Below, one piece after another: positions 1 to 64,000 of a stretch of DNA of 64,000 bases; position 1 is the first letter of the stretch; the number at the start of each line of letters is the position of its first letter. The DNA comes from Dictyobacter arantiisoli. Its GTDB lineage: Bacteria > Chloroflexota > Ktedonobacteria > Ktedonobacterales > Ktedonobacteraceae. The DNA lies in contig NZ_BIXY01000007.1 in assembly GCF_008326305.1 (NCBI RefSeq), forward strand, positions 1 to 64,000, written 5' to 3'. The position numbers and the translations under genes were made by a program. The notes under the pieces are model-generated. The model searched no databases and was not told where the DNA came from. It saw only the letters and a list, made by a program, of their open reading frames with translations.

Positions 1-197
1 GGATAGGCGGGCCGCTTGCCTGTCATGGCGACGCGATGCTGACTTCTTCTCATCTCTTTTGCTCCTTCTGCTTTGATCTTTCTCCTTTCTTTATCGGCAT
101 TCTGATGGGAATCAAACACTATCTTAGAGTGTGTCAGCCTCCCATCGTCTCCATGATCTTCGCGCATGCGTTTTCGCACCAATGGTGCTCAAACCAA

Positions 198-256
198 TTA
201 TTAGTATGTGTTGCAGAAAAAGTTCTTTGAACTTTTTCTGCAACACATACTAATAA
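198..256. repeat. 28-bp perfect stem-loop, copy A1
   Basis: The left arm 198-225 is perfectly complementary to the right arm 229-256, with loop TTT at 226-228. The arm starts TTATTAGTATGTG. The GC-rich hairpin follows directly at 257-281. Confidence 0.95.
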
Positions 257-403
257 GGGCGCAGGCGCGCAAGCGCCTGCCAGTGAGTCAGCAGCAAGAT
301 CCCGATGGTGATGGGAATCAAATACTTTGTTAGAGTGTGTCAGCCTCCCATCGTCTCCATGATCTTCGCGCATGCGTTTTCGCACCAATGGTGCTCAAAC
401 CAA

Positions 404-462
404 TTATTAGTATGTGTTGCAGAAAAAGTTCTTTGAACTTTTTCTGCAACACATACTAATAA
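404..462. repeat. 28-bp perfect stem-loop, copy A2
   Basis: This is an exact copy of the 198-256 hairpin, shifted by 206 bp (arms 404-431 and 435-462). It is followed by the same GC-rich hairpin and then by the inverted 19-bp terminal repeat. Confidence 0.95.
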
Positions 463-536
463 GGGCGCAGGCGCGCAAGCGCCTGCCAGCCAGGGAGCAG
501 CAAGATCCCGCTGGTAGTGGGAGGCTGACACACTCT

Positions 537-1009
537 TAGAGAGTGGTCCCGCTCCACAAGTGATAAATAAGTTATGCGCTGCTGAACCGTATTCATAGAT
601 TTACTGAACCATTTGATACTTTAAGGCATGGTTCAAAATGAGCTCAGATCAATGTGACAACTTTGAACAATCCACATTGTGAAAAATAAATCCTGAGATG
701 GCCTCCTGAGCGGCTTCAGGATTTATTTTGGGGTGATTCCATCGTTCACAACTGTCACATCCGTTTGAACCTTGCCTAAGTATATCATTTATAGGCATGA
801 GATTAGAAGCCATGGCCCTTCTGTGGTACTTGCAGCGAATTTGTGCTCACCGCTGATAGATGGCGACAAGCAAAAGCGATAATTTGTAGCGCGCTTCATC
901 CTGACCTGCGGAGCGAAAGACTGACTTATCACGTCAAGAGATTAGCGGGGCACGAGTATGAGCAGATGAAGGTGCACATGTATCGCGCCTCTAGCCACAT
1001 AGAGCCAGT
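537..1009. other. Gene-free stretch with one hairpin
   Basis: I see no supportable coding region here. The only clear structure is the 14-bp hairpin at 683-729. Confidence 0.6.
683..729. terminator. Hairpin terminator candidate
   Basis: Arms 683-696 and 716-729 are a perfect 14-bp inverted repeat (AAAATAAATCCTGA). A-tracts and T-tracts form the stem ends, so it could stop transcription in either direction. It lies about 280 bp past the minus-strand gene ending at 1010. Confidence 0.6.
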
Positions 1010-1660
1010 TCACTTTACCCGTTGCGTTGTTTCCCAGGGCAACTTTTGCCAGCGATTAACTTCAGCAAAACCAAAACCGGCATCCACCACAGTTCCTTTG
1101 AAGCCTGCAGGAACTTCTATGAAATAGCTTGCCAGCTGGCGTGGGAAGACGCCAAGACAAAATACCCAGGGATCACCTGCGGATTCGGCAATGATACGCC
1201 AGGTCTGGTTATCCTGCCACTCATCCGTGAGATAGGCACCAATCTCAGTAAAATTGCGTGCGAGCACCTGCAAGATTTGCCAGATCGTGCGTCCTACCTG
1301 GGCCGAAAAGAGAACTTCCGTAGAGCCTGGTGGGAGTTGCTCGGTATCAATCAAGAGATTAAAGCCAACCCAGGTAGGGAGGTCTTTGAGGCTGGGAACG
1401 GCTGCCTCCCCATACAGTGAGATCTCAATACCCACACATTCCAAGCCAGCGGTATCGGGAGGGGTAAGCCTGACCGGAGCGGCATAGATATCCCCAAAGC
1501 TGTCATCATCGGAGGTCGGCCATGTAATCTCAGTAATCCATTCCAGGACCTGCTGATTAGTACAGCCAAGTTGAATCAGAGCCTCGCGATAGCGGTATAA
1601 AATGTCTGGAAAGGTTACCTGCGTACAGGTAGCATATGTTTGTATTTGTGCTTGTGCCAT
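1010..1660 (-). CDS. Hypothetical protein, 216 aa
   Basis: I do not recognise this family. The protein is soluble, slightly acidic and rich in Trp and aromatic residues, with no signal peptide, membrane segment or metal motif. The N-terminal half has a short helical stretch (YRYREALIQLGCTNQQVLEW) and the rest looks like mixed alpha/beta. The start at 1660 follows an AGAAGAG-like ribosome site and lies 24 bp after the gpsA stop, so it is probably cotranscribed with gpsA. Full-length codon structure and an operon position make it very likely a real gene. Its function is unknown, and the proximity to gpsA does not define one. Confidence 0.7.
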   Translation of the reverse strand: MAQAQIQTYATCTQVTFPDILYRYREALIQLGCTNQQVLEWITEITWPTSDDDSFGDIYAAPVRLTPPDTAGLECVGIEISLYGEAAVPSLKDLPTWVGFNLLIDTEQLPPGSTEVLFSAQVGRTIWQILQVLARNFTEIGAYLTDEWQDNQTWRIIAESAGDPWVFCLGVFPRQLASYFIEVPAGFKGTVVDAGFGFAEVNRWQKLPWETTQRVK

Positions 1661-1684
1661 AGCTTTTCTCTTCTATTTGCTCGC

Positions 1685-2695
1685 TCAGATAAATCCTTCG
1701 AGCTCTCCTTTCGGATCACGCATCATAAGTTCTGTGACGGCCTGGTGTGGATTAAGATCCTCAAAGAGGACCAGGCTGAGCTGTTTTGCAATCGGCATTT
1801 CGACCTGATACCGTGCGGCCAATTGCAAAGCGGCCTGTGTTGTTGTCACGCCTTCAGCAACACTGCGCGTACTTTGTAGGATCGTTGAGAGGCTTTCACC
1901 ACCAGCCAGACGTTGTCCCAACTGCTGGTTACGACTGAGTGAACTGGCGCAACTCGCCACCAGATCACCCATCCCGGCCAGACCAGAAAAGGTGAGAGCA
2001 TGCGCGCCAGCCGCCACACCCAGGCGCGAGATCTCTACCAATCCTCGTGTAATGATAGCAGCCTTGGCATTCTCTCCATAACCAAGACCATCATTCACAC
2101 CCGCCCCAATAGCGATAATATTTTTAAGTGCTCCGCCTAATTCTACCCCAATCACGTCATGCGATGTATAGACACGGAAAGTGTTCCCCGTCAAAATCAT
2201 ACGGGCCTGATCGGCAATATCTAGCTGTTCAGAGGCGACCACGGCCGCCGTTGGTTTGCCCTCGGCAACTTCACGTGACAGATTAGGGCCACTGAGGGCC
2301 GCGATCCGCCCCCGGGACCGGGGAAGTTCCGCAGCAACAATCTCCGTCATGCGCTGCAGAGTATTCAATTCAATGCCTTTACTGGCGCTGACAAGGATCG
2401 TTTGAGGTGAAATATAAGGAGCCAGCAGGCGGAGATTGTCGCGCAATTTCTGCGAAGGAGTCACCAACAAGACTAAATCTTTCTGCTGGACCGCCTCGGC
2501 GATGTTCGCGGTGACCTGTATGGCGTCTGGGAATGGAAAATGTGGCAAGAACAAGCTATTCTCACGTTGCTGTTGCATCTGTTGTGCTCGTGCTGGCTGG
2601 TGATCCCATAATGTAGTGGGAATGCCCTTTCTGGCAAGCAATAATGCAAGGGTTGTACCCCAGGCACCACTACCAATCACCCCAACTGATACCAT
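1685..2695 (-). CDS. gpsA: NAD(P)-dependent glycerol-3-phosphate dehydrogenase
   Basis: GpsA reduces dihydroxyacetone phosphate to sn-glycerol-3-phosphate, the backbone for phospholipid synthesis, in the cytoplasm. The 336-residue protein has the usual family length. It shows the N-terminal Rossmann motif GSGAWG (residues 8-13), the SASKGIE segment, the GPNLSREVAEG substrate loop, and the catalytic block GALKNIIAIGAGVNDGLGYG containing the general-base lysine. An in-frame GTG lies just upstream at 2698, but the ATG at 2695 has better spacing (8 nt) from GGGAG. The unknown 216-aa gene follows 24 bp downstream. Confidence 0.96.
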   Translation of the reverse strand: MVSVGVIGSGAWGTTLALLLARKGIPTTLWDHQPARAQQMQQQRENSLFLPHFPFPDAIQVTANIAEAVQQKDLVLLVTPSQKLRDNLRLLAPYISPQTILVSASKGIELNTLQRMTEIVAAELPRSRGRIAALSGPNLSREVAEGKPTAAVVASEQLDIADQARMILTGNTFRVYTSHDVIGVELGGALKNIIAIGAGVNDGLGYGENAKAAIITRGLVEISRLGVAAGAHALTFSGLAGMGDLVASCASSLSRNQQLGQRLAGGESLSTILQSTRSVAEGVTTTQAALQLAARYQVEMPIAKQLSLVLFEDLNPHQAVTELMMRDPKGELEGFI

Positions 2696-2942
2696 CACAT
2701 ACTCTCCCTCTATCTAATACAAAGCTACTTAACAGCCTGGCTGATGCTGGTCAGAACATCGTCATTGTAACATAGATGAGCATGAGATGGACGCGGTGCG
2801 ATGAGATCGCTTGACACGCGCCCATTGGGAATTATAGCTCACACATCGGATCAGGGAAGAGCAAGTTCCAACGTTTGTCCGCTGCGCAGCGTGCCCTCAC
2901 CAGCGGCAACTTTCAGGTTTGGCTGGCTTTACTTTAACGAGA
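2696..2942. other. Intergenic region, gpsA upstream side
   Basis: This stretch between the gpsA start and the hpt terminator holds no recognisable gene. It presumably carries the gpsA promoter, but I could not assign convincing -35 and -10 boxes. Confidence 0.5.
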
Positions 2943-2988
2943 AAAGAAGCAGATAGGATGCAACATGTTACATCCTATCTGCTTCTTT
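2943..2988 (-). terminator. hpt terminator
   Basis: Arms 2943-2960 and 2971-2988 form an 18-bp perfect stem with a 10-nt loop. It begins one base after the hpt stop codon (read on the minus strand) and ends in a short A/T tract. Confidence 0.85.
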
Positions 2989-2989
2989 G

Positions 2990-3574
2990 CTATTTCTGCT
3001 CAGCCATGCTTTTGTGTGTTTTTTCGGGGGTAGCTTCCTCTGAGTAGACGGAGGGTTTTAGGATGCCAATATAGGGCAGATTGCGATAGAGTTGAGCATA
3101 GTCGAGACCATAGCCAACGACGAATTTGTCAGGAATGGTGAAGCCATAGTAATCGATCGGCACATCTTTAATACGCAGGCGCTCTTTGTTAAGTAGTGAG
3201 CAGACCTTCAGGCTAAGGGGATTGCGCCGCTTGAGCAAGTCGATCAAGTAGTGAAGGGTGAGACCACTATCGATGATGTCTTCGATGATCAGGACATGTT
3301 TCTGGTCAATCGGCCCTTCCAGATCTTTGATGATACGTACAATACCGCTGGATTGTGTACTGTTCCCATAACTGGCAACCGCCATATAATCGAGTTCCAG
3401 CGGCAACTCGATAGCACGAGCCAGGTCGGCAATAAAGGGGACGGCCCCTTTCAGGGTACCAAGGAGGAGAAGATGATCTCCGGCATAATCGCGGGTAATT
3501 TGTTTTCCCAGATCGGCAATCTTCTCCTGGAGTTGCTCTTCTGAAAGAAGAATTTCTTCTATATCCTGATGCAT
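2990..3574 (-). CDS. hpt: Hypoxanthine phosphoribosyltransferase
   Basis: The enzyme salvages hypoxanthine (and guanine) to the nucleotide using PRPP, in the cytoplasm. The 194-residue protein shows the PRPP-binding loop IIEDIIDSGLT (residues 96-106), the upstream LLLLGTLKGAVPF segment that contacts pyrophosphate, and the PDKFVVGYGLDY block near the purine site. The start at 3574 is preceded by GAGG at good spacing. It lies 14 bp after tilS, reproducing the tilS-hpt pair seen in many bacteria. The usual ftsH partner is not adjacent, and a strong terminator follows at once. Confidence 0.96.
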   Translation of the reverse strand: MHQDIEEILLSEEQLQEKIADLGKQITRDYAGDHLLLLGTLKGAVPFIADLARAIELPLELDYMAVASYGNSTQSSGIVRIIKDLEGPIDQKHVLIIEDIIDSGLTLHYLIDLLKRRNPLSLKVCSLLNKERLRIKDVPIDYYGFTIPDKFVVGYGLDYAQLYRNLPYIGILKPSVYSEEATPEKTHKSMAEQK

Positions 3575-3588
3575 GTTTTCCTCTGCTA

Positions 3589-5052
3589 CTATAATTGGGA
3601 CTGCATAGACAGACGCACAATCTGCTGTGTTTCACTGGTCAGGCGCACATGATGAGCTGGATAGACTCCTCCCAACCAAATACACTGTGTTTCCGAAAAG
3701 AATAGTGGAAGCTGCTCCCGCGTTTCACGTGGAACATGCCGGTCAATGAAAATCTCTTTGATTTTCTTAACCTGACGCATGCCCAGCGGCTGTATCCTAT
3801 CCCCGGCACGGCGAGTGCGCACCAGCAAGGTGCCGGAGATAAGCATGGCGGCATCTATATAGATGACATATGGCGTCACGGGCAAGATACGCCATACTTC
3901 GGACCAATCCTGACGCTGCAAAGCCGGACGTACCTGTTGCAGGCTGGCTTCTGGCAACCATTCAGCTGTCGCCAACCAGGGCGTACCCGGGACCACAACC
4001 TGACCAGGAATCGAGAGCACAACCTCTGCAGGAGAAGTCGTAATCTCAGCGCTCTCCACTTGCTTTGAAATATGTTTGAAGACCAGTATATCACCCTGGC
4101 GTAGTACATGGAGTTGTTGTGGTAAGTGTAATGTCAAGGGCTCACGCGTAGCTGGACGCTGCTGCAGTTGCTCTAACAGGCTATAGTGGCGCACTTCCAG
4201 GGGGGATTGTCCATCACATAATTGTGAGGTAACACGGCGGAGCAGATGGCGTTGAATGCTCTGGGAGAGCGTGCGCAGCACGGGAATATTAACCTGTATA
4301 TTATCCGCTTGCTCTGCCAGGATGACCGTAGGCCAGGCGCTGTCTATCTGGGTCTGAATCCAGGCCAGATCAATCTGCATGGTTTCAGCGTTGCGCAGGA
4401 GGGTCTCGCGAAAGCCAGGATTGATGCTTTCCAGGGTCGGCAGGATCTCATGGCGGATACGATTGCGCAGATAGCGCGTATCGCTATTGCTGGCATCCTC
4501 CTGGGGATGCAAGGCATGTTGGAGACAATAGGCCAGAGTGTCGGCGCGCCCGATGCTGAGCAAGGGGCGAATAATATCGTGCTGCTTCGGCTGAAGTCCA
4601 ACCATGCTGGCGATACCGCCCCCTCGTAGCCAGTGCAGCACGAGTGTCTCGGCCTGATCATCGCGATGATGGGCGACCGCAATCGGCTGTCCTTGCGCAA
4701 CCTCACGCAAGAAATGATAGCGGGCCTGACGTGCCGCATCCTCCAACGAGCGGTGCTCACGCTGTGCCAGAGCCGCAACGTCCAGCATCGCAAGCGTGAT
4801 AGGAATATCCCAGGCTTGCGCCAGTTGCGCTACGGCATGGGCATCCTGCTCACTGGCAAGGCCACGTAGTTGATGGTTGAGATGAGCAATGTGGAGCTGC
4901 ACCTGTGGATAGCGTTTACCGGGGCCACAGAGTTGCTTAAGCACATGTAACAGGCAAAGCGAATCCGCTCCACCAGAGACGGCCACCACCACAGTGCCCT
5001 CAGTCGGTAACAATGAATACTCATCAATAGTTGCAGCGATGATCTCCAACAT
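3589..5052 (-). CDS. tilS: tRNA(Ile)-lysidine synthase
   Basis: TilS attaches lysine to C34 of the tRNA(Ile) CAU anticodon using ATP, so that the tRNA reads AUA. The N-type ATP-pyrophosphatase motif SGGADS sits at residues 26-31. HLNHQLRG and AHHRDDQAETLVLHWLRG (the D-x-x-E-T signature) follow. The C-terminal domain, with the TRRAGDRIQP and KKIKEIFIDRHVPR segments, matches the tRNA-binding end of long TilS proteins. The length of 487 aa is normal for this longer subgroup. It is divergent from def with about 100 bp between them and leads directly into hpt. Confidence 0.95.
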   Translation of the reverse strand: MLEIIAATIDEYSLLPTEGTVVVAVSGGADSLCLLHVLKQLCGPGKRYPQVQLHIAHLNHQLRGLASEQDAHAVAQLAQAWDIPITLAMLDVAALAQREHRSLEDAARQARYHFLREVAQGQPIAVAHHRDDQAETLVLHWLRGGGIASMVGLQPKQHDIIRPLLSIGRADTLAYCLQHALHPQEDASNSDTRYLRNRIRHEILPTLESINPGFRETLLRNAETMQIDLAWIQTQIDSAWPTVILAEQADNIQVNIPVLRTLSQSIQRHLLRRVTSQLCDGQSPLEVRHYSLLEQLQQRPATREPLTLHLPQQLHVLRQGDILVFKHISKQVESAEITTSPAEVVLSIPGQVVVPGTPWLATAEWLPEASLQQVRPALQRQDWSEVWRILPVTPYVIYIDAAMLISGTLLVRTRRAGDRIQPLGMRQVKKIKEIFIDRHVPRETREQLPLFFSETQCIWLGGVYPAHHVRLTSETQQIVRLSMQSQL

Positions 5053-5152
5053 ATTTGCGCTTCACCCCTTTGATATGATACGATTAGATCAATTATAACA
5101 TTCATGTCGTTGGTAGTTCGCTAGCGTGTTGTGCAGGGGTATAGAGACTAAT

Positions 5153-5659
5153 ATGGCTATTCGGAAAATTATAACAACAGAAAATCCAATTCTACGGCAG
5201 AAAGCAAAGAAGATACATCGCTTCGATCCATCGTTACAAAAACTGGTAGATGATATGTTTGAGACGATGCGGGAAGCAAATGGAGTAGGATTGGCAGCCC
5301 CACAAATCGCGCAATCAATTCGTGTTTTCGTGGCAGAATATGATGATCGAAAAGTTGCCGTATTTAATCCTGAGATTGTCAAAGCCGAAGGTGAAGAACT
5401 GGGACAAGAAGGCTGCTTGAGCATACCAGGATACGTAGGCGAAAATATTCGACGCGCTACCAAAGTGGTAGTCAAGGGGCAGGATGTACGCGGAAAAGCC
5501 ATCCGTGTCAATGCCGAAGGTTGGTTCGCACGCATTCTCCAGCATGAGATTGATCATCTGGATGGGATTTTATTCATTGATCGCCTGGACAATCCCCAGG
5601 ATCTGCTTGAGCTGAGAGAAGAAGACTACGACGAGCAAGAATCCGTCCTGGCTGACTAA
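5153..5659 (+). CDS. def: Peptide deformylase
   Basis: The enzyme removes the N-formyl group from nascent proteins using a metal ion. All three motifs are intact in the 168-residue product: GVGLAAPQ (44-51), EGCLS with metal ligand Cys88, and QHEIDH (130-135) with two His ligands and the catalytic Glu. A GTG at 5126 would add nine residues that are not typical of the family, so the ATG at 5153 is preferred. No fmt gene is adjacent. The gene is divergent from tilS and ends at a strong bidirectional terminator. Confidence 0.96.
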   Translation: MAIRKIITTENPILRQKAKKIHRFDPSLQKLVDDMFETMREANGVGLAAPQIAQSIRVFVAEYDDRKVAVFNPEIVKAEGEELGQEGCLSIPGYVGENIRRATKVVVKGQDVRGKAIRVNAEGWFARILQHEIDHLDGILFIDRLDNPQDLLELREEDYDEQESVLAD

Positions 5660-5670
5660 CTCTTAATTTG

Positions 5671-5711
5671 AAAAAAGGCCCCTCCCGCGCTTATTGGGAA
5701 GGGCCTTTTTT
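5671..5711. terminator. Bidirectional terminator after def
   Basis: Arms 5671-5686 and 5696-5711 pair with one mismatch. The stem is GC-rich with A6 at one end and T6 at the other, so it suits both def (+) and the convergent zinc-ribbon gene (-). Confidence 0.9.
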
Positions 5712-5729
5712 ATGGACTAAATTGCAAGG

Positions 5730-6101
5730 CTACAATTTTTGTTGTTTACGTAACATGAATATGTGTTGATGACCAAGATTCTGCTCGCAAGAAGGACAGA
5801 CATAAAAACCTTCCTCACGATAATGGAGTTCACTGACACGGAAGTAATGGTAGCAGATACCACAACGGCTGGCATCCGTCTGGCTGGCGATTTGCCGATC
5901 CTGCTCAAAGAGGTCACGCAGGGACTGCACCATATGCTCAAAGTCGAATGCTCCAGAAGACGTAGTGCGCTCAATACCCAGCGTACCCAGGGATGGCAGT
6001 GCACCAGTACTATGCTCCGCACGCATCTCGCGGCGGTTGTTAGCCGAAGAGCCGTTGCCCATAGCCCCAGAATCAGATCTCGATGTATAGTTATTGCTCA
6101 A
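5730..6101 (-). CDS. Zinc-ribbon protein, unknown role
   Basis: This is a small protein of about 123 residues with a low-complexity, Ser/Asn-rich N-terminus, a short helix (FDFEHMVQSLRDLFEQDRQIA), and a C-terminal zinc ribbon with Cys80-x2-Cys83 and Cys102-x2-Cys105. The final HIFMLRKQQKL is basic. Such ribbons bind zinc, and often nucleic acid or a protein partner, but the sequence does not say which. The start is uncertain. TTG at 6101 has GGGAG nine bases upstream, while TTG at 6143 has AGGAGG nine bases upstream. A short reading frame overlaps this start (see 6091-6147). Confidence 0.65.
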   Translation of the reverse strand: MSNNYTSRSDSGAMGNGSSANNRREMRAEHSTGALPSLGTLGIERTTSSGAFDFEHMVQSLRDLFEQDRQIASQTDASRCGICYHYFRVSELHYREEGFYVCPSCEQNLGHQHIFMLRKQQKL

Positions 6102-6147
6102 AGCAAAAATCTCCCAACACAATTGCACAGGATAGCATTTCAATCAT
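6091..6147 (-). CDS. Possible 18-aa leader peptide
   Basis: An ATG at 6147 sits 5 nt behind a perfect AGGAGG. It opens an 18-codon frame (MIEMLSCAIVLGDFCFEQ) that ends at 6091, a few bases inside the zinc-ribbon gene if that starts at 6101. This could be a translationally coupled leader. Alternatively the AGGAGG may simply serve the TTG at 6143. Confidence 0.3.
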   Translation of the reverse strand: MIEMLSCAIVLGDFCFEQ

Positions 6148-6182
6148 TATAACCTCCTGAAATGAGAGAATCAAGCGCGCCT

Positions 6183-6353
6183 GGCAATAGTCAGGGCTAT
6201 TTAATTTTCCCTTTTCCCGCCTGCGGCGGGAAACGGAAGAGAGAAGCGAGGACTGTCATGCCCCGACATGCCTGCCATCGCGCTCCGATCAGGGTCTGCC
6301 GCCCCTAACAACTCCCGCTTTTTTCCGAAAATTAAATAGCCCTGGGCAATAGT
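6183..6353. mobile_element. 153-bp MITE with 17-bp TIRs and 9-bp target duplication
   Basis: The element spans 6192-6344. Its ends are perfect 17-bp inverted repeats, CAGGGCTATTTAATTTT at 6192-6208 and the complement at 6328-6344. It is flanked on both sides by the direct repeat GGCAATAGT (6183-6191 and 6345-6353). The interior holds a block starting GCGAGGACTGTCATG that recurs at about 41.03-41.10 kb. There is no coding capacity, so it must have been moved by a transposase encoded elsewhere. A 9-bp duplication is seen with IS4-type and some other transposases; the family cannot be fixed from this window. Confidence 0.85.
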
Positions 6354-6649
6354 TAGATAGATATAAGATGGATAGGGGAAACATGGGAAGAGGCAGGATG
6401 CTACCATAGGAGAACATTAGGGCGACCAAAATAAGAGGTGGTCGCTGCTCAACAGCCTCGCTTTTTCCCCCCAAAGCGAAGCACGGCATATCATCCGCTA
6501 ATCAGGTCAATCTGATCTCGCCAGATAATAAAACTGACCCACCTTAAAAAACAGGATCATACTTGCGCATATGGCAATTTATGGCGCCATAACAGCTGGC
6601 GCGCCATATCTTTTGTTAGAAAAGTTTTTTCTGCATAGACATAACTACA

Positions 6650-6838
6650 TTACTGAATATCGCTCTCACCAAGGACTCGATCCAATGTTTCGCGCTTGAT
6701 ACGATAAACCTGCCGTGAATGGACATGCGGCAAGACCACTGCTTCCAACACCCCTTGTTTGACCCAGCGACGCACCGTTGCGTCATCAACCCGGAGAATG
6801 CGAGCTACCTCGGATACTGTTAATAGATTGTTACTCAT
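6650..6838 (-). CDS. Small helix-turn-helix (excisionase/MerR-like) DNA-binding protein
   Basis: This 62-residue protein begins TVSEVARILRVDDATVRRWVKQG, the winged-helix signature of the excisionase/AlpA/MerR-type HTH_17 family, and ends with a short strand and helix (VYRIKRETLDRVLG). The ATG at 6838 directly follows GGAGGAGCC; a longer frame from 6925 lacks such a site and is not family-like. These proteins bind DNA as small regulators or recombination directionality factors. No integrase or phage gene is nearby, so a chromosomal regulator is more likely. A long AT-rich gene-free region lies upstream. Confidence 0.85.
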   Translation of the reverse strand: MSNNLLTVSEVARILRVDDATVRRWVKQGVLEAVVLPHVHSRQVYRIKRETLDRVLGESDIQ

Positions 6839-6925
6839 GGCTCCTCCTACCTTGTATTTGATTGTCGCCACGCCAGAACGTGGAAAAAGATGTATGAGAT
6901 TCTTCATACAAGAACATTGTATCAA

Positions 6926-7584
6926 TATTGTATAATATTGATGAAGACTTGTAAAGTGGTATAAAAAAGGATTTTGAAAGAATTTTTACATTGATATGAC
7001 TTTTTTTATGTGCATACTACTGAAGGGGGTGTACCTCAAAAAAAAGATTCAGGCTATGCGACACTTAAATGTGAAATTTATAGCCTTTAATATGGTTCGC
7101 TATGGTTTTCTACACTAAAAATCGTGTGGTCTATCATTTCACGACACCTACTGTATAAAGACTATAATCCAAGTTGGGGATCTCTTTCACCAGGACAGAG
7201 TGGTATTAGCTTCAACAGATTATTTTTCTTCAGCAAACAGCTTCGCATGAATCTTCCAGCCTTTGGCACTCTTTTCTTTCTTATGTTGTGTAGAAAATGT
7301 GCCTTGGAATATTTTCTACACAACATAAGAAAGAAAAGAGTTCGGGCGCTTCAGCGCCCTGTCGCAAGATGAGAAGGGACTGTTGTGGATGAATCGTCCT
7401 TTTGGAGGATGACAATTTCCTCAACAATCCGCTACACTTCTCAGCAAGCAGACAAATAGATGTCAGCAGAGGGGGATGCAGAATTGATAGTCATGTACGA
7501 CGCTGCTGTACGTTCGTACGGTCCTCAGCTAAAGAGGATGCGTTGATTGGAAATAACACAGCCTATGACAGAAAGGATCTCCTT
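6926..7584. other. Gene-free stretch upstream of the sigma factor
   Basis: The first 200 bp are AT-rich and probably carry promoters for the divergent HTH and sigma genes. A fold-back repeat occupies 7268-7359. The open frame running into the sigma gene from 7402 lacks a ribosome site, and its extra residues do not resemble sigma factors. Confidence 0.55.
7268..7359. repeat. Fold-back repeat family A, divergent copy
   Basis: Perfect 31-bp arms (7268-7298 and 7311-7341) enclose a 12-nt loop. Two bases later comes a GC-rich hairpin GGGCGC-TTCA-GCGCCC (7344-7359). The order, long stem then short GC hairpin, matches the copies at 0.2 and 60.8 kb, although the arm sequence is different. Confidence 0.85.
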
Positions 7585-8193
7585 ATGCAAAAGCGAGAAC
7601 ATGTCCCTACGCGGTGGTTGGAGTCTTCAGATGGTATCCTGGTTCGTGAGGTACTGGCTGGCAATCAAGTCGCCTTTGAAGCCCTCGTTGAGCGCTATCA
7701 TACCATGCTGTATCGCTTTATTTATCATCACCTGGGCGAGTATGATCAGGCTTGTGATGTATTGCAACAGGTATTTTTGAAGCTGTATATCGCACTCCCG
7801 AATCTACCGACCGGCGAGCAATTAAAGCCGTGGCTATTTCGCGTCGCACAGAATTGTTGTCGCGATGAGCTACGCAAACGCCGCCGTCGCCGTGTAACGC
7901 TGTTTTCAGCGATGGAATGGCAGGCCGAGGAAGAGGAGATGCCGCCACTGGCAACGATTCCGGATACGAAACCGTTGCCAGAAGAGATAGCGGAGTATCA
8001 CGATCTTCAGCATACTTTACAGCAGGCTATTCAGGCGCTACCCACAAAATTCCGTTCGGTCGTGCTGCTCCGCTATCTCTATCAATGCAGTTTCTCTGAG
8101 ATTGGTCAGGTGCTGGAGATGCCAATGACGACGGCAAAAACATATTATTATCGTGCCTGTACCAAGCTCCGAGCCTCACTACAATCGCGCTAA
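7585..8193 (+). CDS. ECF-type RNA polymerase sigma factor
   Basis: This 202-residue protein directs RNA polymerase to a dedicated promoter set. Region 2 covers the first half (FEALVERYHTMLYRFIYHHLG, then the DQACDVLQQVFLKLY helix and the PWLFRVAQNCCRDELRKRRRR DNA-strand-separating segment). Region 4 is at the C-terminus (ALPTKFRSVVLLRYLYQCSFSEI with the helix-turn-helix MPMTTAKTYYYRACTKL). The ATG at 7585 follows AAAGGAT by 6 nt. No anti-sigma gene is adjacent. The next gene, an ABC ATPase, starts 27 bp downstream in the same direction and is probably cotranscribed. Confidence 0.92.
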   Translation: MQKREHVPTRWLESSDGILVREVLAGNQVAFEALVERYHTMLYRFIYHHLGEYDQACDVLQQVFLKLYIALPNLPTGEQLKPWLFRVAQNCCRDELRKRRRRRVTLFSAMEWQAEEEEMPPLATIPDTKPLPEEIAEYHDLQHTLQQAIQALPTKFRSVVLLRYLYQCSFSEIGQVLEMPMTTAKTYYYRACTKLRASLQSR

Positions 8194-8220
8194 GGATGAG
8201 AAAGGAAGGATGGAAGCTTG

Positions 8221-9264
8221 ATGGAAACGGCTCCAGGACCACATAATTTTCCCCAGAGACAAGCATCCAAACGGGCCGAAGTGATTGTGCGAACCGAAGG
8301 CTTAACAAAACGCTTTGATACCTTTACGGCAGTCGATCAACTGGCACTTGAAGTGTATCATGGAGACGTCTATGGGCTGTTGGGGCCAAATGGATCAGGC
8401 AAAACGACTACGCTACGGATGCTGCTCGGACTGATCCATCCCACAGCGGGCAAGGTCACGCTCCTGGGACATCCTATGGATGATTCTAAGCAGCGCTATC
8501 AGGCCCTGAGCCATGTAGGTGCGATCATAGAGCAGCCTGTATTCTATCCTTTTCTGACGGGACGTGAGAACCTGTATGGCATCGCAGCCTTTGGCAGCCA
8601 GCCGCAGTCTGAAGCGCTAGAGGAACGCATTGAAGAGATGTTGGAACTGGTAGACCTTGCTACCCGTGCCAGGGATCTCTATAGTAAATACTCGCTTGGC
8701 ATGCGCCAGCGCCTGGCCCTGGCCGCTACCTTACTCCATTATCCCCAGTTAATTATTTTGGATGAGCCAACCAATGGATTAGATCCCGCCGGAGTGGTAG
8801 ATATTCGCGAATTGATTGGGCAGCTTGCGCGGCAAGGGATTACAGTTATTCTATCCAGCCATCAACTACATGAAATTCAACAGGTCTGCTCACGCGTTGC
8901 GATCATCAAGCGCGGCCATTTACTGGTCCAGGGAAAAGTACAGGATCTCCTCTCCGAGCAGCCAGCCATTATTTTTAGCTTTCCTGATCCTCATATGCTC
9001 CAACAGGCAGAATTGTTATTGCATACTCTGCATCCTGGAACATGGCCCTGGCTGAATGATTCAAGAATCATAACTGCCGAACACGAGCAAAGCTGGGTAC
9101 CTCCTGGCGGACAAATGTTACTTGTCGAGGCAACCATGGAGCATGCCGCCGAACTAAATGCATTCTTTGGGATGAAAGGGTTATACGCCACCGAGATTCG
9201 TCGCCACGAAACCAGCCTCGAACAATACTTCCTGGACCTGACCACAAGCCCCAATCCTCCTTAG
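8221..9264 (+). CDS. ABC transporter ATP-binding protein, no permease adjacent
   Basis: This is a cytoplasmic ATPase subunit of a BcrA/CcmA-type exporter (antibiotic, peptide or unknown substrate). It has Walker A GPNGSGKT (residues 55-62), signature SLGMRQRLALA, Walker B LIILDEPTNGLD and the switch His in ILSSHQLHE. The last 120 residues form the extra C-terminal domain common in this subgroup. The ATG at 8221 is used; a TTG immediately upstream is unlikely. The permease that such ATPases need is not next to it, because the downstream neighbour is on the opposite strand. It must either pair with a permease elsewhere or have lost its partner. Confidence 0.9.
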   Translation: METAPGPHNFPQRQASKRAEVIVRTEGLTKRFDTFTAVDQLALEVYHGDVYGLLGPNGSGKTTTLRMLLGLIHPTAGKVTLLGHPMDDSKQRYQALSHVGAIIEQPVFYPFLTGRENLYGIAAFGSQPQSEALEERIEEMLELVDLATRARDLYSKYSLGMRQRLALAATLLHYPQLIILDEPTNGLDPAGVVDIRELIGQLARQGITVILSSHQLHEIQQVCSRVAIIKRGHLLVQGKVQDLLSEQPAIIFSFPDPHMLQQAELLLHTLHPGTWPWLNDSRIITAEHEQSWVPPGGQMLLVEATMEHAAELNAFFGMKGLYATEIRRHETSLEQYFLDLTTSPNPP

Positions 9265-9282
9265 CTCTGCCGATAACCTACA

Positions 9283-10719
9283 TTACATGTAGCGGGCATA
9301 GCTGCTACGGTCAGAATGGAAGTTATCTGGAAGGCCCAGGAAGCGCGCCACAATGTTCTCTTTTGCCAGGATTTTTCGCAGGGCCGCAAGGTCACTGCTG
9401 CCATCCTTTGGAACCGGAATAATCAGGAGGCAGGGGGCGATATGGCGAATACCCATCGTACGCAGAGTTGCATTCTGATAGAGCCGTTGCGCCGTTTCTT
9501 CGTTGCTGACCTCAAGAAAACTTACATAGGAAACAGTCACCTCTTGATACAGCTTCTGCCACTCCTGGAGCGTATAGAGGACATTCTGTGGAATCTCTTT
9601 CATGCAATATTTTTGTAATACGCCCAGGACGTCCTCTTCAAACTTCAATCCCTGCTGTATAGCCTGAAAAACGGATGCCTGGGTGATGAGCAATGTACTG
9701 GCCTGATCAATCTGTTTTATCTGGGTAAATGGGAGGATATGATAGAGCGTGGGCATATCAGGTTGCAGGAGCAGGATCTCATAGTTGGGCTGGATGATCA
9801 GCAATTTTTGCTCGGACTCAGTTTTGGTCACACCATCGAAATGAAAGACCTGATCAGCCAGTTCAGTCAAACGAAAGAGACAGGCATCAAGGCTTGGATT
9901 TGTGTCATCGCTAGTCCGGGGATATCCCAGTTCGACGAAACCCATTTCGTGCAGGGACGAGAAGAACATATTCAGCACATAGGAGCTATTGATGGCGAGC
10001 CACTCCTGAAATTGCTCGTCAGGTGTCTGCTCGCGCTCCTTTTTATTAGATTTGGAACGGGCACTGGATTTCCCCTGTTGCCCATAACTATAGTAGGCAT
10101 AGGGATAATACGGTTGCTCCTGGATATGCTGCGTTATGGTATTGAGGGCGGGATATTCCTCCCACATGCCGCGCAACAATGCAGAGATGCTGTACCATGC
10201 TCCAATAGTGCATTTTTCGAGGCTATTGATCAGCAACTGACGAAAATTGATCTTATACTTCTCATAAAGGTAGCTGAGGCTATTGTAGCGATGCTCAACG
10301 ATAAAGATAACCGTGTCGCCCCAATTCTTGTTGGTCCATTCTTTCAGCAACAGGGTGCTCTGCTCAACCAAACTTGCCTGCTGCCATTGCTTTAACGCTG
10401 GGCCTGGGAGAAAGGTTGGCTTGTCATCTCCAGTTTGCATGAGACCCACATACAGGATATCCATTTGTGCCAACAATTCATAGAGCATATCGGCATAGCT
10501 ATCTGACTGATCGTAGAGACTAGAGCGTTCCTTTCCTTTGAGTAGAGGACGCAGCTTTTTCACGATGCGCTTGGGAATCAACCCTTGCTGGGTTGGTTCA
10601 ATCTTCATCTGATAGACCGCATTCACCATGACCGCCAGGTCATAGAGCAGCGGCGTTGCGGTATGCATCACAACTTGTGGAACAACTTCAGTTACTTCGA
10701 GCATAATATCCTCAGCCAT
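9283..10719 (-). CDS. Helicase-associated (Helicase_C_3-like) domain protein, copy 2
   Basis: The 478-residue soluble protein resembles the non-catalytic region associated with XPB/Ssl2-type helicases. An N-terminal segment (LYDLAVMVNAVYQ, then GLIPKRIVKKLRPLL) resembles the repeat found there. The central block IIQPNYEILLLQPDMPTLYHILPF leads to a typical FEEDVLGVLQKYCMKEIPQNVLYTLQEW segment. I see no Walker motifs, so it is not itself a helicase. A Tyr/Gly/Ser-rich insert lies at about residues 200-230. The second ATG (10704) has a better ribosome site (GAGGATATT), so the true start may be there. It is a tandem paralogue of the gene at 10759, with a 39-bp gap. Confidence 0.75.
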   Translation of the reverse strand: MAEDIMLEVTEVVPQVVMHTATPLLYDLAVMVNAVYQMKIEPTQQGLIPKRIVKKLRPLLKGKERSSLYDQSDSYADMLYELLAQMDILYVGLMQTGDDKPTFLPGPALKQWQQASLVEQSTLLLKEWTNKNWGDTVIFIVEHRYNSLSYLYEKYKINFRQLLINSLEKCTIGAWYSISALLRGMWEEYPALNTITQHIQEQPYYPYAYYSYGQQGKSSARSKSNKKEREQTPDEQFQEWLAINSSYVLNMFFSSLHEMGFVELGYPRTSDDTNPSLDACLFRLTELADQVFHFDGVTKTESEQKLLIIQPNYEILLLQPDMPTLYHILPFTQIKQIDQASTLLITQASVFQAIQQGLKFEEDVLGVLQKYCMKEIPQNVLYTLQEWQKLYQEVTVSYVSFLEVSNEETAQRLYQNATLRTMGIRHIAPCLLIIPVPKDGSSDLAALRKILAKENIVARFLGLPDNFHSDRSSYARYM

Positions 10720-10758
10720 TTACAGTATCAGCTATAGCAGCAGTATCAAAATCCCGGG

Positions 10759-12159
10759 TCATCCAAAAAAGTGATAGTCATCATCGTCGTCGTCATCGTC
10801 GTCGTCATCATAGTCCTCAACATCGCGCATGAGCATCGCTTTTACACTGAGGGAAACCCCTAACTTTTCTAACGCATCCCGAAAAGTCGGGAGATTCATC
10901 TGTTCGGGATCAGAGAATTGGATTGTAAAAAGGTTCGGCGCAAGAGAGCGCACATTTAAACTGCGCAATGTCTCGTCGGCGGCTAATTGCTGTCCGAGAG
11001 CATCGTTATCCACTTCAATGAGCAGGACTGGCGATAGATAAGCCACCTTACAATGTTTGGCCCAATCTTGCAGACTATAGAGCACGTTTTGTGGGAGCTC
11101 TTTCTGGCTGACCTTTTGGAGGACGGACAGGACATCCTTCTCGAAACGCAGCCCTTTTTTGAGTGCGTTTGCCAACGAGTCCTGCGTAAGCACAAATGTA
11201 CTAACCTGATCGATCTGTTTAAGCTGGGCAAACGGAAGCACACGATAGAGCGTTGGCAGGTGCAGTTCCAATAGCAGCATTTCGTAGTTGGGCTGGACAA
11301 TCACGACAGGTTTGACATCTTCCGGCTCGATAGCTTTATCAATAGCCAGGATTGCCTTGCCATCTTCAGTGAGACGGAAAACGCAGGCAAGCACGTCTAT
11401 ATGTTGCCGATCCAGGCGTTTCCCATGATAGCCAGGCTCTACCAGCCCTGTTTCATACAGGGTAGTGAAAAACATGTTCGCGATAACTGGAGTATTGTGT
11501 TCTACCCATGTCTCATAATTTCTTCGCCCCAAACTAATTGGCCGGGTAACCTCTGTCTCCAACTCGACAAAATCCGCCGGAGAATTTGTCCGCTCGGCTG
11601 TATGGTAGACAATCCCGATCCGTCGAATAAAATCTTCCAAACGATACCAGGTGTTTTCATGGCATTGACGTAACTGTTCCAGGACAAGCGGGCGGAGCTC
11701 AGAGCCAGACATATCATAGAAAAAAAAGGTTGCTCGGCCAGACTCAACGGGAAGGATAGCCGTATCCTTCCAATTGCTATACCGCGCCCAGGCGCTCAAC
11801 AGGAACTGCGCCTGCTTGATAGAATTCATGCGTTGCCACGTTTCCATGCCAACTCCAGGAGCAAGATAGAGCTTCTTTTTCTCATCCGTTGGGTCGGGGT
11901 CTATATAGGTAAGGATACCGCTATTGTTAAGAACATCCAAAATCAATGCCAGATAGGCATCCATTTCCTTTTCAGTACGCAGGACGTTGCCTTTCAGTAA
12001 TGGCAATAATTTTTTACTGATGCGTTTGGGTATTTTTCCCTCTACAGTTGGCTCCAGCGTCGATTGATACACTGTATTGATAACAGTAACAATATCATAC
12101 AACAGAGAACGCGTAGCTGGCAGGTATGTTTCTGGCGTCGTGTTATTCTCTTTAAGCAT
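10759..12159 (-). CDS. Helicase-associated (Helicase_C_3-like) domain protein, copy 1, poly-Asp tail
   Basis: This 466-residue paralogue of the neighbouring gene shares the N-terminal LLYDIVTVINTVYQ / GKIPKRISKKLLPLLKG block, the core VVIVQPNYEMLLLELHLPTLYRVLPF and the KELPQNVLYSLQDW segment. There is no ATPase motif. The C-terminus is a run of about a dozen aspartates (YDDDDD.. then YHFFG) encoded by a GAT/GAC microsatellite around 10781-10815, and may change length by slippage. ATG 12159 follows AAGGA at 7 nt, 32 bp after ispH, so it is probably in the ispH operon. The paralogues are clearly homologous but well diverged, so the duplication is old. Confidence 0.75.
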   Translation of the reverse strand: MLKENNTTPETYLPATRSLLYDIVTVINTVYQSTLEPTVEGKIPKRISKKLLPLLKGNVLRTEKEMDAYLALILDVLNNSGILTYIDPDPTDEKKKLYLAPGVGMETWQRMNSIKQAQFLLSAWARYSNWKDTAILPVESGRATFFFYDMSGSELRPLVLEQLRQCHENTWYRLEDFIRRIGIVYHTAERTNSPADFVELETEVTRPISLGRRNYETWVEHNTPVIANMFFTTLYETGLVEPGYHGKRLDRQHIDVLACVFRLTEDGKAILAIDKAIEPEDVKPVVIVQPNYEMLLLELHLPTLYRVLPFAQLKQIDQVSTFVLTQDSLANALKKGLRFEKDVLSVLQKVSQKELPQNVLYSLQDWAKHCKVAYLSPVLLIEVDNDALGQQLAADETLRSLNVRSLAPNLFTIQFSDPEQMNLPTFRDALEKLGVSLSVKAMLMRDVEDYDDDDDDDDDDDYHFFG

Positions 12160-12191
12160 ACGAAAGTCCTTCTACATTTCACGGTACAATG

Positions 12192-13076
12192 CTATACCTC
12201 GGCAGGATATTGCTCCAGAAAGCGGATCACTTCACGGGTTAGTTGGCTGGGTGTCGAGGCACCAGCCGTCACAGCGACACGCTTCTTGCCTTTGAGCCAG
12301 GTTGGATCAAGCTGTGAGAGATCCTCAATCCGCACGGCAGGTACGCCTGCTAATTCTTCTGACACCTGGACCAGACGGTTGGTATTGTTACTGCGTGGAT
12401 CGCCCACTACCACAGTCAGATCCGCCCCCTGTGCCTGGGCCGCGACAGCCTCCTGACGCGTCTGAGTGGCGGCACAGATATCCACATGCACCTCAGCCTG
12501 AGGATAGCGATCCTTGATATACCGGATGACGCGTCGGGTATCCCATTGTGAGAGGGTGGTCTGGGTCGAGACGGCGATCTTTTCCTGCTGTGCAGGTGTT
12601 AGAGCCAGAGCATCAACATCGGCCTCAACCTCAACCAGACTGACATGGCCGGGAATCTCGCCCATCACGCCTTCCGGCTCAGGATGTCCTTTTTTGCCCA
12701 CATAGAGAATATAATAGCCTTTGCCGACCAAATCTTTAACCAGATCGTGCGTCTTGGTCACGTCGGGACAGGTGGCATCAATACACGTCAGACCGCGATC
12801 AATGGCGCGTTGTTTGACTTCGGGCGAGACACCATGGGCGGTAAAAATAACTGTTCCCGTCTGTACCTGCTCCAGAATCTCCGCACGATTAGGACCATCG
12901 AGCGTCTCTACGCCCATGGTGGTCAACTCATCAATAGCATGGCGATTATGAATAATTTGCCCGATAATATAGATAGGACGTGGCAGGCTGGTATCTTTGG
13001 CGGCTTTACGCGCAATAGTCAACGCATCAACAACACCATAACAATATCCACGGGGTGAAATTTTGATTACTTCCAT
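12192..13076 (-). CDS. ispH: 4-Hydroxy-3-methylbut-2-enyl diphosphate reductase
   Basis: IspH carries out the last step of the MEP isoprenoid pathway, reducing HMBPP to IPP and DMAPP with a 4Fe-4S cluster. The three cluster cysteines are present: Cys12 (RGYCYGV), Cys103 ([11 protein letters not shown]) and Cys201 ([11 protein letters not shown]). Substrate-site histidines in [14 protein letters not shown] and KKGHPEPEG are kept, as is the proton-donor Glu in PEPEGVMGE. The length of 294 aa is normal. The gene is flanked upstream by the HemA-like fragment and downstream, in the same direction, by the helicase-associated pair. It depends on Fe-S assembly, whose genes lie 2 kb away on the other strand. 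Confidence 0.96.
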
Positions 13077-13231
13077 TATTTTCTTCTATTTTCTTCCCAA
13101 AGGAATGATGGGTTTCACTTTAGAACAGCCCTCATCCATCTCGATGAGGACCATTTCAATCTCTTTATTATACACTGGTGTCTACTGATGTCGCGACTAC
13201 CAAAAAGTGGGTAGTGGATGAAAAAGAAAGG

Positions 13232-13663
13232 CTAACAGGCCTTTAATTCTGCTTTATAAAGTATGCGATGCAGATCATTGGGAGTATAGAGGCAGACAGC
13301 GGGCAGCAGACCGGCCAGTTCTTCCACAGAAGTAGAGGGGGCAAGATCAAAGATCAGCAAAGGGGTGCGTCTCCCTTCACATCCTTTCGCAATGCTGGCT
13401 GCAGTAAGTTGAGGAACGTGCGTATTGCCACCTTCAAGCATAGCGATGGCAGGCATATAGATGAGTAATTGCACATGCGGGAGAAGATAGTGTACCCTGG
13501 CTGAAGTCTCTTCTTGATACACATATTTCATACGTGCCTGCCGAAGTAGCTTCAAATAGGGAAGGCGTAGCTCTTCAGGCCCAATTAATAATGCTGACCG
13601 ACCTTGTAATCCACCAAGGCATGCATCCGCGATAGACACCACATCTGGCGCTAGGTCTTGCAT
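13232..13663 (-). CDS. Stand-alone glutamyl-tRNA reductase-like nucleotide-binding domain
   Basis: The 143-residue protein has no clear function, but its layout follows the NADPH-binding domain of glutamyl-tRNA reductase (HemA). An ADACLGGLQGRSALLIGPEEL strand-loop-helix stands where HemA has its Rossmann glycine loop. The end, RRTPLLIFDLAPSTSVEELAGLL then VCLYTPNDL, matches the HemA RPLLIIDIAVPRD..VYLYDVDDL region. The N-terminal catalytic domain with its active-site Cys and the C-terminal dimerisation helix are absent, and the glycine motif is degenerate (GPEEL). It is therefore unlikely to be an active reductase. The start is solid: GAGGAG precedes ATG 13663. It is upstream of ispH in the same direction. 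Confidence 0.6.
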   Translation of the reverse strand: MQDLAPDVVSIADACLGGLQGRSALLIGPEELRLPYLKLLRQARMKYVYQEETSARVHYLLPHVQLLIYMPAIAMLEGGNTHVPQLTAASIAKGCEGRRTPLLIFDLAPSTSVEELAGLLPAVCLYTPNDLHRILYKAELKAC

Positions 13664-13958
13664 TGACGATTCTCCTCTACCGTAGATAAATGACTATTGC
13701 CTTGCTTTACTGTTATTTATACATACTATAGCAAATCGAAACCAGTTGACATCAGGTGCATCCTGTATTTTCTTCTACGGTGTGACACGGTTCTGGGTTA
13801 GAATTTTCCTTGAGAAACAAGCAGTGCTATTGTTCGTTTCAGGCAAGCAGGCATTGTATAACGCACGCCTTGCTTTGTTGAGATTCCTGTGCTAATCTCT
13901 AGCACGGAAACCTCAGGTGACCATAATTCCATTCTATTAGCAGCAAGGATAAACAATT
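13664..13958. other. Divergent intergenic region
   Basis: This 295-bp stretch lies between divergent genes and must hold both promoters. I see only weak AT-rich boxes and short 5-bp inverted repeats, and no gene. Confidence 0.5.
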
Positions 13959-14765
13959 ATGCCCTATGAAATGGGTGAATATTACAAGCAGGTTGATGAC
14001 TACGATCTGGAATATCAGAGTCAGTCTGAACAAGATCTGCCTTTCTGGCGCGAATTGGTAGTTCGCTATATGCCAGAGCATGTATTAGAATTGGCGTGCG
14101 GAAGTGGGAGAATAGGACTGGAACTGCTCCACAGTCCCGGCTCATTCATACTTGAAGGATTGGACATCGAAGAAGGTATGCTCAAGGCGTATCGACGTAA
14201 GCTGGAAAGCGAGCCTGAGGCTGTACAACAGCGCGTACTCCTGCATCAGGGCGATATGAGTCAGTTTGAACTGGCGAATAAGGGCAAATTCGACCTCATC
14301 ATTCTGCCCTTCAACTCGATCTGCCACCTCTACGAGATCGAGCAACAGCTAGAAACCTTCCGTGCCGTCTATGAGCATCTTGCTCCCGGGGGACGCTTTG
14401 TCGTTGACACCTTCGTACCCGACATTGATTATCTCAGCGATGCCCTCAATCGCCCCTCCACCGTCTATCTGGAAGATGAAATCGAAGCGCCTGATGGAGA
14501 ATTTACGATGCTGCTCTATACAACGCGTAAATATGACGCATTTGAGCAGACGCAACATATCACCTGGACGCATGAAAAGTTCTTTGAGAACGGAGAAAAT
14601 GAACGCTATCTTTCCAGGCTCGATATGCATCTCTTTTTCCCACGTGAACTCCAGATGCTCTTCATTGCCACCGGCTTTCGCGTGGATGCTCTCTATGGCG
14701 ACTATCACTGGAACCCCTTCGGAAAAGGCACACGCCAGATCGTCATCGGCAGCAAACCTGCCTGA
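13959..14765 (+). CDS. Class I SAM-dependent methyltransferase
   Basis: The 268-residue cytoplasmic methyltransferase has the SAM-binding motif VLELACGSGRIGLELL (about residues 45-60), acidic motif II GLDIEEGMLKAYR, and the post-motif FDLIILPFNSICHLYEIEQQ typical of the Methyltransf_25/31 type. LAPGGRFVVDTF is motif III-like. The substrate cannot be read from sequence; close relatives act on small molecules or are uncharacterised. ATG 13959 follows AAGGA at 9 nt. It stands alone, ending before a 31-bp perfect hairpin that separates it from the suf operon. Confidence 0.88.
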   Translation: MPYEMGEYYKQVDDYDLEYQSQSEQDLPFWRELVVRYMPEHVLELACGSGRIGLELLHSPGSFILEGLDIEEGMLKAYRRKLESEPEAVQQRVLLHQGDMSQFELANKGKFDLIILPFNSICHLYEIEQQLETFRAVYEHLAPGGRFVVDTFVPDIDYLSDALNRPSTVYLEDEIEAPDGEFTMLLYTTRKYDAFEQTQHITWTHEKFFENGENERYLSRLDMHLFFPRELQMLFIATGFRVDALYGDYHWNPFGKGTRQIVIGSKPA

Positions 14766-14788
14766 CGCCCTCTCACCATATACATCTC

Positions 14789-14853
14789 AGCGTCAACTGC
14801 CCGATGTTTTCTCTCTCAAGCTTTGAGAGAGAAAACATCGGGCAGTTGACGCT
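14789..14853. terminator. 31-bp perfect hairpin overlapping the suf promoter
   Basis: Arms 14789-14819 and 14823-14853 are perfectly complementary with a 3-nt centre. It lies 24 bp after the methyltransferase stop and should terminate that gene. Its right arm contains the suf -35 box TTGACG (14846-14851). Confidence 0.85.
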
Positions 14854-14875
14854 CTCCCTCTTCAAGTGCTAAAAT
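14846..14875 (+). promoter_or_regulatory. suf operon promoter
   Basis: TTGACG (14846-14851), an 18-bp spacer and TAAAAT (14870-14875) form a near-consensus housekeeping promoter about 67 bp before rrf2. The AT-rich region just downstream is a plausible Rrf2 operator, but no site can be proven by eye. Confidence 0.6.
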
Positions 14876-14942
14876 AAAACCTAGTGAATTGGTCGGATTA
14901 ATTTGTTGTTCTATCAGGCGAAGTGCTGAGAATGGAGAAACC

Positions 14943-15485
14943 ATGATGTTGCGTGTATCTACAAAAGGCGAGTATGGCGTACGAATCATGGTGGACCTTG
15001 CCCGTCACTATGGCAGTCGCCCTCGTTCTTTGACAGATATTTCTCAGACTGAGACACTCCCATTGGCCTATCTCGAACAACTGGTGAAATTATTACGAGA
15101 AGCCAATCCCCCCCTTGTAATGAGCACACGCGGCGCGCATGGCGGCTATAAGCTGAGCCGTGATCCTGCGGAGATTACAATGGGGGAAGTGGTGCGTGTT
15201 CTAGAGGGCCCAATCGCTCCCATGATTTGTGCGACTGAAGGCGAGATGACGCAGGTTTGCAACTTTCTGGACGCTTGTAAGACGCGATATCTGTGGACGA
15301 AGGTGCGGGACGCAGTCGCTCAGACGCTCGATTCTATGACATTGGCTGAATTAGCGACCGTGTCACAGCAAGAAAGTAGCGCCGCAGCACAATTTATCGC
15401 TCTCTCTGATATACATGTGGGTGCAGGTTCGCAAGAACTCTGTCTGCCTGCTAAGGATGGCGAAACGAAAGTTCGTCCCTTATAA
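14943..15485 (+). CDS. Rrf2-family iron-sulfur regulator (IscR/SufR-like)
   Basis: This transcription factor heads the suf operon and probably senses the Fe-S status of the cell. The N-terminal winged helix is classical: LRVSTKGEYGVRIMVDLARHYG, SLTDISQTETLPLAYLEQLVKLLREA, then STRGAHGGYKLSRDPAEITMGEVVRVLEG. Three cysteines follow in the cluster-binding loop (MICATEGEMTQVC NFLDAC: C-x9-C-x5-C), close to IscR spacing. A C-terminal tail of about 30 residues has one further Cys. ATG 14943 is used; the adjacent ATG 14946 has equally good spacing from GGAG. By analogy with IscR it may repress its own operon when clusters are plentiful. Confidence 0.88.
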   Translation: MMLRVSTKGEYGVRIMVDLARHYGSRPRSLTDISQTETLPLAYLEQLVKLLREANPPLVMSTRGAHGGYKLSRDPAEITMGEVVRVLEGPIAPMICATEGEMTQVCNFLDACKTRYLWTKVRDAVAQTLDSMTLAELATVSQQESSAAAQFIALSDIHVGAGSQELCLPAKDGETKVRPL

Positions 15486-15508
15486 ATAAGGAAGGTGTTT
15501 TAGAATAA

Positions 15509-16336
15509 ATGGCATCTGAACTTGTAATTAAAAATTTACATGCCAATATAGAAGGCAAGCCGATTTTGCGTGGCGTTAACCTTACCGTACGTCAGGGTGA
15601 GATACACGCATTGATGGGTCCCAATGGCTCCGGTAAGAGCACATTGTCAAATGTAATTATGGGTAATCCCAAATACGAAGTGACAGAGGGGGAAGTCTGG
15701 TTTAAAGGTGAGAACATCCTGGAATATTCGCCAGACCGCCGTGCACGCATGCGCCTCTTCCTGGCCTTCCAGTATCCAATGTCGATTCCGGGTGTGAGTG
15801 TAGCGAATTTCTTACGCCGCTCCCTGGAAGCGGTCCGTGAGGGCAACAAGCCAGTCGAAGAGGGCGAGAATCCTACCGGCAAAATGGGCAAACGCAAAAC
15901 GGTTCCCCCCGGTGAGTTCCGCAAACTGCTGCAGGCTAAAATGAAGTTGCTGCGTGTCGATAATAGCTTTATCAACCGCTCAATTAATGATGGTTTCTCT
16001 GGTGGTGAGAAGAAGCGCGCCGAGATCTTACAGATGGCGCTGCTTGAGCCAGAAATTGCCCTGATGGACGAGACCGACTCCGGTCTGGATATCGATGCCC
16101 TGCGTATCGTATCCGAGAGCGTCAATGCCTTGACCGGCCCCGACCTGGGTATCTTGCTGATCACCCACTACCAGCGCATGTTGAACTATATCAAACCTGA
16201 TTATGTCCATGTGATGTTTAATGGCCGAATCGTGAAATCCGGTGGTCGAGAACTGGCCCTCGAACTTGAAGAGAAGGGCTATGAATGGCTGCGCCCAACT
16301 GATGACGAAGTGAATGAGGTGACTGTTGATGCTTAA
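15509..16336 (+). CDS. sufC: SUF Fe-S assembly ATPase SufC
   Basis: SufC is the ABC-type ATPase of the SufBCD scaffold, which drives conformational change for cluster building. Walker A GPNGSGKS is at residues 37-44. The SufC-specific [32 protein letters not shown] run combines signature and Walker B, with H-switch [12 protein letters not shown] Lys/Glu-rich insert ([17 protein letters not shown]) is longer than in E. coli SufC. The end overlaps the sufD start by 8 bp, implying translational coupling. Confidence 0.95.
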
Positions 16337-17783
16337 TACTTTGGCTCCAGGGTTTTCCCGTGCGGCGATTGAAACGTTGTCGCGCTACAAGGGGGAGCCT
16401 GAGTGGATGCTACAGTTGCGTCTACAGGCCTGGGAAACCTATGAAAATACCGCGGCACCTCTTGGCCGCCGTGGTGATCTTGGTACACAGAGAACACTGG
16501 CAAGCTTTGATTTTCAGACGTTGAATGCATTTGCTCCTGCTGAGAAGGATGCGGATCTGCCAGAGGCTGTACAGCAGTCATTGCAGGCTTCGCTGGTCAA
16601 TGAGCGCTCTGGCTTGATCGTACAGCTCAACTCGACCGTGGTACACACGGAGTTAAGCGATGAGCTGAAGCAGCAGGGAGTTATCCTGACCGATCTGGAT
16701 ACGGCGGTGCGCGAGCATGCCGACCTGGTCAAAGAATACTTTATGACCCGCTGTATCCCGGTGGCATCCAGCAAGTACACGGCGTTACATGCCGCCTTCT
16801 GGAGCGGTGGTTTCTTCCTTTACATTCCAAAGGGTGTAGAGATTGAAAAACCGTTGCTGGCACAGGTCTGGGTAAATGAGCCTCAGGCAGCAGCCTTCTC
16901 GCACGCCCTGGTGATCGCGGAAGAGCAGAGTAGCGTACGCTTCGTACAGGAATATAACTCGACCGTAGCCGGTGAGGAGCCATCCTTGCTGAGCGATGTG
17001 GTTGAGATTTTTGCCAGACGTGAGGCACGCGTTGAGTTCAGCAATCTGCAGGATCTGGGACAGAACATCTGGAACATTACTGATAAGAACGCTGTTTTTG
17101 ACAATGATGCCAGCGTGACATTTGTCCTGGCGGATCTGGGTAGTAAGCTGACCCTGGAAACAGTTGGCGCGGGCTTGCAGGGTAATGGCGTGGCCGGTGA
17201 ACTGGTTGGCGTCTTCTTTGCAGACCACGATCAGCGCTTCATGATCAAGACGTTGTCCGATCATGTGGGCCTCTCTACCAATGCTGAGACACTGGTCAAG
17301 GGCGTACTGACCGATCAATCCCGCGTTGAGTTTGATGGCATGATTCGTATTCGTCCGAAGGCGCAACAGACGGCCTCTTTCTTATCCGCTCATGGTTTGC
17401 TTCTCAGCAAACAGTGCCGTGGTGAGTTTATCCCGGGTCTGGAGATCGCTGCGAATGAGGTGAGCGCCAGTCACGGCGCAACCAGCGGCCAGATCGATGA
17501 GGAGCAACTGTTCTATCTGATGGTCCGTGGTATCGCACGGGCAGAGGCAGAACGGATCATCGTGCAGGGTTTCTTTGAGCCAGTGCTGCAACGCATTCCC
17601 GTCGAAAACCTGCGTATCCGCTTACGCCGTAGCATAATTAGCCGCATGAGTGGGGCTCAGGAGAGCGAGGCCGATACCTGGGTCGATGCTCAGGAGCGCT
17701 GGGAGATCGAAGGTGTTGATGAGCACGCTGTCAGCCTGAATGGTAACCCCAACGACGATGAGATCAAACTCGCGGAATACTAA
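16329..17783 (+). CDS. sufD: SUF scaffold protein, SufD type
   Basis: This 484-residue beta-helix protein of the SufB/SufD family forms part of the SufBCD scaffold. The C-terminal region [62 protein letters not shown] is SufD-like; the SHGAT histidine corresponds to the SufD cluster ligand, whereas SufB has EHEATTS with a nearby Cys. The N-terminal [23 protein letters not shown] is shared by SufB and long SufD proteins. ATG 16329 overlaps the sufC end; a TTG precedes it. No sufB gene is found in the window, so either SufB is encoded elsewhere or this protein also fills that role. Confidence 0.88.
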
Positions 17784-17817
17784 TTCATACGTTAGCATTG
17801 AATGTATGCTTGTTTGA

Positions 17818-17893
17818 GGGCGACCATACGCTGGCGCTGTTAGCAATCACGCCGGGCAGAACCTGTTCAAGGGCGATCAGCCTCTGGTCGCCC
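17818..17893 (+). promoter_or_regulatory. Competing hairpins between sufD and sufS
   Basis: The right arm TGGTCGCCC (17885-17893) can pair perfectly with GGGCGACCA (17818-17826), or less perfectly with GGGCGATCA (17871-17879). The two pairings exclude each other. The gap of 190 bp is large for this otherwise tight operon, so an RNA element or internal attenuation site is possible. Confidence 0.35.
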
Positions 17894-17973
17894 GCCCCTT
17901 ATGGTTGCTGATATCTCCACATCTTTGCTTTTGCGCGCCCTCTTCGCCAGCAGTCAAGAAGGGTCGCACATCT

Positions 17974-19233
17974 ATGGTTACATCTACATCAAATTCCCTC
18001 GCGGGCCGCACCATTGCCGAGATCCGCAAAGACTTTCCTATCCTTGAGCGCACAGTTCACGGCAACAAGCCTTTTATATTTTTGGATAGTGCCGCCAGTT
18101 CCCAAAAGCCAATTCCTGTCCTGGAGGCCATGGACCACTATTATCGCTACTCCCATGCCAATGTCCATCGCGGCGTTTATGAGGTCAGCGAAGAGGCCAC
18201 CGCGGCCCTGGAAAAGGCACGTGTGAAGATTGCCCGCTTTATCCATGCCCGGCAGAGCAAACAGGTTATCTTTACCCGCAACACCACTGAGGGCATTAAT
18301 CTTGTCGCCTATAGCTGGGGTAGCGCCAATATTCAGGCCGGTGATCTGATTATTCTCACCGAGATGGAGCATCATAGTAATCTGGTGCCGTGGCAGTTGC
18401 TGGCACAGCGCACAGGTGCACGGCTTGAATTCGTACCCGTTACCGATGATGGTCAGTTGCGTCTCGATATCTATACCCAATTGCTGGAACAGCAGCCGAA
18501 ACTGGTTGCCTTTACACAGATGTCGAATGTGCTGGGCACGATTAATCCCGCAAAGGCGATGATCGCTCAAGCCCACGCCGCTGGCGCGGTAGTCCTGCTG
18601 GATGCCGCCCAGAGCGCCCCCCATCTGCCCCTGGATGTGCAAGAATTGGATGCGGATTTTGTTTGCTTCAGCGCGCATAAAATGCTGGGTCCCACTGGCA
18701 TCGGTATCCTCTATGGCAAAAAGGCGTTACTGGAAGCTATGCCCCCCTTCATGGGTGGCGGCGATATGATCCGTACCGTCAAGTTGCACGAGTCCACCTG
18801 GAATGATCTACCCTGGAAGTTTGAGGCAGGCACGCCCGCCATTGCGGAGGCTATCGGCTTTGGCGCAGCCGTGGATTATCTGAACGCCCTGGGTATGGAT
18901 ACCGTGCGGCAGCATGAGCAAGAGATTACCACCTATGCGTTAGAAGCGCTGCAAGCGGTTCCTGGTGTGACGATCTATGGTCCCGAGGCCAGCCTGCGTG
19001 GCGGCGTGATCTCCTTTAATGTTCAGGATGTGCATCCACACGATCTCGCCACAATTCTGGATCAAGAAGTCGGCGTCGCGGTACGCGCTGGCCACCATTG
19101 TGCTCAACCGTTGATGGATCGCTATGATCTGGCGGCAACGGCACGAGCAAGTTTTTACATCTACACAGTCAAAGAAGAAGTTGATATACTGGTACAAGGA
19201 TTACAAAAAGCGCAGCAAATCTTTCACTTCTAA
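17974..19233 (+). CDS. sufS: Cysteine desulfurase SufS
   Basis: This PLP enzyme supplies sulfur from cysteine for Fe-S assembly, handing the persulfide to SufU. The PLP lysine is Lys236 in FSAHKMLGPTG and the catalytic cysteine is Cys376 in RAGHHCAQPLM, the type II (SufS) arrangement. TEMEHHSNLVPWQLLA and LLDAAQSAPH are standard cofactor-site segments. The product is 419 aa, normal length. An upstream in-frame start at 17905 would add 23 residues, but ATG 17974 follows AGAAGGG and fits homologues. sufU follows 50 bp later. Confidence 0.96.
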   Translation: MVTSTSNSLAGRTIAEIRKDFPILERTVHGNKPFIFLDSAASSQKPIPVLEAMDHYYRYSHANVHRGVYEVSEEATAALEKARVKIARFIHARQSKQVIFTRNTTEGINLVAYSWGSANIQAGDLIILTEMEHHSNLVPWQLLAQRTGARLEFVPVTDDGQLRLDIYTQLLEQQPKLVAFTQMSNVLGTINPAKAMIAQAHAAGAVVLLDAAQSAPHLPLDVQELDADFVCFSAHKMLGPTGIGILYGKKALLEAMPPFMGGGDMIRTVKLHESTWNDLPWKFEAGTPAIAEAIGFGAAVDYLNALGMDTVRQHEQEITTYALEALQAVPGVTIYGPEASLRGGVISFNVQDVHPHDLATILDQEVGVAVRAGHHCAQPLMDRYDLAATARASFYIYTVKEEVDILVQGLQKAQQIFHF

Positions 19234-19283
19234 GATCCAGTTGCCAATCATATTCATGTAAAAATAGAAACAAAAGGGGGTGG

Positions 19284-19697
19284 ATGCGTATGTCAATGGA
19301 TTATTATCGCGAATATATCCTGGACCATTACAAAGATCCACGCAATTACGGAACATTAGAATCACCGGATATTCACAGTGAAGATTCCAATCCGCTGTGC
19401 GGCGATCAATTGAACATGGACCTGCAGATTGAAGATGGTCATGTGACGGAGGTACGTTTTCAGGGACGTGGCTGTGCGATCAGTCAGGCTTCTGCCTCTA
19501 TGCTCTCAGAGATGATCGAAGGTAAGACCATCGCGGAGGTTATTGCGCTTGGCAAAGACGATATCCTGGAAGCATTGGGAATACCGATCAGCCCGGCCCG
19601 CTCAAAATGCGCCTTTCTCTCGCTCCGTGTGCTCCATCGCGGACTGGCTATTGCCGGTCTGGAGAAGCCCAACGATGAGGACGACGAGGACGAATAG
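19284..19697 (+). CDS. sufU: SufU sulfur-transfer / scaffold protein
   Basis: SufU accepts persulfide sulfur from SufS through a zinc site in Gram-positive-type SUF systems. The conserved ligands are Cys39 and Asp41 (NPLCGDQ), Cys64 (GRGCAISQAS) and Cys109 (RSKCAFLSLRVL). The insertion of about 20 residues before the last cysteine separates SufU from IscU and is present. The C-terminus is a short acidic tail (DEDDEDE). ATG 19284 follows GGGGG; ATG 19290 is an alternative. The Rieske gene begins 6 bp after the stop. Confidence 0.94.
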   Translation: MRMSMDYYREYILDHYKDPRNYGTLESPDIHSEDSNPLCGDQLNMDLQIEDGHVTEVRFQGRGCAISQASASMLSEMIEGKTIAEVIALGKDDILEALGIPISPARSKCAFLSLRVLHRGLAIAGLEKPNDEDDEDE

Positions 19698-19703
19698 TAG
19701 AAG

Positions 19704-20036
19704 ATGATGTCCGAAGAAGCATTAGAGTATTATAAAGCCGCAGAAATCAGCGAACTGCAAGATGGCAAGGTCCATTCCAGGGAAGTTGATGGCGAATTGA
19801 TCTGTCTGATCAAATTGGATCAGGAGATTGTTGCCTTCACCGACAATTGCACCCATATCAGTGGCCCCCTGAACCAGGGGGAATTTGATGGATGTAGCAT
19901 CACCTGTCCCTGGCATGGTGCGCGTTTTGATGTGCGCACCGGTAAAGTTCTACGTGGTCCTGCGCGTCAAGATCTCTATACCTATACCGTCAAAGTGGAA
20001 GGGGAGACAATTCTTGTTGGACTTCCTCCCGCCTGA
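19704..20036 (+). CDS. Rieske-type 2Fe-2S ferredoxin
   Basis: This 110-residue cytoplasmic Rieske protein is of the NirD/ferredoxin type. It binds a 2Fe-2S cluster through Cys49 and His51 (CTHISGPL) and Cys68 and His71 (CPWHGARFD). As the last gene of the suf operon it may deliver electrons for cluster assembly or be an associated client; this is inference from position. The last seven codons and the region after the stop form one 21-bp hairpin (20007-20065), so the end of the protein is constrained by, or derived from, the terminator. Confidence 0.92.
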   Translation: MMSEEALEYYKAAEISELQDGKVHSREVDGELICLIKLDQEIVAFTDNCTHISGPLNQGEFDGCSITCPWHGARFDVRTGKVLRGPARQDLYTYTVKVEGETILVGLPPA

Positions 20037-20065
20037 TAGGCAGAAGGAAGTCCAACAAGAATTGT
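20007..20065 (+). terminator. suf operon terminator built partly from coding sequence
   Basis: Arms 20007-20027 and 20045-20065 are a perfect 21-bp inverted repeat. The left arm lies inside the Rieske gene and the stop codon (20034-20036) lies in the loop. There is no long T-tract. Confidence 0.85.
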
Positions 20066-20071
20066 AATTCT

Positions 20072-20118
20072 CGGAGACACCCCAAACCCCGGTAATGGGA
20101 CTAACCGTCCCTTTGCAA
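20072..20118. repeat. GC-rich repeat module (ACACCCCAAACCCCGG)
   Basis: This block, running from GACACCCCAAACCCCGG to CCCTTTGCAACCC, recurs with few changes inside the element at 41099-41306 (about 41233-41278). It contains no gene and looks like a fragment of an interspersed repeat. Confidence 0.65.
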
Positions 20119-20196
20119 CCCTTGCAGTTGACAGTTGTGTTCTGTCACCATACAATTTCTCTGATTAATGATTCTCATGCATTGAAAGGATTCCAG

Positions 20197-20796
20197 ATGC
20201 AAGGTCGCTCACATCTTCTGGTTGGACTTGCCGCCGGTGTGGTGATAGATAGCCTCTTTCATATCAGTGGACCCGCTTTGACTGGGGCCCATTATGTCTC
20301 GCTCAATTTGTTGGTGGATAAAGGGGTGTACTATGCTGCAGTCGCCCTGGGAGCACTTTTGCCGGATATCGATAATGCACGCAGTACGTTAGGGCAAAAG
20401 TTGGGTGTGATCAGCAAGGGGATTCAAAGGCTGGCGGGCCATCGGACGTTTTTCCATAGCCTGTTAGGACTGGCCTTTGGCTCAACACTGGCGATTGGCA
20501 TTGAGCGCGTGGTGAGCTATTTATTAGATCTGCGTGGCTATGCCTTTCCGGCAAATTTTGTTTCCAGTTCCCATGTTTTTTTCTTCGGTGTGTTGTTCGG
20601 CTGCATCTTCCATATCGCAGCGGATGCCCTGACACTCGGTGGTGTGCCCTTGCTCTGGCCGTACAAGCAACGCTTTGGTTTTCCGCCCAATTCTCACTGG
20701 CGCTTTCGTACCGGGAGTTGGCCGGAGTTCGTGATTGTCTGGATTATTATGTTTCTGGTTGCAGCCGGTATCTACAACTCTATTATAGTGATTTAA
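20197..20796 (+). CDS. Membrane-bound metal-dependent hydrolase (DUF457/YdjM-like)
   Basis: This 199-residue membrane protein has about four to five hydrophobic helices. It begins MQGRSHLLVGLAAGVVID and carries LLPDIDNARSTLG and GHRTFFHSLLGL, the His/Asp motifs of the YdjM/YbcI family (LexA-binding hydrolase-like). The family is predicted to bind metal; its substrate is not established. ATG 20197 follows AAAGGA; the longer frame from 20095 runs through repeat sequence and is rejected. It is probably cotranscribed with the DUF2079 gene 50 bp downstream. Confidence 0.85.
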   Translation: MQGRSHLLVGLAAGVVIDSLFHISGPALTGAHYVSLNLLVDKGVYYAAVALGALLPDIDNARSTLGQKLGVISKGIQRLAGHRTFFHSLLGLAFGSTLAIGIERVVSYLLDLRGYAFPANFVSSSHVFFFGVLFGCIFHIAADALTLGGVPLLWPYKQRFGFPPNSHWRFRTGSWPEFVIVWIIMFLVAAGIYNSIIVI

Positions 20797-20848
20797 CTCT
20801 ATTACTGGTCATGGAACGGTCGGAAACGGCGGTTTTCTGGCGGCTTTA

Positions 20849-22621
20849 GTGAGTAAGATGATAAAACGTTTTCGCTCTGGCGCATATTTTTCGTTATCAG
20901 CACAAAAACGCCTTGCCTGGCTGCTACTGATTGCCCTGGTAGTGGCCTATATGGTTGCAATGTGCGCTGTATCTATTCTGCGCTATACCACGTTCAAAGC
21001 AACGGCCTTCGACCTGGGCAATATGGATCAGGCAGCCTGGAATACGTTGCACGGCCACCTGTTCGAGTTTACCAATCATTCTTCTAACTGGTATGGGGCT
21101 CCGATTCGTCTGGCGCAACATGTAGAGCCAATCTTTTTTTTGCTCTCCCTATTTTATGTGTTTTTCGCTGATCCACGCACCCTGTTGATCATTCAGACCG
21201 TGGTGCTGGCGGCAGGTGCGATCCCGGTGTTTCTGCTGGCCCGGAAATCGTTACCGACGCTCCCATTGCTGGCTCCATTGATGGCGTTAGGATATCTCCT
21301 GGCTCCTGCTCTGATCGGTGAAAATATCTTTGATTTTCATGCCCTTACCCTGGTGTCATCATTCTTATTGTATGCCGTATTGGCCCTCACTTATCGCCGT
21401 TCTGTCTGGTTTGTCATTTTCTGTATCCTGACAGCCGCCTGCAAGGAAGATATGGGATTGGTGGTCGCGCTGCTGGCCTTGCTAGCCATCTGGAAATATC
21501 GTATTCCACGTCTGGGCGCGATTGTCTGCATCTGCGGCATACTCTGGTCAGCGATTGCGTTTGGGATTATTATGCCGCACTTCAATGTCGGCGCACAACA
21601 AAATAACTTCTGGTATCGCTATCAGGCACTGGGACCTTCGCCAGTGGCCGCTATCTTCAATGTGCTCACCCACCCCTGGATCATCTTTGGCGTCCTGATC
21701 ACCCTGGATCGCGTCTGGTATCTTGCCAGCCTCCTCCGTAGCACCGGCTTCATTGCGTTGCTTGCGCCCGAGTGGTTAATTCCTACCTTGCCTTCACTGG
21801 CAATCAACCTGCTCACCTCTGAATCATTTCAACATAATGGCATCTTTCACTATCATGCAGCCATCATTCCTTTTGTGGTGATTGCAGCCATTCAGGGTAC
21901 ACGACGCCTCTATCTCTACTGGTATGGCTTGCGCGATGAGGAGACTGAACAAGAACTGTACCGCGAAGATGTAGTTTTGGAACGTACAACCTACGCGCCA
22001 GGCAAGCCGATCCCTGGCACAGCCGTAGCAATTACCACTATTTGTAATGCCGCTATCCGTCTCTGGCATGGTATCGCCAAAGGCTGGCGCATGCTGGTCA
22101 CACGTTTGCATCTCACACACGGCTTGAATGCGGGCCATAAGCGCCGGCTGATACTGCGCAGTCGCATGCAGGATCTGGCACACTGGTTGCCTGCCAGCTG
22201 GTTACAGGGCGTGCTGGCAATCTGGTTCGTCTGTATGATCGCGCTCAATCTGGTCGTGATCTGGCCCCAACTCTATAGTTTTTTACCCAACGCTATGCCA
22301 GTCGCACGTCAGCAGCATATCCAACAATTGTTAGATATGATCCCTAAAGATGCCGTTGTATCAGCCAGCGGAACGCTCAATCCTCATCTAACCGAGCGGC
22401 GTTATGTCACAGTGTTCCCTGAACTGACCGTTTCTACCATGACGCCGGGACAGGCAATACCGGTCCAGTATGTGATCGTGGACCTGAATCAGGTTTCTCC
22501 TGAGGATCTTACCTTCTCAGATAACTTCCTGGATATTCTGAACCAGATCCAGCACACAGGAGAATTTCGTCCGCTTGCACAGGCCGATGGAGTTATACTT
22601 TTAGTAAGGGCGAAACCATAG
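20849..22621 (+). CDS. DUF2079 polytopic membrane protein
   Basis: This is a membrane protein of about 590 residues in the DUF2079 family, related in layout to GT-C-type membrane glycosyltransferases. It has an N-terminal TM helix, then FDLGNMDQAAWNTLHGHLFEFTNH, the hallmark segment of the family, followed by about ten hydrophobic helices. The loop at about 370-460 is hydrophilic and basic, and the C-terminal domain of about 120 residues is soluble (ending VILLVRAKP). No catalytic role is established; sugar transfer at the membrane is an inference from fold relatives. GTG 20849 or ATG 20858 may be the start. Confidence 0.85.
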   Translation: MSKMIKRFRSGAYFSLSAQKRLAWLLLIALVVAYMVAMCAVSILRYTTFKATAFDLGNMDQAAWNTLHGHLFEFTNHSSNWYGAPIRLAQHVEPIFFLLSLFYVFFADPRTLLIIQTVVLAAGAIPVFLLARKSLPTLPLLAPLMALGYLLAPALIGENIFDFHALTLVSSFLLYAVLALTYRRSVWFVIFCILTAACKEDMGLVVALLALLAIWKYRIPRLGAIVCICGILWSAIAFGIIMPHFNVGAQQNNFWYRYQALGPSPVAAIFNVLTHPWIIFGVLITLDRVWYLASLLRSTGFIALLAPEWLIPTLPSLAINLLTSESFQHNGIFHYHAAIIPFVVIAAIQGTRRLYLYWYGLRDEETEQELYREDVVLERTTYAPGKPIPGTAVAITTICNAAIRLWHGIAKGWRMLVTRLHLTHGLNAGHKRRLILRSRMQDLAHWLPASWLQGVLAIWFVCMIALNLVVIWPQLYSFLPNAMPVARQQHIQQLLDMIPKDAVVSASGTLNPHLTERRYVTVFPELTVSTMTPGQAIPVQYVIVDLNQVSPEDLTFSDNFLDILNQIQHTGEFRPLAQADGVILLVRAKP

Positions 22622-22722
22622 CGCAGCGGTAAAAAAGAATGTTATAATTTTGACAAGATCAGCTTCTGCTGTTCATACGTGTTTAAGCGAGCTTGACTAC
22701 AAATAGATGAGAGGATTGCAGG

Positions 22723-23220
22723 ATGCGCAAGGACCCATCATATCCAGATGAACCGAACCGTGCCCTACCACCAACTGATGTGCTACCACAGCGTAGACGC
22801 ATGGAGGATTTACCTCCTAAGCCCGCGCCACAACCAATGCCTGCACCAGTAGAATCGGTGTCGGCGGTCGAGAGCGCAGAGACACGCCAGGAAGAGGCCC
22901 GGACGGTACGTTATGCTATCGGCAAGCTGAACGATTTTCTTCAGTGGTTTTTGATCGTATTAGAAGTCGCCTTAATCATTCGTTTTTTCCTGAAATTAAT
23001 CGGAGCACTACAGATAAACCTATTCGTAGGTTTTCTCTACGCGCTCACTGATATTGTACTCTTCCCATTTTCCAACATTGTGAACTCGCTCAAGTTACGC
23101 TCCGGTCAAGAATTCGAATGGTCCACCTTGATCGCGATGCTCATCTACTGGTTAATCTTCTGGGCCATACGACGTTTCCTTCGCATCCTTATATCCAGTC
23201 CAGATGAAGTCGCCAGTTAA
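22723..23220 (+). CDS. YggT-family membrane protein
   Basis: This 165-residue protein has a disordered, Pro-rich N-terminus of about 65 residues, followed by two hydrophobic segments of the YggT type (LIVLEVALIIRFFLKLIGAL; FSTLIAMLIYWLIFWAI with FPFSNIVNSL between them). Family members are small integral membrane proteins, sometimes linked to osmotic tolerance or cell-envelope growth. ATG 22723 follows GAGGATTGCAGG. A stem-loop terminator follows at 23255. Confidence 0.85.
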   Translation: MRKDPSYPDEPNRALPPTDVLPQRRRMEDLPPKPAPQPMPAPVESVSAVESAETRQEEARTVRYAIGKLNDFLQWFLIVLEVALIIRFFLKLIGALQINLFVGFLYALTDIVLFPFSNIVNSLKLRSGQEFEWSTLIAMLIYWLIFWAIRRFLRILISSPDEVAS

Positions 23221-23254
23221 ATAATAGAAAACACTCATACCATTCTTGACCTTC

Positions 23255-23298
23255 ACACATTGAAAGATTTTTTTGCACAAAAAGATCTTTCAATGTGT
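23255..23298 (+). terminator. Terminator after yggT-like gene
   Basis: Arms ACACATTGAAAGAT (23255-23268) and 23285-23298 form a 14-bp perfect stem with a T-rich loop. Confidence 0.75.
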
Positions 23299-23743
23299 CG
23301 GACTCCCATCCCCATCAGGTTCTTACTGTTTGACCTGCGGGCAGGCGCATGCGCGCCTGCGCCCTTTTTAGTGTGTGGTGCTGGAAAGGTGCTACGCACC
23401 TTTCCAGCACCACACACTAAAAACTGTTTTGAGCACCGCAGGTGTGAAAGCTCATGCATAGAGATCGTGGAGAGCATGGGAGACTGGTACACTCTTTGAA
23501 TGTGCCAGTCTCCCTGTATCATCGGGATCTTGCTGGCAGGCGCTTACGCGCCTGCGCCCTTTTTAGTGTGTAGTGGAGAAAAGGTTCTTCGAACCTTTTC
23601 TCCACTACACACTAAAAAGATGTTTGAGCACCACAAGTGCAAAAGCTCATACATAGAGATCGTGGAGAGCATGGGAGGCTGACACACTCTTTGATCTTTT
23701 TGTACAAATTATCAAAAAAGGCGCAGGCGCTCAAGCGCCTGCC
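23299..23743. repeat. Fold-back repeat family A, two full copies and one partial
   Basis: The first copy has a 28-bp stem (23365-23392 / 23396-23423, loop TAC). The second has a 28-bp stem with different sequence (23560-23587 / 23591-23618, loop TTC). Both are preceded by GC-rich hairpins. Between them, about 23476-23514, lies another inverted repeat (GGGAGACTGGTACA and its near complement). The 19-bp terminal repeat TGGGAGGCTGACACACTCT is at 23672-23690. A lone GC-rich hairpin follows at 23720-23743. Open frames in this region are translations of the repeat and not genes. Confidence 0.85.
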
Positions 23744-23850
23744 TATACGTGAGCATAAAGATGTATAAGAAGCATTAATTTTGTTGTGGCAGTGCATAAT
23801 GGTAGTGTTGATGCGATGTCAGTGGAAGTTGTGGAGAAAGATCTTTTTGT

Positions 23851-25701
23851 ATGCATATCTGGACTTTTTTTAAACGTCGATGCTTCCCCAATTTACTGCT
23901 CTTGTTACTGATTGGGATGCTCGTTGATGGAATGGGAAACGCGCTACACAATCCTACCTCACAGGCGCTGGCAGCAGGATCTCTAGAGCAGACGTTTGCA
24001 CAGGCGGCCCTGGATTTTAAGGTACCAGCTCCTCTACTGAAGGCGATCTGTTATCTGGAAGGTCGTTTGAGCAATCATGGTGGGACGCCGAGTGTCGATC
24101 AGGGATATGGCTGTATGCATCTTCTGGCCAATCAACATCATGCAACACTTATCCCGGCAGCACGAGCCTTAAACAGAGCTCCCGATGCATTGAAGACAAG
24201 TCTAACATTGAATATTCGTGGTGGCGCTGCGGTTCTCCATGCATATCAACAACGTCTCTCGCCTGCTGGAGTGCCAGGAACGACACTCTCGCCGCATGTC
24301 TGGTCCGCTGTACTGGTTGTGTATAGTGGTGCAGGTGATGCCAATATAGCAGCTATGTACGTTCATGAGATCTATCATATCCTGCACACTGGCTTTATAG
24401 CCATGGCAGAGACGGGCGAACGGGTGATACTGCCACCACAAGCAGTATCCCTACCCGCGCTGGCTTCTCCATGGACCACGTCCCACATGCGGAACAATAT
24501 CGTTGGCGCATTAGGACAGATGTCATCAGCCTTACCAGCCATAGCCAATCTGCCAAAAGGATGTGTGAACGATGGACAGACCGACTATCCAGGTGCCATC
24601 GATTGTATAGTCAAGCCAAAGATCTTTGATTGTAATCGCGTAAAGGACAATGCTCCCTGCACCTATGAAAGCGCATTGCGTCCAGTCGCGTATCCTGTGG
24701 ATTTTGTGGTGATCCACGATGTCGAAGGGACGGCATGGGAGGCAATAAATACGTTCCATGATGTGCATAACGGAGTAAGCTCACATTACGTCGTTGATAC
24801 TGATGGCACCATCTATCAATTGGTTCACGATTCAGATATCGCCTATCATGCTGGCAATTACTGGTATAATCAGCATGCCATTGGCATTGAACATGCGGGC
24901 TATGCGGAGAACGGTTATCAATGGTTTAACGCAACCCAATATCTGGCCTCGGCAAGATTGACGGCGTATTTGCTCAACAAATTTCATCTCCCATTGGATC
25001 GAACCCATGTCATCGGACATGGAGATATTCCAGCTCCATCACTTTCGCTCACACCCAACCATACCGATCCCGGTCCTTACTGGCTATGGGATTATTATTT
25101 CAAACTGATTAATCAATCGGGTATTCCCTATACACAGGAAGCCTTTAATCCTACCATCATCACTGCCCATCCCATGACTGATCTCTTACCATTGGGCACG
25201 CAAGGCCAGGAAGCAGCGCTCAATTATAATTTCATTAAGCTCTACAATGGTCCCAGTACCGCATCAGGACAGATACCGCAGGCCCCCGGGGATAGTATTT
25301 TAAATGAGACGGGCAATGTAGAACCGGGCATCAGTTATGCCTATACTAATTTCGCATGGGATGCCGCCGGAAGCGGACAGATGATGTATCAAATCTGGTA
25401 TGGAACGGAGAGCCACCTTCATGGCGATAAACCAGGACATCTGGCAAGTGCGCGTCTGGTGTGGCTGGCACTCAAGCCGCAGAATGTCTCACACGGCATA
25501 GGTATTGCGCTTTCGATGGGCGATGCGGCAAAAATTTACAGTAAACCAACGCTGGACAGTGACTACCAGATTGGAGATGCGCCACCGGGCGCGCTCTTTG
25601 TCTCCGGCATGACATGGCATGATCCCGAAACAGGCGATTGGTACGAGATCAATTTTAACCATCGCCAGGGCTGGATCTCAGAAGCAGATGTGGCATTTTA
25701 G
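23851..25701 (+). CDS. Secreted N-acetylmuramoyl-L-alanine amidase, multidomain
   Basis: This 616-residue cell-wall hydrolase is exported by an N-terminal signal (basic KRR, LLLLLLIGMLV, cleavage near SQALAA). The first domain (residues 45-190) resembles a lysozyme/transglycosylase-like module: LLKAICYLEGRLSNHGGTPS, QGYGCMHL, LNIRGGAAVLHAY. The central Amidase_2 domain (about 285-420) carries the zinc ligands in FVVIHDVEGT, AIGIEHAGY and THVIGHGDIP, and cuts the amide between MurNAc and the stem peptide. The C-terminal part (about 445-616) holds two beta-rich modules, the last SH3-like (AKIYSKPTLDSDYQIG...WISEADVAF). It is a stand-alone gene, preceded by the repeat cluster. Confidence 0.9.
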   Translation: MHIWTFFKRRCFPNLLLLLLIGMLVDGMGNALHNPTSQALAAGSLEQTFAQAALDFKVPAPLLKAICYLEGRLSNHGGTPSVDQGYGCMHLLANQHHATLIPAARALNRAPDALKTSLTLNIRGGAAVLHAYQQRLSPAGVPGTTLSPHVWSAVLVVYSGAGDANIAAMYVHEIYHILHTGFIAMAETGERVILPPQAVSLPALASPWTTSHMRNNIVGALGQMSSALPAIANLPKGCVNDGQTDYPGAIDCIVKPKIFDCNRVKDNAPCTYESALRPVAYPVDFVVIHDVEGTAWEAINTFHDVHNGVSSHYVVDTDGTIYQLVHDSDIAYHAGNYWYNQHAIGIEHAGYAENGYQWFNATQYLASARLTAYLLNKFHLPLDRTHVIGHGDIPAPSLSLTPNHTDPGPYWLWDYYFKLINQSGIPYTQEAFNPTIITAHPMTDLLPLGTQGQEAALNYNFIKLYNGPSTASGQIPQAPGDSILNETGNVEPGISYAYTNFAWDAAGSGQMMYQIWYGTESHLHGDKPGHLASARLVWLALKPQNVSHGIGIALSMGDAAKIYSKPTLDSDYQIGDAPPGALFVSGMTWHDPETGDWYEINFNHRQGWISEADVAF

Positions 25702-25817
25702 CGAGCGCGCATGGATCACTTTAGATAAACTCAACAGAAATCAATCCAAGAATGTGAGAAGCAATCTACCACACCTGTTGGCGATGTGATATACTTTTTG
25801 CTACCAGGAGGTGCATT

Positions 25818-26756
25818 TTGGACGACTTGAGTATCTTCAGTGGGAATGCAAACCGCCCGCTGGCAGCAGCCATCTGTCGACATCTGCGCATTCCACTTGG
25901 TGATGCAGATGTTTTTCAGTTTAGTAACGAGAATATTTTCGTAAAAATCAATGAGAATGTTCGCGGTCGAGATGTTTTTGTCATTCAACCATTCAGTTCA
26001 CCTGTCAACCGTTCGATCATGGAATTGTTGATTATGCTGGATGCTTTGAAACGAGCATCAGCGGCACGTATTACCGCTGTCATTCCCTATTATGCGTATG
26101 GGCGTACGGATAAAAAGGATCAACCGCGTGTGCCGATTACGGCACGCCTGATCGCGGATTGCATCACAGTCGCTGGGGCAGATCGCGTTCTGACCATGGA
26201 TATGCACGCAGGACAGATCCAGGGCTTTTTTAACATTCCAGTGGACGAGTTGACTGCTCAGATTACCCAGGCTCGTTACTTCGCAGATAAAAATATGGAG
26301 AACTTTACCGTCGTATCGGCTGACGAGGGCTTTGCGAAAAAAGCTCGCAAACTGGCGGATCGTCTGGATGCACCTCTCGCCATCGTGGAGAAGAGACGTC
26401 TGGGAAATAATGGCGTCACCGAGGCAATGGGCATTATTGGCAATGTCGCAGGACGCAATGTACTGATTGTTGATGATGAGATTGATACAGCTGGTTCCTT
26501 AACCCAGGCCGTACGCGTAGTGCAAGAGCAAGGCGCGTTGGATATCTATTGTTGTGCCACCCATGGTATTTTCTCAGGCACAGCCATTGAACGCCTCAAT
26601 AAAGCTCCGATTAAAGAGATTGTGGTAACCGATTCTATCCCATCTCCTGAGCCAGAGCGCTTGCCCAATTTGACTGTACTCTCTGTTGCGGAAATGATCG
26701 CAGGGACCATCAGTCGTATCCACGATGGTCGTTCAGTATCCGAGTTATTCTGGTAG
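25818..26756 (+). CDS. prs: Ribose-phosphate pyrophosphokinase
   Basis: The enzyme makes PRPP from ribose-5-phosphate and ATP for nucleotide, His and Trp synthesis. It is 312 aa, normal. The flexible loop YAYGRTDKKDQPRVPITARLIAD, the metal-binding DMHAGQIQGFF and the PRPP loop VLIVDDEIDTAGSLTQA are intact. The start is TTG 25818, chosen because AGGAGG precedes it by exactly 6 nt and the N-terminus then matches the family (LSIFSGNANRPLAAAIC). PRPP from here would feed Hpt, encoded 22 kb away. Confidence 0.96.
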   Translation: MDDLSIFSGNANRPLAAAICRHLRIPLGDADVFQFSNENIFVKINENVRGRDVFVIQPFSSPVNRSIMELLIMLDALKRASAARITAVIPYYAYGRTDKKDQPRVPITARLIADCITVAGADRVLTMDMHAGQIQGFFNIPVDELTAQITQARYFADKNMENFTVVSADEGFAKKARKLADRLDAPLAIVEKRRLGNNGVTEAMGIIGNVAGRNVLIVDDEIDTAGSLTQAVRVVQEQGALDIYCCATHGIFSGTAIERLNKAPIKEIVVTDSIPSPEPERLPNLTVLSVAEMIAGTISRIHDGRSVSELFW

Positions 26757-27056
26757 TGTTCTAAGAACGTCCTGGACGTTGTCTGACGGCTGCATTACGC
26801 ATCGTCTCTTCGGATACCAAGCAAAAACGACCGGTTTCCATAACTCTGCGGCTCCACTTCATCAGGTTGTATGCATTGTATCGCCGGGTCATGCTGTGTG
26901 CCCGCGAGCCGAAACATCAAGGTCTAGCAGGAGAACCTTGAGAGCAGCGTTGAGAAAATCTCCTGCTTTGTAGTGTAAGTGTATATGTTATAATAGCCAC
27001 CAATTGTGTGTACAACTGAGCATTTTCAGCACCAGGAAAGGGTGGAGGGGCATTTT
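26757..27056. other. prs-der intergenic region
   Basis: It holds a 9-bp hairpin (AGCAGGAGA 26926-26934 / 26959-26967) that may terminate prs. A good -10 box TATAAT at 26989-26994, about 65 bp before der, follows. No gene is supportable. Confidence 0.5.
26989..26994 (+). promoter_or_regulatory. -10 box of der promoter
   Basis: A perfect TATAAT lies 62 bp before the der start codon. The -35 box is poorly defined (TTGTAG at 15-bp spacing). Confidence 0.4.
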
Positions 27057-28499
27057 ATGAAGCCGCTAGTTGCTATCGTGGGCCGGCCAAACGTCGGCAA
27101 ATCCACATTTTTTAATCGTATGATCGGCGAACGCATCGCCATTGTTGAGGATATGCCGGGCACCACCCGCGACCGCCTGTATGGAGATACTGACTGGAAT
27201 GGTCGCGATTTTACGCTGATCGATACTGGTGGCCTGGAATTAGGTTCAGGTGTGCCTGTGGGTCAGGTTGGATTGCATGGGCAGCCGGGCGATTTGATGG
27301 ACCATGTGATGGCCCAGGCCCATCTGGCTATCGAAGAGGCCGATGTGATTGTATTTATGGTCGATGCCCGCTCCGGTATCACCACAGCCGATGAGGATGT
27401 TGCGCGAGAATTGCGCCTTGCCAAAAAACCCGTGATTGTGGCCGCCAATAAAGCGGATAATAAAGATCGCCGCATGGATGCCGTTGAATTTTATAACCTG
27501 GGTCTCGGTGAGCCGATTGTGATCTCCTCAATCCAGGGCGTTGGAACTGGCGATCTGCTGGATCGCATCGTCGAAGAGCTACCACCGGCCAGCGAACTGG
27601 AAGAAGAGGAAGATGAAAATCTGATTCGTGTCTCAATTGTGGGACGTCCAAATGTCGGTAAATCCTCGTTACTGAACGCCATCACGGGCACTAATCGCTC
27701 TATTGTCAGTAATGTACCGGGCACCACCCGTGACGTGATCGATACCAATATCGAATTTCAAGGCCATAAAATTCGCCTGGTAGATACCGCTGGTATTCGC
27801 CGTCGTGGTCGTGTTGGTGTCGGAGTCGAAAAGTATAGCGTCCTGCGTTCTGAGCGTGCGCTAGAGCGCAGTGATGTCTCTATTCTCATGCTAGATGCGA
27901 CCGAAGGTCTGGCCGCACAGGATACCCATATCGCTGGCGCGATCCATGAAAACGCCAAAGGAGTGATCGTCGTTGTGAACAAATGGGACATGGCTCAGGA
28001 ACAGCGTAAAGCCGAACGAGAAGGCGTCTTCGCCCATCCTGATGATGAGATCCAGAGCGCGGAAGAATATCGTGAAATCCTGGCGGAAGGATTAAAATTC
28101 ATTCCGTACGCGCCGATTTTATTTGTCTCAGCCAAAACCGGCTATCACGTCAAAAGCATCCTTGAAACCGCCATTAAAATCGCCCAGATGCGCTACTTGC
28201 GTGTCCCCACGGCCAGACTCAACGAAATAGTACAGGACGCCACGCGTCGCCATAGTCCGACAGTCATTCGCCACAAGCCATTGAAGATCTACTATGCCAC
28301 CCAGGCGCGCGTCAATCCACCAACCTTCATCTTCTTTGTCAACGACACTGAAGCCGTACACTTCTCCTATGAACGCTATCTGGAGAATCGCTTGCGTGAA
28401 GCCTTCAGCTTCCATGGCACCGCCGTTCGTTTACAATTCCGCCCACGTTCTAAGGACAGCGACGAACGCCGCACCAAAGAAAGCGAAGGACGCCACTAA
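27057..28499 (+). CDS. der: Ribosome biogenesis GTPase Der (EngA)
   Basis: This tandem GTPase is required for 50S subunit maturation. It has two G domains, each with a full motif set: GRPNVGKS at residues 9-16, DTGG, NKAD; then GRPNVGKS near 200, DTAG and NKWD. A C-terminal KH-like domain (about 370-480) follows, ending in a basic tail. The 480-aa length is slightly above average because of an acidic linker (LEEEEDE) between the G domains. ATG 27057 follows GGAGGGG; the frame open from 27006 lacks homology upstream of this Met. Confidence 0.96.
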   Translation: MKPLVAIVGRPNVGKSTFFNRMIGERIAIVEDMPGTTRDRLYGDTDWNGRDFTLIDTGGLELGSGVPVGQVGLHGQPGDLMDHVMAQAHLAIEEADVIVFMVDARSGITTADEDVARELRLAKKPVIVAANKADNKDRRMDAVEFYNLGLGEPIVISSIQGVGTGDLLDRIVEELPPASELEEEEDENLIRVSIVGRPNVGKSSLLNAITGTNRSIVSNVPGTTRDVIDTNIEFQGHKIRLVDTAGIRRRGRVGVGVEKYSVLRSERALERSDVSILMLDATEGLAAQDTHIAGAIHENAKGVIVVVNKWDMAQEQRKAEREGVFAHPDDEIQSAEEYREILAEGLKFIPYAPILFVSAKTGYHVKSILETAIKIAQMRYLRVPTARLNEIVQDATRRHSPTVIRHKPLKIYYATQARVNPPTFIFFVNDTEAVHFSYERYLENRLREAFSFHGTAVRLQFRPRSKDSDERRTKESEGRH

Positions 28500-28926
28500 C
28501 CTTACCCACCAGGTCCAACACATTCGATCCCAAAAACCCGATCCCTCGCGATCGGGTTCCTCACTCCTTCCCTCCCTCTCTTTGCCGGGGATGCAGGGGC
28601 GACGGCAGTCCCCCTGCCGGAGCGTGAGGTGTCCTCACTCCTTCCCTCCCTCTCACCTCCGCCGCCGAAGGCGGGATAAAGAAAACAGAAAAAGTTTCCT
28701 GACAGTTGTTGTTGTGCCCCATTTCAGTGTACTATACTTAGTTAATACAAGATTTATATTCCCTCAGCTGGCTGCAATTCTGTGCCACTTGGGGGATAAA
28801 GTGGAAACACGAGGCGAAATGCGCTACAATGCAGAGAAGGTATAGACAAAGCCAGATAGCTAAACACGTAGCGCATTCCTCTGCTAGCCACTTTGTACCA
28901 TTTTATGAGGTAAAGAGAGGATTTTC
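28500..28926. other. der-yajQ intergenic region with hairpin and direct repeats
   Basis: A 9-bp stem AACCCGATC (28535-28543 / 28550-28558) may end der. CTCACTCCTTCCCTCCCTCT occurs twice, 76 bp apart (28561 and 28637), and CTTTGCCGGGG resembles the 41.2 kb repeat. A promoter-like TTGTTG (28709-28714), 18 bp, TATACT (28733-28738) precedes yajQ. The 183-codon frame here is a shadow and not a gene. Confidence 0.5.
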
Positions 28927-29421
28927 ATGGCAGGTGACTGTTCATTCGATATAGTATCGCAATTTGACGAACAAGAACTCGTCAATACAATTGATCAAAC
29001 GAGACGTGATGTACAAACTCGCTACGATCTGAAAGATACTAAAACTGAGATTGCTTTGGCAAAGGACTCTATTACCATTACGACTGATAGCACGCTTTCA
29101 TTGAAGAATATCCGCGATATTCTTGAGTCAAAGGCGATACGCCGTAAACTTTCTCTGAAAATCTTTAAGCCAGGGAAAGAAGAGGATGCCGCTGGCAGTC
29201 GTATTCGTCAGGTGATACAGTTGCAACAAGGTATTACCCAGGAACAGGCGAAGGAAATCAGTAAGATTATTCGCGACGCCCATCCGAAAGTGCGCACTCA
29301 GATTCAGGGTGACGCCGTGCGTGTGATGGCAAAGAGTCGCGATGAGTTACAGGACATTATTGCTGTCCTGAAACAAAAGGACTATCCGATCCCGTTGGAT
29401 TTCATCAACTATCGCAGTTAG
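28927..29421 (+). CDS. yajQ: YajQ-family nucleotide-binding protein
   Basis: This 164-residue UPF0234/YajQ protein has two ferredoxin-like halves. It starts with the family hallmark CSFDIVSQFDEQELVNTIDQTRRDV and the following RYDLKDTKTEI. The end KQKDYPIPLDFINYR is also diagnostic. Some homologues bind cyclic di-GMP or nucleic acid; which applies here is not visible. ATG 28927 follows GAGAGGATTTTC. Confidence 0.94.
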   Translation: MAGDCSFDIVSQFDEQELVNTIDQTRRDVQTRYDLKDTKTEIALAKDSITITTDSTLSLKNIRDILESKAIRRKLSLKIFKPGKEEDAAGSRIRQVIQLQQGITQEQAKEISKIIRDAHPKVRTQIQGDAVRVMAKSRDELQDIIAVLKQKDYPIPLDFINYRS

Positions 29422-29617
29422 TCCTCTGGCATGGGCACAGAAGCGACACCATGATGCATCAAGCAACAGCATCGTGCAAGTACTTTAGTACCAAAACAAG
29501 TGCCCATGCCTCTGAATTGTTGTACCCTAGTTTTGATCAGACCAATAGGCACGATTCCTTGAGCAGTAACACAAGATCGTTGCTTATTGCGTGCTCATTC
29601 AAGAAAGTGGACCGTTC

Positions 29618-32600
29618 ATGCCTGGGAACAGAGCAACCTATAGTGCAGCGATCAACGCAGCAGACCGCCATCGATGGGATAGCCGCTGGTCGGATGCCAT
29701 GCAAGAATATCAAATAGCACTCGACGAGTTCCCAGAAGATGCTACGGCACGTAGTGGTCTAGGGTTTTGCCATATGCAAATGAAGCAATGGCAACAGGCG
29801 TTGCACGAATATGGGCATATTTTGCAGCGTGATCCCAGCAATGTGATTGCACTGAGCAAGATCGCTGAACTCTATGGCATCTTAAACAGACGTGAAGATG
29901 CATACCAGGCCTATTCCCATCTGGCCGACCTTTACTCACAGGCAGGTCAGGGAGCACGAGCAGAAGCTGCCTGGCAAAAAGCGATCCAGTTATCTCCGGG
30001 CAATCCAGAGCCCCATGAGCGGCTAGCAAGCTATTATTTTGAGAAGAAGGACATCTCCCAGATGTTGCAGGAGCGGTTAGCAGCTGCCCAGGGGTATCTT
30101 CTTCGCAACGAACTCGGTCCGGCACGCGTGCATTGTGAAGAGGTTTTGCGTGCCGATGGATCAAACATTCAAGCACAACAATTGCTCTCGTCCATCCTCA
30201 CGCGGGGGAATGTCTCCGCGGAGGGGGCGGGAACAACCAACTCAACAATTCGTTCGGAAACTGGTGAAAGCGCTCCTGTGCATGGCGACGCTGCAATGAA
30301 TCAAGGGTCCATCACAGAACAATCTTTTACTGGATCAGAAACAACGGGAAATACAAGCGGAGGGAATACTGGCATCATGGGTAACATGGGTAGCGCGGGC
30401 AACTTTGGTGGAGTTAATAATCCCGGTTCACCAATGGCAATGTCCAATGGGAACGGGATGAATTCTGCCCCACGCAATAGAATCACTGCGAACCAGGTCA
30501 CAGGGGCATTGCAGCAGGCGCAAACATTTCAAAACCAGGGCCGTTTCAATGATGCTATTGACCTCTGTGAGCAGATCCTGGAAAGTGGTTTTGATCGTCC
30601 GGATGCGCGATATTTTTTGGGCTGGCTTTACCAGGAACAGCAGCGTTGGGATGAGGCGATTCAGCAATTTCAGCATCTTCTCAATGATCCCGATTACGCA
30701 CTTTCTTGCTACTATGCATTAGGTCAATGCTACCGGGCACGCGGCGATCTGCGCACAGCAACGGTCCATTTTGATGAAGCAGTTGACCGCGTCAATCTCG
30801 ATGCATTGACGGCCGAAGAGTCTGACCAGTTGGTTCAACTCTGTCAGGAAGCAGCCGAGGCCCACCGTTTATTAGGTGAGCAAGAGCAGGCTATGACCGT
30901 CTATAACGCCCTGCTAGGCTTTTTACGTAGCCGTGGCTGGAATGACAAAGTAGCGCAGGTTGAATATATGTTACAGCAGGCGCAAGGTGCCCCTGCCCCT
31001 GTGCGTACCTCGACTCCACCACCGGCAGGGGCTACACAAGCTCCTCCGCAACCACAATCCAGCATGCCTTCATCGCCGATGCTGGACGCGCCGACGATGG
31101 AAATTAACGCCAATAGTATTGCGAACGCGGGCCAGAATCCCCCCACCGTCGCGCCAGCCGCACAGGCAAGCTCGGCCGGTGAATTGCCAGAGTGGCTAAC
31201 AGGTATCCTGAATGACTCAGACAAGCCGCAGAGCGCACAAAAAGCGGCGCCACCACAGCCAGCGGCCCAGGCAGCACCAAATACCGATCAGCCGAGAAAT
31301 GACTATCAGCCAGCTACGGCACCACAACAACAGGCTGCGCAGCCTGAAATTCCATCCTGGCTAACCGATGAAGCCAGGCCAAACTCGACGCGTGTCCTAT
31401 CCCAGGAATTAGAATCGTTGACGCCAGCGCCTCAACAGACACCTCCGGTCGCGCCACAGCCACCGGTACAGCAATCACCTGTCGCGCCACCACAACAAGT
31501 ACAGCAGCAGCCGACGCCGCAGGTACAATCTCCTACCCCACAACCACAGGTAGAGATGAGACAATCGCAACCATTGGTGGCTCCAACGCCGCAGTCAGGA
31601 CCATTACAGCAGGCGCCATCGCAGCCATTACCGCCAGTTGTCCCGCCTACGCCTGTACAGGCATCTTATACTCCTGCGCCCCAGCAACAGACAGCTCCAT
31701 CACCCTGGGGTGCATCCGCGTTTGATGAGCCACAATTGATGGTGCCCAGCACGCCCAGTCGTCCCTCTAACCAGGAGCAGAGACCTGCCTTTGAGGATCT
31801 CCTCAATCAAATGGCGGGTACGCAAAATGGAGCAATGGGACAGGTTGCCGATGCGGTCCTGGCAAGTACAGCGTATCTGCCGGATAATATTCGTATGCAG
31901 GTGATGCGCTCGATGCAGGATATTCAGAAATATATCAACCATGGCCTGCTGACCCCGGCCACGGAAGAATGCCTGCGCGTGATCGATATCGCACCTCAAT
32001 ATCTGGATGTGCATCAGGTCCTCTGCGAGATCTATGTTCGCCAGGGTAAGATTGAGCAAGCAATCACCAAATACGGTATTCTTGTGGATACCTATATTGT
32101 GAATGGCCGTATCGATGATGCGATTGCTACCTATCGACGCATTCTGCAATTAGATCCAAATAATATTACCTATCGCACACGCTTAATCACCTTGCTCTCA
32201 ACGCAGGGCAATAAAGAAGATCTATTGCGCGAACGCACGCTGGCTGCCGAGTCTTATCTGCGCCTGGGCTATATGGATCGCGCCATGACCGAATTGGAGC
32301 AGGCGCTTCAGGAGAGTCCAACCAGTGTCCCAACGCGCCTGAACTATGCACTGGCCTTGCAGAAGCTGGGGCGCTCACAACAGGCTGTCGCGGAATATCA
32401 GCGTGTATTGCAAATTGATCCCCGCAATATCACAGCCTTAGTACGCTGGCATATCTCAATGATCACATCCATGGGAACGGCGCGTGCGACCTCGTTGGAG
32501 ACACTCTCTCGCATTCGCTGGCAACTGCGCGGTGAAGGCCAGAAACATGCCCGTGCCGTTGTGCGCGAATATACGCAGAGCGCGGAGATTTATCCCAATA

Positions 32601-33679
32601 ACGCGGATGTGCATTATGCGCTGGGACAGATCTATCAGCAGTGCGGTTACTATGATCGCGCGGTCGAAGAATATTCTCAATCAACCCGCGATAGCCATGT
32701 CGAGGTTTTTGCCCGCGCCAGTGCCGCTCAGGCATTATTGCTCCAGGGCAAACCAGAAGCGGCAATCCAGCAATTGGAGCAGGCGCTACAGATGGTTCGT
32801 CTCGCCCCACTGTCTATTGATCCCGCAACCTGGGCGGCTCGCCCACGCGAGGAAGGTGAAGAACATCGCGCACCTGAGGTTGAAATCTCCATGCAACTGG
32901 CAAAAGCCTATGGGCGTACCGGCCAGCAGGAACAGATGCAGGCGATTCTGCGGCAGATCAAGCGCGGCAAACCGGACCAGGACGAGGTCACATCCAGTAT
33001 CGCGGATATCGCGGTCCGTCCCGGCGATATAGATAGCACATTGCAGGAATATATCGATCTGGTACGCCACTATCGCAATAACCGGCAGATTGACAACGCC
33101 ATCAACGTGCTTAATGAGATGGTACGTCTGGCACCACAGGATACGCGAGCCCACGATGAGCTGGCTGATATCTATGTGAGCCGCGGTCTGCTGGAAGAAG
33201 GTATGGCAGAGTTGCGCTTATTAGCTGATATCTATCTACGGCAGGGCAAACTGGATCAGGCCGGTGAAGCGGTCAGACGAGTCGGTAATATCTACGCGGA
33301 AATGGGCGATATCGAAGAGGCTTTGACCAGCCTGTATCGAGCCGCTGAACTCAATCCTGAGTCGATGGATTTGTTACGCGAGGTGGTCGGCTTCTGCCTC
33401 CAATTGGGGCGCAAGCAGGATGCCGCACGCTATCAGACCATGATCGCGCGTAACTACTTTGAAACCCAACAGGTCAAAGAAGCGGTCGCAGCCCTGCAAC
33501 AGCTGATTACCATTGACCGCAACAACTTTGATGCCTATGACATGCTGGGACAAACCTACCAATCAGTCGGCGAATATGAACAGGCCAGCCGCGTTTATCG
33601 CAACCTGGCTAAAGTGAATGCTGGTAGCTCGGTTGCCCGCGAACGCCTGGCGGCTCTCCAGGAACTCCGCACTCGCTAA
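29618..33679 (+). CDS. Large TPR-repeat protein with Pro/Gln-rich linkers
   Basis: This protein of about 1,353 residues is built of tetratricopeptide blocks: about 1-200, 290-450 and 750-1345. These are separated by a Gly/Asn-rich segment (about 215-290) and by a long Pro/Gln/Ala-rich disordered region (about 460-740). The repeated motif PEWLTGIL / PSWLTDEA within the linker suggests a short linear binding site used twice. There is no signal peptide or TM helix, so it is probably a cytoplasmic scaffold for protein assembly; the partner is unknown. ATG 29618 has an upstream AAGTGGA; a GTG at 29591 is the alternative. It is monocistronic, with a strong 25-bp terminator. Confidence 0.85.
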   Translation: MPGNRATYSAAINAADRHRWDSRWSDAMQEYQIALDEFPEDATARSGLGFCHMQMKQWQQALHEYGHILQRDPSNVIALSKIAELYGILNRREDAYQAYSHLADLYSQAGQGARAEAAWQKAIQLSPGNPEPHERLASYYFEKKDISQMLQERLAAAQGYLLRNELGPARVHCEEVLRADGSNIQAQQLLSSILTRGNVSAEGAGTTNSTIRSETGESAPVHGDAAMNQGSITEQSFTGSETTGNTSGGNTGIMGNMGSAGNFGGVNNPGSPMAMSNGNGMNSAPRNRITANQVTGALQQAQTFQNQGRFNDAIDLCEQILESGFDRPDARYFLGWLYQEQQRWDEAIQQFQHLLNDPDYALSCYYALGQCYRARGDLRTATVHFDEAVDRVNLDALTAEESDQLVQLCQEAAEAHRLLGEQEQAMTVYNALLGFLRSRGWNDKVAQVEYMLQQAQGAPAPVRTSTPPPAGATQAPPQPQSSMPSSPMLDAPTMEINANSIANAGQNPPTVAPAAQASSAGELPEWLTGILNDSDKPQSAQKAAPPQPAAQAAPNTDQPRNDYQPATAPQQQAAQPEIPSWLTDEARPNSTRVLSQELESLTPAPQQTPPVAPQPPVQQSPVAPPQQVQQQPTPQVQSPTPQPQVEMRQSQPLVAPTPQSGPLQQAPSQPLPPVVPPTPVQASYTPAPQQQTAPSPWGASAFDEPQLMVPSTPSRPSNQEQRPAFEDLLNQMAGTQNGAMGQVADAVLASTAYLPDNIRMQVMRSMQDIQKYINHGLLTPATEECLRVIDIAPQYLDVHQVLCEIYVRQGKIEQAITKYGILVDTYIVNGRIDDAIATYRRILQLDPNNITYRTRLITLLSTQGNKEDLLRERTLAAESYLRLGYMDRAMTELEQALQESPTSVPTRLNYALALQKLGRSQQAVAEYQRVLQIDPRNITALVRWHISMITSMGTARATSLETLSRIRWQLRGEGQKHARAVVREYTQSAEIYPNNADVHYALGQIYQQCGYYDRAVEEYSQSTRDSHVEVFARASAAQALLLQGKPEAAIQQLEQALQMVRLAPLSIDPATWAARPREEGEEHRAPEVEISMQLAKAYGRTGQQEQMQAILRQIKRGKPDQDEVTSSIADIAVRPGDIDSTLQEYIDLVRHYRNNRQIDNAINVLNEMVRLAPQDTRAHDELADIYVSRGLLEEGMAELRLLADIYLRQGKLDQAGEAVRRVGNIYAEMGDIEEALTSLYRAAELNPESMDLLREVVGFCLQLGRKQDAARYQTMIARNYFETQQVKEAVAALQQLITIDRNNFDAYDMLGQTYQSVGEYEQASRVYRNLAKVNAGSSVARERLAALQELRTR

Positions 33680-33699
33680 GTTTATATGTTTGGTTAAAA

Positions 33700-33757
33700 G
33701 CCCAAAGAAAAGAGATAGCTCATCCAATAGTAGATGAGCTATCTCTTTTCTTTGGGC
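33700..33757 (+). terminator. 25-bp perfect terminator of the TPR gene
   Basis: Arms 33700-33724 and 33733-33757 are perfectly complementary with an 8-nt loop. Confidence 0.9.
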
Positions 33758-33779
33758 CATGGTCTTTCTATGACTGTTC

Positions 33780-34241
33780 GCGCCGCTGGCGCTCAAAATC
33801 TCTTTATAAGAAGGTGCAGAATTTGGTGCTAGCACCAAATTCTGCACCTTCTTATAAAGAGATTTTGGGTGCTATGGCACCAAATCTTTGCACCCTCTTA
33901 TAAAGAGATTTTGGGTGCTATGGCACCAAATCTTTGCACTCCCTTATAAAGAGATTTTGGGTGCTATGGCACCAAATCTTTGCACTCCCTTATAAAGAGA
34001 TTTTGGGTGCTATGGCACCAAATCTTTGCACTCCCTTATAAAGAGATTTTGGGTGCTATGGCACCAAATCTTTGCACTCCCTTATAAAGAGATTTTGGGT
34101 GCTATGGCACCAAATCTTTGCACTCCCTTATAAAGAGATTTTGGGTGCTATGGCACCAAATCTTTGCACTCCCTTATAAAGAGATTTTGGGTGCTATGGC
34201 ACCAAATCTTTGCACTCCCTTATAAAGAGATTTTGGGTGCT
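33780..34241. repeat. 72-bp perfect palindrome followed by 46-bp tandem array
   Basis: A short hairpin GCGCC-GCT-GGCGC (33780-33792) is followed by a perfect loop-less palindrome (arms 33795-33830 and 33831-33866). From 33855 a 46-bp unit repeats: eight full units start at 33855, 33901, 33947, 33993, 34039, 34085, 34131 and 34177, with a partial unit at 34223-34241. Units are identical except for a small change in the first. Each unit is a slightly altered copy of the palindrome's right arm plus the spacer GGGTGCTATG, so the array grew by amplifying one arm. It lies between convergent genes and encodes nothing. Confidence 0.9.
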
Positions 34242-34264
34242 GACATACCTACTCGCCACAATGT

Positions 34265-35404
34265 TTATTTGCTGGCAGGCTCTAGCGGGGTCTGAGACGA
34301 CTGAGAGGCGGGTCTTTCTTTGTTGGTGCTTTGTGACTGCTGAACAGGTGGTTGCGCGGGCTGATAGAGCTCTCGGCGCGCGTCACGCTTGCTCTTGAGT
34401 TCGAGTAACAGGCGATATGCTTGATAAACGAATGGGCGATAAGCGAGATCATGGGTGTCCAACGAGAGCATGGGATATCCTCCGAAGCCGCGCTTGAAGA
34501 GATAGACACCCCACATTTCCTGGCCCTCGGCGAGGATCTCAGGAATACCCCGAAAGTTATAATACTGGCAGCCATGCGCTTTGGCCCATTGTATGCCATT
34601 CCATTGCAATAAATGATTGGGCATCTTCTCACGATGCTCATTTGAGGAGGCACCATACATATAATAGGCCCAGGGGCCAGCGCGGAGCATGATAATACCA
34701 GAGATTGCCTGACCCTCATATTCCGCCAGGAAGAGGGCCGCTCGCTCCTGCTCACCCAGAATGCGCAGGATGTCAGCGTACAAGGATCTATCATTGATGA
34801 AGAATCTATCACGCTCGCTGGTAGTCTCATAGAGGCGATAAAAGGCATCAATATCGGCCTGGGTGCTCCCCTGGCGGACAGTTACGCCTTTGCGGCCTGC
34901 CAGACGGATATTATAGCGCCATTTCTCCTTCATTCCTGCCAGCAAGCTTTTCTCGTCAGGACGAATGTCCAGTACCCATTCGTTGCGGATATGAACATGA
35001 TGAGGATTGATCTGGAAGCCGCGCCGTTTGAGCTCTGATAACCAGAGATGGTTATCAGCTAAAACACTCGGCTCGATCTTCAACATAAAGGCATGCCGCC
35101 TGCGCGCCTCGACTTTGACATAATTGAGCAATACGGTCAGGGCTGGAGAGGTGGGATCATCGATCACTGGACCGCGAGGAGCATAGAAATAGAGTTGCTT
35201 GAGCACAGGAGCGCGCGACACAATCAATAATATCGCCGCGCAAAGCTGATCAGCCTCGTTCACCACGCCAATACGCAACGTCTCTTCAGCTCCCAGATAC
35301 GAGCCAAACTCTGCCCATTCATAGGTCTGTGTGACGGTACAACAAACGGATGATTGTACAAAATCATTCCATTGTTGACGATCTTTAATAATGCGAGCTT
35401 CCAT
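34265..35404 (-). CDS. FemAB-family peptidoglycan bridge aminoacyltransferase, copy 1
   Basis: This 379-residue FemX/FemA-type enzyme uses aminoacyl-tRNA to add amino acids to the lipid II stem peptide. It has the two tandem GNAT-like halves of the family. Key segments are TQTYEWAEFGSYLGAEE, LYFYAPRGPVIDD, LKIEPSVLADN, MKEKWRYNIRLAGRKGVTV and AYYMYGASSNEHREKMPNHLLQWNGIQWAKAHGCQYYNFRGIP. The ATG at 35404 follows AAGAGG at 4 nt. The C-terminus is low-complexity (Gln/Ser/Pro). It sits beside a paralogue, suggesting two-step building of the crossbridge. Confidence 0.9.
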   Translation of the reverse strand: MEARIIKDRQQWNDFVQSSVCCTVTQTYEWAEFGSYLGAEETLRIGVVNEADQLCAAILLIVSRAPVLKQLYFYAPRGPVIDDPTSPALTVLLNYVKVEARRRHAFMLKIEPSVLADNHLWLSELKRRGFQINPHHVHIRNEWVLDIRPDEKSLLAGMKEKWRYNIRLAGRKGVTVRQGSTQADIDAFYRLYETTSERDRFFINDRSLYADILRILGEQERAALFLAEYEGQAISGIIMLRAGPWAYYMYGASSNEHREKMPNHLLQWNGIQWAKAHGCQYYNFRGIPEILAEGQEMWGVYLFKRGFGGYPMLSLDTHDLAYRPFVYQAYRLLLELKSKRDARRELYQPAQPPVQQSQSTNKERPASQSSQTPLEPASK

Positions 35405-35477
35405 AGCACCTCTTCCCAGTAGCAATGCTGAAACGATCTACAGACTATTTATCCATTTCTCAATGCTTCTATGCTGC

Positions 35478-36599
35478 TTAATCGGCATCAGACACCGCTT
35501 CGGGTATACTGGCTAACACTTGCCGCTCGCCATCCACATACTGGCGCTCTTTATGCCGTTGCTGCTTTCCAATCTCTACCAACTTGCGCCATGGCTTATA
35601 GATCAAGGGTTGATAAATATAATCTTGTGTGGGCATCGTCAGACGCGAGAAGCCACCAAAGCTTTTTTTATATTCATAGACATCCCACAAATCCTCGCCG
35701 GGGACCAGCACATCGGGGATCGAGCGAAAATCAAAGAAGCGACAACCCTGTTCCTGTGCCCATTGCAAAGCATGGTATTGCAAAAGATAGGTAGCTGGCT
35801 GTAACCAATCCTCACCCACATGACCATTAAACATATCCCAGCACCAATTACCAAAGCGAAGCAACAACTTGGCTGCAACCGCCTTCCCATCCTGTAGCGC
35901 TAGCAGAATAGTCGCACCATGCTGACGAGAAAAGGCTTGCAAGAGGTTCCGATGATAATCCTTGCTATGCACAAACACGTCATTCAGTTCTGCAGAAGAT
36001 TTCAACAGTTCATAATAGCGATGGAAATCCTGTTCGCCACATGCCTCGCGAATCGTCACGCCCTGCCGTTCAGCCTGATAAATCCGTTGCCGGCAAGCGG
36101 GTGTAAAAGCGTGTAAGAGTGCATCCCGATCTGGTTGCAGATCCAACACCCAGGAACGACGCCCATGCACCGAATTGGGATTACTCTGAAAGCCAGCTTT
36201 ATGATAGACAGCGAGCCAGGTATCCAGGTTAGGATCATCATCGGCAACATTGGGTTCCACGCGTAACACAACGGCGCGCTCCTGCTGAGCGACCCCTTCA
36301 ACCTGTTGAAGCAACTGTGTCAATACAGAGACATCCAGATGCTCCAACACTGGTCCACGAGCGCTATACAACCAGGTAGGAAGTAATTTGGGCAACGGCA
36401 AAGGCACAGCAGCAACTGTCAGGGATAGCGCCCCGATCAGGCGTTCATCATCCACCACACCCAGGCGATAGATTTGATCCCCCTGCTCGCGGTTCAGTTC
36501 TCCCCATTCATAGGACTGTAAAAAGTGCCCATGCGGTTGGCGCAGCAGAAACGCATTCCACTGCTCCCGATCATGAATTTCCTGGATCTTGATACTCAT
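35478..36599 (-). CDS. FemAB-family peptidoglycan bridge aminoacyltransferase, copy 2
   Basis: This 373-residue paralogue of the downstream gene shares the same blocks: LQSYEWGELNREQGDQI, WLYSARGPVLEHL, LRVEPNVADDDPNLDTW, FTPACRQRIYQAERQGVTI and LLQYHALQWAQEQGCRFFDFRSIPD. It probably adds a different residue or position of the peptidoglycan crossbridge. It starts 6 bp after the GNAT gene (same strand), so the three genes are likely one transcript. No seryl/alanyl-tRNA synthetase-like partner is nearby. Confidence 0.9.
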   Translation of the reverse strand: MSIKIQEIHDREQWNAFLLRQPHGHFLQSYEWGELNREQGDQIYRLGVVDDERLIGALSLTVAAVPLPLPKLLPTWLYSARGPVLEHLDVSVLTQLLQQVEGVAQQERAVVLRVEPNVADDDPNLDTWLAVYHKAGFQSNPNSVHGRRSWVLDLQPDRDALLHAFTPACRQRIYQAERQGVTIREACGEQDFHRYYELLKSSAELNDVFVHSKDYHRNLLQAFSRQHGATILLALQDGKAVAAKLLLRFGNWCWDMFNGHVGEDWLQPATYLLQYHALQWAQEQGCRFFDFRSIPDVLVPGEDLWDVYEYKKSFGGFSRLTMPTQDYIYQPLIYKPWRKLVEIGKQQRHKERQYVDGERQVLASIPEAVSDAD

Positions 36600-36605
36600 C
36601 TACGT

Positions 36606-37169
36606 CTACAACGTTTCTAAATACTCGCGTCTCAGCAGGCTATAGACTTTAACATTGTGGAACTTATCGAAGCGTGGAATCATCTCACGCAGAGTTCCCT
36701 CGTACTTGAAACCCGCCTTTTCATCAGCGCGCCAGCCACCAATGTTATCTTCCATATCCTGTGTCTGAATACGATTCAAGTTCAACTCTAAAAAGCCATA
36801 TTGAAGCATCAAGCGGGTCGCCTCAGTCCCATAGCCTTTGCCATGCAGGTTACGTGCCCCGATAATCACATAAAACTCGGCACTCTGATTCAGGGTATTG
36901 ATATCCTTCAACCCCACCAGGCCAATCAAGCGATTATCTTCCTTTTGCACCACCCCAAATAAAATATGGCGGGTATCTTTATAAAGATTTTCTAATCGCT
37001 CCTTACCGCGAGCATCGCTGGTAGGATAGACAGAAAAATAACGGCGAATTTCAGCATCATTCATCCATGTGGAATAGAGATGATTATCCTGAGAGGGCTC
37101 CAGAGGTCGTAAATAGAGGCGTTCCCCTATCACAAAGGGATTCTGCAAATTTGTTGTATCTTCGGACAT
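36606..37169 (-). CDS. GNAT N-acetyltransferase, RimJ/RimL type
   Basis: This 187-residue acyltransferase uses acetyl-CoA. Family landmarks are GERLYLRPLEPSQDNHLYSTWMNDAEIRRYF, IGLVGLKDIN, AEFYVIIGARNLHGKGYGTEATRLML (the acetyl-CoA loop R/G-x-x-G-x-G/A is in GKGYGTEA), and LNRIQTQDMEDNIGGWRADEKAGFKYEGTLRE. The substrate could be a ribosomal protein N-terminus, an amino sugar or a small amine. It heads the femAB cluster. Confidence 0.9.
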   Translation of the reverse strand: MSEDTTNLQNPFVIGERLYLRPLEPSQDNHLYSTWMNDAEIRRYFSVYPTSDARGKERLENLYKDTRHILFGVVQKEDNRLIGLVGLKDINTLNQSAEFYVIIGARNLHGKGYGTEATRLMLQYGFLELNLNRIQTQDMEDNIGGWRADEKAGFKYEGTLREMIPRFDKFHNVKVYSLLRREYLETL

Positions 37170-37583
37170 AGTCTACGTTTCCCTTCTTCACAAGTTTGCT
37201 GTAGTATCCGTATGATTTCAGGAAAAGTATAGCATAGGGGCAGAGGTGAAGCAATTTTATCTCCTCCTCCGTAGGTCATTTGTGTAGGCAGGCACATCAG
37301 TGCCTGCACCCTTTGTAGCGTGTGGTGAAGAAAACAAATGATTTGCTTGTAAGATTTATACAAATATGTTATATAAAATAAGATAGATACAGTCTGTCCC
37401 GCTTATTTTCGCACTGCCGCGCTAGAATTCCTGATTCACTGCCGCTCAGATATGCTCGGTTATGCCATCTCCTCTTGTACTATGGAATGTCTCTAAACAG
37501 ACACAATAGGCTGTCGTGTGGTCATCCTGCTCATAGTATTGGTAGCATGAAGACTTGCGACACACTATCAGAAGGAGCCCAGT
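37170..37583. other. Intergenic region with repeat relic
   Basis: This 414-bp divergent region contains a degenerate family A relic (37288-37334) and an AT-rich segment (about 37340-37395) that likely holds promoters. No gene is visible. Confidence 0.5.
37288..37334. repeat. Truncated family A relic
   Basis: A hairpin GCAGGCAC-ATCA-GTGCCTGC (37288-37307) is followed by CCCTTTGTAGCGTGTGGTG, the start of a family A left arm. The right arm is missing. Confidence 0.6.
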
Positions 37584-39053
37584 ATGCAGATACCTCTGGC
37601 ATCTAAAGGCAAAATCACTGGATTACGTACGAACGCACTTGCTTATCCGGCGGTCCTGGCCCAATCGATAGCGTTGATCTCTCCTACAATGACGGCGGTC
37701 CTGATTATTCCTCTGACCTTTGCATCAGCAGGCCCGAGTGCCTGGCTGGCCTATTTGTTCGCAACGCTTATGCTGCTCTTTGTAGTCTTCAATCTCAATC
37801 AGTTTGCGCGCCGTTCATCTTCACCAGGATCGATGTATGCCTATATCGGACGCGGCCTGGGCGCACGTGGAGGAGTTCTCTCCGGCTGGGCATTGTTATG
37901 GGCCTATCTGTTTATCGGGATCGCTGGAATGAATGGCTTTGCAATTTTCAGCACTCAGCTATTGGCCGCGCTAGGTTTCACGGGAAATGTTCCGCCCATT
38001 TTCTTCTTTGGCTTGAGCGGTCTGCTCTGCTGGTATCTTGCCTATAAAGATATCCGTATCTCGGCGATGCTGACCCTGATATTAGAGGGACTTTCGGTGC
38101 TCTGTATTCTTGCGCTGGCGATCTTTGTACTCTTTGGACATGGTTTCTCGGTCGATAGCGCGCAGATTTCGCTCAAAGGGATCTCATTGCCGGGTATGAG
38201 TCTGGCGGTGGTGGCCTGTATCTTTAGTCTGGTAGGCTTTGAGAGCGCCACAGCTCTAGGCGGTGAGGCGCAAAATCCACTGCGCTCCATTCCACGTGCC
38301 GTCATCTGGAGCCTGATCCTGACTGGTCTCTTCTTTGTTTTGATGAGCTATATTGAGGTCGCAGGCGTCCGGGGCTATAAAACAACGCTGGATCAGATTT
38401 CGGCTCCACTCAATGTGCTGGCGGATTTCTATAATGTAAATTTCTTTAAGATACCACTATCAATCGGTGCCATGATCAGTTTCTTCTCACTCTCGCTCTC
38501 CTGTCTCAATGCCGGAGCGCGCATCCTCTTGCCCATGGCGCGCCATGCAGTCTTTCCAGCCAGTATTGGGAAAACACATACCACCAACCAGACACCGCAC
38601 ATTGCCGTCACGGTCTATGCAATCATCATGGTGCTTGTCCCCATCGCCTTCTCGCTCTTCACCGACACATTGACTTCCTTCAATGATGCCGGAACCCTGG
38701 CTGCGTTTGGCTTTCTCCTTGCCTACTTCCTTATCTCAATTGCGGCCCCACTCTATCTACGGCGCATCAAGGAGCTCAGAACAATCCATAGTATCCTGGC
38801 TATCCTGGCTATCATTTGTTTACTTGTACCTACAATTGGGAGCCTCTATCCTGTCCCGGCCTATCCCATCAATCTCTTTCCTTACATCTTTATCGCCTAC
38901 ATGCTCATCGGTGCTATCTGGCTCTATCTGGCCAGTCGTCGCACCCACACGCTCTTCCAGGAAATCGAGGAAGATCTGGAAGACTTGCTGCAACACATAC
39001 CCACATCTGAAGAAGCCACACCAGCTCTTTCCGAAACCATCGCCATCGAATAA
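37584..39053 (+). CDS. APC-superfamily amino acid permease
   Basis: This 489-residue cytoplasmic-membrane transporter has about 12 hydrophobic helices. The APC consensus is visible in helix 1 (AQSIALISPTMTAVLIIPLTFASAGPSAWLAY) and in FARRSSSPGSMYAYIGRGLGARGGVLSGWALLWAYL, and also in the helix 6 region GFESATALGGEAQNPLRSIPRAVIWS. The C-terminal 30 residues are acidic and cytoplasmic. The substrate is likely an amino acid or polyamine but is not defined. ATG 37584 follows AAGGAG at 6 nt. The gene is monocistronic. Confidence 0.9.
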   Translation: MQIPLASKGKITGLRTNALAYPAVLAQSIALISPTMTAVLIIPLTFASAGPSAWLAYLFATLMLLFVVFNLNQFARRSSSPGSMYAYIGRGLGARGGVLSGWALLWAYLFIGIAGMNGFAIFSTQLLAALGFTGNVPPIFFFGLSGLLCWYLAYKDIRISAMLTLILEGLSVLCILALAIFVLFGHGFSVDSAQISLKGISLPGMSLAVVACIFSLVGFESATALGGEAQNPLRSIPRAVIWSLILTGLFFVLMSYIEVAGVRGYKTTLDQISAPLNVLADFYNVNFFKIPLSIGAMISFFSLSLSCLNAGARILLPMARHAVFPASIGKTHTTNQTPHIAVTVYAIIMVLVPIAFSLFTDTLTSFNDAGTLAAFGFLLAYFLISIAAPLYLRRIKELRTIHSILAILAIICLLVPTIGSLYPVPAYPINLFPYIFIAYMLIGAIWLYLASRRTHTLFQEIEEDLEDLLQHIPTSEEATPALSETIAIE

Positions 39054-39129
39054 TTGTAGATGCGGTTGTACGATGACCTTCGCTGGCGCCGTGCGATGCC
39101 TACATAACCCGAACAGCGACCTTCGCATC

Positions 39130-39642
39130 TTACCGCTGGTTGAGCGGTAGGTTGAGATCACGTACCTGACCGGGATAGTGCGCGAAGCCGACATGTGCCC
39201 CGATCTCTTGCTCAGGAAGATTTAGCAACGCGGCCTTCCGTTCCAGAGCTAGTTTGATAAGAGCAACTGCAGTATCGAGGTCGAGCGCATCTGTATTTAT
39301 GACCAGATCGTAGAGATGTGCATCACTACTGTTCTGATGATAATCTTCCTCCCCCAGGATGGGCACATTCACATCTGGCGGACCAACTACGAGAGCGGGA
39401 TCCATTGTGCGCAAGCTTGACAAAAAGCGTCCAATTGCATTCTGCGAATATTCATCTTGAGATGCCGCATCACCTTCGCTGATACCTAATTCTCGCGCGA
39501 CTCGCACCACGAAATCATGATCAACTAGCTTCCATTGCAACTTCTCTGCCAGACGTCGTGCAATCTCGCCACCACCACTGCCATATTCGCGTGAAACGGT
39601 AACGGCACACATATTCCCAATCAAAGTCTGTTGAGTATCCAT
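39130..39642 (-). CDS. Cytidylate kinase-like family protein
   Basis: This 170-residue P-loop protein starts CAVTVSREYGSGGGEIARRLAEKLQW, the signature of cytidylate-kinase-like (PF13189) proteins, in which SGGGEIA is a variant nucleotide-binding loop. DHDFVVRVARELG and YDLVINTDALDLDTAVALIKLALE are the other conserved regions. It is shorter than typical CMP kinases and lacks most of the CMP-binding domain, so it may have another substrate. ATG 39642 is chosen because AGGAGG is 9 nt upstream; ATG 39651 would touch the AGGAGG. Confidence 0.85.
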   Translation of the reverse strand: MDTQQTLIGNMCAVTVSREYGSGGGEIARRLAEKLQWKLVDHDFVVRVARELGISEGDAASQDEYSQNAIGRFLSSLRTMDPALVVGPPDVNVPILGEEDYHQNSSDAHLYDLVINTDALDLDTAVALIKLALERKAALLNLPEQEIGAHVGFAHYPGQVRDLNLPLNQR

Positions 39643-39757
39643 TGAATACATCCTCCTATCCTTGAGGAATCTATGCTCTATTCATAACATATGTTCCACT
39701 TTTAGTACGGTTGAGAATAGCAAGAGGAATACATATTTCAACTCAAACCGGTGCTGT

Positions 39758-40519
39758 CTAGGCCGGGATATTCATATCATGAAGCAGGTCTGGTACCGTC
39801 ACTAATTGATAACCACGCTGCTGCAATGTTGTAATAATGTGAGGCAGGGCCGCTACGGTCTGGCTGCGATCACCACCGCCATCATGCATGAGAATAATGG
39901 AACCATTATGGGCATTGTTCAAAGCGGTATTTTCGATTGATGCTACGCCAGGGCGGCTCCAGTCCACAGTATCAACATTCCAGATTACCATCGTCATGTT
40001 CAGCGCGGCTACCTGAGCACGCACCGTGGCGTTGACCGAACCATAAGGTGGACGTAACAAGCCAGGACGCTGACCGGTGGCCTTTTGCACTGCATCAGCA
40101 GCACTGGTGACTTCCTTAGAAATCGCGGCTGGTGTTAGTTTTGTCAGATCTGGATGATCCCAGGTATGGTCTTCAACCACGTTGCCATCTCCTATCGCCT
40201 GTTTGACCAGATTGGGATTACTCTGGACCTGGTTACCAATCGCAAAGAAGGTGGCATGGACATGATGCTGTGCCAGAATCGAAAGTACCTGTGGAGTATA
40301 GGTCGGATTTGGACCATCATCGAAGGTCAGTGCAATCTTTGGCAAATCGCTGCGTCCCTGCCCAATAACGCGTGCCTGCGCGGGCGTGGTGGGAGCCGGA
40401 GTACCAGCTTTAGCAGCCGCATGTACACCCTGCAAAGGTTGCAATAATACGCCCATCAGGCTCAATATAAAAATCAAGGCACAGGTAAGTGCAATTTTGG
40501 TAGATTGAAATGTTCGCAT
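39758..40519 (-). CDS. Secreted polysaccharide deacetylase
   Basis: This 253-residue NodB-fold deacetylase is exported by an N-terminal signal/anchor (ALTCALIFILSLMGVLL, cleavage near VHAAA). It acts on peptidoglycan or chitin-like polymers. Motif 1 is ALTFDDGPNPTY (catalytic Asp and metal Asp), motif 2 is DHTWDHPDLT (two metal His), motif 3 is RPPYGSVNAT, motif 4 is NVDTVDW and motif 5 is IILMHDGGGDRSQT. All residues are intact. ATG 40519 is preferred over 40591, which would put extra residues before the signal sequence. It is monocistronic. Confidence 0.93.
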   Translation of the reverse strand: MRTFQSTKIALTCALIFILSLMGVLLQPLQGVHAAAKAGTPAPTTPAQARVIGQGRSDLPKIALTFDDGPNPTYTPQVLSILAQHHVHATFFAIGNQVQSNPNLVKQAIGDGNVVEDHTWDHPDLTKLTPAAISKEVTSAADAVQKATGQRPGLLRPPYGSVNATVRAQVAALNMTMVIWNVDTVDWSRPGVASIENTALNNAHNGSIILMHDGGGDRSQTVAALPHIITTLQQRGYQLVTVPDLLHDMNIPA

Positions 40520-41038
40520 GTTTCTCACAATCCAGGAAAAAATGACGTAAGTAAAGGCCAGCTTTGAAATAACGGGCCGGAATTGCAACAATGCAAAACT
40601 GCTGAGCCAGTCAGTGATATGACAGATAGCGCTTCAACGCTCAGAATATCCATACACAGGCAACACTGTATTTATAGAATGACTCCATACTACTTTTAGT
40701 GCGTATGTTGCATATGGATATATTCTGCGATCATAGCAGATAGCATACAGCAAACTGTACTAATGAGTTTCATATTATCGCATATTAATTCATCCTGTAC
40801 AGAGCAAAGATCAATGAACTCCACATTCACAGTTCAGTCCAGGAAAATTTCCAGCACCCTGAAGCACCCTGAAGCACCAGGGCCAATTGGGCTATGCCAT
40901 TTGATTACATCATAAAATAGCTTCAGTATCCTGAACTGACTCTATAGCGCCCTACAGAAGAATTTTAAGCTCAAAAACCAGCATTACTGCTTGACAAAAT
41001 GGCTCTCTATCCTTTCGGGGGATTGAGAGGAGGAGTTT
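40520..41038. other. Gene-free region, promoter side of the deacetylase
   Basis: This is AT-rich, with the direct repeat CACCCTGAAG at 40856-40876. It holds no supportable gene; it is followed by the 41.03-41.32 kb repeat cluster. Confidence 0.5.
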
Positions 41039-41098
41039 GCGAGGACTGTCATGCCCCCGGCATGCCTGCCATCGCGCTCCGTCATGGGCTGCCGCCCC
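41034..41098. repeat. Interspersed repeat block (GCGAGGACTGTCATG)
   Basis: This block matches the interior of the 6192-6344 element with few differences (GCGAGGACTGTCATGCCCC, CATGCCTGCCATCGCGCTCCG, CTGCCGCCCC). It holds hairpins and no gene. The 208-bp element at 41099 is inserted at its end. Confidence 0.75.
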
Positions 41099-41318
41099 CA
41101 TAGGTGCGAACGTAAGCGGGATTGTTAAGGGTGCAACCCTTAACCTGGGGTTCGGGGCTGTGCCCCGATCTCTCACCTCCCTCTCGCCGCCGCGCGCGGC
41201 GGCGAAGAAAAGAAGAAAAAGGGGTATTTGGGGACACCCCAAACCCCGGCAAAGGGCTGGCCGCCCTTTGCAATCCCGCTTGTAAAGCCTTACGTTCGCA
41301 CCTATGGGCTGCCGCCCC
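41087..41318. mobile_element. 208-bp MITE with 17-bp TIRs and 12-bp flanking repeats
   Basis: The ends CATAGGTGCGAACGTAA (41099-41115) and its complement (41290-41306) are perfect. GGCTGCCGCCCC flanks both sides (41087-41098 and 41307-41318), as expected for a target duplication. Inside are nested hairpins: GTTAAGGGTTGCACCCTTAAC-like, a CCTGGGGTTCGGGG / CCCCAAACCCCGG pair, and GCCGCCGCGCGCGGCGGC. The whole unit can fold back on itself. It has no protein-coding content. Confidence 0.8.
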
Positions 41319-41527
41319 TGTACCCCGCTTTCACCCGCAAGGACGGAGAGCCTTCTATTCCATTTCTTAACTAAAGTAGTTTCACTTTTATTTAATTTCA
41401 AACTATTTAAACAACAAAAAGGCATAAATAGCTAGTAAAATGATCGTTAATCTTCTATAATTATTCTTAGGTTCTTTGCTATGAACCCTATAAAATCGTT
41501 ATTTTTCTATGTACGAGGGAGTTTTGA

Positions 41528-42151
41528 ATGCAAGAACGCACGATATCTAATCGTATATCTTATGTTGCTTTTGCTTGCGCAATTCTATTAACTCTAGTAT
41601 TAGAAGGGACCTATGCGCAAAAGGCTGCGGCCCAAACATTGAGCCATGTCAATCCGCATAGTGTCACAATTCATCCCCATCATATCTTTGCTGGAACCAT
41701 TACTGACACGGGCACTTTTTCCTGCCAGTCAAATACAGCGGCTATTCGCTGTTATGGACCACAGCAGATCCGTCAGGCCTATAGCATCCAGCCATTACTC
41801 AACCGGGGCGTCACTGGTAAAAACCAGACCATTGTTATCTTAGATGCCTATAGTGCCCCGAGTATTGCTTCTGACTTGCATGCCTTTGATAAAAGATTTG
41901 GTCTGAATGATCCCAAACTCAATATCATTGCCGGAGAAGGCTCACTCACCCCCTGGGACCCCACTGATCCGCTGCAGACCAATTGGGCTGGCGAGATCGC
42001 ACTGGATGTCGAGTGGTCGCATGTTGTGGCTCCTGATGCCACCACAGGTTGGGGCTCACCAATCGTCTCGAAGTTCGTGCCGCTGCTGGTAGCCTTCACA
42101 GGTGGCCCACACTTACATGACTACGATCGTCAGGTAGCCAGCATTCACTAA
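41528..42151 (+). pseudogene. Internally deleted S53 (sedolisin-type) peptidase
   Basis: The frame is open for 207 residues but keeps only the two ends of a peptidase. The N-terminal part has a signal peptide (FACAILLTLVLEG), CYGPQQIRQAYSIQPLLNRGVTGKNQTIVILDAY and AGEIALDVEWSHVVAPDA, which contains the Glu and Asp of the sedolisin triad. It then jumps straight to TTGWGSPIVSKFVPLL, which belongs at the extreme C-terminus of the family. The middle, including the oxyanion Asp and the catalytic Ser in GTS, is missing (roughly 200 residues). The joint is in frame, so a stable but inactive secreted protein could still be made. A perfect terminator follows. Confidence 0.75.
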
Positions 42152-42163
42152 ACTATCCTCGCA

Positions 42164-42223
42164 CCAGGAAATACAAAGAGGGCCCTATCACATTTGTGGT
42201 AGGGCCCTCTTTGTATTTCCTGG
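42164..42223. terminator. 24-bp perfect terminator
   Basis: Arms 42164-42187 and 42200-42223 are perfectly complementary with a 12-nt loop that can pair further. It serves the S53 remnant and possibly the convergent glycosyltransferase. Confidence 0.9.
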
Positions 42224-42347
42224 TATTTCCTGCTTCATACTATTTCATGTTTTCCGCTCTCTTCACGCGTGAGTTTTCACACCCAAAGTACTCAAAATAA
42301 CATGCCTGCCCTCTAACGGTCAACCCTGGCCTGGAATAATGCGGCGC

Positions 42348-43343
42348 TTACTTACTACTACTCATGCTATTATCTCTGGGTGGAAATCCGACAGCATGAT
42401 GCACAATGTAGAGAGGACGAGCACGCACTTCATCATAGATACGACCAAGATATTCACCAATAATGCCCAGGAAGATTAATTGAATACCGCCCAGGAATAG
42501 TACAAGAATCAACGTTGAGGCCTGGCCTGTAATAGCACCGGTCACCAGACGCAAAAATGCGGCCACTACAATCCCTAAGAGGCTAATGACCGCCAATATA
42601 AAACCAAAGGTAGTTGCCAGTTGCAGCGGAAGATGGCTAAAGCTCGTAATAGCATCTAATGAAAATTTTATCATCTTATTTAGCGGATACTTTGTTTCAC
42701 CTGCGTAGCGTTCCTCACGCTTATAAAGGACAGCTTCCTGACGGAAACCCACCCAGGCTGAGAGTCCACGCATAAAACGATGATGTTCACGCATCTGAAT
42801 TAATGAATCTACCACTTGACGATCTACTAATCGGAAATCACCCACGTTGCGCGGGATAGAAATAGAGGTAATCCGATCGATCAAACGATAAAATAAATCA
42901 GCGGTGATGAGCTTGAACTTTGTTTCACCCACGCGCGACTCACGTTGTGCATAGACCACCTCCACGCCTTCTTTCCAGCGTGCAATCAATTCGGGTATAA
43001 CTTCAGGAGGATCTTGCAAATCGGAATCCATCACGACGACCGCCTTACCCTGCGCATAATCAAGCCCTGCAGAAATAGCAATCTGGTGTCCGAAGTTGCG
43101 TGAAAAATCGATGATGCGCACACGTGGATCAGAGGCATGCAAGTCTTGCATGACCTGGTAGGATGAATCGCGGCTACCATCGTTCACCAGGATGAGTTCA
43201 AAAGGCTCTCCGACCTTTTCCATCACCTGTGTGACCCGGGCATAGAAATGAGGAAGTGTCTCCTCTTCGTTAAAGATTGGAGCTACAATAGAGTAGATCG
43301 GCGGTACTATATTATCCAACTCTCTAGCTTGTTCTACAGACAT
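42348..43343 (-). CDS. Family 2 glycosyltransferase (GtrB/DPM-like)
   Basis: This 331-residue membrane-anchored glycosyltransferase probably transfers a sugar from a nucleotide donor to polyprenyl phosphate. The GT-A domain shows [40 protein letters not shown] and the DxD region [13 protein letters not shown]. The C-terminus has two TM helices ([54 protein letters not shown]), typical of the GtrB type. ATG 43343 follows AAGGAG. A GtrA remnant and a GT39 glycosyltransferase lie upstream on the same strand, so it may supply the lipid-linked sugar for the GT39 enzyme. Confidence 0.92.
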
Positions 43344-43467
43344 CGTATATTCTCCTTGCAGGTTTTTCTGCAGCCATCACCTACATTAATTACTCATCTT
43401 TATAGTATTCAACGTTTTTACTCGATGCACAAAAACGTTGACGATATTGCTCTTATCTATGGTGCTT

Positions 43468-43563
43468 TTATGCGCGAAAAACCAGCATATTCATCACAAA
43501 GAAGTTTACCAGAGATGCTACACAAATGCCTAGTGCTGAGGTGAATAAAGTAGGCAAATGGAC
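43468..43563 (-). pseudogene. GtrA flippase remnant (C-terminal end only)
   Basis: Directly after the GT39 stop codon, in the same frame, 31 codons encode PTLFTSALGICVASLVNFF then VMNMLVFRA and a stop. This resembles the last TM helix and the terminal W/L-V-F-R of GtrA-family lipid-linked-sugar flippases, which normally sit next to a GtrB-type gene as here. The rest of the gene is absent. The fragment has no start or ribosome site of its own. Confidence 0.55.
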
Positions 43564-45849
43564 TTATTTCAAAGCTGAGCAATCATAGAGATGCTGGTTT
43601 TGCCCACCACCAAAACCAAAGTCACCCGTGCTGCTTGTGGTAGACGAACTCCATTCGCTGGTAGGGACAATCTTACAATTGTTTTGCACCCAGGAAGTGA
43701 GCTGGCTTTGTCCACCGAAACCACCGAAACCACCAAAACCACGACCGCCGGTAGCAGACTCGATTTCCTCACGCGCTGCGGCAGGTAACTGATCCAATAT
43801 CTCTGAGATATTGCCTTGTGAAGAGAGGAGGAAGTAACGCACCTGTCCGCTCTTGACCAGTTGTGTCAGCTTTTGCTGCGTCAAAATGGGATCACTGCCA
43901 GAGAAGCCCCCCATCGTCATCAATTGCGCCCCGGTATCAATAATGATCCTTTCGGCTGCGCTGGCGTTTGTCACGGCCAACGCATAGCGCGCACTGCCTT
44001 GATGCGTCTGGATAAATTGCTCTAACTTGACATTCGCGGTTGATCCACCATCAGGGAGACCACCCGCACGCCCAGCACCTGTCGGAGGAGTAAAACCACC
44101 TGTAGCACCTGGGAAGCCACTTTTCGTGCCTGTATCGCCCGTACGGATACCCGCGCCAAATCCTCCTCTATCACCCGTACGGATACCCGCACCAAATCCT
44201 CCTCTATCACTACTCGCCAGGGCCGGACCACTTGTTGGGAGGGTGGAATTGCCAGGAGCTGAGACACTTATCAATGACCAGACCAGAGGTGTTACTAATA
44301 ATACTGCCATGCCGACCATGACGGCGGGAAGCTGTATCTTCAATGCGCTGAGCTTGAATTGCCAGCGTACTTTGGTCAGGATCAATGCAAGCACACCCAA
44401 TGCTCCAAGAATGGCGAGGATAGGAATGAGTATCGTGGACCAGGGAGTACCATAGGCGGTGAGGAGATAGATCTGCTCCGCAAGCGTCAGGACAATTGCC
44501 AGGGGTAAGATCCAGGCACGCCAATCTGAACGGGCACGTGTACGGTACTCATGCCAGAGGGTCACGAGCCCTATCGCTGCCAATCCACAGATAGGCGGGG
44601 CGATTGTCACCAGATAGTAGGAATGGTAGAAACCGGCGACGCTAAAAAAGCCACCACAGGTGAACAACCAGACTCCCCAGAGAAGCAGATTTTGATGCCA
44701 GCGTTGCAGGGGCCAGCGCAAACGCGATTGCCATGCCATCGCCAGCATACCCAATAAGGCTAATGGCAACAGCCAGCTGACCTGACCACCCAGTTCTGGC
44801 TTAAAAAGACGGAAGACACTGGGCGCGCCACCTTCATTGAAGATGTTGCCGCCGCCACCACCGCCAAAAGAACCAGTTGGAGCTGCTGCATTGCCGGAAC
44901 CGGCATTTGCTGGAGGCATTGTAGAAGCCGTTACAGTGCCTCCGCCTCCACGTGCCCCTCCGCCAGCGTTCATACCCGTTAAACGTTGTAAGCCATTATA
45001 GCCAAACGCCAGTTCAATCTCGGAGTTGGTCTGGCTGGAACCAACATACGGTCGCTCGGAAGCTGGCGTCAAATCTACCGCTATCAGCCAGGAAAAAGAG
45101 ACAACCAGCAGTACCACCAGCGCCACTGCCAGATAGCCGATACGCTTCTTCCAGCTATGCGGAGCACTCAGCAAATAATACAGGCCAATCGCAGGCAATA
45201 CCAGATACGCCTCCAGCGTTTTGATATTGAAACCGAGACCTACCAGCACAGCACACAATACCAGCCAGCGTAAGCGCCCGGTGCTCACTGCCAGTAACAC
45301 ACACCAGACCGCCAGCAAGAGCGTCAGAATCAGCAAAGGATCAAGATTATTATCTCGATTCATGGTGACCGTGATCGGGGTGATTGATAGTGCAAGAGCC
45401 GCAATCAGGCCGGGAATGGGGCCGAAAGAGTGTCGTACCAGCCGATAGATTATGAATACGGACAACGTACCCGCAATCGCCTGTGGTACCAATAAGCTGA
45501 CACTCGAAAAACCAAATCCTAACAACTCAGCGATCTTCGCGCTCAGCGTCTGTATCCATAATCCCAAAGCGGGCTTATCTACCGTCACAAAGCCACTGGG
45601 ATCAAAGGATGCAAAGAAAAAGTTGTGCCAGCTTTCCAGCATACTTCTTACCGTGGCAGCATAAAATTCATTGCCATAGCCATTTTCCTGGATCAAGAAA
45701 AAATTCAGGAAGGCGGAAAAAGCTACAATGAGGCCCAGCGCAATGCGATGCCAGCGCTGCGTAGGTTGCTCCCCTGAAATGGGATGCGCGTCAAGCAGTT
45801 CGGGTCCGACAGAACCTATGACGGACAACGGAACATCTTCAGTCTTCAT
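43564..45849 (-). CDS. GT39/ArnT-like membrane glycosyltransferase
   Basis: This 761-residue protein of the PMT/ArnT family transfers sugars from polyprenyl-phosphate donors on the outer membrane face. The first periplasmic loop GYGNEFYAATVRSMLESWHNFFFASFDPSGFVTVDKPALGLWIQ holds the acidic catalytic region. About 11-13 TM helices follow. Gly/Asn-rich insertions occur at about 300-345 and 540-610, including an exact 12-residue duplication (RGGFGAGIRTGD). The C-terminal soluble domain contains GGFSGSDPILTQQKLTQLV and a Gly-rich GGRGFGGFGGFGG. ATG 45849 follows GAGGATATATTGA. Confidence 0.9.
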   Translation of the reverse strand: MKTEDVPLSVIGSVGPELLDAHPISGEQPTQRWHRIALGLIVAFSAFLNFFLIQENGYGNEFYAATVRSMLESWHNFFFASFDPSGFVTVDKPALGLWIQTLSAKIAELLGFGFSSVSLLVPQAIAGTLSVFIIYRLVRHSFGPIPGLIAALALSITPITVTMNRDNNLDPLLILTLLLAVWCVLLAVSTGRLRWLVLCAVLVGLGFNIKTLEAYLVLPAIGLYYLLSAPHSWKKRIGYLAVALVVLLVVSFSWLIAVDLTPASERPYVGSSQTNSEIELAFGYNGLQRLTGMNAGGGARGGGGTVTASTMPPANAGSGNAAAPTGSFGGGGGGNIFNEGGAPSVFRLFKPELGGQVSWLLPLALLGMLAMAWQSRLRWPLQRWHQNLLLWGVWLFTCGGFFSVAGFYHSYYLVTIAPPICGLAAIGLVTLWHEYRTRARSDWRAWILPLAIVLTLAEQIYLLTAYGTPWSTILIPILAILGALGVLALILTKVRWQFKLSALKIQLPAVMVGMAVLLVTPLVWSLISVSAPGNSTLPTSGPALASSDRGGFGAGIRTGDRGGFGAGIRTGDTGTKSGFPGATGGFTPPTGAGRAGGLPDGGSTANVKLEQFIQTHQGSARYALAVTNASAAERIIIDTGAQLMTMGGFSGSDPILTQQKLTQLVKSGQVRYFLLSSQGNISEILDQLPAAAREEIESATGGRGFGGFGGFGGQSQLTSWVQNNCKIVPTSEWSSSTTSSTGDFGFGGGQNQHLYDCSALK
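44138..44209. repeat. 36-bp intragenic tandem duplication
   Basis: A 36-bp unit occurs twice (44138 and 44174) with one mismatch, encoding the duplicated RGGFGAGIRTGD. It keeps the reading frame. Confidence 0.9.
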
Positions 45850-46120
45850 TCAATATATCCTCGATTACACTTCCGATTCTATGTACACATATAGGCAGGA
45901 AAGATTCTTCTCATAAGCCCAGTAATTTGTGCCAGGGTCGGATTCATGTGAGTAATAAGGTGTACAATAACAGTTAAACTATCCAAAGTGTACCGTGCTG
46001 CGTCATAATTGTCTTCAGGGAAACCCCTGATGTGATTTCAGCTCACGATGAACTACAATATGCACATATTCAGGAACAGTAATTGTCATAGAGTAGGAAG
46101 AGAACAAAAGGAAGACGCTT
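45850..46120. other. Divergent intergenic region
   Basis: This 271-bp spacer separates GT39 and the sensor kinase and must contain both promoters. It holds no gene; I found no strong operator. Confidence 0.5.
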
Positions 46121-48586
46121 ATGAAAGAGAGACTCTTTCTACAAAAAAAGCACAAGAATCGCACGATGCTCAGACGCTGGTGTGTGGTAGTCGTAGCACT
46201 GCTGGTGCAGGTTGTGATCATTGGCATACTGATGATTACGTCTATCCATACGAACCATCCTGATGTCACCCTGGTTCCGGTTCCCGGGCAACCCGATATC
46301 TGTCGTATAACAAACGTCGCGCCTTTCAGCGAAGCCTGGCGCAATGCGATCCACACAGGCACGGTAATCTATCCAACGCATCCAGATGCGGGTCAGCAGC
46401 CACCGCTGGCGGATTGTCAATTGAACCGCGATGTCGATGTTGCCACGACTCCCAATGGCACGCCCTTCAAGCTACACGCCAGCGGACCACCTATCAGTAC
46501 GCAAGATATTCTCCTGGCAGGTCTGCTGGCGCTGATCTTTGAGCTTGCGGGCATTGCTATTTTCTTTCGTGCGCAACAGCGGCCGACTGCGCGCGTGACC
46601 TATGCCCTCTTCTATTGCGTCTCCATGCTGTCCAGCCTGTTTGGCACCATGAGCTTCAATATTCAATGGAACAATCTGCTGATACTCAATCTGCAAATCA
46701 TGATCAGTGGACTCTCTACCACCTTTGTATGCCTGTTTTCTTATCCCAATACAACGCAGTCACTGCCAGGAACATGGTCACGTCGCTCTGCCTATCTGCC
46801 ATTGCTGGTTGGCATCGGGCTGGTTGTGCTCAATTCTCTGGCGCTCACACACGTAACTCAGCACGCTCAATTCTTCCCTATCGCAACGTTCCTCTATAAC
46901 ATAGTATGTGTCTTGATTATTATTGGAACGTTAATCTGGGGACTACGCAATGTCAGGCGCAACGAACAGCCACTGGCACGCATGGTGATGATCGGAGTAA
47001 TCTTCCTTTTGACCATCTCCAGCTTGAGTCTGGGCATCATTCCGCCAATGCCCTTTTTCCATGGCAGTATCCTGCATCTGGTACCGATACCGCTGGTCAT
47101 TCTGCCGATTATTTGCGATTATATGCTCTTCCGCCATCAACTCCTGGGCAAAAGCAGTCTATTAAGCCGTACTGTGATGCGGGTATTTTTATGGACCCTG
47201 CTGGCCTGCCTCTTTATCTTACCCGCCATTATCCTGTTGCGAGCCGTCACCGGCAACGATAATACTATCCGCTTGGAGTGGCGCGACTATCTCTATGCAG
47301 CTCTGATGGCTCTGAGCTTCTGGCTCTTTCCCTTTGTCTGGAATAAAGTACGCGATGTTGGAGATCATGTACTCTACCACGATTTCTATCAATATAATGA
47401 GGAGCTACGTCAACTCAGTACCGCCCTGACTGGATTGCGCAATCTGGATCAGATCAGTGCCTTTATCCTGCCTCGCCTGGAACAATTACTGAATGCCAAT
47501 GAGGTGGCCCTGTTTATCCGCGCCACCTCACAGGATGAAATGCAGTATATGAGCAATCAGAGCCAGGATACCAGGCAATGGCATCTGTACCGCTATAGCA
47601 TGGAACAAGCAGCCTATTCTGATGATCATCTCAGAAGGATTGCGGATCTGGCCCTGATGCATTTTTGTCAGCGCTCGTTTGAACCATTACTGTTGGACGA
47701 TGTGCTCTTGCTCTCCCTCTACGATGGCGATCTGATCACGGGACTACTTTGCCTGGGTTCCAAGCAAAACTATGAACCCTATAGCCGCCAGGATAAAAGC
47801 TTTTTGTCCTCCCTGGTAGCGCAACTATCGATTCTTGAAGTCAATAATCGCTATTTAACGCAGGCACGGGCCGATGCTCAGAAGGTAACGGCTTTGAATC
47901 ATCGCGTTATTTCAGCCCAGGAGGAGGAGCGCCGCCATCTGGCACTCGATCTGCATGACGATGTGTTGCAAGAAGCTATGCTGCTCGTACGCCAGCTCTC
48001 GGATGTAGACAATATCGTGGATGTGGCGGATACGCTACCACTGGCACGCTCGGTGGTTACCAATTTACGCCGCACTTGCCTGGCGTTGCGCCCTTCTCTA
48101 CTGGAAGATCTGGGATTGGCCGAGGCATTGCGCTGGCTGGCCCGCCAGACGGAGCAAATGGAGAATGGCAAGCTACAGGTAATTGCCTATTGTATTGGTT
48201 ATGATGAAACACACCACGGTACGCCTGTGGATGGCGTAGAGCTGGCATTCTATCGGGTGGCTCAGGAGGCGCTGGCAAACGTTCTTAAACATGCTCAGGC
48301 CAGCCGGGTGATTATGCGCCTGCGCTATGGACCCACAACAGGCATTTCATTGATCATTGCCGATAATGGACAGGGCTTCCGCCTGGGAGATCCTCATCAT
48401 GAAAGCCTGGGTATCATCGGCATGCATGAACGTATGAGCAGTATTGGCGGCACGATCTCTGTGCGAACAGCACCCGGACGTGGAGCAGTTATTCGCGCCA
48501 GCTACCAATCCACCGGCATCTCAATCCCAATGCGTAGCCAGACAAGGCAGTATCAACACGCTCAACAGGAGGAACTTACCCATTGA
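46121..48586 (+). CDS. ComP-like sensor histidine kinase
   Basis: This 821-residue membrane kinase has an N-terminal TM helix (about 19-42) and an extracytoplasmic domain of about 80 residues. That domain contains CRITNVAPFSEAWRNAIHTGTVIYPTH, which resembles a PDZ-like domain as in ComP. About eight further TM helices (about 130-410) follow, then a GAF-like segment (about 430-590). The HisKA_3 dimerisation helix is VISAQEEERRHLALDLHDDVLQE with phospho-accepting His612. The ATPase domain ends in IADNGQGF, LGIIGMHERMSSIGGTI. It overlaps the regulator by 4 bp. The signal is unknown; peptide sensing is suggested only by the layout. Confidence 0.9.
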   Translation: MKERLFLQKKHKNRTMLRRWCVVVVALLVQVVIIGILMITSIHTNHPDVTLVPVPGQPDICRITNVAPFSEAWRNAIHTGTVIYPTHPDAGQQPPLADCQLNRDVDVATTPNGTPFKLHASGPPISTQDILLAGLLALIFELAGIAIFFRAQQRPTARVTYALFYCVSMLSSLFGTMSFNIQWNNLLILNLQIMISGLSTTFVCLFSYPNTTQSLPGTWSRRSAYLPLLVGIGLVVLNSLALTHVTQHAQFFPIATFLYNIVCVLIIIGTLIWGLRNVRRNEQPLARMVMIGVIFLLTISSLSLGIIPPMPFFHGSILHLVPIPLVILPIICDYMLFRHQLLGKSSLLSRTVMRVFLWTLLACLFILPAIILLRAVTGNDNTIRLEWRDYLYAALMALSFWLFPFVWNKVRDVGDHVLYHDFYQYNEELRQLSTALTGLRNLDQISAFILPRLEQLLNANEVALFIRATSQDEMQYMSNQSQDTRQWHLYRYSMEQAAYSDDHLRRIADLALMHFCQRSFEPLLLDDVLLLSLYDGDLITGLLCLGSKQNYEPYSRQDKSFLSSLVAQLSILEVNNRYLTQARADAQKVTALNHRVISAQEEERRHLALDLHDDVLQEAMLLVRQLSDVDNIVDVADTLPLARSVVTNLRRTCLALRPSLLEDLGLAEALRWLARQTEQMENGKLQVIAYCIGYDETHHGTPVDGVELAFYRVAQEALANVLKHAQASRVIMRLRYGPTTGISLIIADNGQGFRLGDPHHESLGIIGMHERMSSIGGTISVRTAPGRGAVIRASYQSTGISIPMRSQTRQYQHAQQEELTH

Positions 48587-49242
48587 AAACAAGCAACCCT
48601 GTGACCATTGTAACAATATTGTTGGCTGATGATCATGCCATGATGCGTGAAGGCACTCGCAAATTGCTCGAAGAAGATCCAAGGCTAAAAGTTATCGGCG
48701 AGGCGCAGGACGGTGAGGAAGTGCTCACATTCTGTCAGCAAACCCGACCCGATGTCGTCATTCTGGATATTTCAATGAAAAGGATGAATGGCTTTAGCGC
48801 GGCGCAGGCACTCCTCACTCAATCCTCCCAACCACCATCCATACTCGTCCTGACCGCCTATGATCAGATTGCGTATGTCCAAACGATGCTTAAATTTGGA
48901 GTCAAAGGCTACTGGCTCAAAAGTGCCAGCGGAAGAGATATTCGACAGGCGATCCATGATATCGCGCAAGGCAAACGCAGCCTTGCACCTGAAATACATC
49001 AATTACTGGCTGACGAAGGCATCGATAGCTCCACACCCACTGAACCGCTGACCAGCCGAGAAATCGAGGTGTTGCGACTGGTGATCCAGGGACTACGCAA
49101 TACCGAAATTAGCAAACGTCTGATGGTCTCGGTCAAAACTATCGAAACCCATCTCACCAGTCTGTACGGAAAGCTGGGAGTTCAATCGCGCGCCGAAGCT
49201 ATTGCGCTCGCCCAGCGCCAGGGTCTCCTGCTTGAAAGTTAG
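48583..49242 (+). CDS. NarL/LuxR-type response regulator (ComA-like)
   Basis: The 219-residue partner of the preceding kinase has a receiver domain with acidic Asp16 and Asp17 (LADDHAMMREG), phosphorylation Asp62 (VVILDISMKRMNG), the Thr in LVLTAYDQ and a Lys in YWLKSAS. The LuxR-type HTH is at the C-terminus: LTSREIEVLRLVIQGLRNTEISKRLMVSVKTIETHLTSLYGKLGV. It starts with TTG 48583, overlapping the kinase stop by 4 bp, so the two are translationally coupled. Confidence 0.95.
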   Translation: MKTSNPVTIVTILLADDHAMMREGTRKLLEEDPRLKVIGEAQDGEEVLTFCQQTRPDVVILDISMKRMNGFSAAQALLTQSSQPPSILVLTAYDQIAYVQTMLKFGVKGYWLKSASGRDIRQAIHDIAQGKRSLAPEIHQLLADEGIDSSTPTEPLTSREIEVLRLVIQGLRNTEISKRLMVSVKTIETHLTSLYGKLGVQSRAEAIALAQRQGLLLES

Positions 49243-49328
49243 CAGCCTGATGCATGAGATATACTATGTATGGTATTGGTGGATAGGTAGCTGGATTGTA
49301 GGAGTTTGAAATAGGAAGTGGTATCTGG

Positions 49329-49871
49329 ATGGCAAAAAGAATACGTACACAGGCGATGCGGATATTAGATGCTCATAAGGTTCCGTATACGGTTCATCAG
49401 TTCCCTGATACGATCCACAACGCGGGCGAGGTAGCGGAACAGATTGGCTTGCCGCCCGCGCAGGTTTTTAAGACGTTGGTGGTGTTGCGGGCGGATGCGC
49501 TCAATGCCCATCCTCTACTGGTGATGGTTCCGGCGACTCAGGAGCTTGATCTGCGCTACTTCGCACAGGAGATCGGTGTAAAAGCGGTCCATATGGCGAG
49601 TCATGATCAGGCGGAGAAGCTGACAGGCTTGAAGGTCGGCGGGATTTCGGCCCTGACCTTGCTCAATCGACCCTTTGATAGCTATATTGATAACAGCGCC
49701 CAACATTTTGCTGAGATTGCGGTTAGCGCGGGACAACGTGGCGTGGATTTGCAATTAAAGGTGGATGATCTGGTGCGTCTGACCGAGGCACACTTTGCGA
49801 GCGTTACCCCACCGTCTATCACCTTAGGGGATGAGCTTGGAGATAAACAGGTAGAAAACCCACCTCTATAG
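49329..49871 (+). CDS. YbaK/EbsC aminoacyl-tRNA deacylase
   Basis: This 180-residue editing protein hydrolyses mischarged tRNA, typically Cys-tRNA(Pro). Family landmarks are ILDAHKVPYTVHQFPDTIHNAGEVAEQIGLPPAQVFKTLVV (catalytic-site Lys in VFKTLVV), MVPATQELDLRYFAQEIG and LKVGGISALTLLNRPFDSYID. The C-terminal LTEAHFASVT is normal. AGGAAG precedes ATG 49329. It is monocistronic and is followed by a weak terminator. Confidence 0.92.
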   Translation: MAKRIRTQAMRILDAHKVPYTVHQFPDTIHNAGEVAEQIGLPPAQVFKTLVVLRADALNAHPLLVMVPATQELDLRYFAQEIGVKAVHMASHDQAEKLTGLKVGGISALTLLNRPFDSYIDNSAQHFAEIAVSAGQRGVDLQLKVDDLVRLTEAHFASVTPPSITLGDELGDKQVENPPL

Positions 49872-50327
49872 TTAAGTATAGAATAAACACTGCCTGCTAG
49901 CGTTGTTCCCCTACTGTACACCTTACAAAATAACCTCAGCGACAGAATGGTCTCAGGTTATTGTATTTATAACACTAAGGTGATAGCGATCAGCCTGGCA
50001 AACGGATAAAACCAGGCACAGACAGGCAATAAAAATCTCCTCACACCTGCCTATGCTTGAATCACCTCTCATATCACCCTCCCAAAAAGCCCAGGGGTAA
50101 GCAAAAGGCTGACCTCAAATAAGAACTAAAACCGCTCATGGGATAAATACCAGTCTCAGATGGAACATATAATCAGGTCGCGAATCGGGTGAATTGCTGA
50201 TGTCCCAGGCAACCCGGTGATGGCATACTATCATTGTAAGAAAAGAGAAAAGCAATGAAGCACTTCGGCTCTTTAAAGATAGAGACCCCTCTAAGAACTG
50301 TCGTAATAAACATTAAGGAGCGCATCT
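49872..50327. other. Long leader region upstream of cydA
   Basis: This 456-bp region holds an imperfect hairpin (49929-49962) that may end the YbaK gene. About 110-140 bp before cydA there is a stretch able to pair CGGGT (50186-50190) with ACCCG (50212-50216). I saw no open frame and no riboswitch class that fits. The cyd promoter should lie here. Confidence 0.5.
49929..49962 (+). terminator. Weak terminator after ybaK-like gene
   Basis: AATAACCT (49929-49936) pairs with AGGTTATT (49955-49962), with an adjacent mismatch and two further pairs, then a T-rich run. Confidence 0.5.
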
Positions 50328-51713
50328 GTGGATGCATTAACACTTTCTCGCATACAATTCGGTAGCACCATCATCTACCACTTCCTCTTTGTTCCCCTGA
50401 CAATGGGACTTGGCCTCATGATCGCCATTATGGAATCAGCATACGTACGCAGCGGGAACGAGACCTACAAGCGTATGGCCCAATTCTGGGGCAAACTGTT
50501 CCTGATCAACTTTTCGCTGGGCGTTGTGACCGGCATTGTGCAAGAATTTCAATTTGGCATGAACTGGTCAGCTTACTCGCGCTTCATTGGAGACGTCTTT
50601 GGCGCTCCGCTCGCGGTTGAAGCACTGCTCGCCTTCTTCCTGGAATCCACATTCTTAGGCATCTGGATATTCGGTTGGGACAAGCTCTCCAAGAAGGTTC
50701 ACCTGGCAACTATCTGGCTGGTTGTGATCGCCGCCAATCTGTCGGCCTTCTGGATTCTTGTCGCCAATGCTTTCATGCAAAATCCTGTCGGTTATACGAT
50801 CCGCAATGGCCGCGCCGAGATGACCAATTTCTTTGCGCTGCTCGGTAATCCTACCCTCTGGGAGCAGTTCCCACACGTCTTCTTTGGGGCAATCGCTACC
50901 GGCGCCTTCTTCGTCGTTGGCATCAGTGCCTATCACTTGATTAAGAAATCGAAAGAGCACGACTTCTTCCAGCGCTCCATGCGCATTGGATTGATTGTCG
51001 CCCTGATTGGTTGTATCGCTGTTACGCTTTCAGGCCACCTGGGTGGTCAACATGTGGTTGCCACACAGCCGATGAAAATGGCCGCCGCTGAGAATAACTG
51101 GAACTCTGGTAGTTCGGCTGGCCTCTCAGTTTTCGCGATTGGCAATCCAAACGATTATAAGAACTCTTTTGAAATTAAGGTACCTTACCTGCTCAGCTTC
51201 ATGGATAGCAATAGCTTCACCAGCAAGGTTGAAGGTATTAATGACCTGCAGGCAAAAGCAGTGAAAGAATATGGCCCTGGCAATTATATCCCACCAGTCT
51301 TTGTGCTCTACTGGAGCTTCCGCTTCATGGTAGGTGTAGGCATGGTGCTGGCCCTGATCTCACTGGCAGGACTCTTCTTGCTGTATAAGAAGCGCCTGGA
51401 AGATATGAAATGGTTCCTCTGGGTACTGGTAGCTTCCCTATTCTTTCCGTATATCGGTAATACCTTTGGCTGGGTCCTGGCAGAGATTGGCCGTCAACCC
51501 TGGATTGTCAATGGATTGATGAAGACTTCAGATGGTGTATCAACATCGGTTAGCGCTGGAACAATCCTGTTCTCACTGATCACCTTCATCCTGCTGTACG
51601 GCGTCCTGGCTGTCGCCGATGGTTTCCTGCTCTTCAAGTACGCTCGTCTGGGTGCCGCCGCAAGTGAAGCCCATGTTGAGAGCAAAGAAGAAGAACTGGT
51701 TACAGCATACTAA
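50328..51713 (+). CDS. cydA: Cytochrome bd quinol oxidase subunit I
   Basis: CydA carries the haems and quinol site of the high-affinity terminal oxidase in the membrane. His18 (YHFLFVPLTMG) is the haem b595 axial ligand position, and GMNWSAYSRFIGDVFGAPLAVEALLAFFLESTFLGIWIFGWDKL includes the conserved Glu residues of the proton path. A short Q-loop (about residues 250-320) places it in the short-Q-loop class, in keeping with 461 aa. GTG 50328 follows AAGGAG. cydB begins 13 bp after its stop. This is the first gene of cydABDC. Confidence 0.96.
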   Translation: MDALTLSRIQFGSTIIYHFLFVPLTMGLGLMIAIMESAYVRSGNETYKRMAQFWGKLFLINFSLGVVTGIVQEFQFGMNWSAYSRFIGDVFGAPLAVEALLAFFLESTFLGIWIFGWDKLSKKVHLATIWLVVIAANLSAFWILVANAFMQNPVGYTIRNGRAEMTNFFALLGNPTLWEQFPHVFFGAIATGAFFVVGISAYHLIKKSKEHDFFQRSMRIGLIVALIGCIAVTLSGHLGGQHVVATQPMKMAAAENNWNSGSSAGLSVFAIGNPNDYKNSFEIKVPYLLSFMDSNSFTSKVEGINDLQAKAVKEYGPGNYIPPVFVLYWSFRFMVGVGMVLALISLAGLFLLYKKRLEDMKWFLWVLVASLFFPYIGNTFGWVLAEIGRQPWIVNGLMKTSDGVSTSVSAGTILFSLITFILLYGVLAVADGFLLFKYARLGAAASEAHVESKEEELVTAY

Positions 51714-51726
51714 GAAGAGGAAAATT

Positions 51727-52749
51727 ATGAACCTACAAATACTCTGGATTACCCTGATTGTCATCCTCTTCGCGGGTTTCTTCGTACTGGAAGGTTTTGA
51801 CTATGGTGTTGGTATCCTCTCCCCTTTCCTGGGGAAGAGTGATAGCGAGCGCCGCTTGATCCTGAATGCGATTGGTCCTTTCTGGGATGGCAATGAAGTC
51901 TGGTTGATTGCGGCTGGCGGAGCGATCTTCGCCGCTTTCCCAGACTGGTATGCCACGATGTTTAGTGGCTTTTACCTGGAAATGTTTTTAGTCCTGTTTG
52001 CCCTGATCCTGCGCGGTGCCTCAATCGAGTTCCGCAGCTTGCAGGATGGCAAGAACTGGCGCAAGCTCTGGGATACTCTGTTCTTCGTCGGTAGCCTGTT
52101 ACCGGGCTTCCTCTGGGGCGTGATCGTGGCAAACCTGCTGCACGGTGTGCCGATTGATGCGAAGATGAACTATGCGGGCACGATCCTGACACCGTTCACC
52201 CCATTCGCCATCCTGTGCGGTCTCGCGGTAGTGGTGCTCTTTGCCTTGCATGGAGCTATCTTCTTGAGCATTCGCCTCGCAGGTGGTGATCTGTTGAAAC
52301 GTGCCGAGATGGCTGCGAAACGCCTCTGGATGCCGGTTGTCATACTCTTCCTGGCACTCATCGCGCTTGGCTATAGCCAGACAACGGTCTTCCATCATGT
52401 GATCACGGATGTTAAAGTGATGCCATTTGGTTATCTCTTGCTGGCAGTGCTGATCTCGATCCCTTTCCTGCTCAGGAGAGGACATAATGGTTGGGCATTT
52501 GCGATGACATCGCTGACGGTTGTGTTGTCAGCTATCATCATTGGCCTGGGAGGCTTTCCAAACATCATGGTCTCCACGCTCAATCCAGCCTGGAACCTGA
52601 CGGTTCAGAATGCATCCTCGAGCCCCTATACGCTCACAGTGATGTCCTGGATTGGTCTGACCATCGTTCCGATTGTACTGATTTATCAAGGTTGGAACTA
52701 CTATGTGTTCAGGCAGCGCCTCAAACCAAATCATGCCGGACACTACTAG
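51727..52749 (+). CDS. cydB: Cytochrome bd quinol oxidase subunit II
   Basis: The 340-residue structural partner of CydA has about eight TM helices. It begins LQILWITLIVILFAGFFVLEGFDYGVGILSPFLGKSDSERRLILNAIGPFWDGNEVWLIAAGGAIFAAFPDWYA, the CydB signature region. ATG 51727 follows AGAGGAAA and matches the family N-terminus; the frame open from 51619 overlaps cydA and is rejected. A hairpin at 52827-52863 separates it from cydD. Confidence 0.96.
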   Translation: MNLQILWITLIVILFAGFFVLEGFDYGVGILSPFLGKSDSERRLILNAIGPFWDGNEVWLIAAGGAIFAAFPDWYATMFSGFYLEMFLVLFALILRGASIEFRSLQDGKNWRKLWDTLFFVGSLLPGFLWGVIVANLLHGVPIDAKMNYAGTILTPFTPFAILCGLAVVVLFALHGAIFLSIRLAGGDLLKRAEMAAKRLWMPVVILFLALIALGYSQTTVFHHVITDVKVMPFGYLLLAVLISIPFLLRRGHNGWAFAMTSLTVVLSAIIIGLGGFPNIMVSTLNPAWNLTVQNASSSPYTLTVMSWIGLTIVPIVLIYQGWNYYVFRQRLKPNHAGHY

Positions 52750-52826
52750 GACCACGATCCTCTGTATCTCTGATACGCCACCGAACGTTGATTGTATCAG
52801 GGGTACAGCAGGTCCTTCTAACAACG

Positions 52827-52863
52827 AGCGCCCGCACAGTACCAGCAATGTCTGTCGGGTGCT
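52827..52863 (+). terminator. Hairpin between cydB and cydD
   Basis: AGCGCCCG (52827-52834) pairs with CGGGTGCT (52856-52863) with one G-T pair; an inner ACAG/CTGT extends the stem past a bulged C. A CTTTGTTGT run follows. It may partly terminate after cydAB. Confidence 0.6.
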
Positions 52864-52991
52864 TTGTTGTCTGCTCTGTCTCATTTAGTTTATTCCAATA
52901 GCATTCCGCCCATGATTACTGAAAGAGATCAAGGACACCAGACTGCTATGCAAACCGCCAGAGGATATCGATACGATCAGGAGCGGTGCTT

Positions 52992-54773
52992 ATGAATATC
53001 AATAAACGTCTACTACAATACGTCAAAACGATGCGCATCTATGTGGTCATCGTGGCACTACTTAGCTTCCTCACTGCCATTTTCATTGTTCTACAATCGC
53101 ACTATATCGCCCACATCATCAATCAGGCATTTTTAAATAAACAAAATGTGGCGCAACTGCTCACTCCACTGATCATATTACTCTGCGTACTGGTGGGCCG
53201 CGCCGTCGTGATCGGAAGCAATGATGTTGCAACAAATATGGTTTCAGGTACAGTAAAGGGCAATTTGCGCCTGCGCCTGTTTCGCCATATCCTTAAATTG
53301 GGACCCATGTATGTAAAAGGCGAACGGAGCGGTGAGATCGCCAATACAACCACCGAGGCCGTCGAGGCGCTGGATGCCTATTTCAATCTCTTCTTTCCCC
53401 AGGTCTGCGCTACTGTGATCATTCCAGTCGTCATTCTGATCATGGTCTTCTCGACCGACGCTCTCTCAGGCGTGGTGCTGCTGGTCACATGGCCTGTCCT
53501 GCCTGTCTTTATGATCCTGATTGGCTTACAGGCAAATGCCATGACCGAGAAACGCTGGCAACAGATGAGCCATCTGAGCGCGCACTTTCTGGATGTGTTA
53601 CAAGGCATGACGACCCTTAAGCTCTTTGGACGCAATAAGCTCCAGCAAGAGACAATTCGCCGTATGAGTGATCGCTATGGCGATACCACTATGAGCGTCT
53701 TACGCGTCGCTTTCCTCTCATCCTTTGTCATGGAGATGGGCTCGACCATTAGCAACGCGATCATCGCCGTAGAGATCGGTCTGCGGCTGCTGTATGGCAA
53801 TATTCCTTTCGAACAAGCCTTCTTTGTCCTCTTACTAACGCCAGAGTTTTACCAGCCATTGCGCAATCTGGGCACACAGTTCCACGCCAGCATGAATAGC
53901 GCGGCAGGGGCACAGCGTATCTTTGATATTTTGGAGACGCCAGCAACCGAACAGAGCTTGCCTGTTGAGGCAAGCACACTCGCCACAGGCACCTCGACCG
54001 CTATCCCGACATTGACACAAACACTGACCTTGCGAGATGTCCATTACACCTATCCATCGAATGCCGAAGCAGCGCTAGAGCAGGAGGCACTCAAGGGCAT
54101 CTCATTTGAGATCCACCACGGTCAGAAGGTCGCGCTGGTGGGCAAGAGCGGCGCGGGCAAGAGTACCATCGCCAGCCTGCTACTACGCTTTATTGATCCT
54201 GCTCAGGGCGCGTTGCTGGCCGATGGACAGGATATCAGAACCTGTGATGCACGCGACTGGCGCAAACTGGTTGCCTGGCAGCCGCAACGGCCCTATCTCT
54301 TCAATACGACAGTTGCTGATAATATCCGGCTGGGACGACCAGAGGCCAGCATGGAAGAGGTTATTGCGGCCGCCCGACTGGCTCAGTTTGATACGGTCGT
54401 TCAAGAGCTACCCCAGGGCTATGAGACCAGGATTGGTGAGCGGGGCACGCGTTTGAGCGGTGGGCAACTCCAGCGTTTAAGTCTGGCACGCGCCTTGATC
54501 AAGCAGAGTCCATTGCTCCTGCTTGACGAAGCGACCTCAACCCTGGATGCTGAAAGTGAGCATCACATCTTACAGACAATTGATCAGGTTGCTCAAGATC
54601 ATTTTGTGCTGGTTATCGCGCATCGCCTGCATACTATTCAGAGCGCGCATCGCATTCTGGTGCTGGATGAAGGACGGATCGTGGATAGCGGAACGCATCA
54701 TGAACTACTGGCGACATCGCCACTCTATCAAGAACTGGTCAAGGCATACGAAGAAGAGGAGGCGATAGCATGA
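52992..54773 (+). CDS. cydD: ABC exporter CydD (cysteine/glutathione, bd assembly)
   Basis: CydD is one half of the CydDC heterodimer that exports thiols needed to assemble cytochrome bd. About 593 residues: six TM helices in the N-terminal 320, then the ATPase domain with GKSGAGKST, Q-loop, LSGGQLQR and LLLLDEATSTLD, and H-loop AHRLHTIQ. It starts at ATG 52992 after AGGAG and overlaps cydC by 4 bp. In its context, after cydAB, function follows the family. Confidence 0.94.
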   Translation: MNINKRLLQYVKTMRIYVVIVALLSFLTAIFIVLQSHYIAHIINQAFLNKQNVAQLLTPLIILLCVLVGRAVVIGSNDVATNMVSGTVKGNLRLRLFRHILKLGPMYVKGERSGEIANTTTEAVEALDAYFNLFFPQVCATVIIPVVILIMVFSTDALSGVVLLVTWPVLPVFMILIGLQANAMTEKRWQQMSHLSAHFLDVLQGMTTLKLFGRNKLQQETIRRMSDRYGDTTMSVLRVAFLSSFVMEMGSTISNAIIAVEIGLRLLYGNIPFEQAFFVLLLTPEFYQPLRNLGTQFHASMNSAAGAQRIFDILETPATEQSLPVEASTLATGTSTAIPTLTQTLTLRDVHYTYPSNAEAALEQEALKGISFEIHHGQKVALVGKSGAGKSTIASLLLRFIDPAQGALLADGQDIRTCDARDWRKLVAWQPQRPYLFNTTVADNIRLGRPEASMEEVIAAARLAQFDTVVQELPQGYETRIGERGTRLSGGQLQRLSLARALIKQSPLLLLDEATSTLDAESEHHILQTIDQVAQDHFVLVIAHRLHTIQSAHRILVLDEGRIVDSGTHHELLATSPLYQELVKAYEEEEAIA

Positions 54774-56569
54774 GTAGTGGGAATAGCACGCATACTATGA
54801 ATACAACGACGACCTTACGACGTCTGATCAGTCTGGCTCTGCCGATCAGAAACTGGATGCTGCTGGCGGCCTTGCTGGGAAGTCTTACGGTTCTCAGTGG
54901 CATCGGCTTGCTGACGACCTCTGCATATCTGATTTCAGGCGCGGCTTTGCATCCTTCGGTGGCTGTCTTGCAGGTGGCGATTGTAGGTGTGCGCTTCTTC
55001 GGCATCTCGCGGGGTGTTTTCCGCTATCTGGAACGGCTGGTATCCCATCGAGCGACCTTTCGGTTGCTGTCCAGGCTGCGTGTCTGGTTCTATTCAGCCC
55101 TGGAACCCTTGATACCCGCTCGCTTGCTGGAACAGCAGGATGGGCAGCAGCGCGAGCTTCGCAGTGGTGACATCTTACGCCGTGCCGTCTCCGATATCGA
55201 TACATTGCAAAACTTTTATATCCGTGTGCTGGCTCCTCCGCTGGTTGCCGTGATTATCGGGATCGTAATGTGGATCTTCTTTGGATTCTTTGGAGCGGTC
55301 TTCGGCTTGATCTTTATTGCCTTCTATCTGATCTCTGCAGTGGTCATTCCCTGGCTCTCGCATCTGCTAGGACAGCGCGTCAACCGCGAGACAGTAAGTA
55401 CGCAGGCAGAACTGGAAGCCCAGCTGGTCGATAGTGTACAGGGGATTGCGGATCTGGTCGCCTTTGGGCAGGAAGAACGCCAGGAACAACAGATCCAGCT
55501 CTTGAATAAAAAGATGCGGCGCTTACAGACCACCAATTCATATGTCAGTGGCATGCAGGGCACACTCACCAATCTGATAATGAATCTATCGGCCTGGACG
55601 ATGTTGATCGTTGCCATCCCTTATGTCATGCGGGGACAGCTCGATGGTATCCTGCTGGCTGTACTGGTACTGGGTGCTCTGGCTAGCTTTGAGAGCGTGC
55701 TACCGCTGGCTGGAGCCTTTCAGCAGTTAGGTGGAAGCCTGGAGGCAGCACGCCGCCTCTTTGAGGTTGTGGACGCCAAACCAGCGGTTCAGAATCCTTC
55801 CATCCCATCGCCAACACCTGCTAACCATACCATCGAGGCGCAGCATCTCAATTTCCGCTACGCTCCCGCTGAATCCCATGTCTTGCAAGACATCAACTTC
55901 ACCCTGCCGCAGGGCAAATGTATCGCCATCGTCGGACCCAGTGGTTCCGGCAAATCCACCCTGGCTCATCTGCTGCTGCGTTTCTGGGACTATCAAGAAG
56001 GACAAATCAGCCTGGGTGAACATCCTTTACACGATTATCAGCAGGATGATCTCTATTCCCTGGTCAGTGTTGTAGAACAGGACACCCATCTCTTCAACAC
56101 AACCATCCGTGAAAACCTGCTCATCGCACGCAAGGGAGCGACCGAGGAAGAGATGATCGCGGCAGCCAAACAGGCTCAGCTCCACGATTTTGTACAGACA
56201 TTGCCAGCTGGCTATGACACGCAGGTTGGAGAGCAAGGCTTGCGCCTGAGCGGTGGTGAACGACAGCGCGTCGCTATTGCCCGCGCCTTCCTCAAAGACA
56301 CCCCCATCCTGATCCTGGATGAGCCAACGGTCAACCTGGATGCCATCACCGAACGAGCGGTACTAGATGCCATCAAAGCCCTGCGCCAGAGCCGCACCAC
56401 CTTCCTGGTCACTCATCGGCTGGTCGAGATGGACATCGCCGATGAAATCCTGGTATTGCAGGCAGGGCACATCGCCGAGCGAGGCACCCATACCGCGCTG
56501 CTCCAAAAAGAAGGACTCTACTGGCGTATGTGGCAGCAGCAACGCTCCAAAGCTCAAACTAAAGCCTGA
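54770..56569 (+). CDS. cydC: ABC exporter CydC (bd assembly)
   Basis: The second half of the CydDC transporter is 599 residues. The N-terminal TM domain starts LRRLISLALPIRNWMLLAALLGSLTVLSGIGLLTTSAYLISGAALHPS, typical of CydC. The ATPase has [29 protein letters not shown] and THRLVEMD. Its ATGA start overlaps the cydD stop. Its 3' end overlaps the convergent Ser/Thr kinase gene by 16 bp, and no terminator separates them. Confidence 0.95.
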   Translation: MSSGNSTHTMNTTTTLRRLISLALPIRNWMLLAALLGSLTVLSGIGLLTTSAYLISGAALHPSVAVLQVAIVGVRFFGISRGVFRYLERLVSHRATFRLLSRLRVWFYSALEPLIPARLLEQQDGQQRELRSGDILRRAVSDIDTLQNFYIRVLAPPLVAVIIGIVMWIFFGFFGAVFGLIFIAFYLISAVVIPWLSHLLGQRVNRETVSTQAELEAQLVDSVQGIADLVAFGQEERQEQQIQLLNKKMRRLQTTNSYVSGMQGTLTNLIMNLSAWTMLIVAIPYVMRGQLDGILLAVLVLGALASFESVLPLAGAFQQLGGSLEAARRLFEVVDAKPAVQNPSIPSPTPANHTIEAQHLNFRYAPAESHVLQDINFTLPQGKCIAIVGPSGSGKSTLAHLLLRFWDYQEGQISLGEHPLHDYQQDDLYSLVSVVEQDTHLFNTTIRENLLIARKGATEEEMIAAAKQAQLHDFVQTLPAGYDTQVGEQGLRLSGGERQRVAIARAFLKDTPILILDEPTVNLDAITERAVLDAIKALRQSRTTFLVTHRLVEMDIADEILVLQAGHIAERGTHTALLQKEGLYWRMWQQQRSKAQTKA

Positions 56570-57870
56570 CCGTCCAACACAATCAATGGGGAGAGCATTA
56601 TCTCCCCATCGCTCTGGGGATAATTTATGGCATTGATCGGAGTGGGGGTGGGCGTTGGTGGCACAGTATGTCTGGACCAGATGGGCAGGCTCCAGAAGAT
56701 TACCAGTGGCACTAATACGAGCAGCAGCACCAGAAAGACGATCGCTGCGAAACGCGAGGATGTCTTCTTACTGGATGGTTGCTGTTGTGTTGCATAGCGA
56801 GCCATGGTGGCGGGCAGGACGGCTGTGCTCAACTGCGTCTGTTTATGCAACGGGGCCGATGGTCCTTCTTCCAGAAGGACATCTTCCCCCAGGGATTTTC
56901 TGAGTGCAGCGAGACTGCTCCCTGAACTATAGAGCAAGCTCTGCGCGGCTCGCTGCGCGACCGGTTGGGCCAGTGCCACCGCGCTGACAGGATACGGTAA
57001 CGCAGGAAGCTCTGTATTCTGTTCACAAACAACGTTCATTAAAGCATACAAAAAATCGAGTGGACGCTGATAGCGCCGCTCGACATCCTTCTCCAGAGCT
57101 CGCATCACCACATCCTCCAGGGCCAGAGAAACCGCTGGATTCCGCTCGCTCAGCGCCGGGGGGCGCTCATAGAGATGCATGGTCAGGACGCGTATCGCTG
57201 TATCCGCGACAAATGGAGGGCTGCCAGCCAGCAGTTCGTAGAGCACCACACCCATGCTATAGATATCGCTGGCCGGTACGGCCCGCCCCTGGATCTGCTC
57301 TGGTGACATATATTGTGGGGTACCCAGAATACTGGTCGTATGTGTCACATAACTCGACTGCGGCGGTGCTCCATTCTCATCGGCCAGCACCTTCACCAGA
57401 CCAAAATCCGAGAGGGCCAGCGAATGATCCGCCTTAAATAACATATTATCGGGCTTAATGTCGCGATGGATCAGGCCACGATCATGCGCATATTGGAGAG
57501 CCCGTAAAATAGGAGACAATAAGGATAGCGCATCGCGAGGAGGAAGCATCTGTGGGGATTTCAAATAGTTTCGTAACGAGCCATGTGAGAGATAGGGCAT
57601 TGCAAAATAAGCCATGCCATTATAGCGCCCATACTCATATACTGACAAAATATTAGGATGTTCGAGTCGCGCCACCACCTGAGCCTCACGCTCGAAACGA
57701 CGAAGAAAAGCAACCTGATCCTCAGAGTGGGCCTGAAACACCTTCAACGCCACCTCACGGTTCAGGTACGCATCATGGGCGAGAAAGACAGTTGCCATCC
57801 CCCCACGACCAATCAAACGCGTAATACGATAATGACCCAAACACTGACCGACCATTGCTCCCGGCTCCAT
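56554..57870 (-). CDS. Transmembrane Ser/Thr protein kinase (PknB-like, no PASTA)
   Basis: This 438-residue Hanks-type kinase has a cytoplasmic N-terminal catalytic domain (about 10-275). It shows the Gly loop IGRGGMATVF, VAIK-type Lys (REVALKVF), HRDIKPDNML, SDFGLVKV, GTPQYMSPEQIQG and APE-equivalent, so it should be active. A juxtamembrane linker of about 100 residues precedes one TM helix (FAAIVFLVLLLVLVPLVIFW), and only about 40 outside residues remain, with no PASTA repeats. ATG 57870 fits GGGAG spacing best. The tail overlaps the cydC end by 16 bp. Confidence 0.93.
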   Translation of the reverse strand: MEPGAMVGQCLGHYRITRLIGRGGMATVFLAHDAYLNREVALKVFQAHSEDQVAFLRRFEREAQVVARLEHPNILSVYEYGRYNGMAYFAMPYLSHGSLRNYLKSPQMLPPRDALSLLSPILRALQYAHDRGLIHRDIKPDNMLFKADHSLALSDFGLVKVLADENGAPPQSSYVTHTTSILGTPQYMSPEQIQGRAVPASDIYSMGVVLYELLAGSPPFVADTAIRVLTMHLYERPPALSERNPAVSLALEDVVMRALEKDVERRYQRPLDFLYALMNVVCEQNTELPALPYPVSAVALAQPVAQRAAQSLLYSSGSSLAALRKSLGEDVLLEEGPSAPLHKQTQLSTAVLPATMARYATQQQPSSKKTSSRFAAIVFLVLLLVLVPLVIFWSLPIWSRHTVPPTPTPTPINAINYPQSDGEIMLSPLIVLDGQALV

Positions 57871-58326
57871 GCACACCACTCCCTCTATGATCGAGAACGA
57901 CCCTACTATCCATACCTCTTAAATACTACCACGCCTCTTACTATCAAGCAATGTATCCACTTATATAATAATACTTTTGGATCTATTTAATAGCGGCCAT
58001 CCTTCACAGGTAATACCGCTAAAATGAGAGGATTTATAAACAAAAACGTAGACATCGCATGGAGCGCAGCGCAGGTCAATGCGCCCTTGCTCGTACGACT
58101 CTCTCACCCCAACGCTCTATAATGTCCCCGGCACGGATGTTGGGGAGGAATGGCCTGCCGGTTTGAACCGTATTGGGCCGCACCTACGTTTTTCGTCATA
58201 ATTCCTCTTCTTTAAGTGGTATTGCCCGTGAAGGGGGTTGCTACGGGGCGTATGGTATACATAAAGCATAAGAGAAAAGATAAATCTGTAATGCGGCCTG
58301 TTATTGGCGCAGAAAGGATAGCTATT
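57871..58326. other. Gene-free region
   Basis: This 456-bp stretch lies between the kinase and the pentapeptide gene. A TAGCGG / CCGCTA inverted repeat stands near 57990-58022, and TATAAT near 58109-58114. No gene is visible; the frame from 58216 belongs to the pentapeptide gene but has no ribosome site upstream. Confidence 0.5.
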
Positions 58327-59100
58327 ATGGAAGAGACGGAGATGGGTGCGACGACACCTTCTACTACGCCCTCTCAAGAATATGATAATATCTATGGCCC
58401 ACTACCACCACCACCACCACCAGCGGCTCACCCTTATGTGTGGACACATCTCTGGAGTATTTTGCTCGTTATCTGTCTGGCCGGCGGCTTTCTCTGGCTG
58501 AATCTGCAACAGCGGCAGACGGCCCTGCTCGCCAGTCAGCAAGAGCAGGCGACTCAGCGTGGCATAGCCACCGAACAACAGCGTGAAACCATTCTACAAA
58601 ACTATATGAATAAGATGACCGACTTGATGATCAATAACCAGCTTTTGAAAAACCATAGTCGGGCAGATTCCGCCAAATTAGCCGCCGATGCCCTGACGCG
58701 CGAGACGCTGTCGCGTCTGGATGCAGACCGCAAGGCGATCCTGATGCGTTTCCTGTTTCAAACCAGATTGATCAGCAATGATAGTGACGCCATCGATTTG
58801 CAGGATGTCGATATCAGTCAGGCACATATGGGCCAGATCGATATCCGCGATACGACGCTCACAGGAGCTAATCTGAGCGCAACGGATCTACATGGAGCCA
58901 CGTTAAGCAATGCAATCCTTGTCTTCACCAATCTTTCCCACGCCAATCTGGCGAAAGCGGATCTCCACGCCTGTGATATGCATAATACCAATCTCTCAGG
59001 AGCCAATTTACGGGATGTCACTGGACTCACAACCGATCAGATCAATCGCGCAGGTTCACTCAAAGGAGCCACCATGCCCGATGGGACAGTACATAATTAA
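58327..59100 (+). CDS. Membrane-anchored pentapeptide-repeat protein
   Basis: This 257-residue protein has an N-terminal cytoplasmic stretch with a run of prolines (PLPPPPPP), one TM helix (LWSILLVICLAGGFLWL), and a coiled helical region (about 80-155). A C-terminal right-handed beta-helix is built of A(D/N)LxX repeats: LTGANLSATDLHGATL, FTNLSHANLAKADLHACDMHNTNLSGANL. The outward-facing repeat is small, so it is probably a binding or structural domain. ATG 58327 follows AAGGA at 8 nt; upstream starts are rejected. The orphan kinase follows. Confidence 0.88.
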   Translation: MEETEMGATTPSTTPSQEYDNIYGPLPPPPPPAAHPYVWTHLWSILLVICLAGGFLWLNLQQRQTALLASQQEQATQRGIATEQQRETILQNYMNKMTDLMINNQLLKNHSRADSAKLAADALTRETLSRLDADRKAILMRFLFQTRLISNDSDAIDLQDVDISQAHMGQIDIRDTTLTGANLSATDLHGATLSNAILVFTNLSHANLAKADLHACDMHNTNLSGANLRDVTGLTTDQINRAGSLKGATMPDGTVHN

Positions 59101-59267
59101 AATAACCAACCATGCAAACATGCCAGATCAAGCCGAAAAACTTCATCTCTGATTCATCTTGCTCTGCTATAGTAAGGAAGATTCTACAGAGTTCCATTGA
59201 GTATGCCCCTACGAAAAAGAGGGTTGATAAATCTCTACAGGCATGATTAGCAGAGAAGGAGACGAGC

Positions 59268-60782
59268 ATGATTGCACGCATGAAACGACAAGGATGGCCG
59301 CTAGGCGTTCGGCTCCAACTGATGCTCTGGTATACATGCGTCTTCGCCGTTCTCCTCTTTATCTCAGGCGTTATTCTTTATAAACATTTGCAAACGTCGC
59401 TGGCAGGCAGCCTGGATACTGCATTGCAAAGCAGGGCCGAGCAGATTGCCGGTGAAATCTACCTCGACCATGGAACGATCCAGATGCATGAGTCGGTAGG
59501 CGAACTGCCAGGCTTTGAGCATAGTGTCAACAATCATCCTCTCTCCTATAGTGATGTCAATGATGATATTCTGGTACGTATTCTGGACGCGCAGGGCAAA
59601 CCATTTCGTATGACGACCGCCTTTCGTTCTATTCACGTACCTGAGAGCAGCATCACACAACCGCTCCAGGGCAATCCCTGGCAGGATACCATCGAAACGA
59701 TAGATGGCAAGCAAGATGCACGTATCTATAGCCGCTCGGTCACGAAAGATGGGAAATTAATTGCCGTTATCCAGGTGGGACAATTTATGGGGGATTTGCA
59801 AAATACCCTCCATCATGTGGCAAAAGAATTTATTTTTCTGGGTGTCGTGGTGCTCTTATTCAGTGCTCTGGGGAGTTACTGGCTGGCGGCACTGGCCTTC
59901 GCGCCCATCCATAATCTTATTCGGACAGCACGCTCGATCAAAGAGGGAGACCTGAAGCAGCGCGTGCCCGTACCCGCCGCACGCGATGAGGTCCGTTTCC
60001 TGGCCCTTACACTCAACGAGATGATTGCCAGTCTGGATCTGGTATTCGAGCGTCAGCGACGCTTTGTAGCTGATGCCTCGCATGAACTACGCACACCGGT
60101 AGCGGTAATCAGAAGCACAACCGATGTAGCTCTCCTGCATGGGAACGCACAAGAAGACTATATTGCCGTGATTCGCAATGTGAACCTTGAGGCCGAGCGC
60201 CTGGGACGGCTCATCAACGATTTGCTGGCCCTGGCACGCGGGGATGAGGGACAAACCAAACTGGAACACGAAGCTGTCCGCCTGGATCAGCTGGCGGATG
60301 TTGTAACGGCTCATGCGGAAACTCTGGCGGAAGAACGCCAGGTTACATTACAGTGTACAGACCTGCAAGCAACGACCGTGGAAGGCGATGAAACACGCCT
60401 GATCCAAATGATTATGAATCTAATCGACAATGCCATTATTTATACCAATGCTGGCGGCTCTATCAGCGTATCGGTCACTCATAATGCCCAACAGGCCATC
60501 CTGACCATTCGGGATACTGGCATTGGTATCGCCCCTGAACATCTCTCGCATATATTTGAACGCTTTTATCGCATCGATCCGGCACGCATCCATGATGGTG
60601 GCGGCAGTAGCGGCCTGGGACTGGCTATCGTACAATGGACCATTCAGGCACATCGAGGGACCATCAATGTTGACAGCCAACTCGGACAGGGAAGTACCTT
60701 CACAATCACCTTACCACTGGCTCCAGAACCAAATAAACAGTTGCTCAAAATCTCCAGAGACAACCACAAACAAAGTGTTTGA
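59268..60782 (+). CDS. Orphan HAMP-type sensor histidine kinase
   Basis: This 504-residue membrane kinase has an N-terminal TM, an extracytoplasmic sensor domain (about 45-185), a second TM, and HAMP at about 205-260 (PIHNLIRTARSIKEGDLKQRVPV). HisKA VADASHELRTPVAVIRSTTD has phospho-His272. The HATPase domain has NLIDNAIIYTNAG, DTGIGIAPEHL and GLGLAIVQW. No response regulator is adjacent, so its partner is unknown. The last codons (AGT GTT TGA) lie within the end motif of a family A repeat at 60773, so the repeat supplies the stop codon. Confidence 0.94.
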   Translation: MIARMKRQGWPLGVRLQLMLWYTCVFAVLLFISGVILYKHLQTSLAGSLDTALQSRAEQIAGEIYLDHGTIQMHESVGELPGFEHSVNNHPLSYSDVNDDILVRILDAQGKPFRMTTAFRSIHVPESSITQPLQGNPWQDTIETIDGKQDARIYSRSVTKDGKLIAVIQVGQFMGDLQNTLHHVAKEFIFLGVVVLLFSALGSYWLAALAFAPIHNLIRTARSIKEGDLKQRVPVPAARDEVRFLALTLNEMIASLDLVFERQRRFVADASHELRTPVAVIRSTTDVALLHGNAQEDYIAVIRNVNLEAERLGRLINDLLALARGDEGQTKLEHEAVRLDQLADVVTAHAETLAEERQVTLQCTDLQATTVEGDETRLIQMIMNLIDNAIIYTNAGGSISVSVTHNAQQAILTIRDTGIGIAPEHLSHIFERFYRIDPARIHDGGGSSGLGLAIVQWTIQAHRGTINVDSQLGQGSTFTITLPLAPEPNKQLLKISRDNHKQSV

Positions 60783-60980
60783 TTCCCATGCTCTCCACCA
60801 TCTCTGTGCATGAGTTTTCGCACCTGCGGTGCTCAAAACAGTTTTTAGTGTGTGGTGCAGGAAAGGTGCACAGCACCTTTCCTGCACCACACACTAAAAA
60901 GGGCGCAGGCGCGCACGCGCCTGCCAGCCAGGGAGCAGCAAGATCCCGCTGGTATTGGGGGGCTGACACTCTCAAAGAGA
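60773..60980. repeat. Fold-back repeat family A, copy D
   Basis: The motif AGTGTTTGATTCCCATG (the complement of the 104-120 end) is followed by a 28-bp perfect stem with loop ACA (60842-60869 / 60873-60900), a GC-rich hairpin, and the AGCCAGGGAGCAGCAAGATCCCGCTGGTA end also seen at about 488-515. It runs in the same orientation as the 0.3-0.5 kb copies. Confidence 0.9.
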
Positions 60981-61093
60981 AAATCAAAAAATAGGGAAAC
61001 CCTGCCTGTCGGTGACCTGATACAATAGAGCCATCAACTTAACATGCCAGCGGCTTATGCGCGAAATTTTTAGAGTGAAGAAGAGAACGATAT

Positions 61094-62518
61094 ATGCCAT
61101 ATACATCCATTCGTGAGATTGCTGACGAATTACACGCAGGAATCATCACTCCGACCGAATTAGTCTATGAGCTATTTGAACGCATCGATGAAGTAGAGGG
61201 ACAGGTTCAGGCCTTTACGACGCTGCTACGTGAGCAGGCGATGCGGGATGCCGAACAGTCTGAGCGAGAGTTGCGTACCGGTCTTTATCGCAGCCAGCTC
61301 CATGGAGTACCGATAGCGATCAAGGATCTTATCGCCGTACAAGGGGTCAATACCAGCGCCAGCTCCCAGGTATTGACAGATAATATCGCATTGGAAGATG
61401 CCGCCGTGATCGAACAGCTCCGCCGCAATGGAGCTATTATCATCGGCAAAACTAACACCTTTGAGTTCGCCTATGGTCCCTATGCGCCCCCCACCCGCAA
61501 TCCCTGGGACTATAGCCGCACGACGGGAGGTTCCAGTGGGGGTTCCGCGGCGGCGGTCGCAGCCGGGATGTGTCTGGGAGCCATTGGCACCGATACAGGC
61601 GGCTCTATTCGCATCCCCGCTGCCTGCTGTGGCGTAACAGGTCTCAAGCCCACCTATGGACGTGTCAGTTGCTACGGCGTGATCCCATTGAGTTGGACAC
61701 TCGATCACGTTGGTCCCATTGGACATAGTGCCGAGGATTGTGCCATTATCTTTGATGCCATCGCCAAATACGATCCACGTGATCCCAATAGCGTTTCTGG
61801 TCCACCAACCACACCCAATCGCTATACCACCATCCTGGAAGGTGTTGAAGGCCGTGGTCCACTGTCATTACAGGGGCTCAAAATCGGCGTGCCGCAGGAC
61901 GATTTTGTCAATCCACTCGATCCAGAAGTACGCCGGGCCTGGCGTGCGGCCTTATTAGTCCTTCAAGAAGAGGGGATAGAAATTATCAATGTAGATCTGC
62001 CACGGCCGGATATGGATCTTTATCGTACGATCCAGAAACCCGAAGCGGCACTGGCACATATGCAAAAGGGCTGGTTTCCTGAGCGGAGTAGCGCCTATGG
62101 AGATCTCGTCCGCACACGTCTCAGCGAAGGCCAGCAGATTCCCGCTATCAACTATCTGGCGGCACTGCATGAGCGCCGTCAGCTTTCAAGCAACTTCCGG
62201 GCAGCATTACAACGTGTCGATGCCTTTATTCTTCCTACCATTCCCACCCCGGCAATCCTGGCGTCGCAAGCGGGCCAGATAATCAAGATAGATGGTGTGC
62301 AGGAAGAGGCCACCACCGCGTACTTGCGTTTAACCATGCCATTTAATATCACCGGACTTCCGAGCATCTCGTTTCCGGCTGGTTTTAACGCAGCAGGCTT
62401 ACCGATTGGATTGCAAATCGCTGGCAAGCCATTTGAGGAAGCCACCATCTTGCGCATTGCCCATGCCTACCAGCAACTAACCGACTGGCACCGGCGCGAC
62501 CTGCCCGATCAGGCATAA
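61094..62518 (+). CDS. Amidase-signature hydrolase (GatA-like)
   Basis: This 474-residue amidase-signature enzyme has the Ser-cisSer-Lys triad intact: Lys77 ([11 protein letters not shown]), Ser147 in the glycine-serine loop [10 protein letters not shown], and nucleophile Ser171 ([13 protein letters not shown]). It could be a stand-alone amidase or a GatA subunit. No gatB or gatC is adjacent, and the C-terminal part is amidase-like, so a stand-alone amidase is favoured. The substrate is unknown. Confidence 0.88.
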
Positions 62519-62558
62519 CTAACTGATACAGGCAGCCATAACAGATCTACCACAGTAA

Positions 62559-62583
62559 GATTGCGGCATGCTATGCCGCAATC
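62559..62583 (+). terminator. Terminator after the amidase gene
   Basis: Arms GATTGCGGCAT (62559-62569) and 62573-62583 are perfect with a 3-nt loop. Confidence 0.75.
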
Positions 62584-62658
62584 CGATCCTTTCTGTCACA
62601 CTCGACTGGCATTCTCCCGTATTTAAAGAGGAAGCATCGTATTGATTAAGGAGAGTTT

Positions 62659-63516
62659 ATGCAAGATGTAACAGTGCAAGCCACCAATAAAGAATTTTTA
62701 AATTCAATCGCCAATAATGATTATGAATTACCAGCAGATATAGATCCCTTTGCATTTGCACAGGCATTGCTCGCCAATCTAGCCTCACCGGATGCCGAAT
62801 TGCGGGATGAGCTGAGCTGTCTCATTCTGGCCGGAGGCATTATCGACAAACAGAGGTTATCAACCGAGCAACTGGAACAACTGCTCTTATTGACCATTGA
62901 TCAAGAGCATCTGTTTTATCATATCGGAGAAAAAGAGACAGACGCGGTCTTTATGCGTAGCTTCTCCTGCCTCATCATCGCCTCCATCCTCTTTAACGAT
63001 GCACGTTCGCCGCTATTCAAAACTTCGTTAGTACAACAGAGCAAAGAAAAGTTGTTACGCTATGCCCAGGAGGAGAAGGATTGGCGCGGTTTCGTGGAAG
63101 GAAAAGGCTGGGCGCATGCCATGGCCCATCTCGCCGATGCGTTAGACCAATGCGCACAACATCCATATATGACATCCGAGGATCGACAAGAAATTCTGAC
63201 GGTCATCAGCCAGCTCATCCCCCTCTCCGAGCCGCTCTATCATGAGGAAGATATACGGCTGGCAAAAATAGCCTACCATGTCATTTTAGGACATCAGGTT
63301 AACGAAGCCTTTATTGCCGAATGGCTGAAAATGTGCTCAGTAGAACGCGATCCGGATGTTATTGCGTGGACGCGCATTACCAATGCCAAAAATGTCTTAC
63401 GTAGCCTCTACTTCTTGCTACAATGGGACAATATCGCGCCCCTTGTCGTGGAACAAATATCGCAAGCATTACGTAAGCAAGATGAGATCTATCTGGAAAA
63501 GCTGATCTCCGATTAG
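62659..63516 (+). CDS. DUF2785-domain protein
   Basis: This 285-residue soluble protein is largely alpha-helical, matching DUF2785 in LLLLTIDQEHLFYHIGEKETDAVFMRSFSCLIIASILF and EEKDWRGFVEGKGWAHAMAHLADALDQCAQHPYM. Its function is unknown. No metal or nucleotide motif is certain, though conserved Asp/His residues in GWAHAMAHLAD may be functional. ATG 62659 follows AAGGAG at 6 nt. It is convergent with the response regulator and is separated from it by a shared terminator. Confidence 0.85.
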   Translation: MQDVTVQATNKEFLNSIANNDYELPADIDPFAFAQALLANLASPDAELRDELSCLILAGGIIDKQRLSTEQLEQLLLLTIDQEHLFYHIGEKETDAVFMRSFSCLIIASILFNDARSPLFKTSLVQQSKEKLLRYAQEEKDWRGFVEGKGWAHAMAHLADALDQCAQHPYMTSEDRQEILTVISQLIPLSEPLYHEEDIRLAKIAYHVILGHQVNEAFIAEWLKMCSVERDPDVIAWTRITNAKNVLRSLYFLLQWDNIAPLVVEQISQALRKQDEIYLEKLISD

Positions 63517-63539
63517 CAAACCAGCGTGATAGCCATAAA

Positions 63540-63571
63540 AAAGAGTATTCCAGCAAATTGGAATACTCTTT
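63540..63571. terminator. Bidirectional terminator
   Basis: Arms AAAGAGTATTCCA (63540-63552) and 63559-63571 form a perfect 13-bp stem with a 6-nt loop, between convergent genes. Confidence 0.85.
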
Positions 63572-63629
63572 CATGGATGAGTAGATATATCTGTCGCAAA
63601 TATATAGATACTCATAACTGCATGACCTT

Positions 63630-64000
63630 CTATTGGAGTAAGTCTTCAATTTTATCTAACAACTCATCTAATTCAAATGGCTTATGTAGAGCTGCAAGCT
63701 GGCGCTTACGGACTTCGTCTTCTGGCAGGAAAGCACTCATAATAATAGCCGGTACATCTGAAGTATGCTCCATAGAATGCATCCGGTCACACAATTCAAT
63801 GCCATTGATATGCGGCAAGCGATAATCAGTAATCACCAGACAAGGTTTCAAAGCCTCGATAATATCCAATGCCTGAATGCCATCGGTTACCAGCATAGTA
63901 TGATATGAAGTTTCCTGGGAGAGTGCATAGATCAGCAAAGAGCCAATGCTATCATCGTCCTCAACCACCAGAATTGTTTTATCTAATGGAGTGTTTCCCT
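63630..64000 (-). CDS. Response regulator receiver protein (cut by window end)
   Basis: This is a single receiver domain. The frame stays open to the window edge, reading GNTPLDKTILVVEDDD before the internal GTG at 63968, so that GTG is not the real start. It has the acidic pair EDD, phosphoacceptor Asp in LVITDYRLPHINGIELC, the Ser in AIIMSAFLP and Lys in LHKPFELDELL. No output domain is present in what is visible, and the protein ends right after the receiver, so this is likely a CheY-like or N-terminally extended regulator. Confidence 0.9.
   Translation of the reverse strand, partial: GNTPLDKTILVVEDDDSIGSLLIYALSQETSYHTMLVTDGIQALDIIEALKPCLVITDYRLPHINGIELCDRMHSMEHTSDVPAIIMSAFLPEDEVRKRQLAALHKPFELDELLDKIEDLLQ

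Follow-up and report, generated by a model that had tools for sequence, protein, structure and literature searches.

Intergenic palindromes of bacteria have been described as REP elements, in which a conserved tetranucleotide, GTAG in most cases, precedes a palindrome of 20-50 nt (PMC8266576). Template switching between inverted repeats leaves compensated arm changes and inverted loops as its signatures and can create a perfect stem in one event (PMC8794818), and the same signatures are described for the arms and loops of quasipalindromes in PMC8604942. Searches of the open-access literature gave no direct precedent for the palindromes of Ktedonobacter or for tandem duplication seeded by a palindrome. 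The locus described here, at 33780-34241 of the window (the whole 64,000-nt stretch of Dictyobacter arantiisoli DNA that was analysed), consists of a GC hairpin, a loop-less perfect palindrome and eight 46-bp units, in this order. The unit number is read from a draft assembly of 256 contigs (genome of 7.2 Mb).

Anatomy of the palindrome and its array

The features of the locus and its surroundings are:

29591-33679, + strand: gene for a TPR-repeat protein, left neighbour, converging on the array
33700-33757, no strand: separate perfect palindrome of 25+25 bp with an 8-nt loop and a C/T-rich outer stem
33780-33792, no strand: short GC-rich hairpin GCGCCGCTGGCGC, a motif that accompanies palindromic elements of Dictyobacter
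33789-33872, no strand: extended inverted repeat, 42+42 bp at 95% complementarity
33794-33867, no strand: loop-less perfect palindrome L1.R1, 37+37 bp (74 bp, loop 0)
33825-33830, + strand: GGTGCT, microhomology copy 1, at the palindrome centre
33868-33873, + strand: GGTGCT, microhomology copy 2, just past the right arm and 43 bp downstream of copy 1
33877-33922, + strand: array unit 1, a variant whose sequence stands between that of the palindrome arm and that of units 2-7
33923-34198, + strand: array units 2-7, six identical 46-bp copies
34199-34241, + strand: array unit 8, 43 of 46 bp, without the final ATG, so that the array ends in GGGTGCT
34265-35425, - strand: gene for a FemAB-family protein, right neighbour, converging on the array

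The sequence-only reading that preceded this analysis had correctly placed the locus between convergent genes and had recognized a loop-less perfect palindrome, but its length of 36+36 bp (72 bp) has to be corrected to 37+37 bp. Loop-less arms of at least 37 bp are expected about 3e-18 times by chance in 64 kb. The outer arms of the palindrome are AAAATCTC/GAGATTTT, and the right end of the extended inverted repeat, GAGATTTTGGGTGC, is the left flank GCGCTCAAAATCTC inverted with two mismatches.

The array occupies 33877-34241, with unit starts at 33877, 33923 and so on to 34199, and TRF reported a period of 46 bp with 9.3 copies and 97% match over 33818-34241. Each unit is the right arm, with one inserted base and a few substitutions, followed by GGGTGCTATG. 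TRF and the unit comparison thereby bear out the eight units of altered right arm plus GGGTGCTATG proposed earlier, and the relation between arm and unit supports the idea that the right arm was amplified into the array. Unit 1 differs from units 2-7 in one short stretch (GCACCCTC versus GCACTCCC). The motif GGTGCT occurs at 33825, at 33868 and then every 46 bp up to 34236, closing every array unit. Besides its own right arm, the left arm pairs with each of the eight units (83-90% over 30 nt), which gives the nine partner arms counted before.

The separate palindrome at 33700-33757 folds at -43.6 kcal/mol (z -12.3) and is probably the bidirectional terminator of the convergent TPR/FemAB pair. 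It was missed by a simple terminator scan, probably because its T-tract lies inside the stem, and no intrinsic terminator (GC-rich stem plus U-tract) was called in 33600-34320. To the right, at 34265-36599 of the window, two FemAB-family genes lie side by side on one strand.

The 46-bp unit has no second place in the 7.2-Mb genome, where its core motif was found at this locus only, plus one site with 2 mismatches; a genome-wide protein-binding array was rejected on this ground. The search for the unit in relatives that had been recommended with the sequence-only reading gave none in the 40 searched, the sole match being one D. kobayashii palindrome with 79% identity over 61 bp. Absence elsewhere in the genome and in the 40 relatives argues against a widely used protein-binding site. 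A coding repeat was also rejected, since a 46-bp period is not divisible by 3 and the array is spanned by no ORF of at least 90 aa, as was a phage or plasmid origin, since the plasmids and phages searched showed no match to the locus.

Three relatives lack the array at the orthologous junction. In D. kobayashii this gap holds a short, simple terminator-like hairpin, in D. aurantiacus a perfect 42+1+42 palindrome with a GC hairpin, and in D. vulcani a GC hairpin together with a 27+4+27 palindrome and another palindrome of terminator-like form. The palindrome arms at this junction are unrelated in sequence between species. When conserved gene pairs were compared more widely, certain gaps held a palindrome in two species, and in example gaps the arms looked unrelated by eye. 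The unrelated arms at shared gaps imply that palindrome sites recur while their sequences turn over. The six identical units and the absence of the array from the junction in the three relatives fit the recent birth that had been offered as one explanation.

Palindromes and family A in Dictyobacter

A census of 2.86 Mb from four Dictyobacter species (part of each genome, with heuristic gene calls) counted perfect palindromes whose arms reach 20 bp or more and whose loops do not exceed 14. Of the 330 palindromes found, D. arantiisoli (this genome) contributed 61 from 859 kb, D. kobayashii 92 and D. aurantiacus 159 from 800 kb each, and D. vulcani 18 from 400 kb; the density is roughly 5-20 per 100 kb. 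One shuffled 320-kb contig contained no perfect palindrome with arms of 12 or more. With such a density, the argument that palindrome instability makes survival at this locus special does not hold. Many palindromes were also seen in Ktedonobacter/Ktedonospora; small samples of Thermogemmatispora and three other genera had no such palindromes. Loss of sbcCD was rejected as the cause of the abundance, since a pair of SbcD-like and SbcC-like genes is present on contig C2, with the SbcD-like protein below the curated TIGR00619 cut-off. The presence of an SbcCD-like gene pair thus does not keep long perfect palindromes from being abundant in a bacterial genome.

Dictyobacter palindromes sit near gene 3' ends, and in each of the four species their number per intergenic kb peaked in convergent gaps and was smallest in divergent ones. 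In this genome 36 of the 61 palindromes have a GC hairpin within 40 bp, compared with 6.4% of intergenic sites taken at random; across the four species the range is 22-59% versus 4-10%. A general role of the palindromes as terminators was rejected: few end in T-runs (a terminator-like T-run ends 1 of the 61 in this genome), many end in A-runs, and the scan was negative at the locus.

A dispersed element of roughly 200 bp, here called family A, has terminal inverted repeats near ACAAAGTGTTTGATTCCCA...TGGGAATCAAACACTTTGT, which make it MITE-like. It occurs in the window at 60747-60952, 103-514 and 23336-23694 and at no fewer than 40 distinct places in this genome (238 first-look candidates, 40 scored), and was also found in tandem pairs. 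The focal left flank ATGACTGTTCGCGCCGCTGGCGCTCAAAA aligns with the left half of family A; it scores 32 against the left consensus, a value also reached by 16 out of 3000 intergenic stretches drawn at random, among which real copies are probably included. The order of the left half, a hairpin flank followed by a palindrome, is found at the locus, and the right GC hairpin and right terminal inverted repeat are missing, with the array and unique sequence in their place. A non-orthologous D. kobayashii element (L048) has the hairpin and core palindrome in common with the focal locus. The GC hairpin therefore does link the locus to family A, as had been proposed, and the focal palindrome is a degenerate member of a dispersed Dictyobacter class that combines a GC hairpin with a long perfect palindrome. 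The palindrome of L048 is shorter and ends before the hairpin-adjacent flank, whereas the focal one reaches about nine bases further, imperfectly into the hairpin stem. The best reading of its right side is therefore that the left flank was copied there in inverted form.

Arm changes relative to the consensus, scored in 30 family-A copies, were compensated in the other arm in 27 cases and one-sided in 9. If arms changed independently, about 0.45 compensated pairs would be expected; the 27 are inflated by shared descent, yet they fall at no fewer than eight different positions. These counts describe family A; the focal locus is single-copy. Family-A copies L018-L047 carry either ATA or TAT as loop with flanks and arms unchanged, as if flipped, and a TTC/GAA loop inversion with unchanged flanks was likewise seen. 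Arms that stay perfect despite sequence drift suggest, from such sequence comparisons, homogenisation by template switching.

Array edges and the proposed origin of the focal array

The edges of 72 intergenic tandem arrays (period 20-250, 144 edges) were compared with a null in which arrays were slid by 20-300 bp in 2000 trials. Thirteen of the 144 edges lay within 6 bp of a palindrome centre; the null had a mean of 1.6 and a maximum of 8, and none of the 2000 trials reached 13. Within 13 bp there were 20 edges, from 16 arrays, versus 3.5 expected. The focal array counts among these 20 but not among the 13, since its start as called by TRF falls 12.5 bp within the left arm, where the inner bases resemble the unit junction. 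The recurrence of intergenic array edges at palindrome centres is the general and new point of this analysis. The general form of such an array is L1(R1 ... L2)n R2, in which the right cap R2 is optional and the focal locus is one-sided.

More than a dozen further sites in related species show a comparable layout. D. kobayashii has nine identical 48-bp units at G004:C1 3280080-3280531 (L154) with an edge 0.5 bp from the centre; the last array copy doubles as the left arm of a perfect 23+23 palindrome, and by eye no clear microhomology was found at this junction. In D. aurantiacus, two arrays (G003:C1 3042959-3043385, L169, and 2849330-2849674, L160; 125 bp x 3.1 and 91 bp x 3.2) have perfect-palindrome caps at both ends. 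Within the genome studied here, a 25 bp x 8.2 array at G000:C1 175049-175253 (L128) touches a 29+3+29 palindrome, which it meets at the outer edge and not at the centre.

We propose, with a probability of roughly 0.6, that the locus is a mutational scar, formed by a tandem duplication that broke at the palindrome centre and by subsequent expansion, with no function indicated. Support comes from the edge excess, the arrays of the same layout, the GGTGCT spacing, the intermediate unit 1, the match to a dispersed element, the compensated changes and inverted loops of family A, the presence of the SbcD-like/SbcC-like pair and the absence of the unit elsewhere. The D. kobayashii 48-bp array, with no clear microhomology by eye, and the SbcD-like score below the cut-off count against it. 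An ordinary element related to family A, with a GC hairpin and a long palindrome, would have been present between the convergent genes. Template switching within the palindrome would then keep the arms perfect and lengthen the right arm by copying the left flank (GCGCTCAAAATCTC to GAGATTTTGGGTGC), which would place the second GGTGCT 43 bp from the central one. A tandem duplication could next join the two GGTGCT sites with its breakpoint at the palindrome centre, either through polymerase slippage at the hairpin loop or through a hairpin-tip break (SbcCD/Mre11-Rad50 type) with microhomology repair. The repeated segment from the centre to the right flank would be 43 bp, which with TG at the junction and one arm base makes 46 bp. 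Slippage or unequal recombination may finally have expanded the units to eight and homogenised them. The anatomy, the sequence relations, the recurrence of edges at centres and the covariation of family-A arms are observations; we infer both the order of these steps and the enzyme.

The order could also be reversed: the gap would first have contained a 46-bp minisatellite, whose terminal unit on the left was then copied in inverted form by a template switch, which makes the palindrome a cap. The edge-at-centre statistic fits both orders alike and gives no order, since an array that came first predicts the same geometry; the caps at both ends of several D. aurantiacus arrays lend themselves naturally to a reading as inverted terminal units, and perfect stems can be made by template switching in one event (PMC8794818). 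We still regard this order as unlikely. The focal palindrome and left flank match stand-alone dispersed elements that have no array, stand-alone palindromes (330 with arms of at least 20) are far more numerous than the arrays that have an edge no more than 13 bp from a centre (16), and units 2-7 differ from the palindrome arms while the two arms agree with each other. It is very improbable that the unit number, or the array itself, was made by short-read assembly of a smaller repeat. With 256 contigs and an array of over 360 bp that may exceed the read length this has to be considered, but the distinct units 1 and 8 and the unique sequence on either side show that there must be some array, and equivalent structures are present in near-complete two-contig assemblies of relatives.

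The sequence-only reading had also suggested a function in protein binding, nucleoid organisation or a structured RNA. A selected role, be it as structured RNA in the FemAB 3' UTR, as a transcription barrier between the convergent genes or as a protein-binding cluster, seems improbable to us. The + strand does fold better than shuffled sequence (z -2.9 for one unit, z -4.2 for two), and the position of palindromes close to the 3' ends of genes, together with their greater density in convergent gaps, would suit such a role. Structure in the unit follows, however, from its palindromic origin, and the - strand, on the side where FemAB transcription would enter, folds unremarkably (z -1.3). Neither the rest of the genome nor the relatives searched contain the unit, the orthologous junction of D. 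kobayashii holds just a simple terminator-like hairpin, no terminator or promoter motif was found at the locus, no Rfam family reached its gathering score within the window, and only one in 61 palindromes of this genome ends in a terminator-like T-run.

The beginnings of arrays are seldom visible, and here the seed (palindrome), the breakpoint (its centre) and the product (a one-arm array) lie side by side. With more than a dozen comparable cases in the genus, some capped at both ends, breakage at palindrome centres becomes testable as a source of arrays. Tentatively, and at somewhat less than even odds, the centres of long perfect Dictyobacter palindromes may be active breakpoints that repeatedly found arrays of the form L1(R1..L2)n R2. 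If true, breakage or switching at palindrome tips would be a general route to bacterial minisatellites.

Comparison with known systems

REP/BIME systems (TnpA_REP/RAYT) resemble the Dictyobacter palindromes in that they are intergenic palindromes near gene ends, are high-copy and at times form tandem clusters (PMC8266576, PMC3733652). They differ in that Dictyobacter arms are 20-48 bp long, perfect and very diverse in sequence, and in that array edges here lie at palindrome centres and not between whole REP units. Read directly, the sequence between 33758 and 34242 contains no GTAG or CTAC tag. A Y1 transposase (PF01797) has one match in this genome, a 146-aa open frame on another contig. The palindrome class is abundant in Dictyobacter, and the focal arm and unit are found at a single locus. 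The units are joined head to tail without spacers, unlike a CRISPR array.

Among MITE-like repeats, the related family A is alike in its size of roughly 200 bp, its dispersal and its terminal inverted repeats, whereas the focal locus retains the left half only, with the array replacing the right half. Quasipalindrome template-switch mutation shares the compensated arm changes and inverted loops (PMC8794818, PMC8604942); those reports treat stems and spacers, and among the reports read arrays edged at a palindrome centre are not described. Intergenic minisatellites (VNTR loci) are similar in having mostly identical tandem units, here of 46 bp, in a non-coding gap, and the focal array differs from these in its anchor and its source, both of which are one arm of a perfect palindrome.
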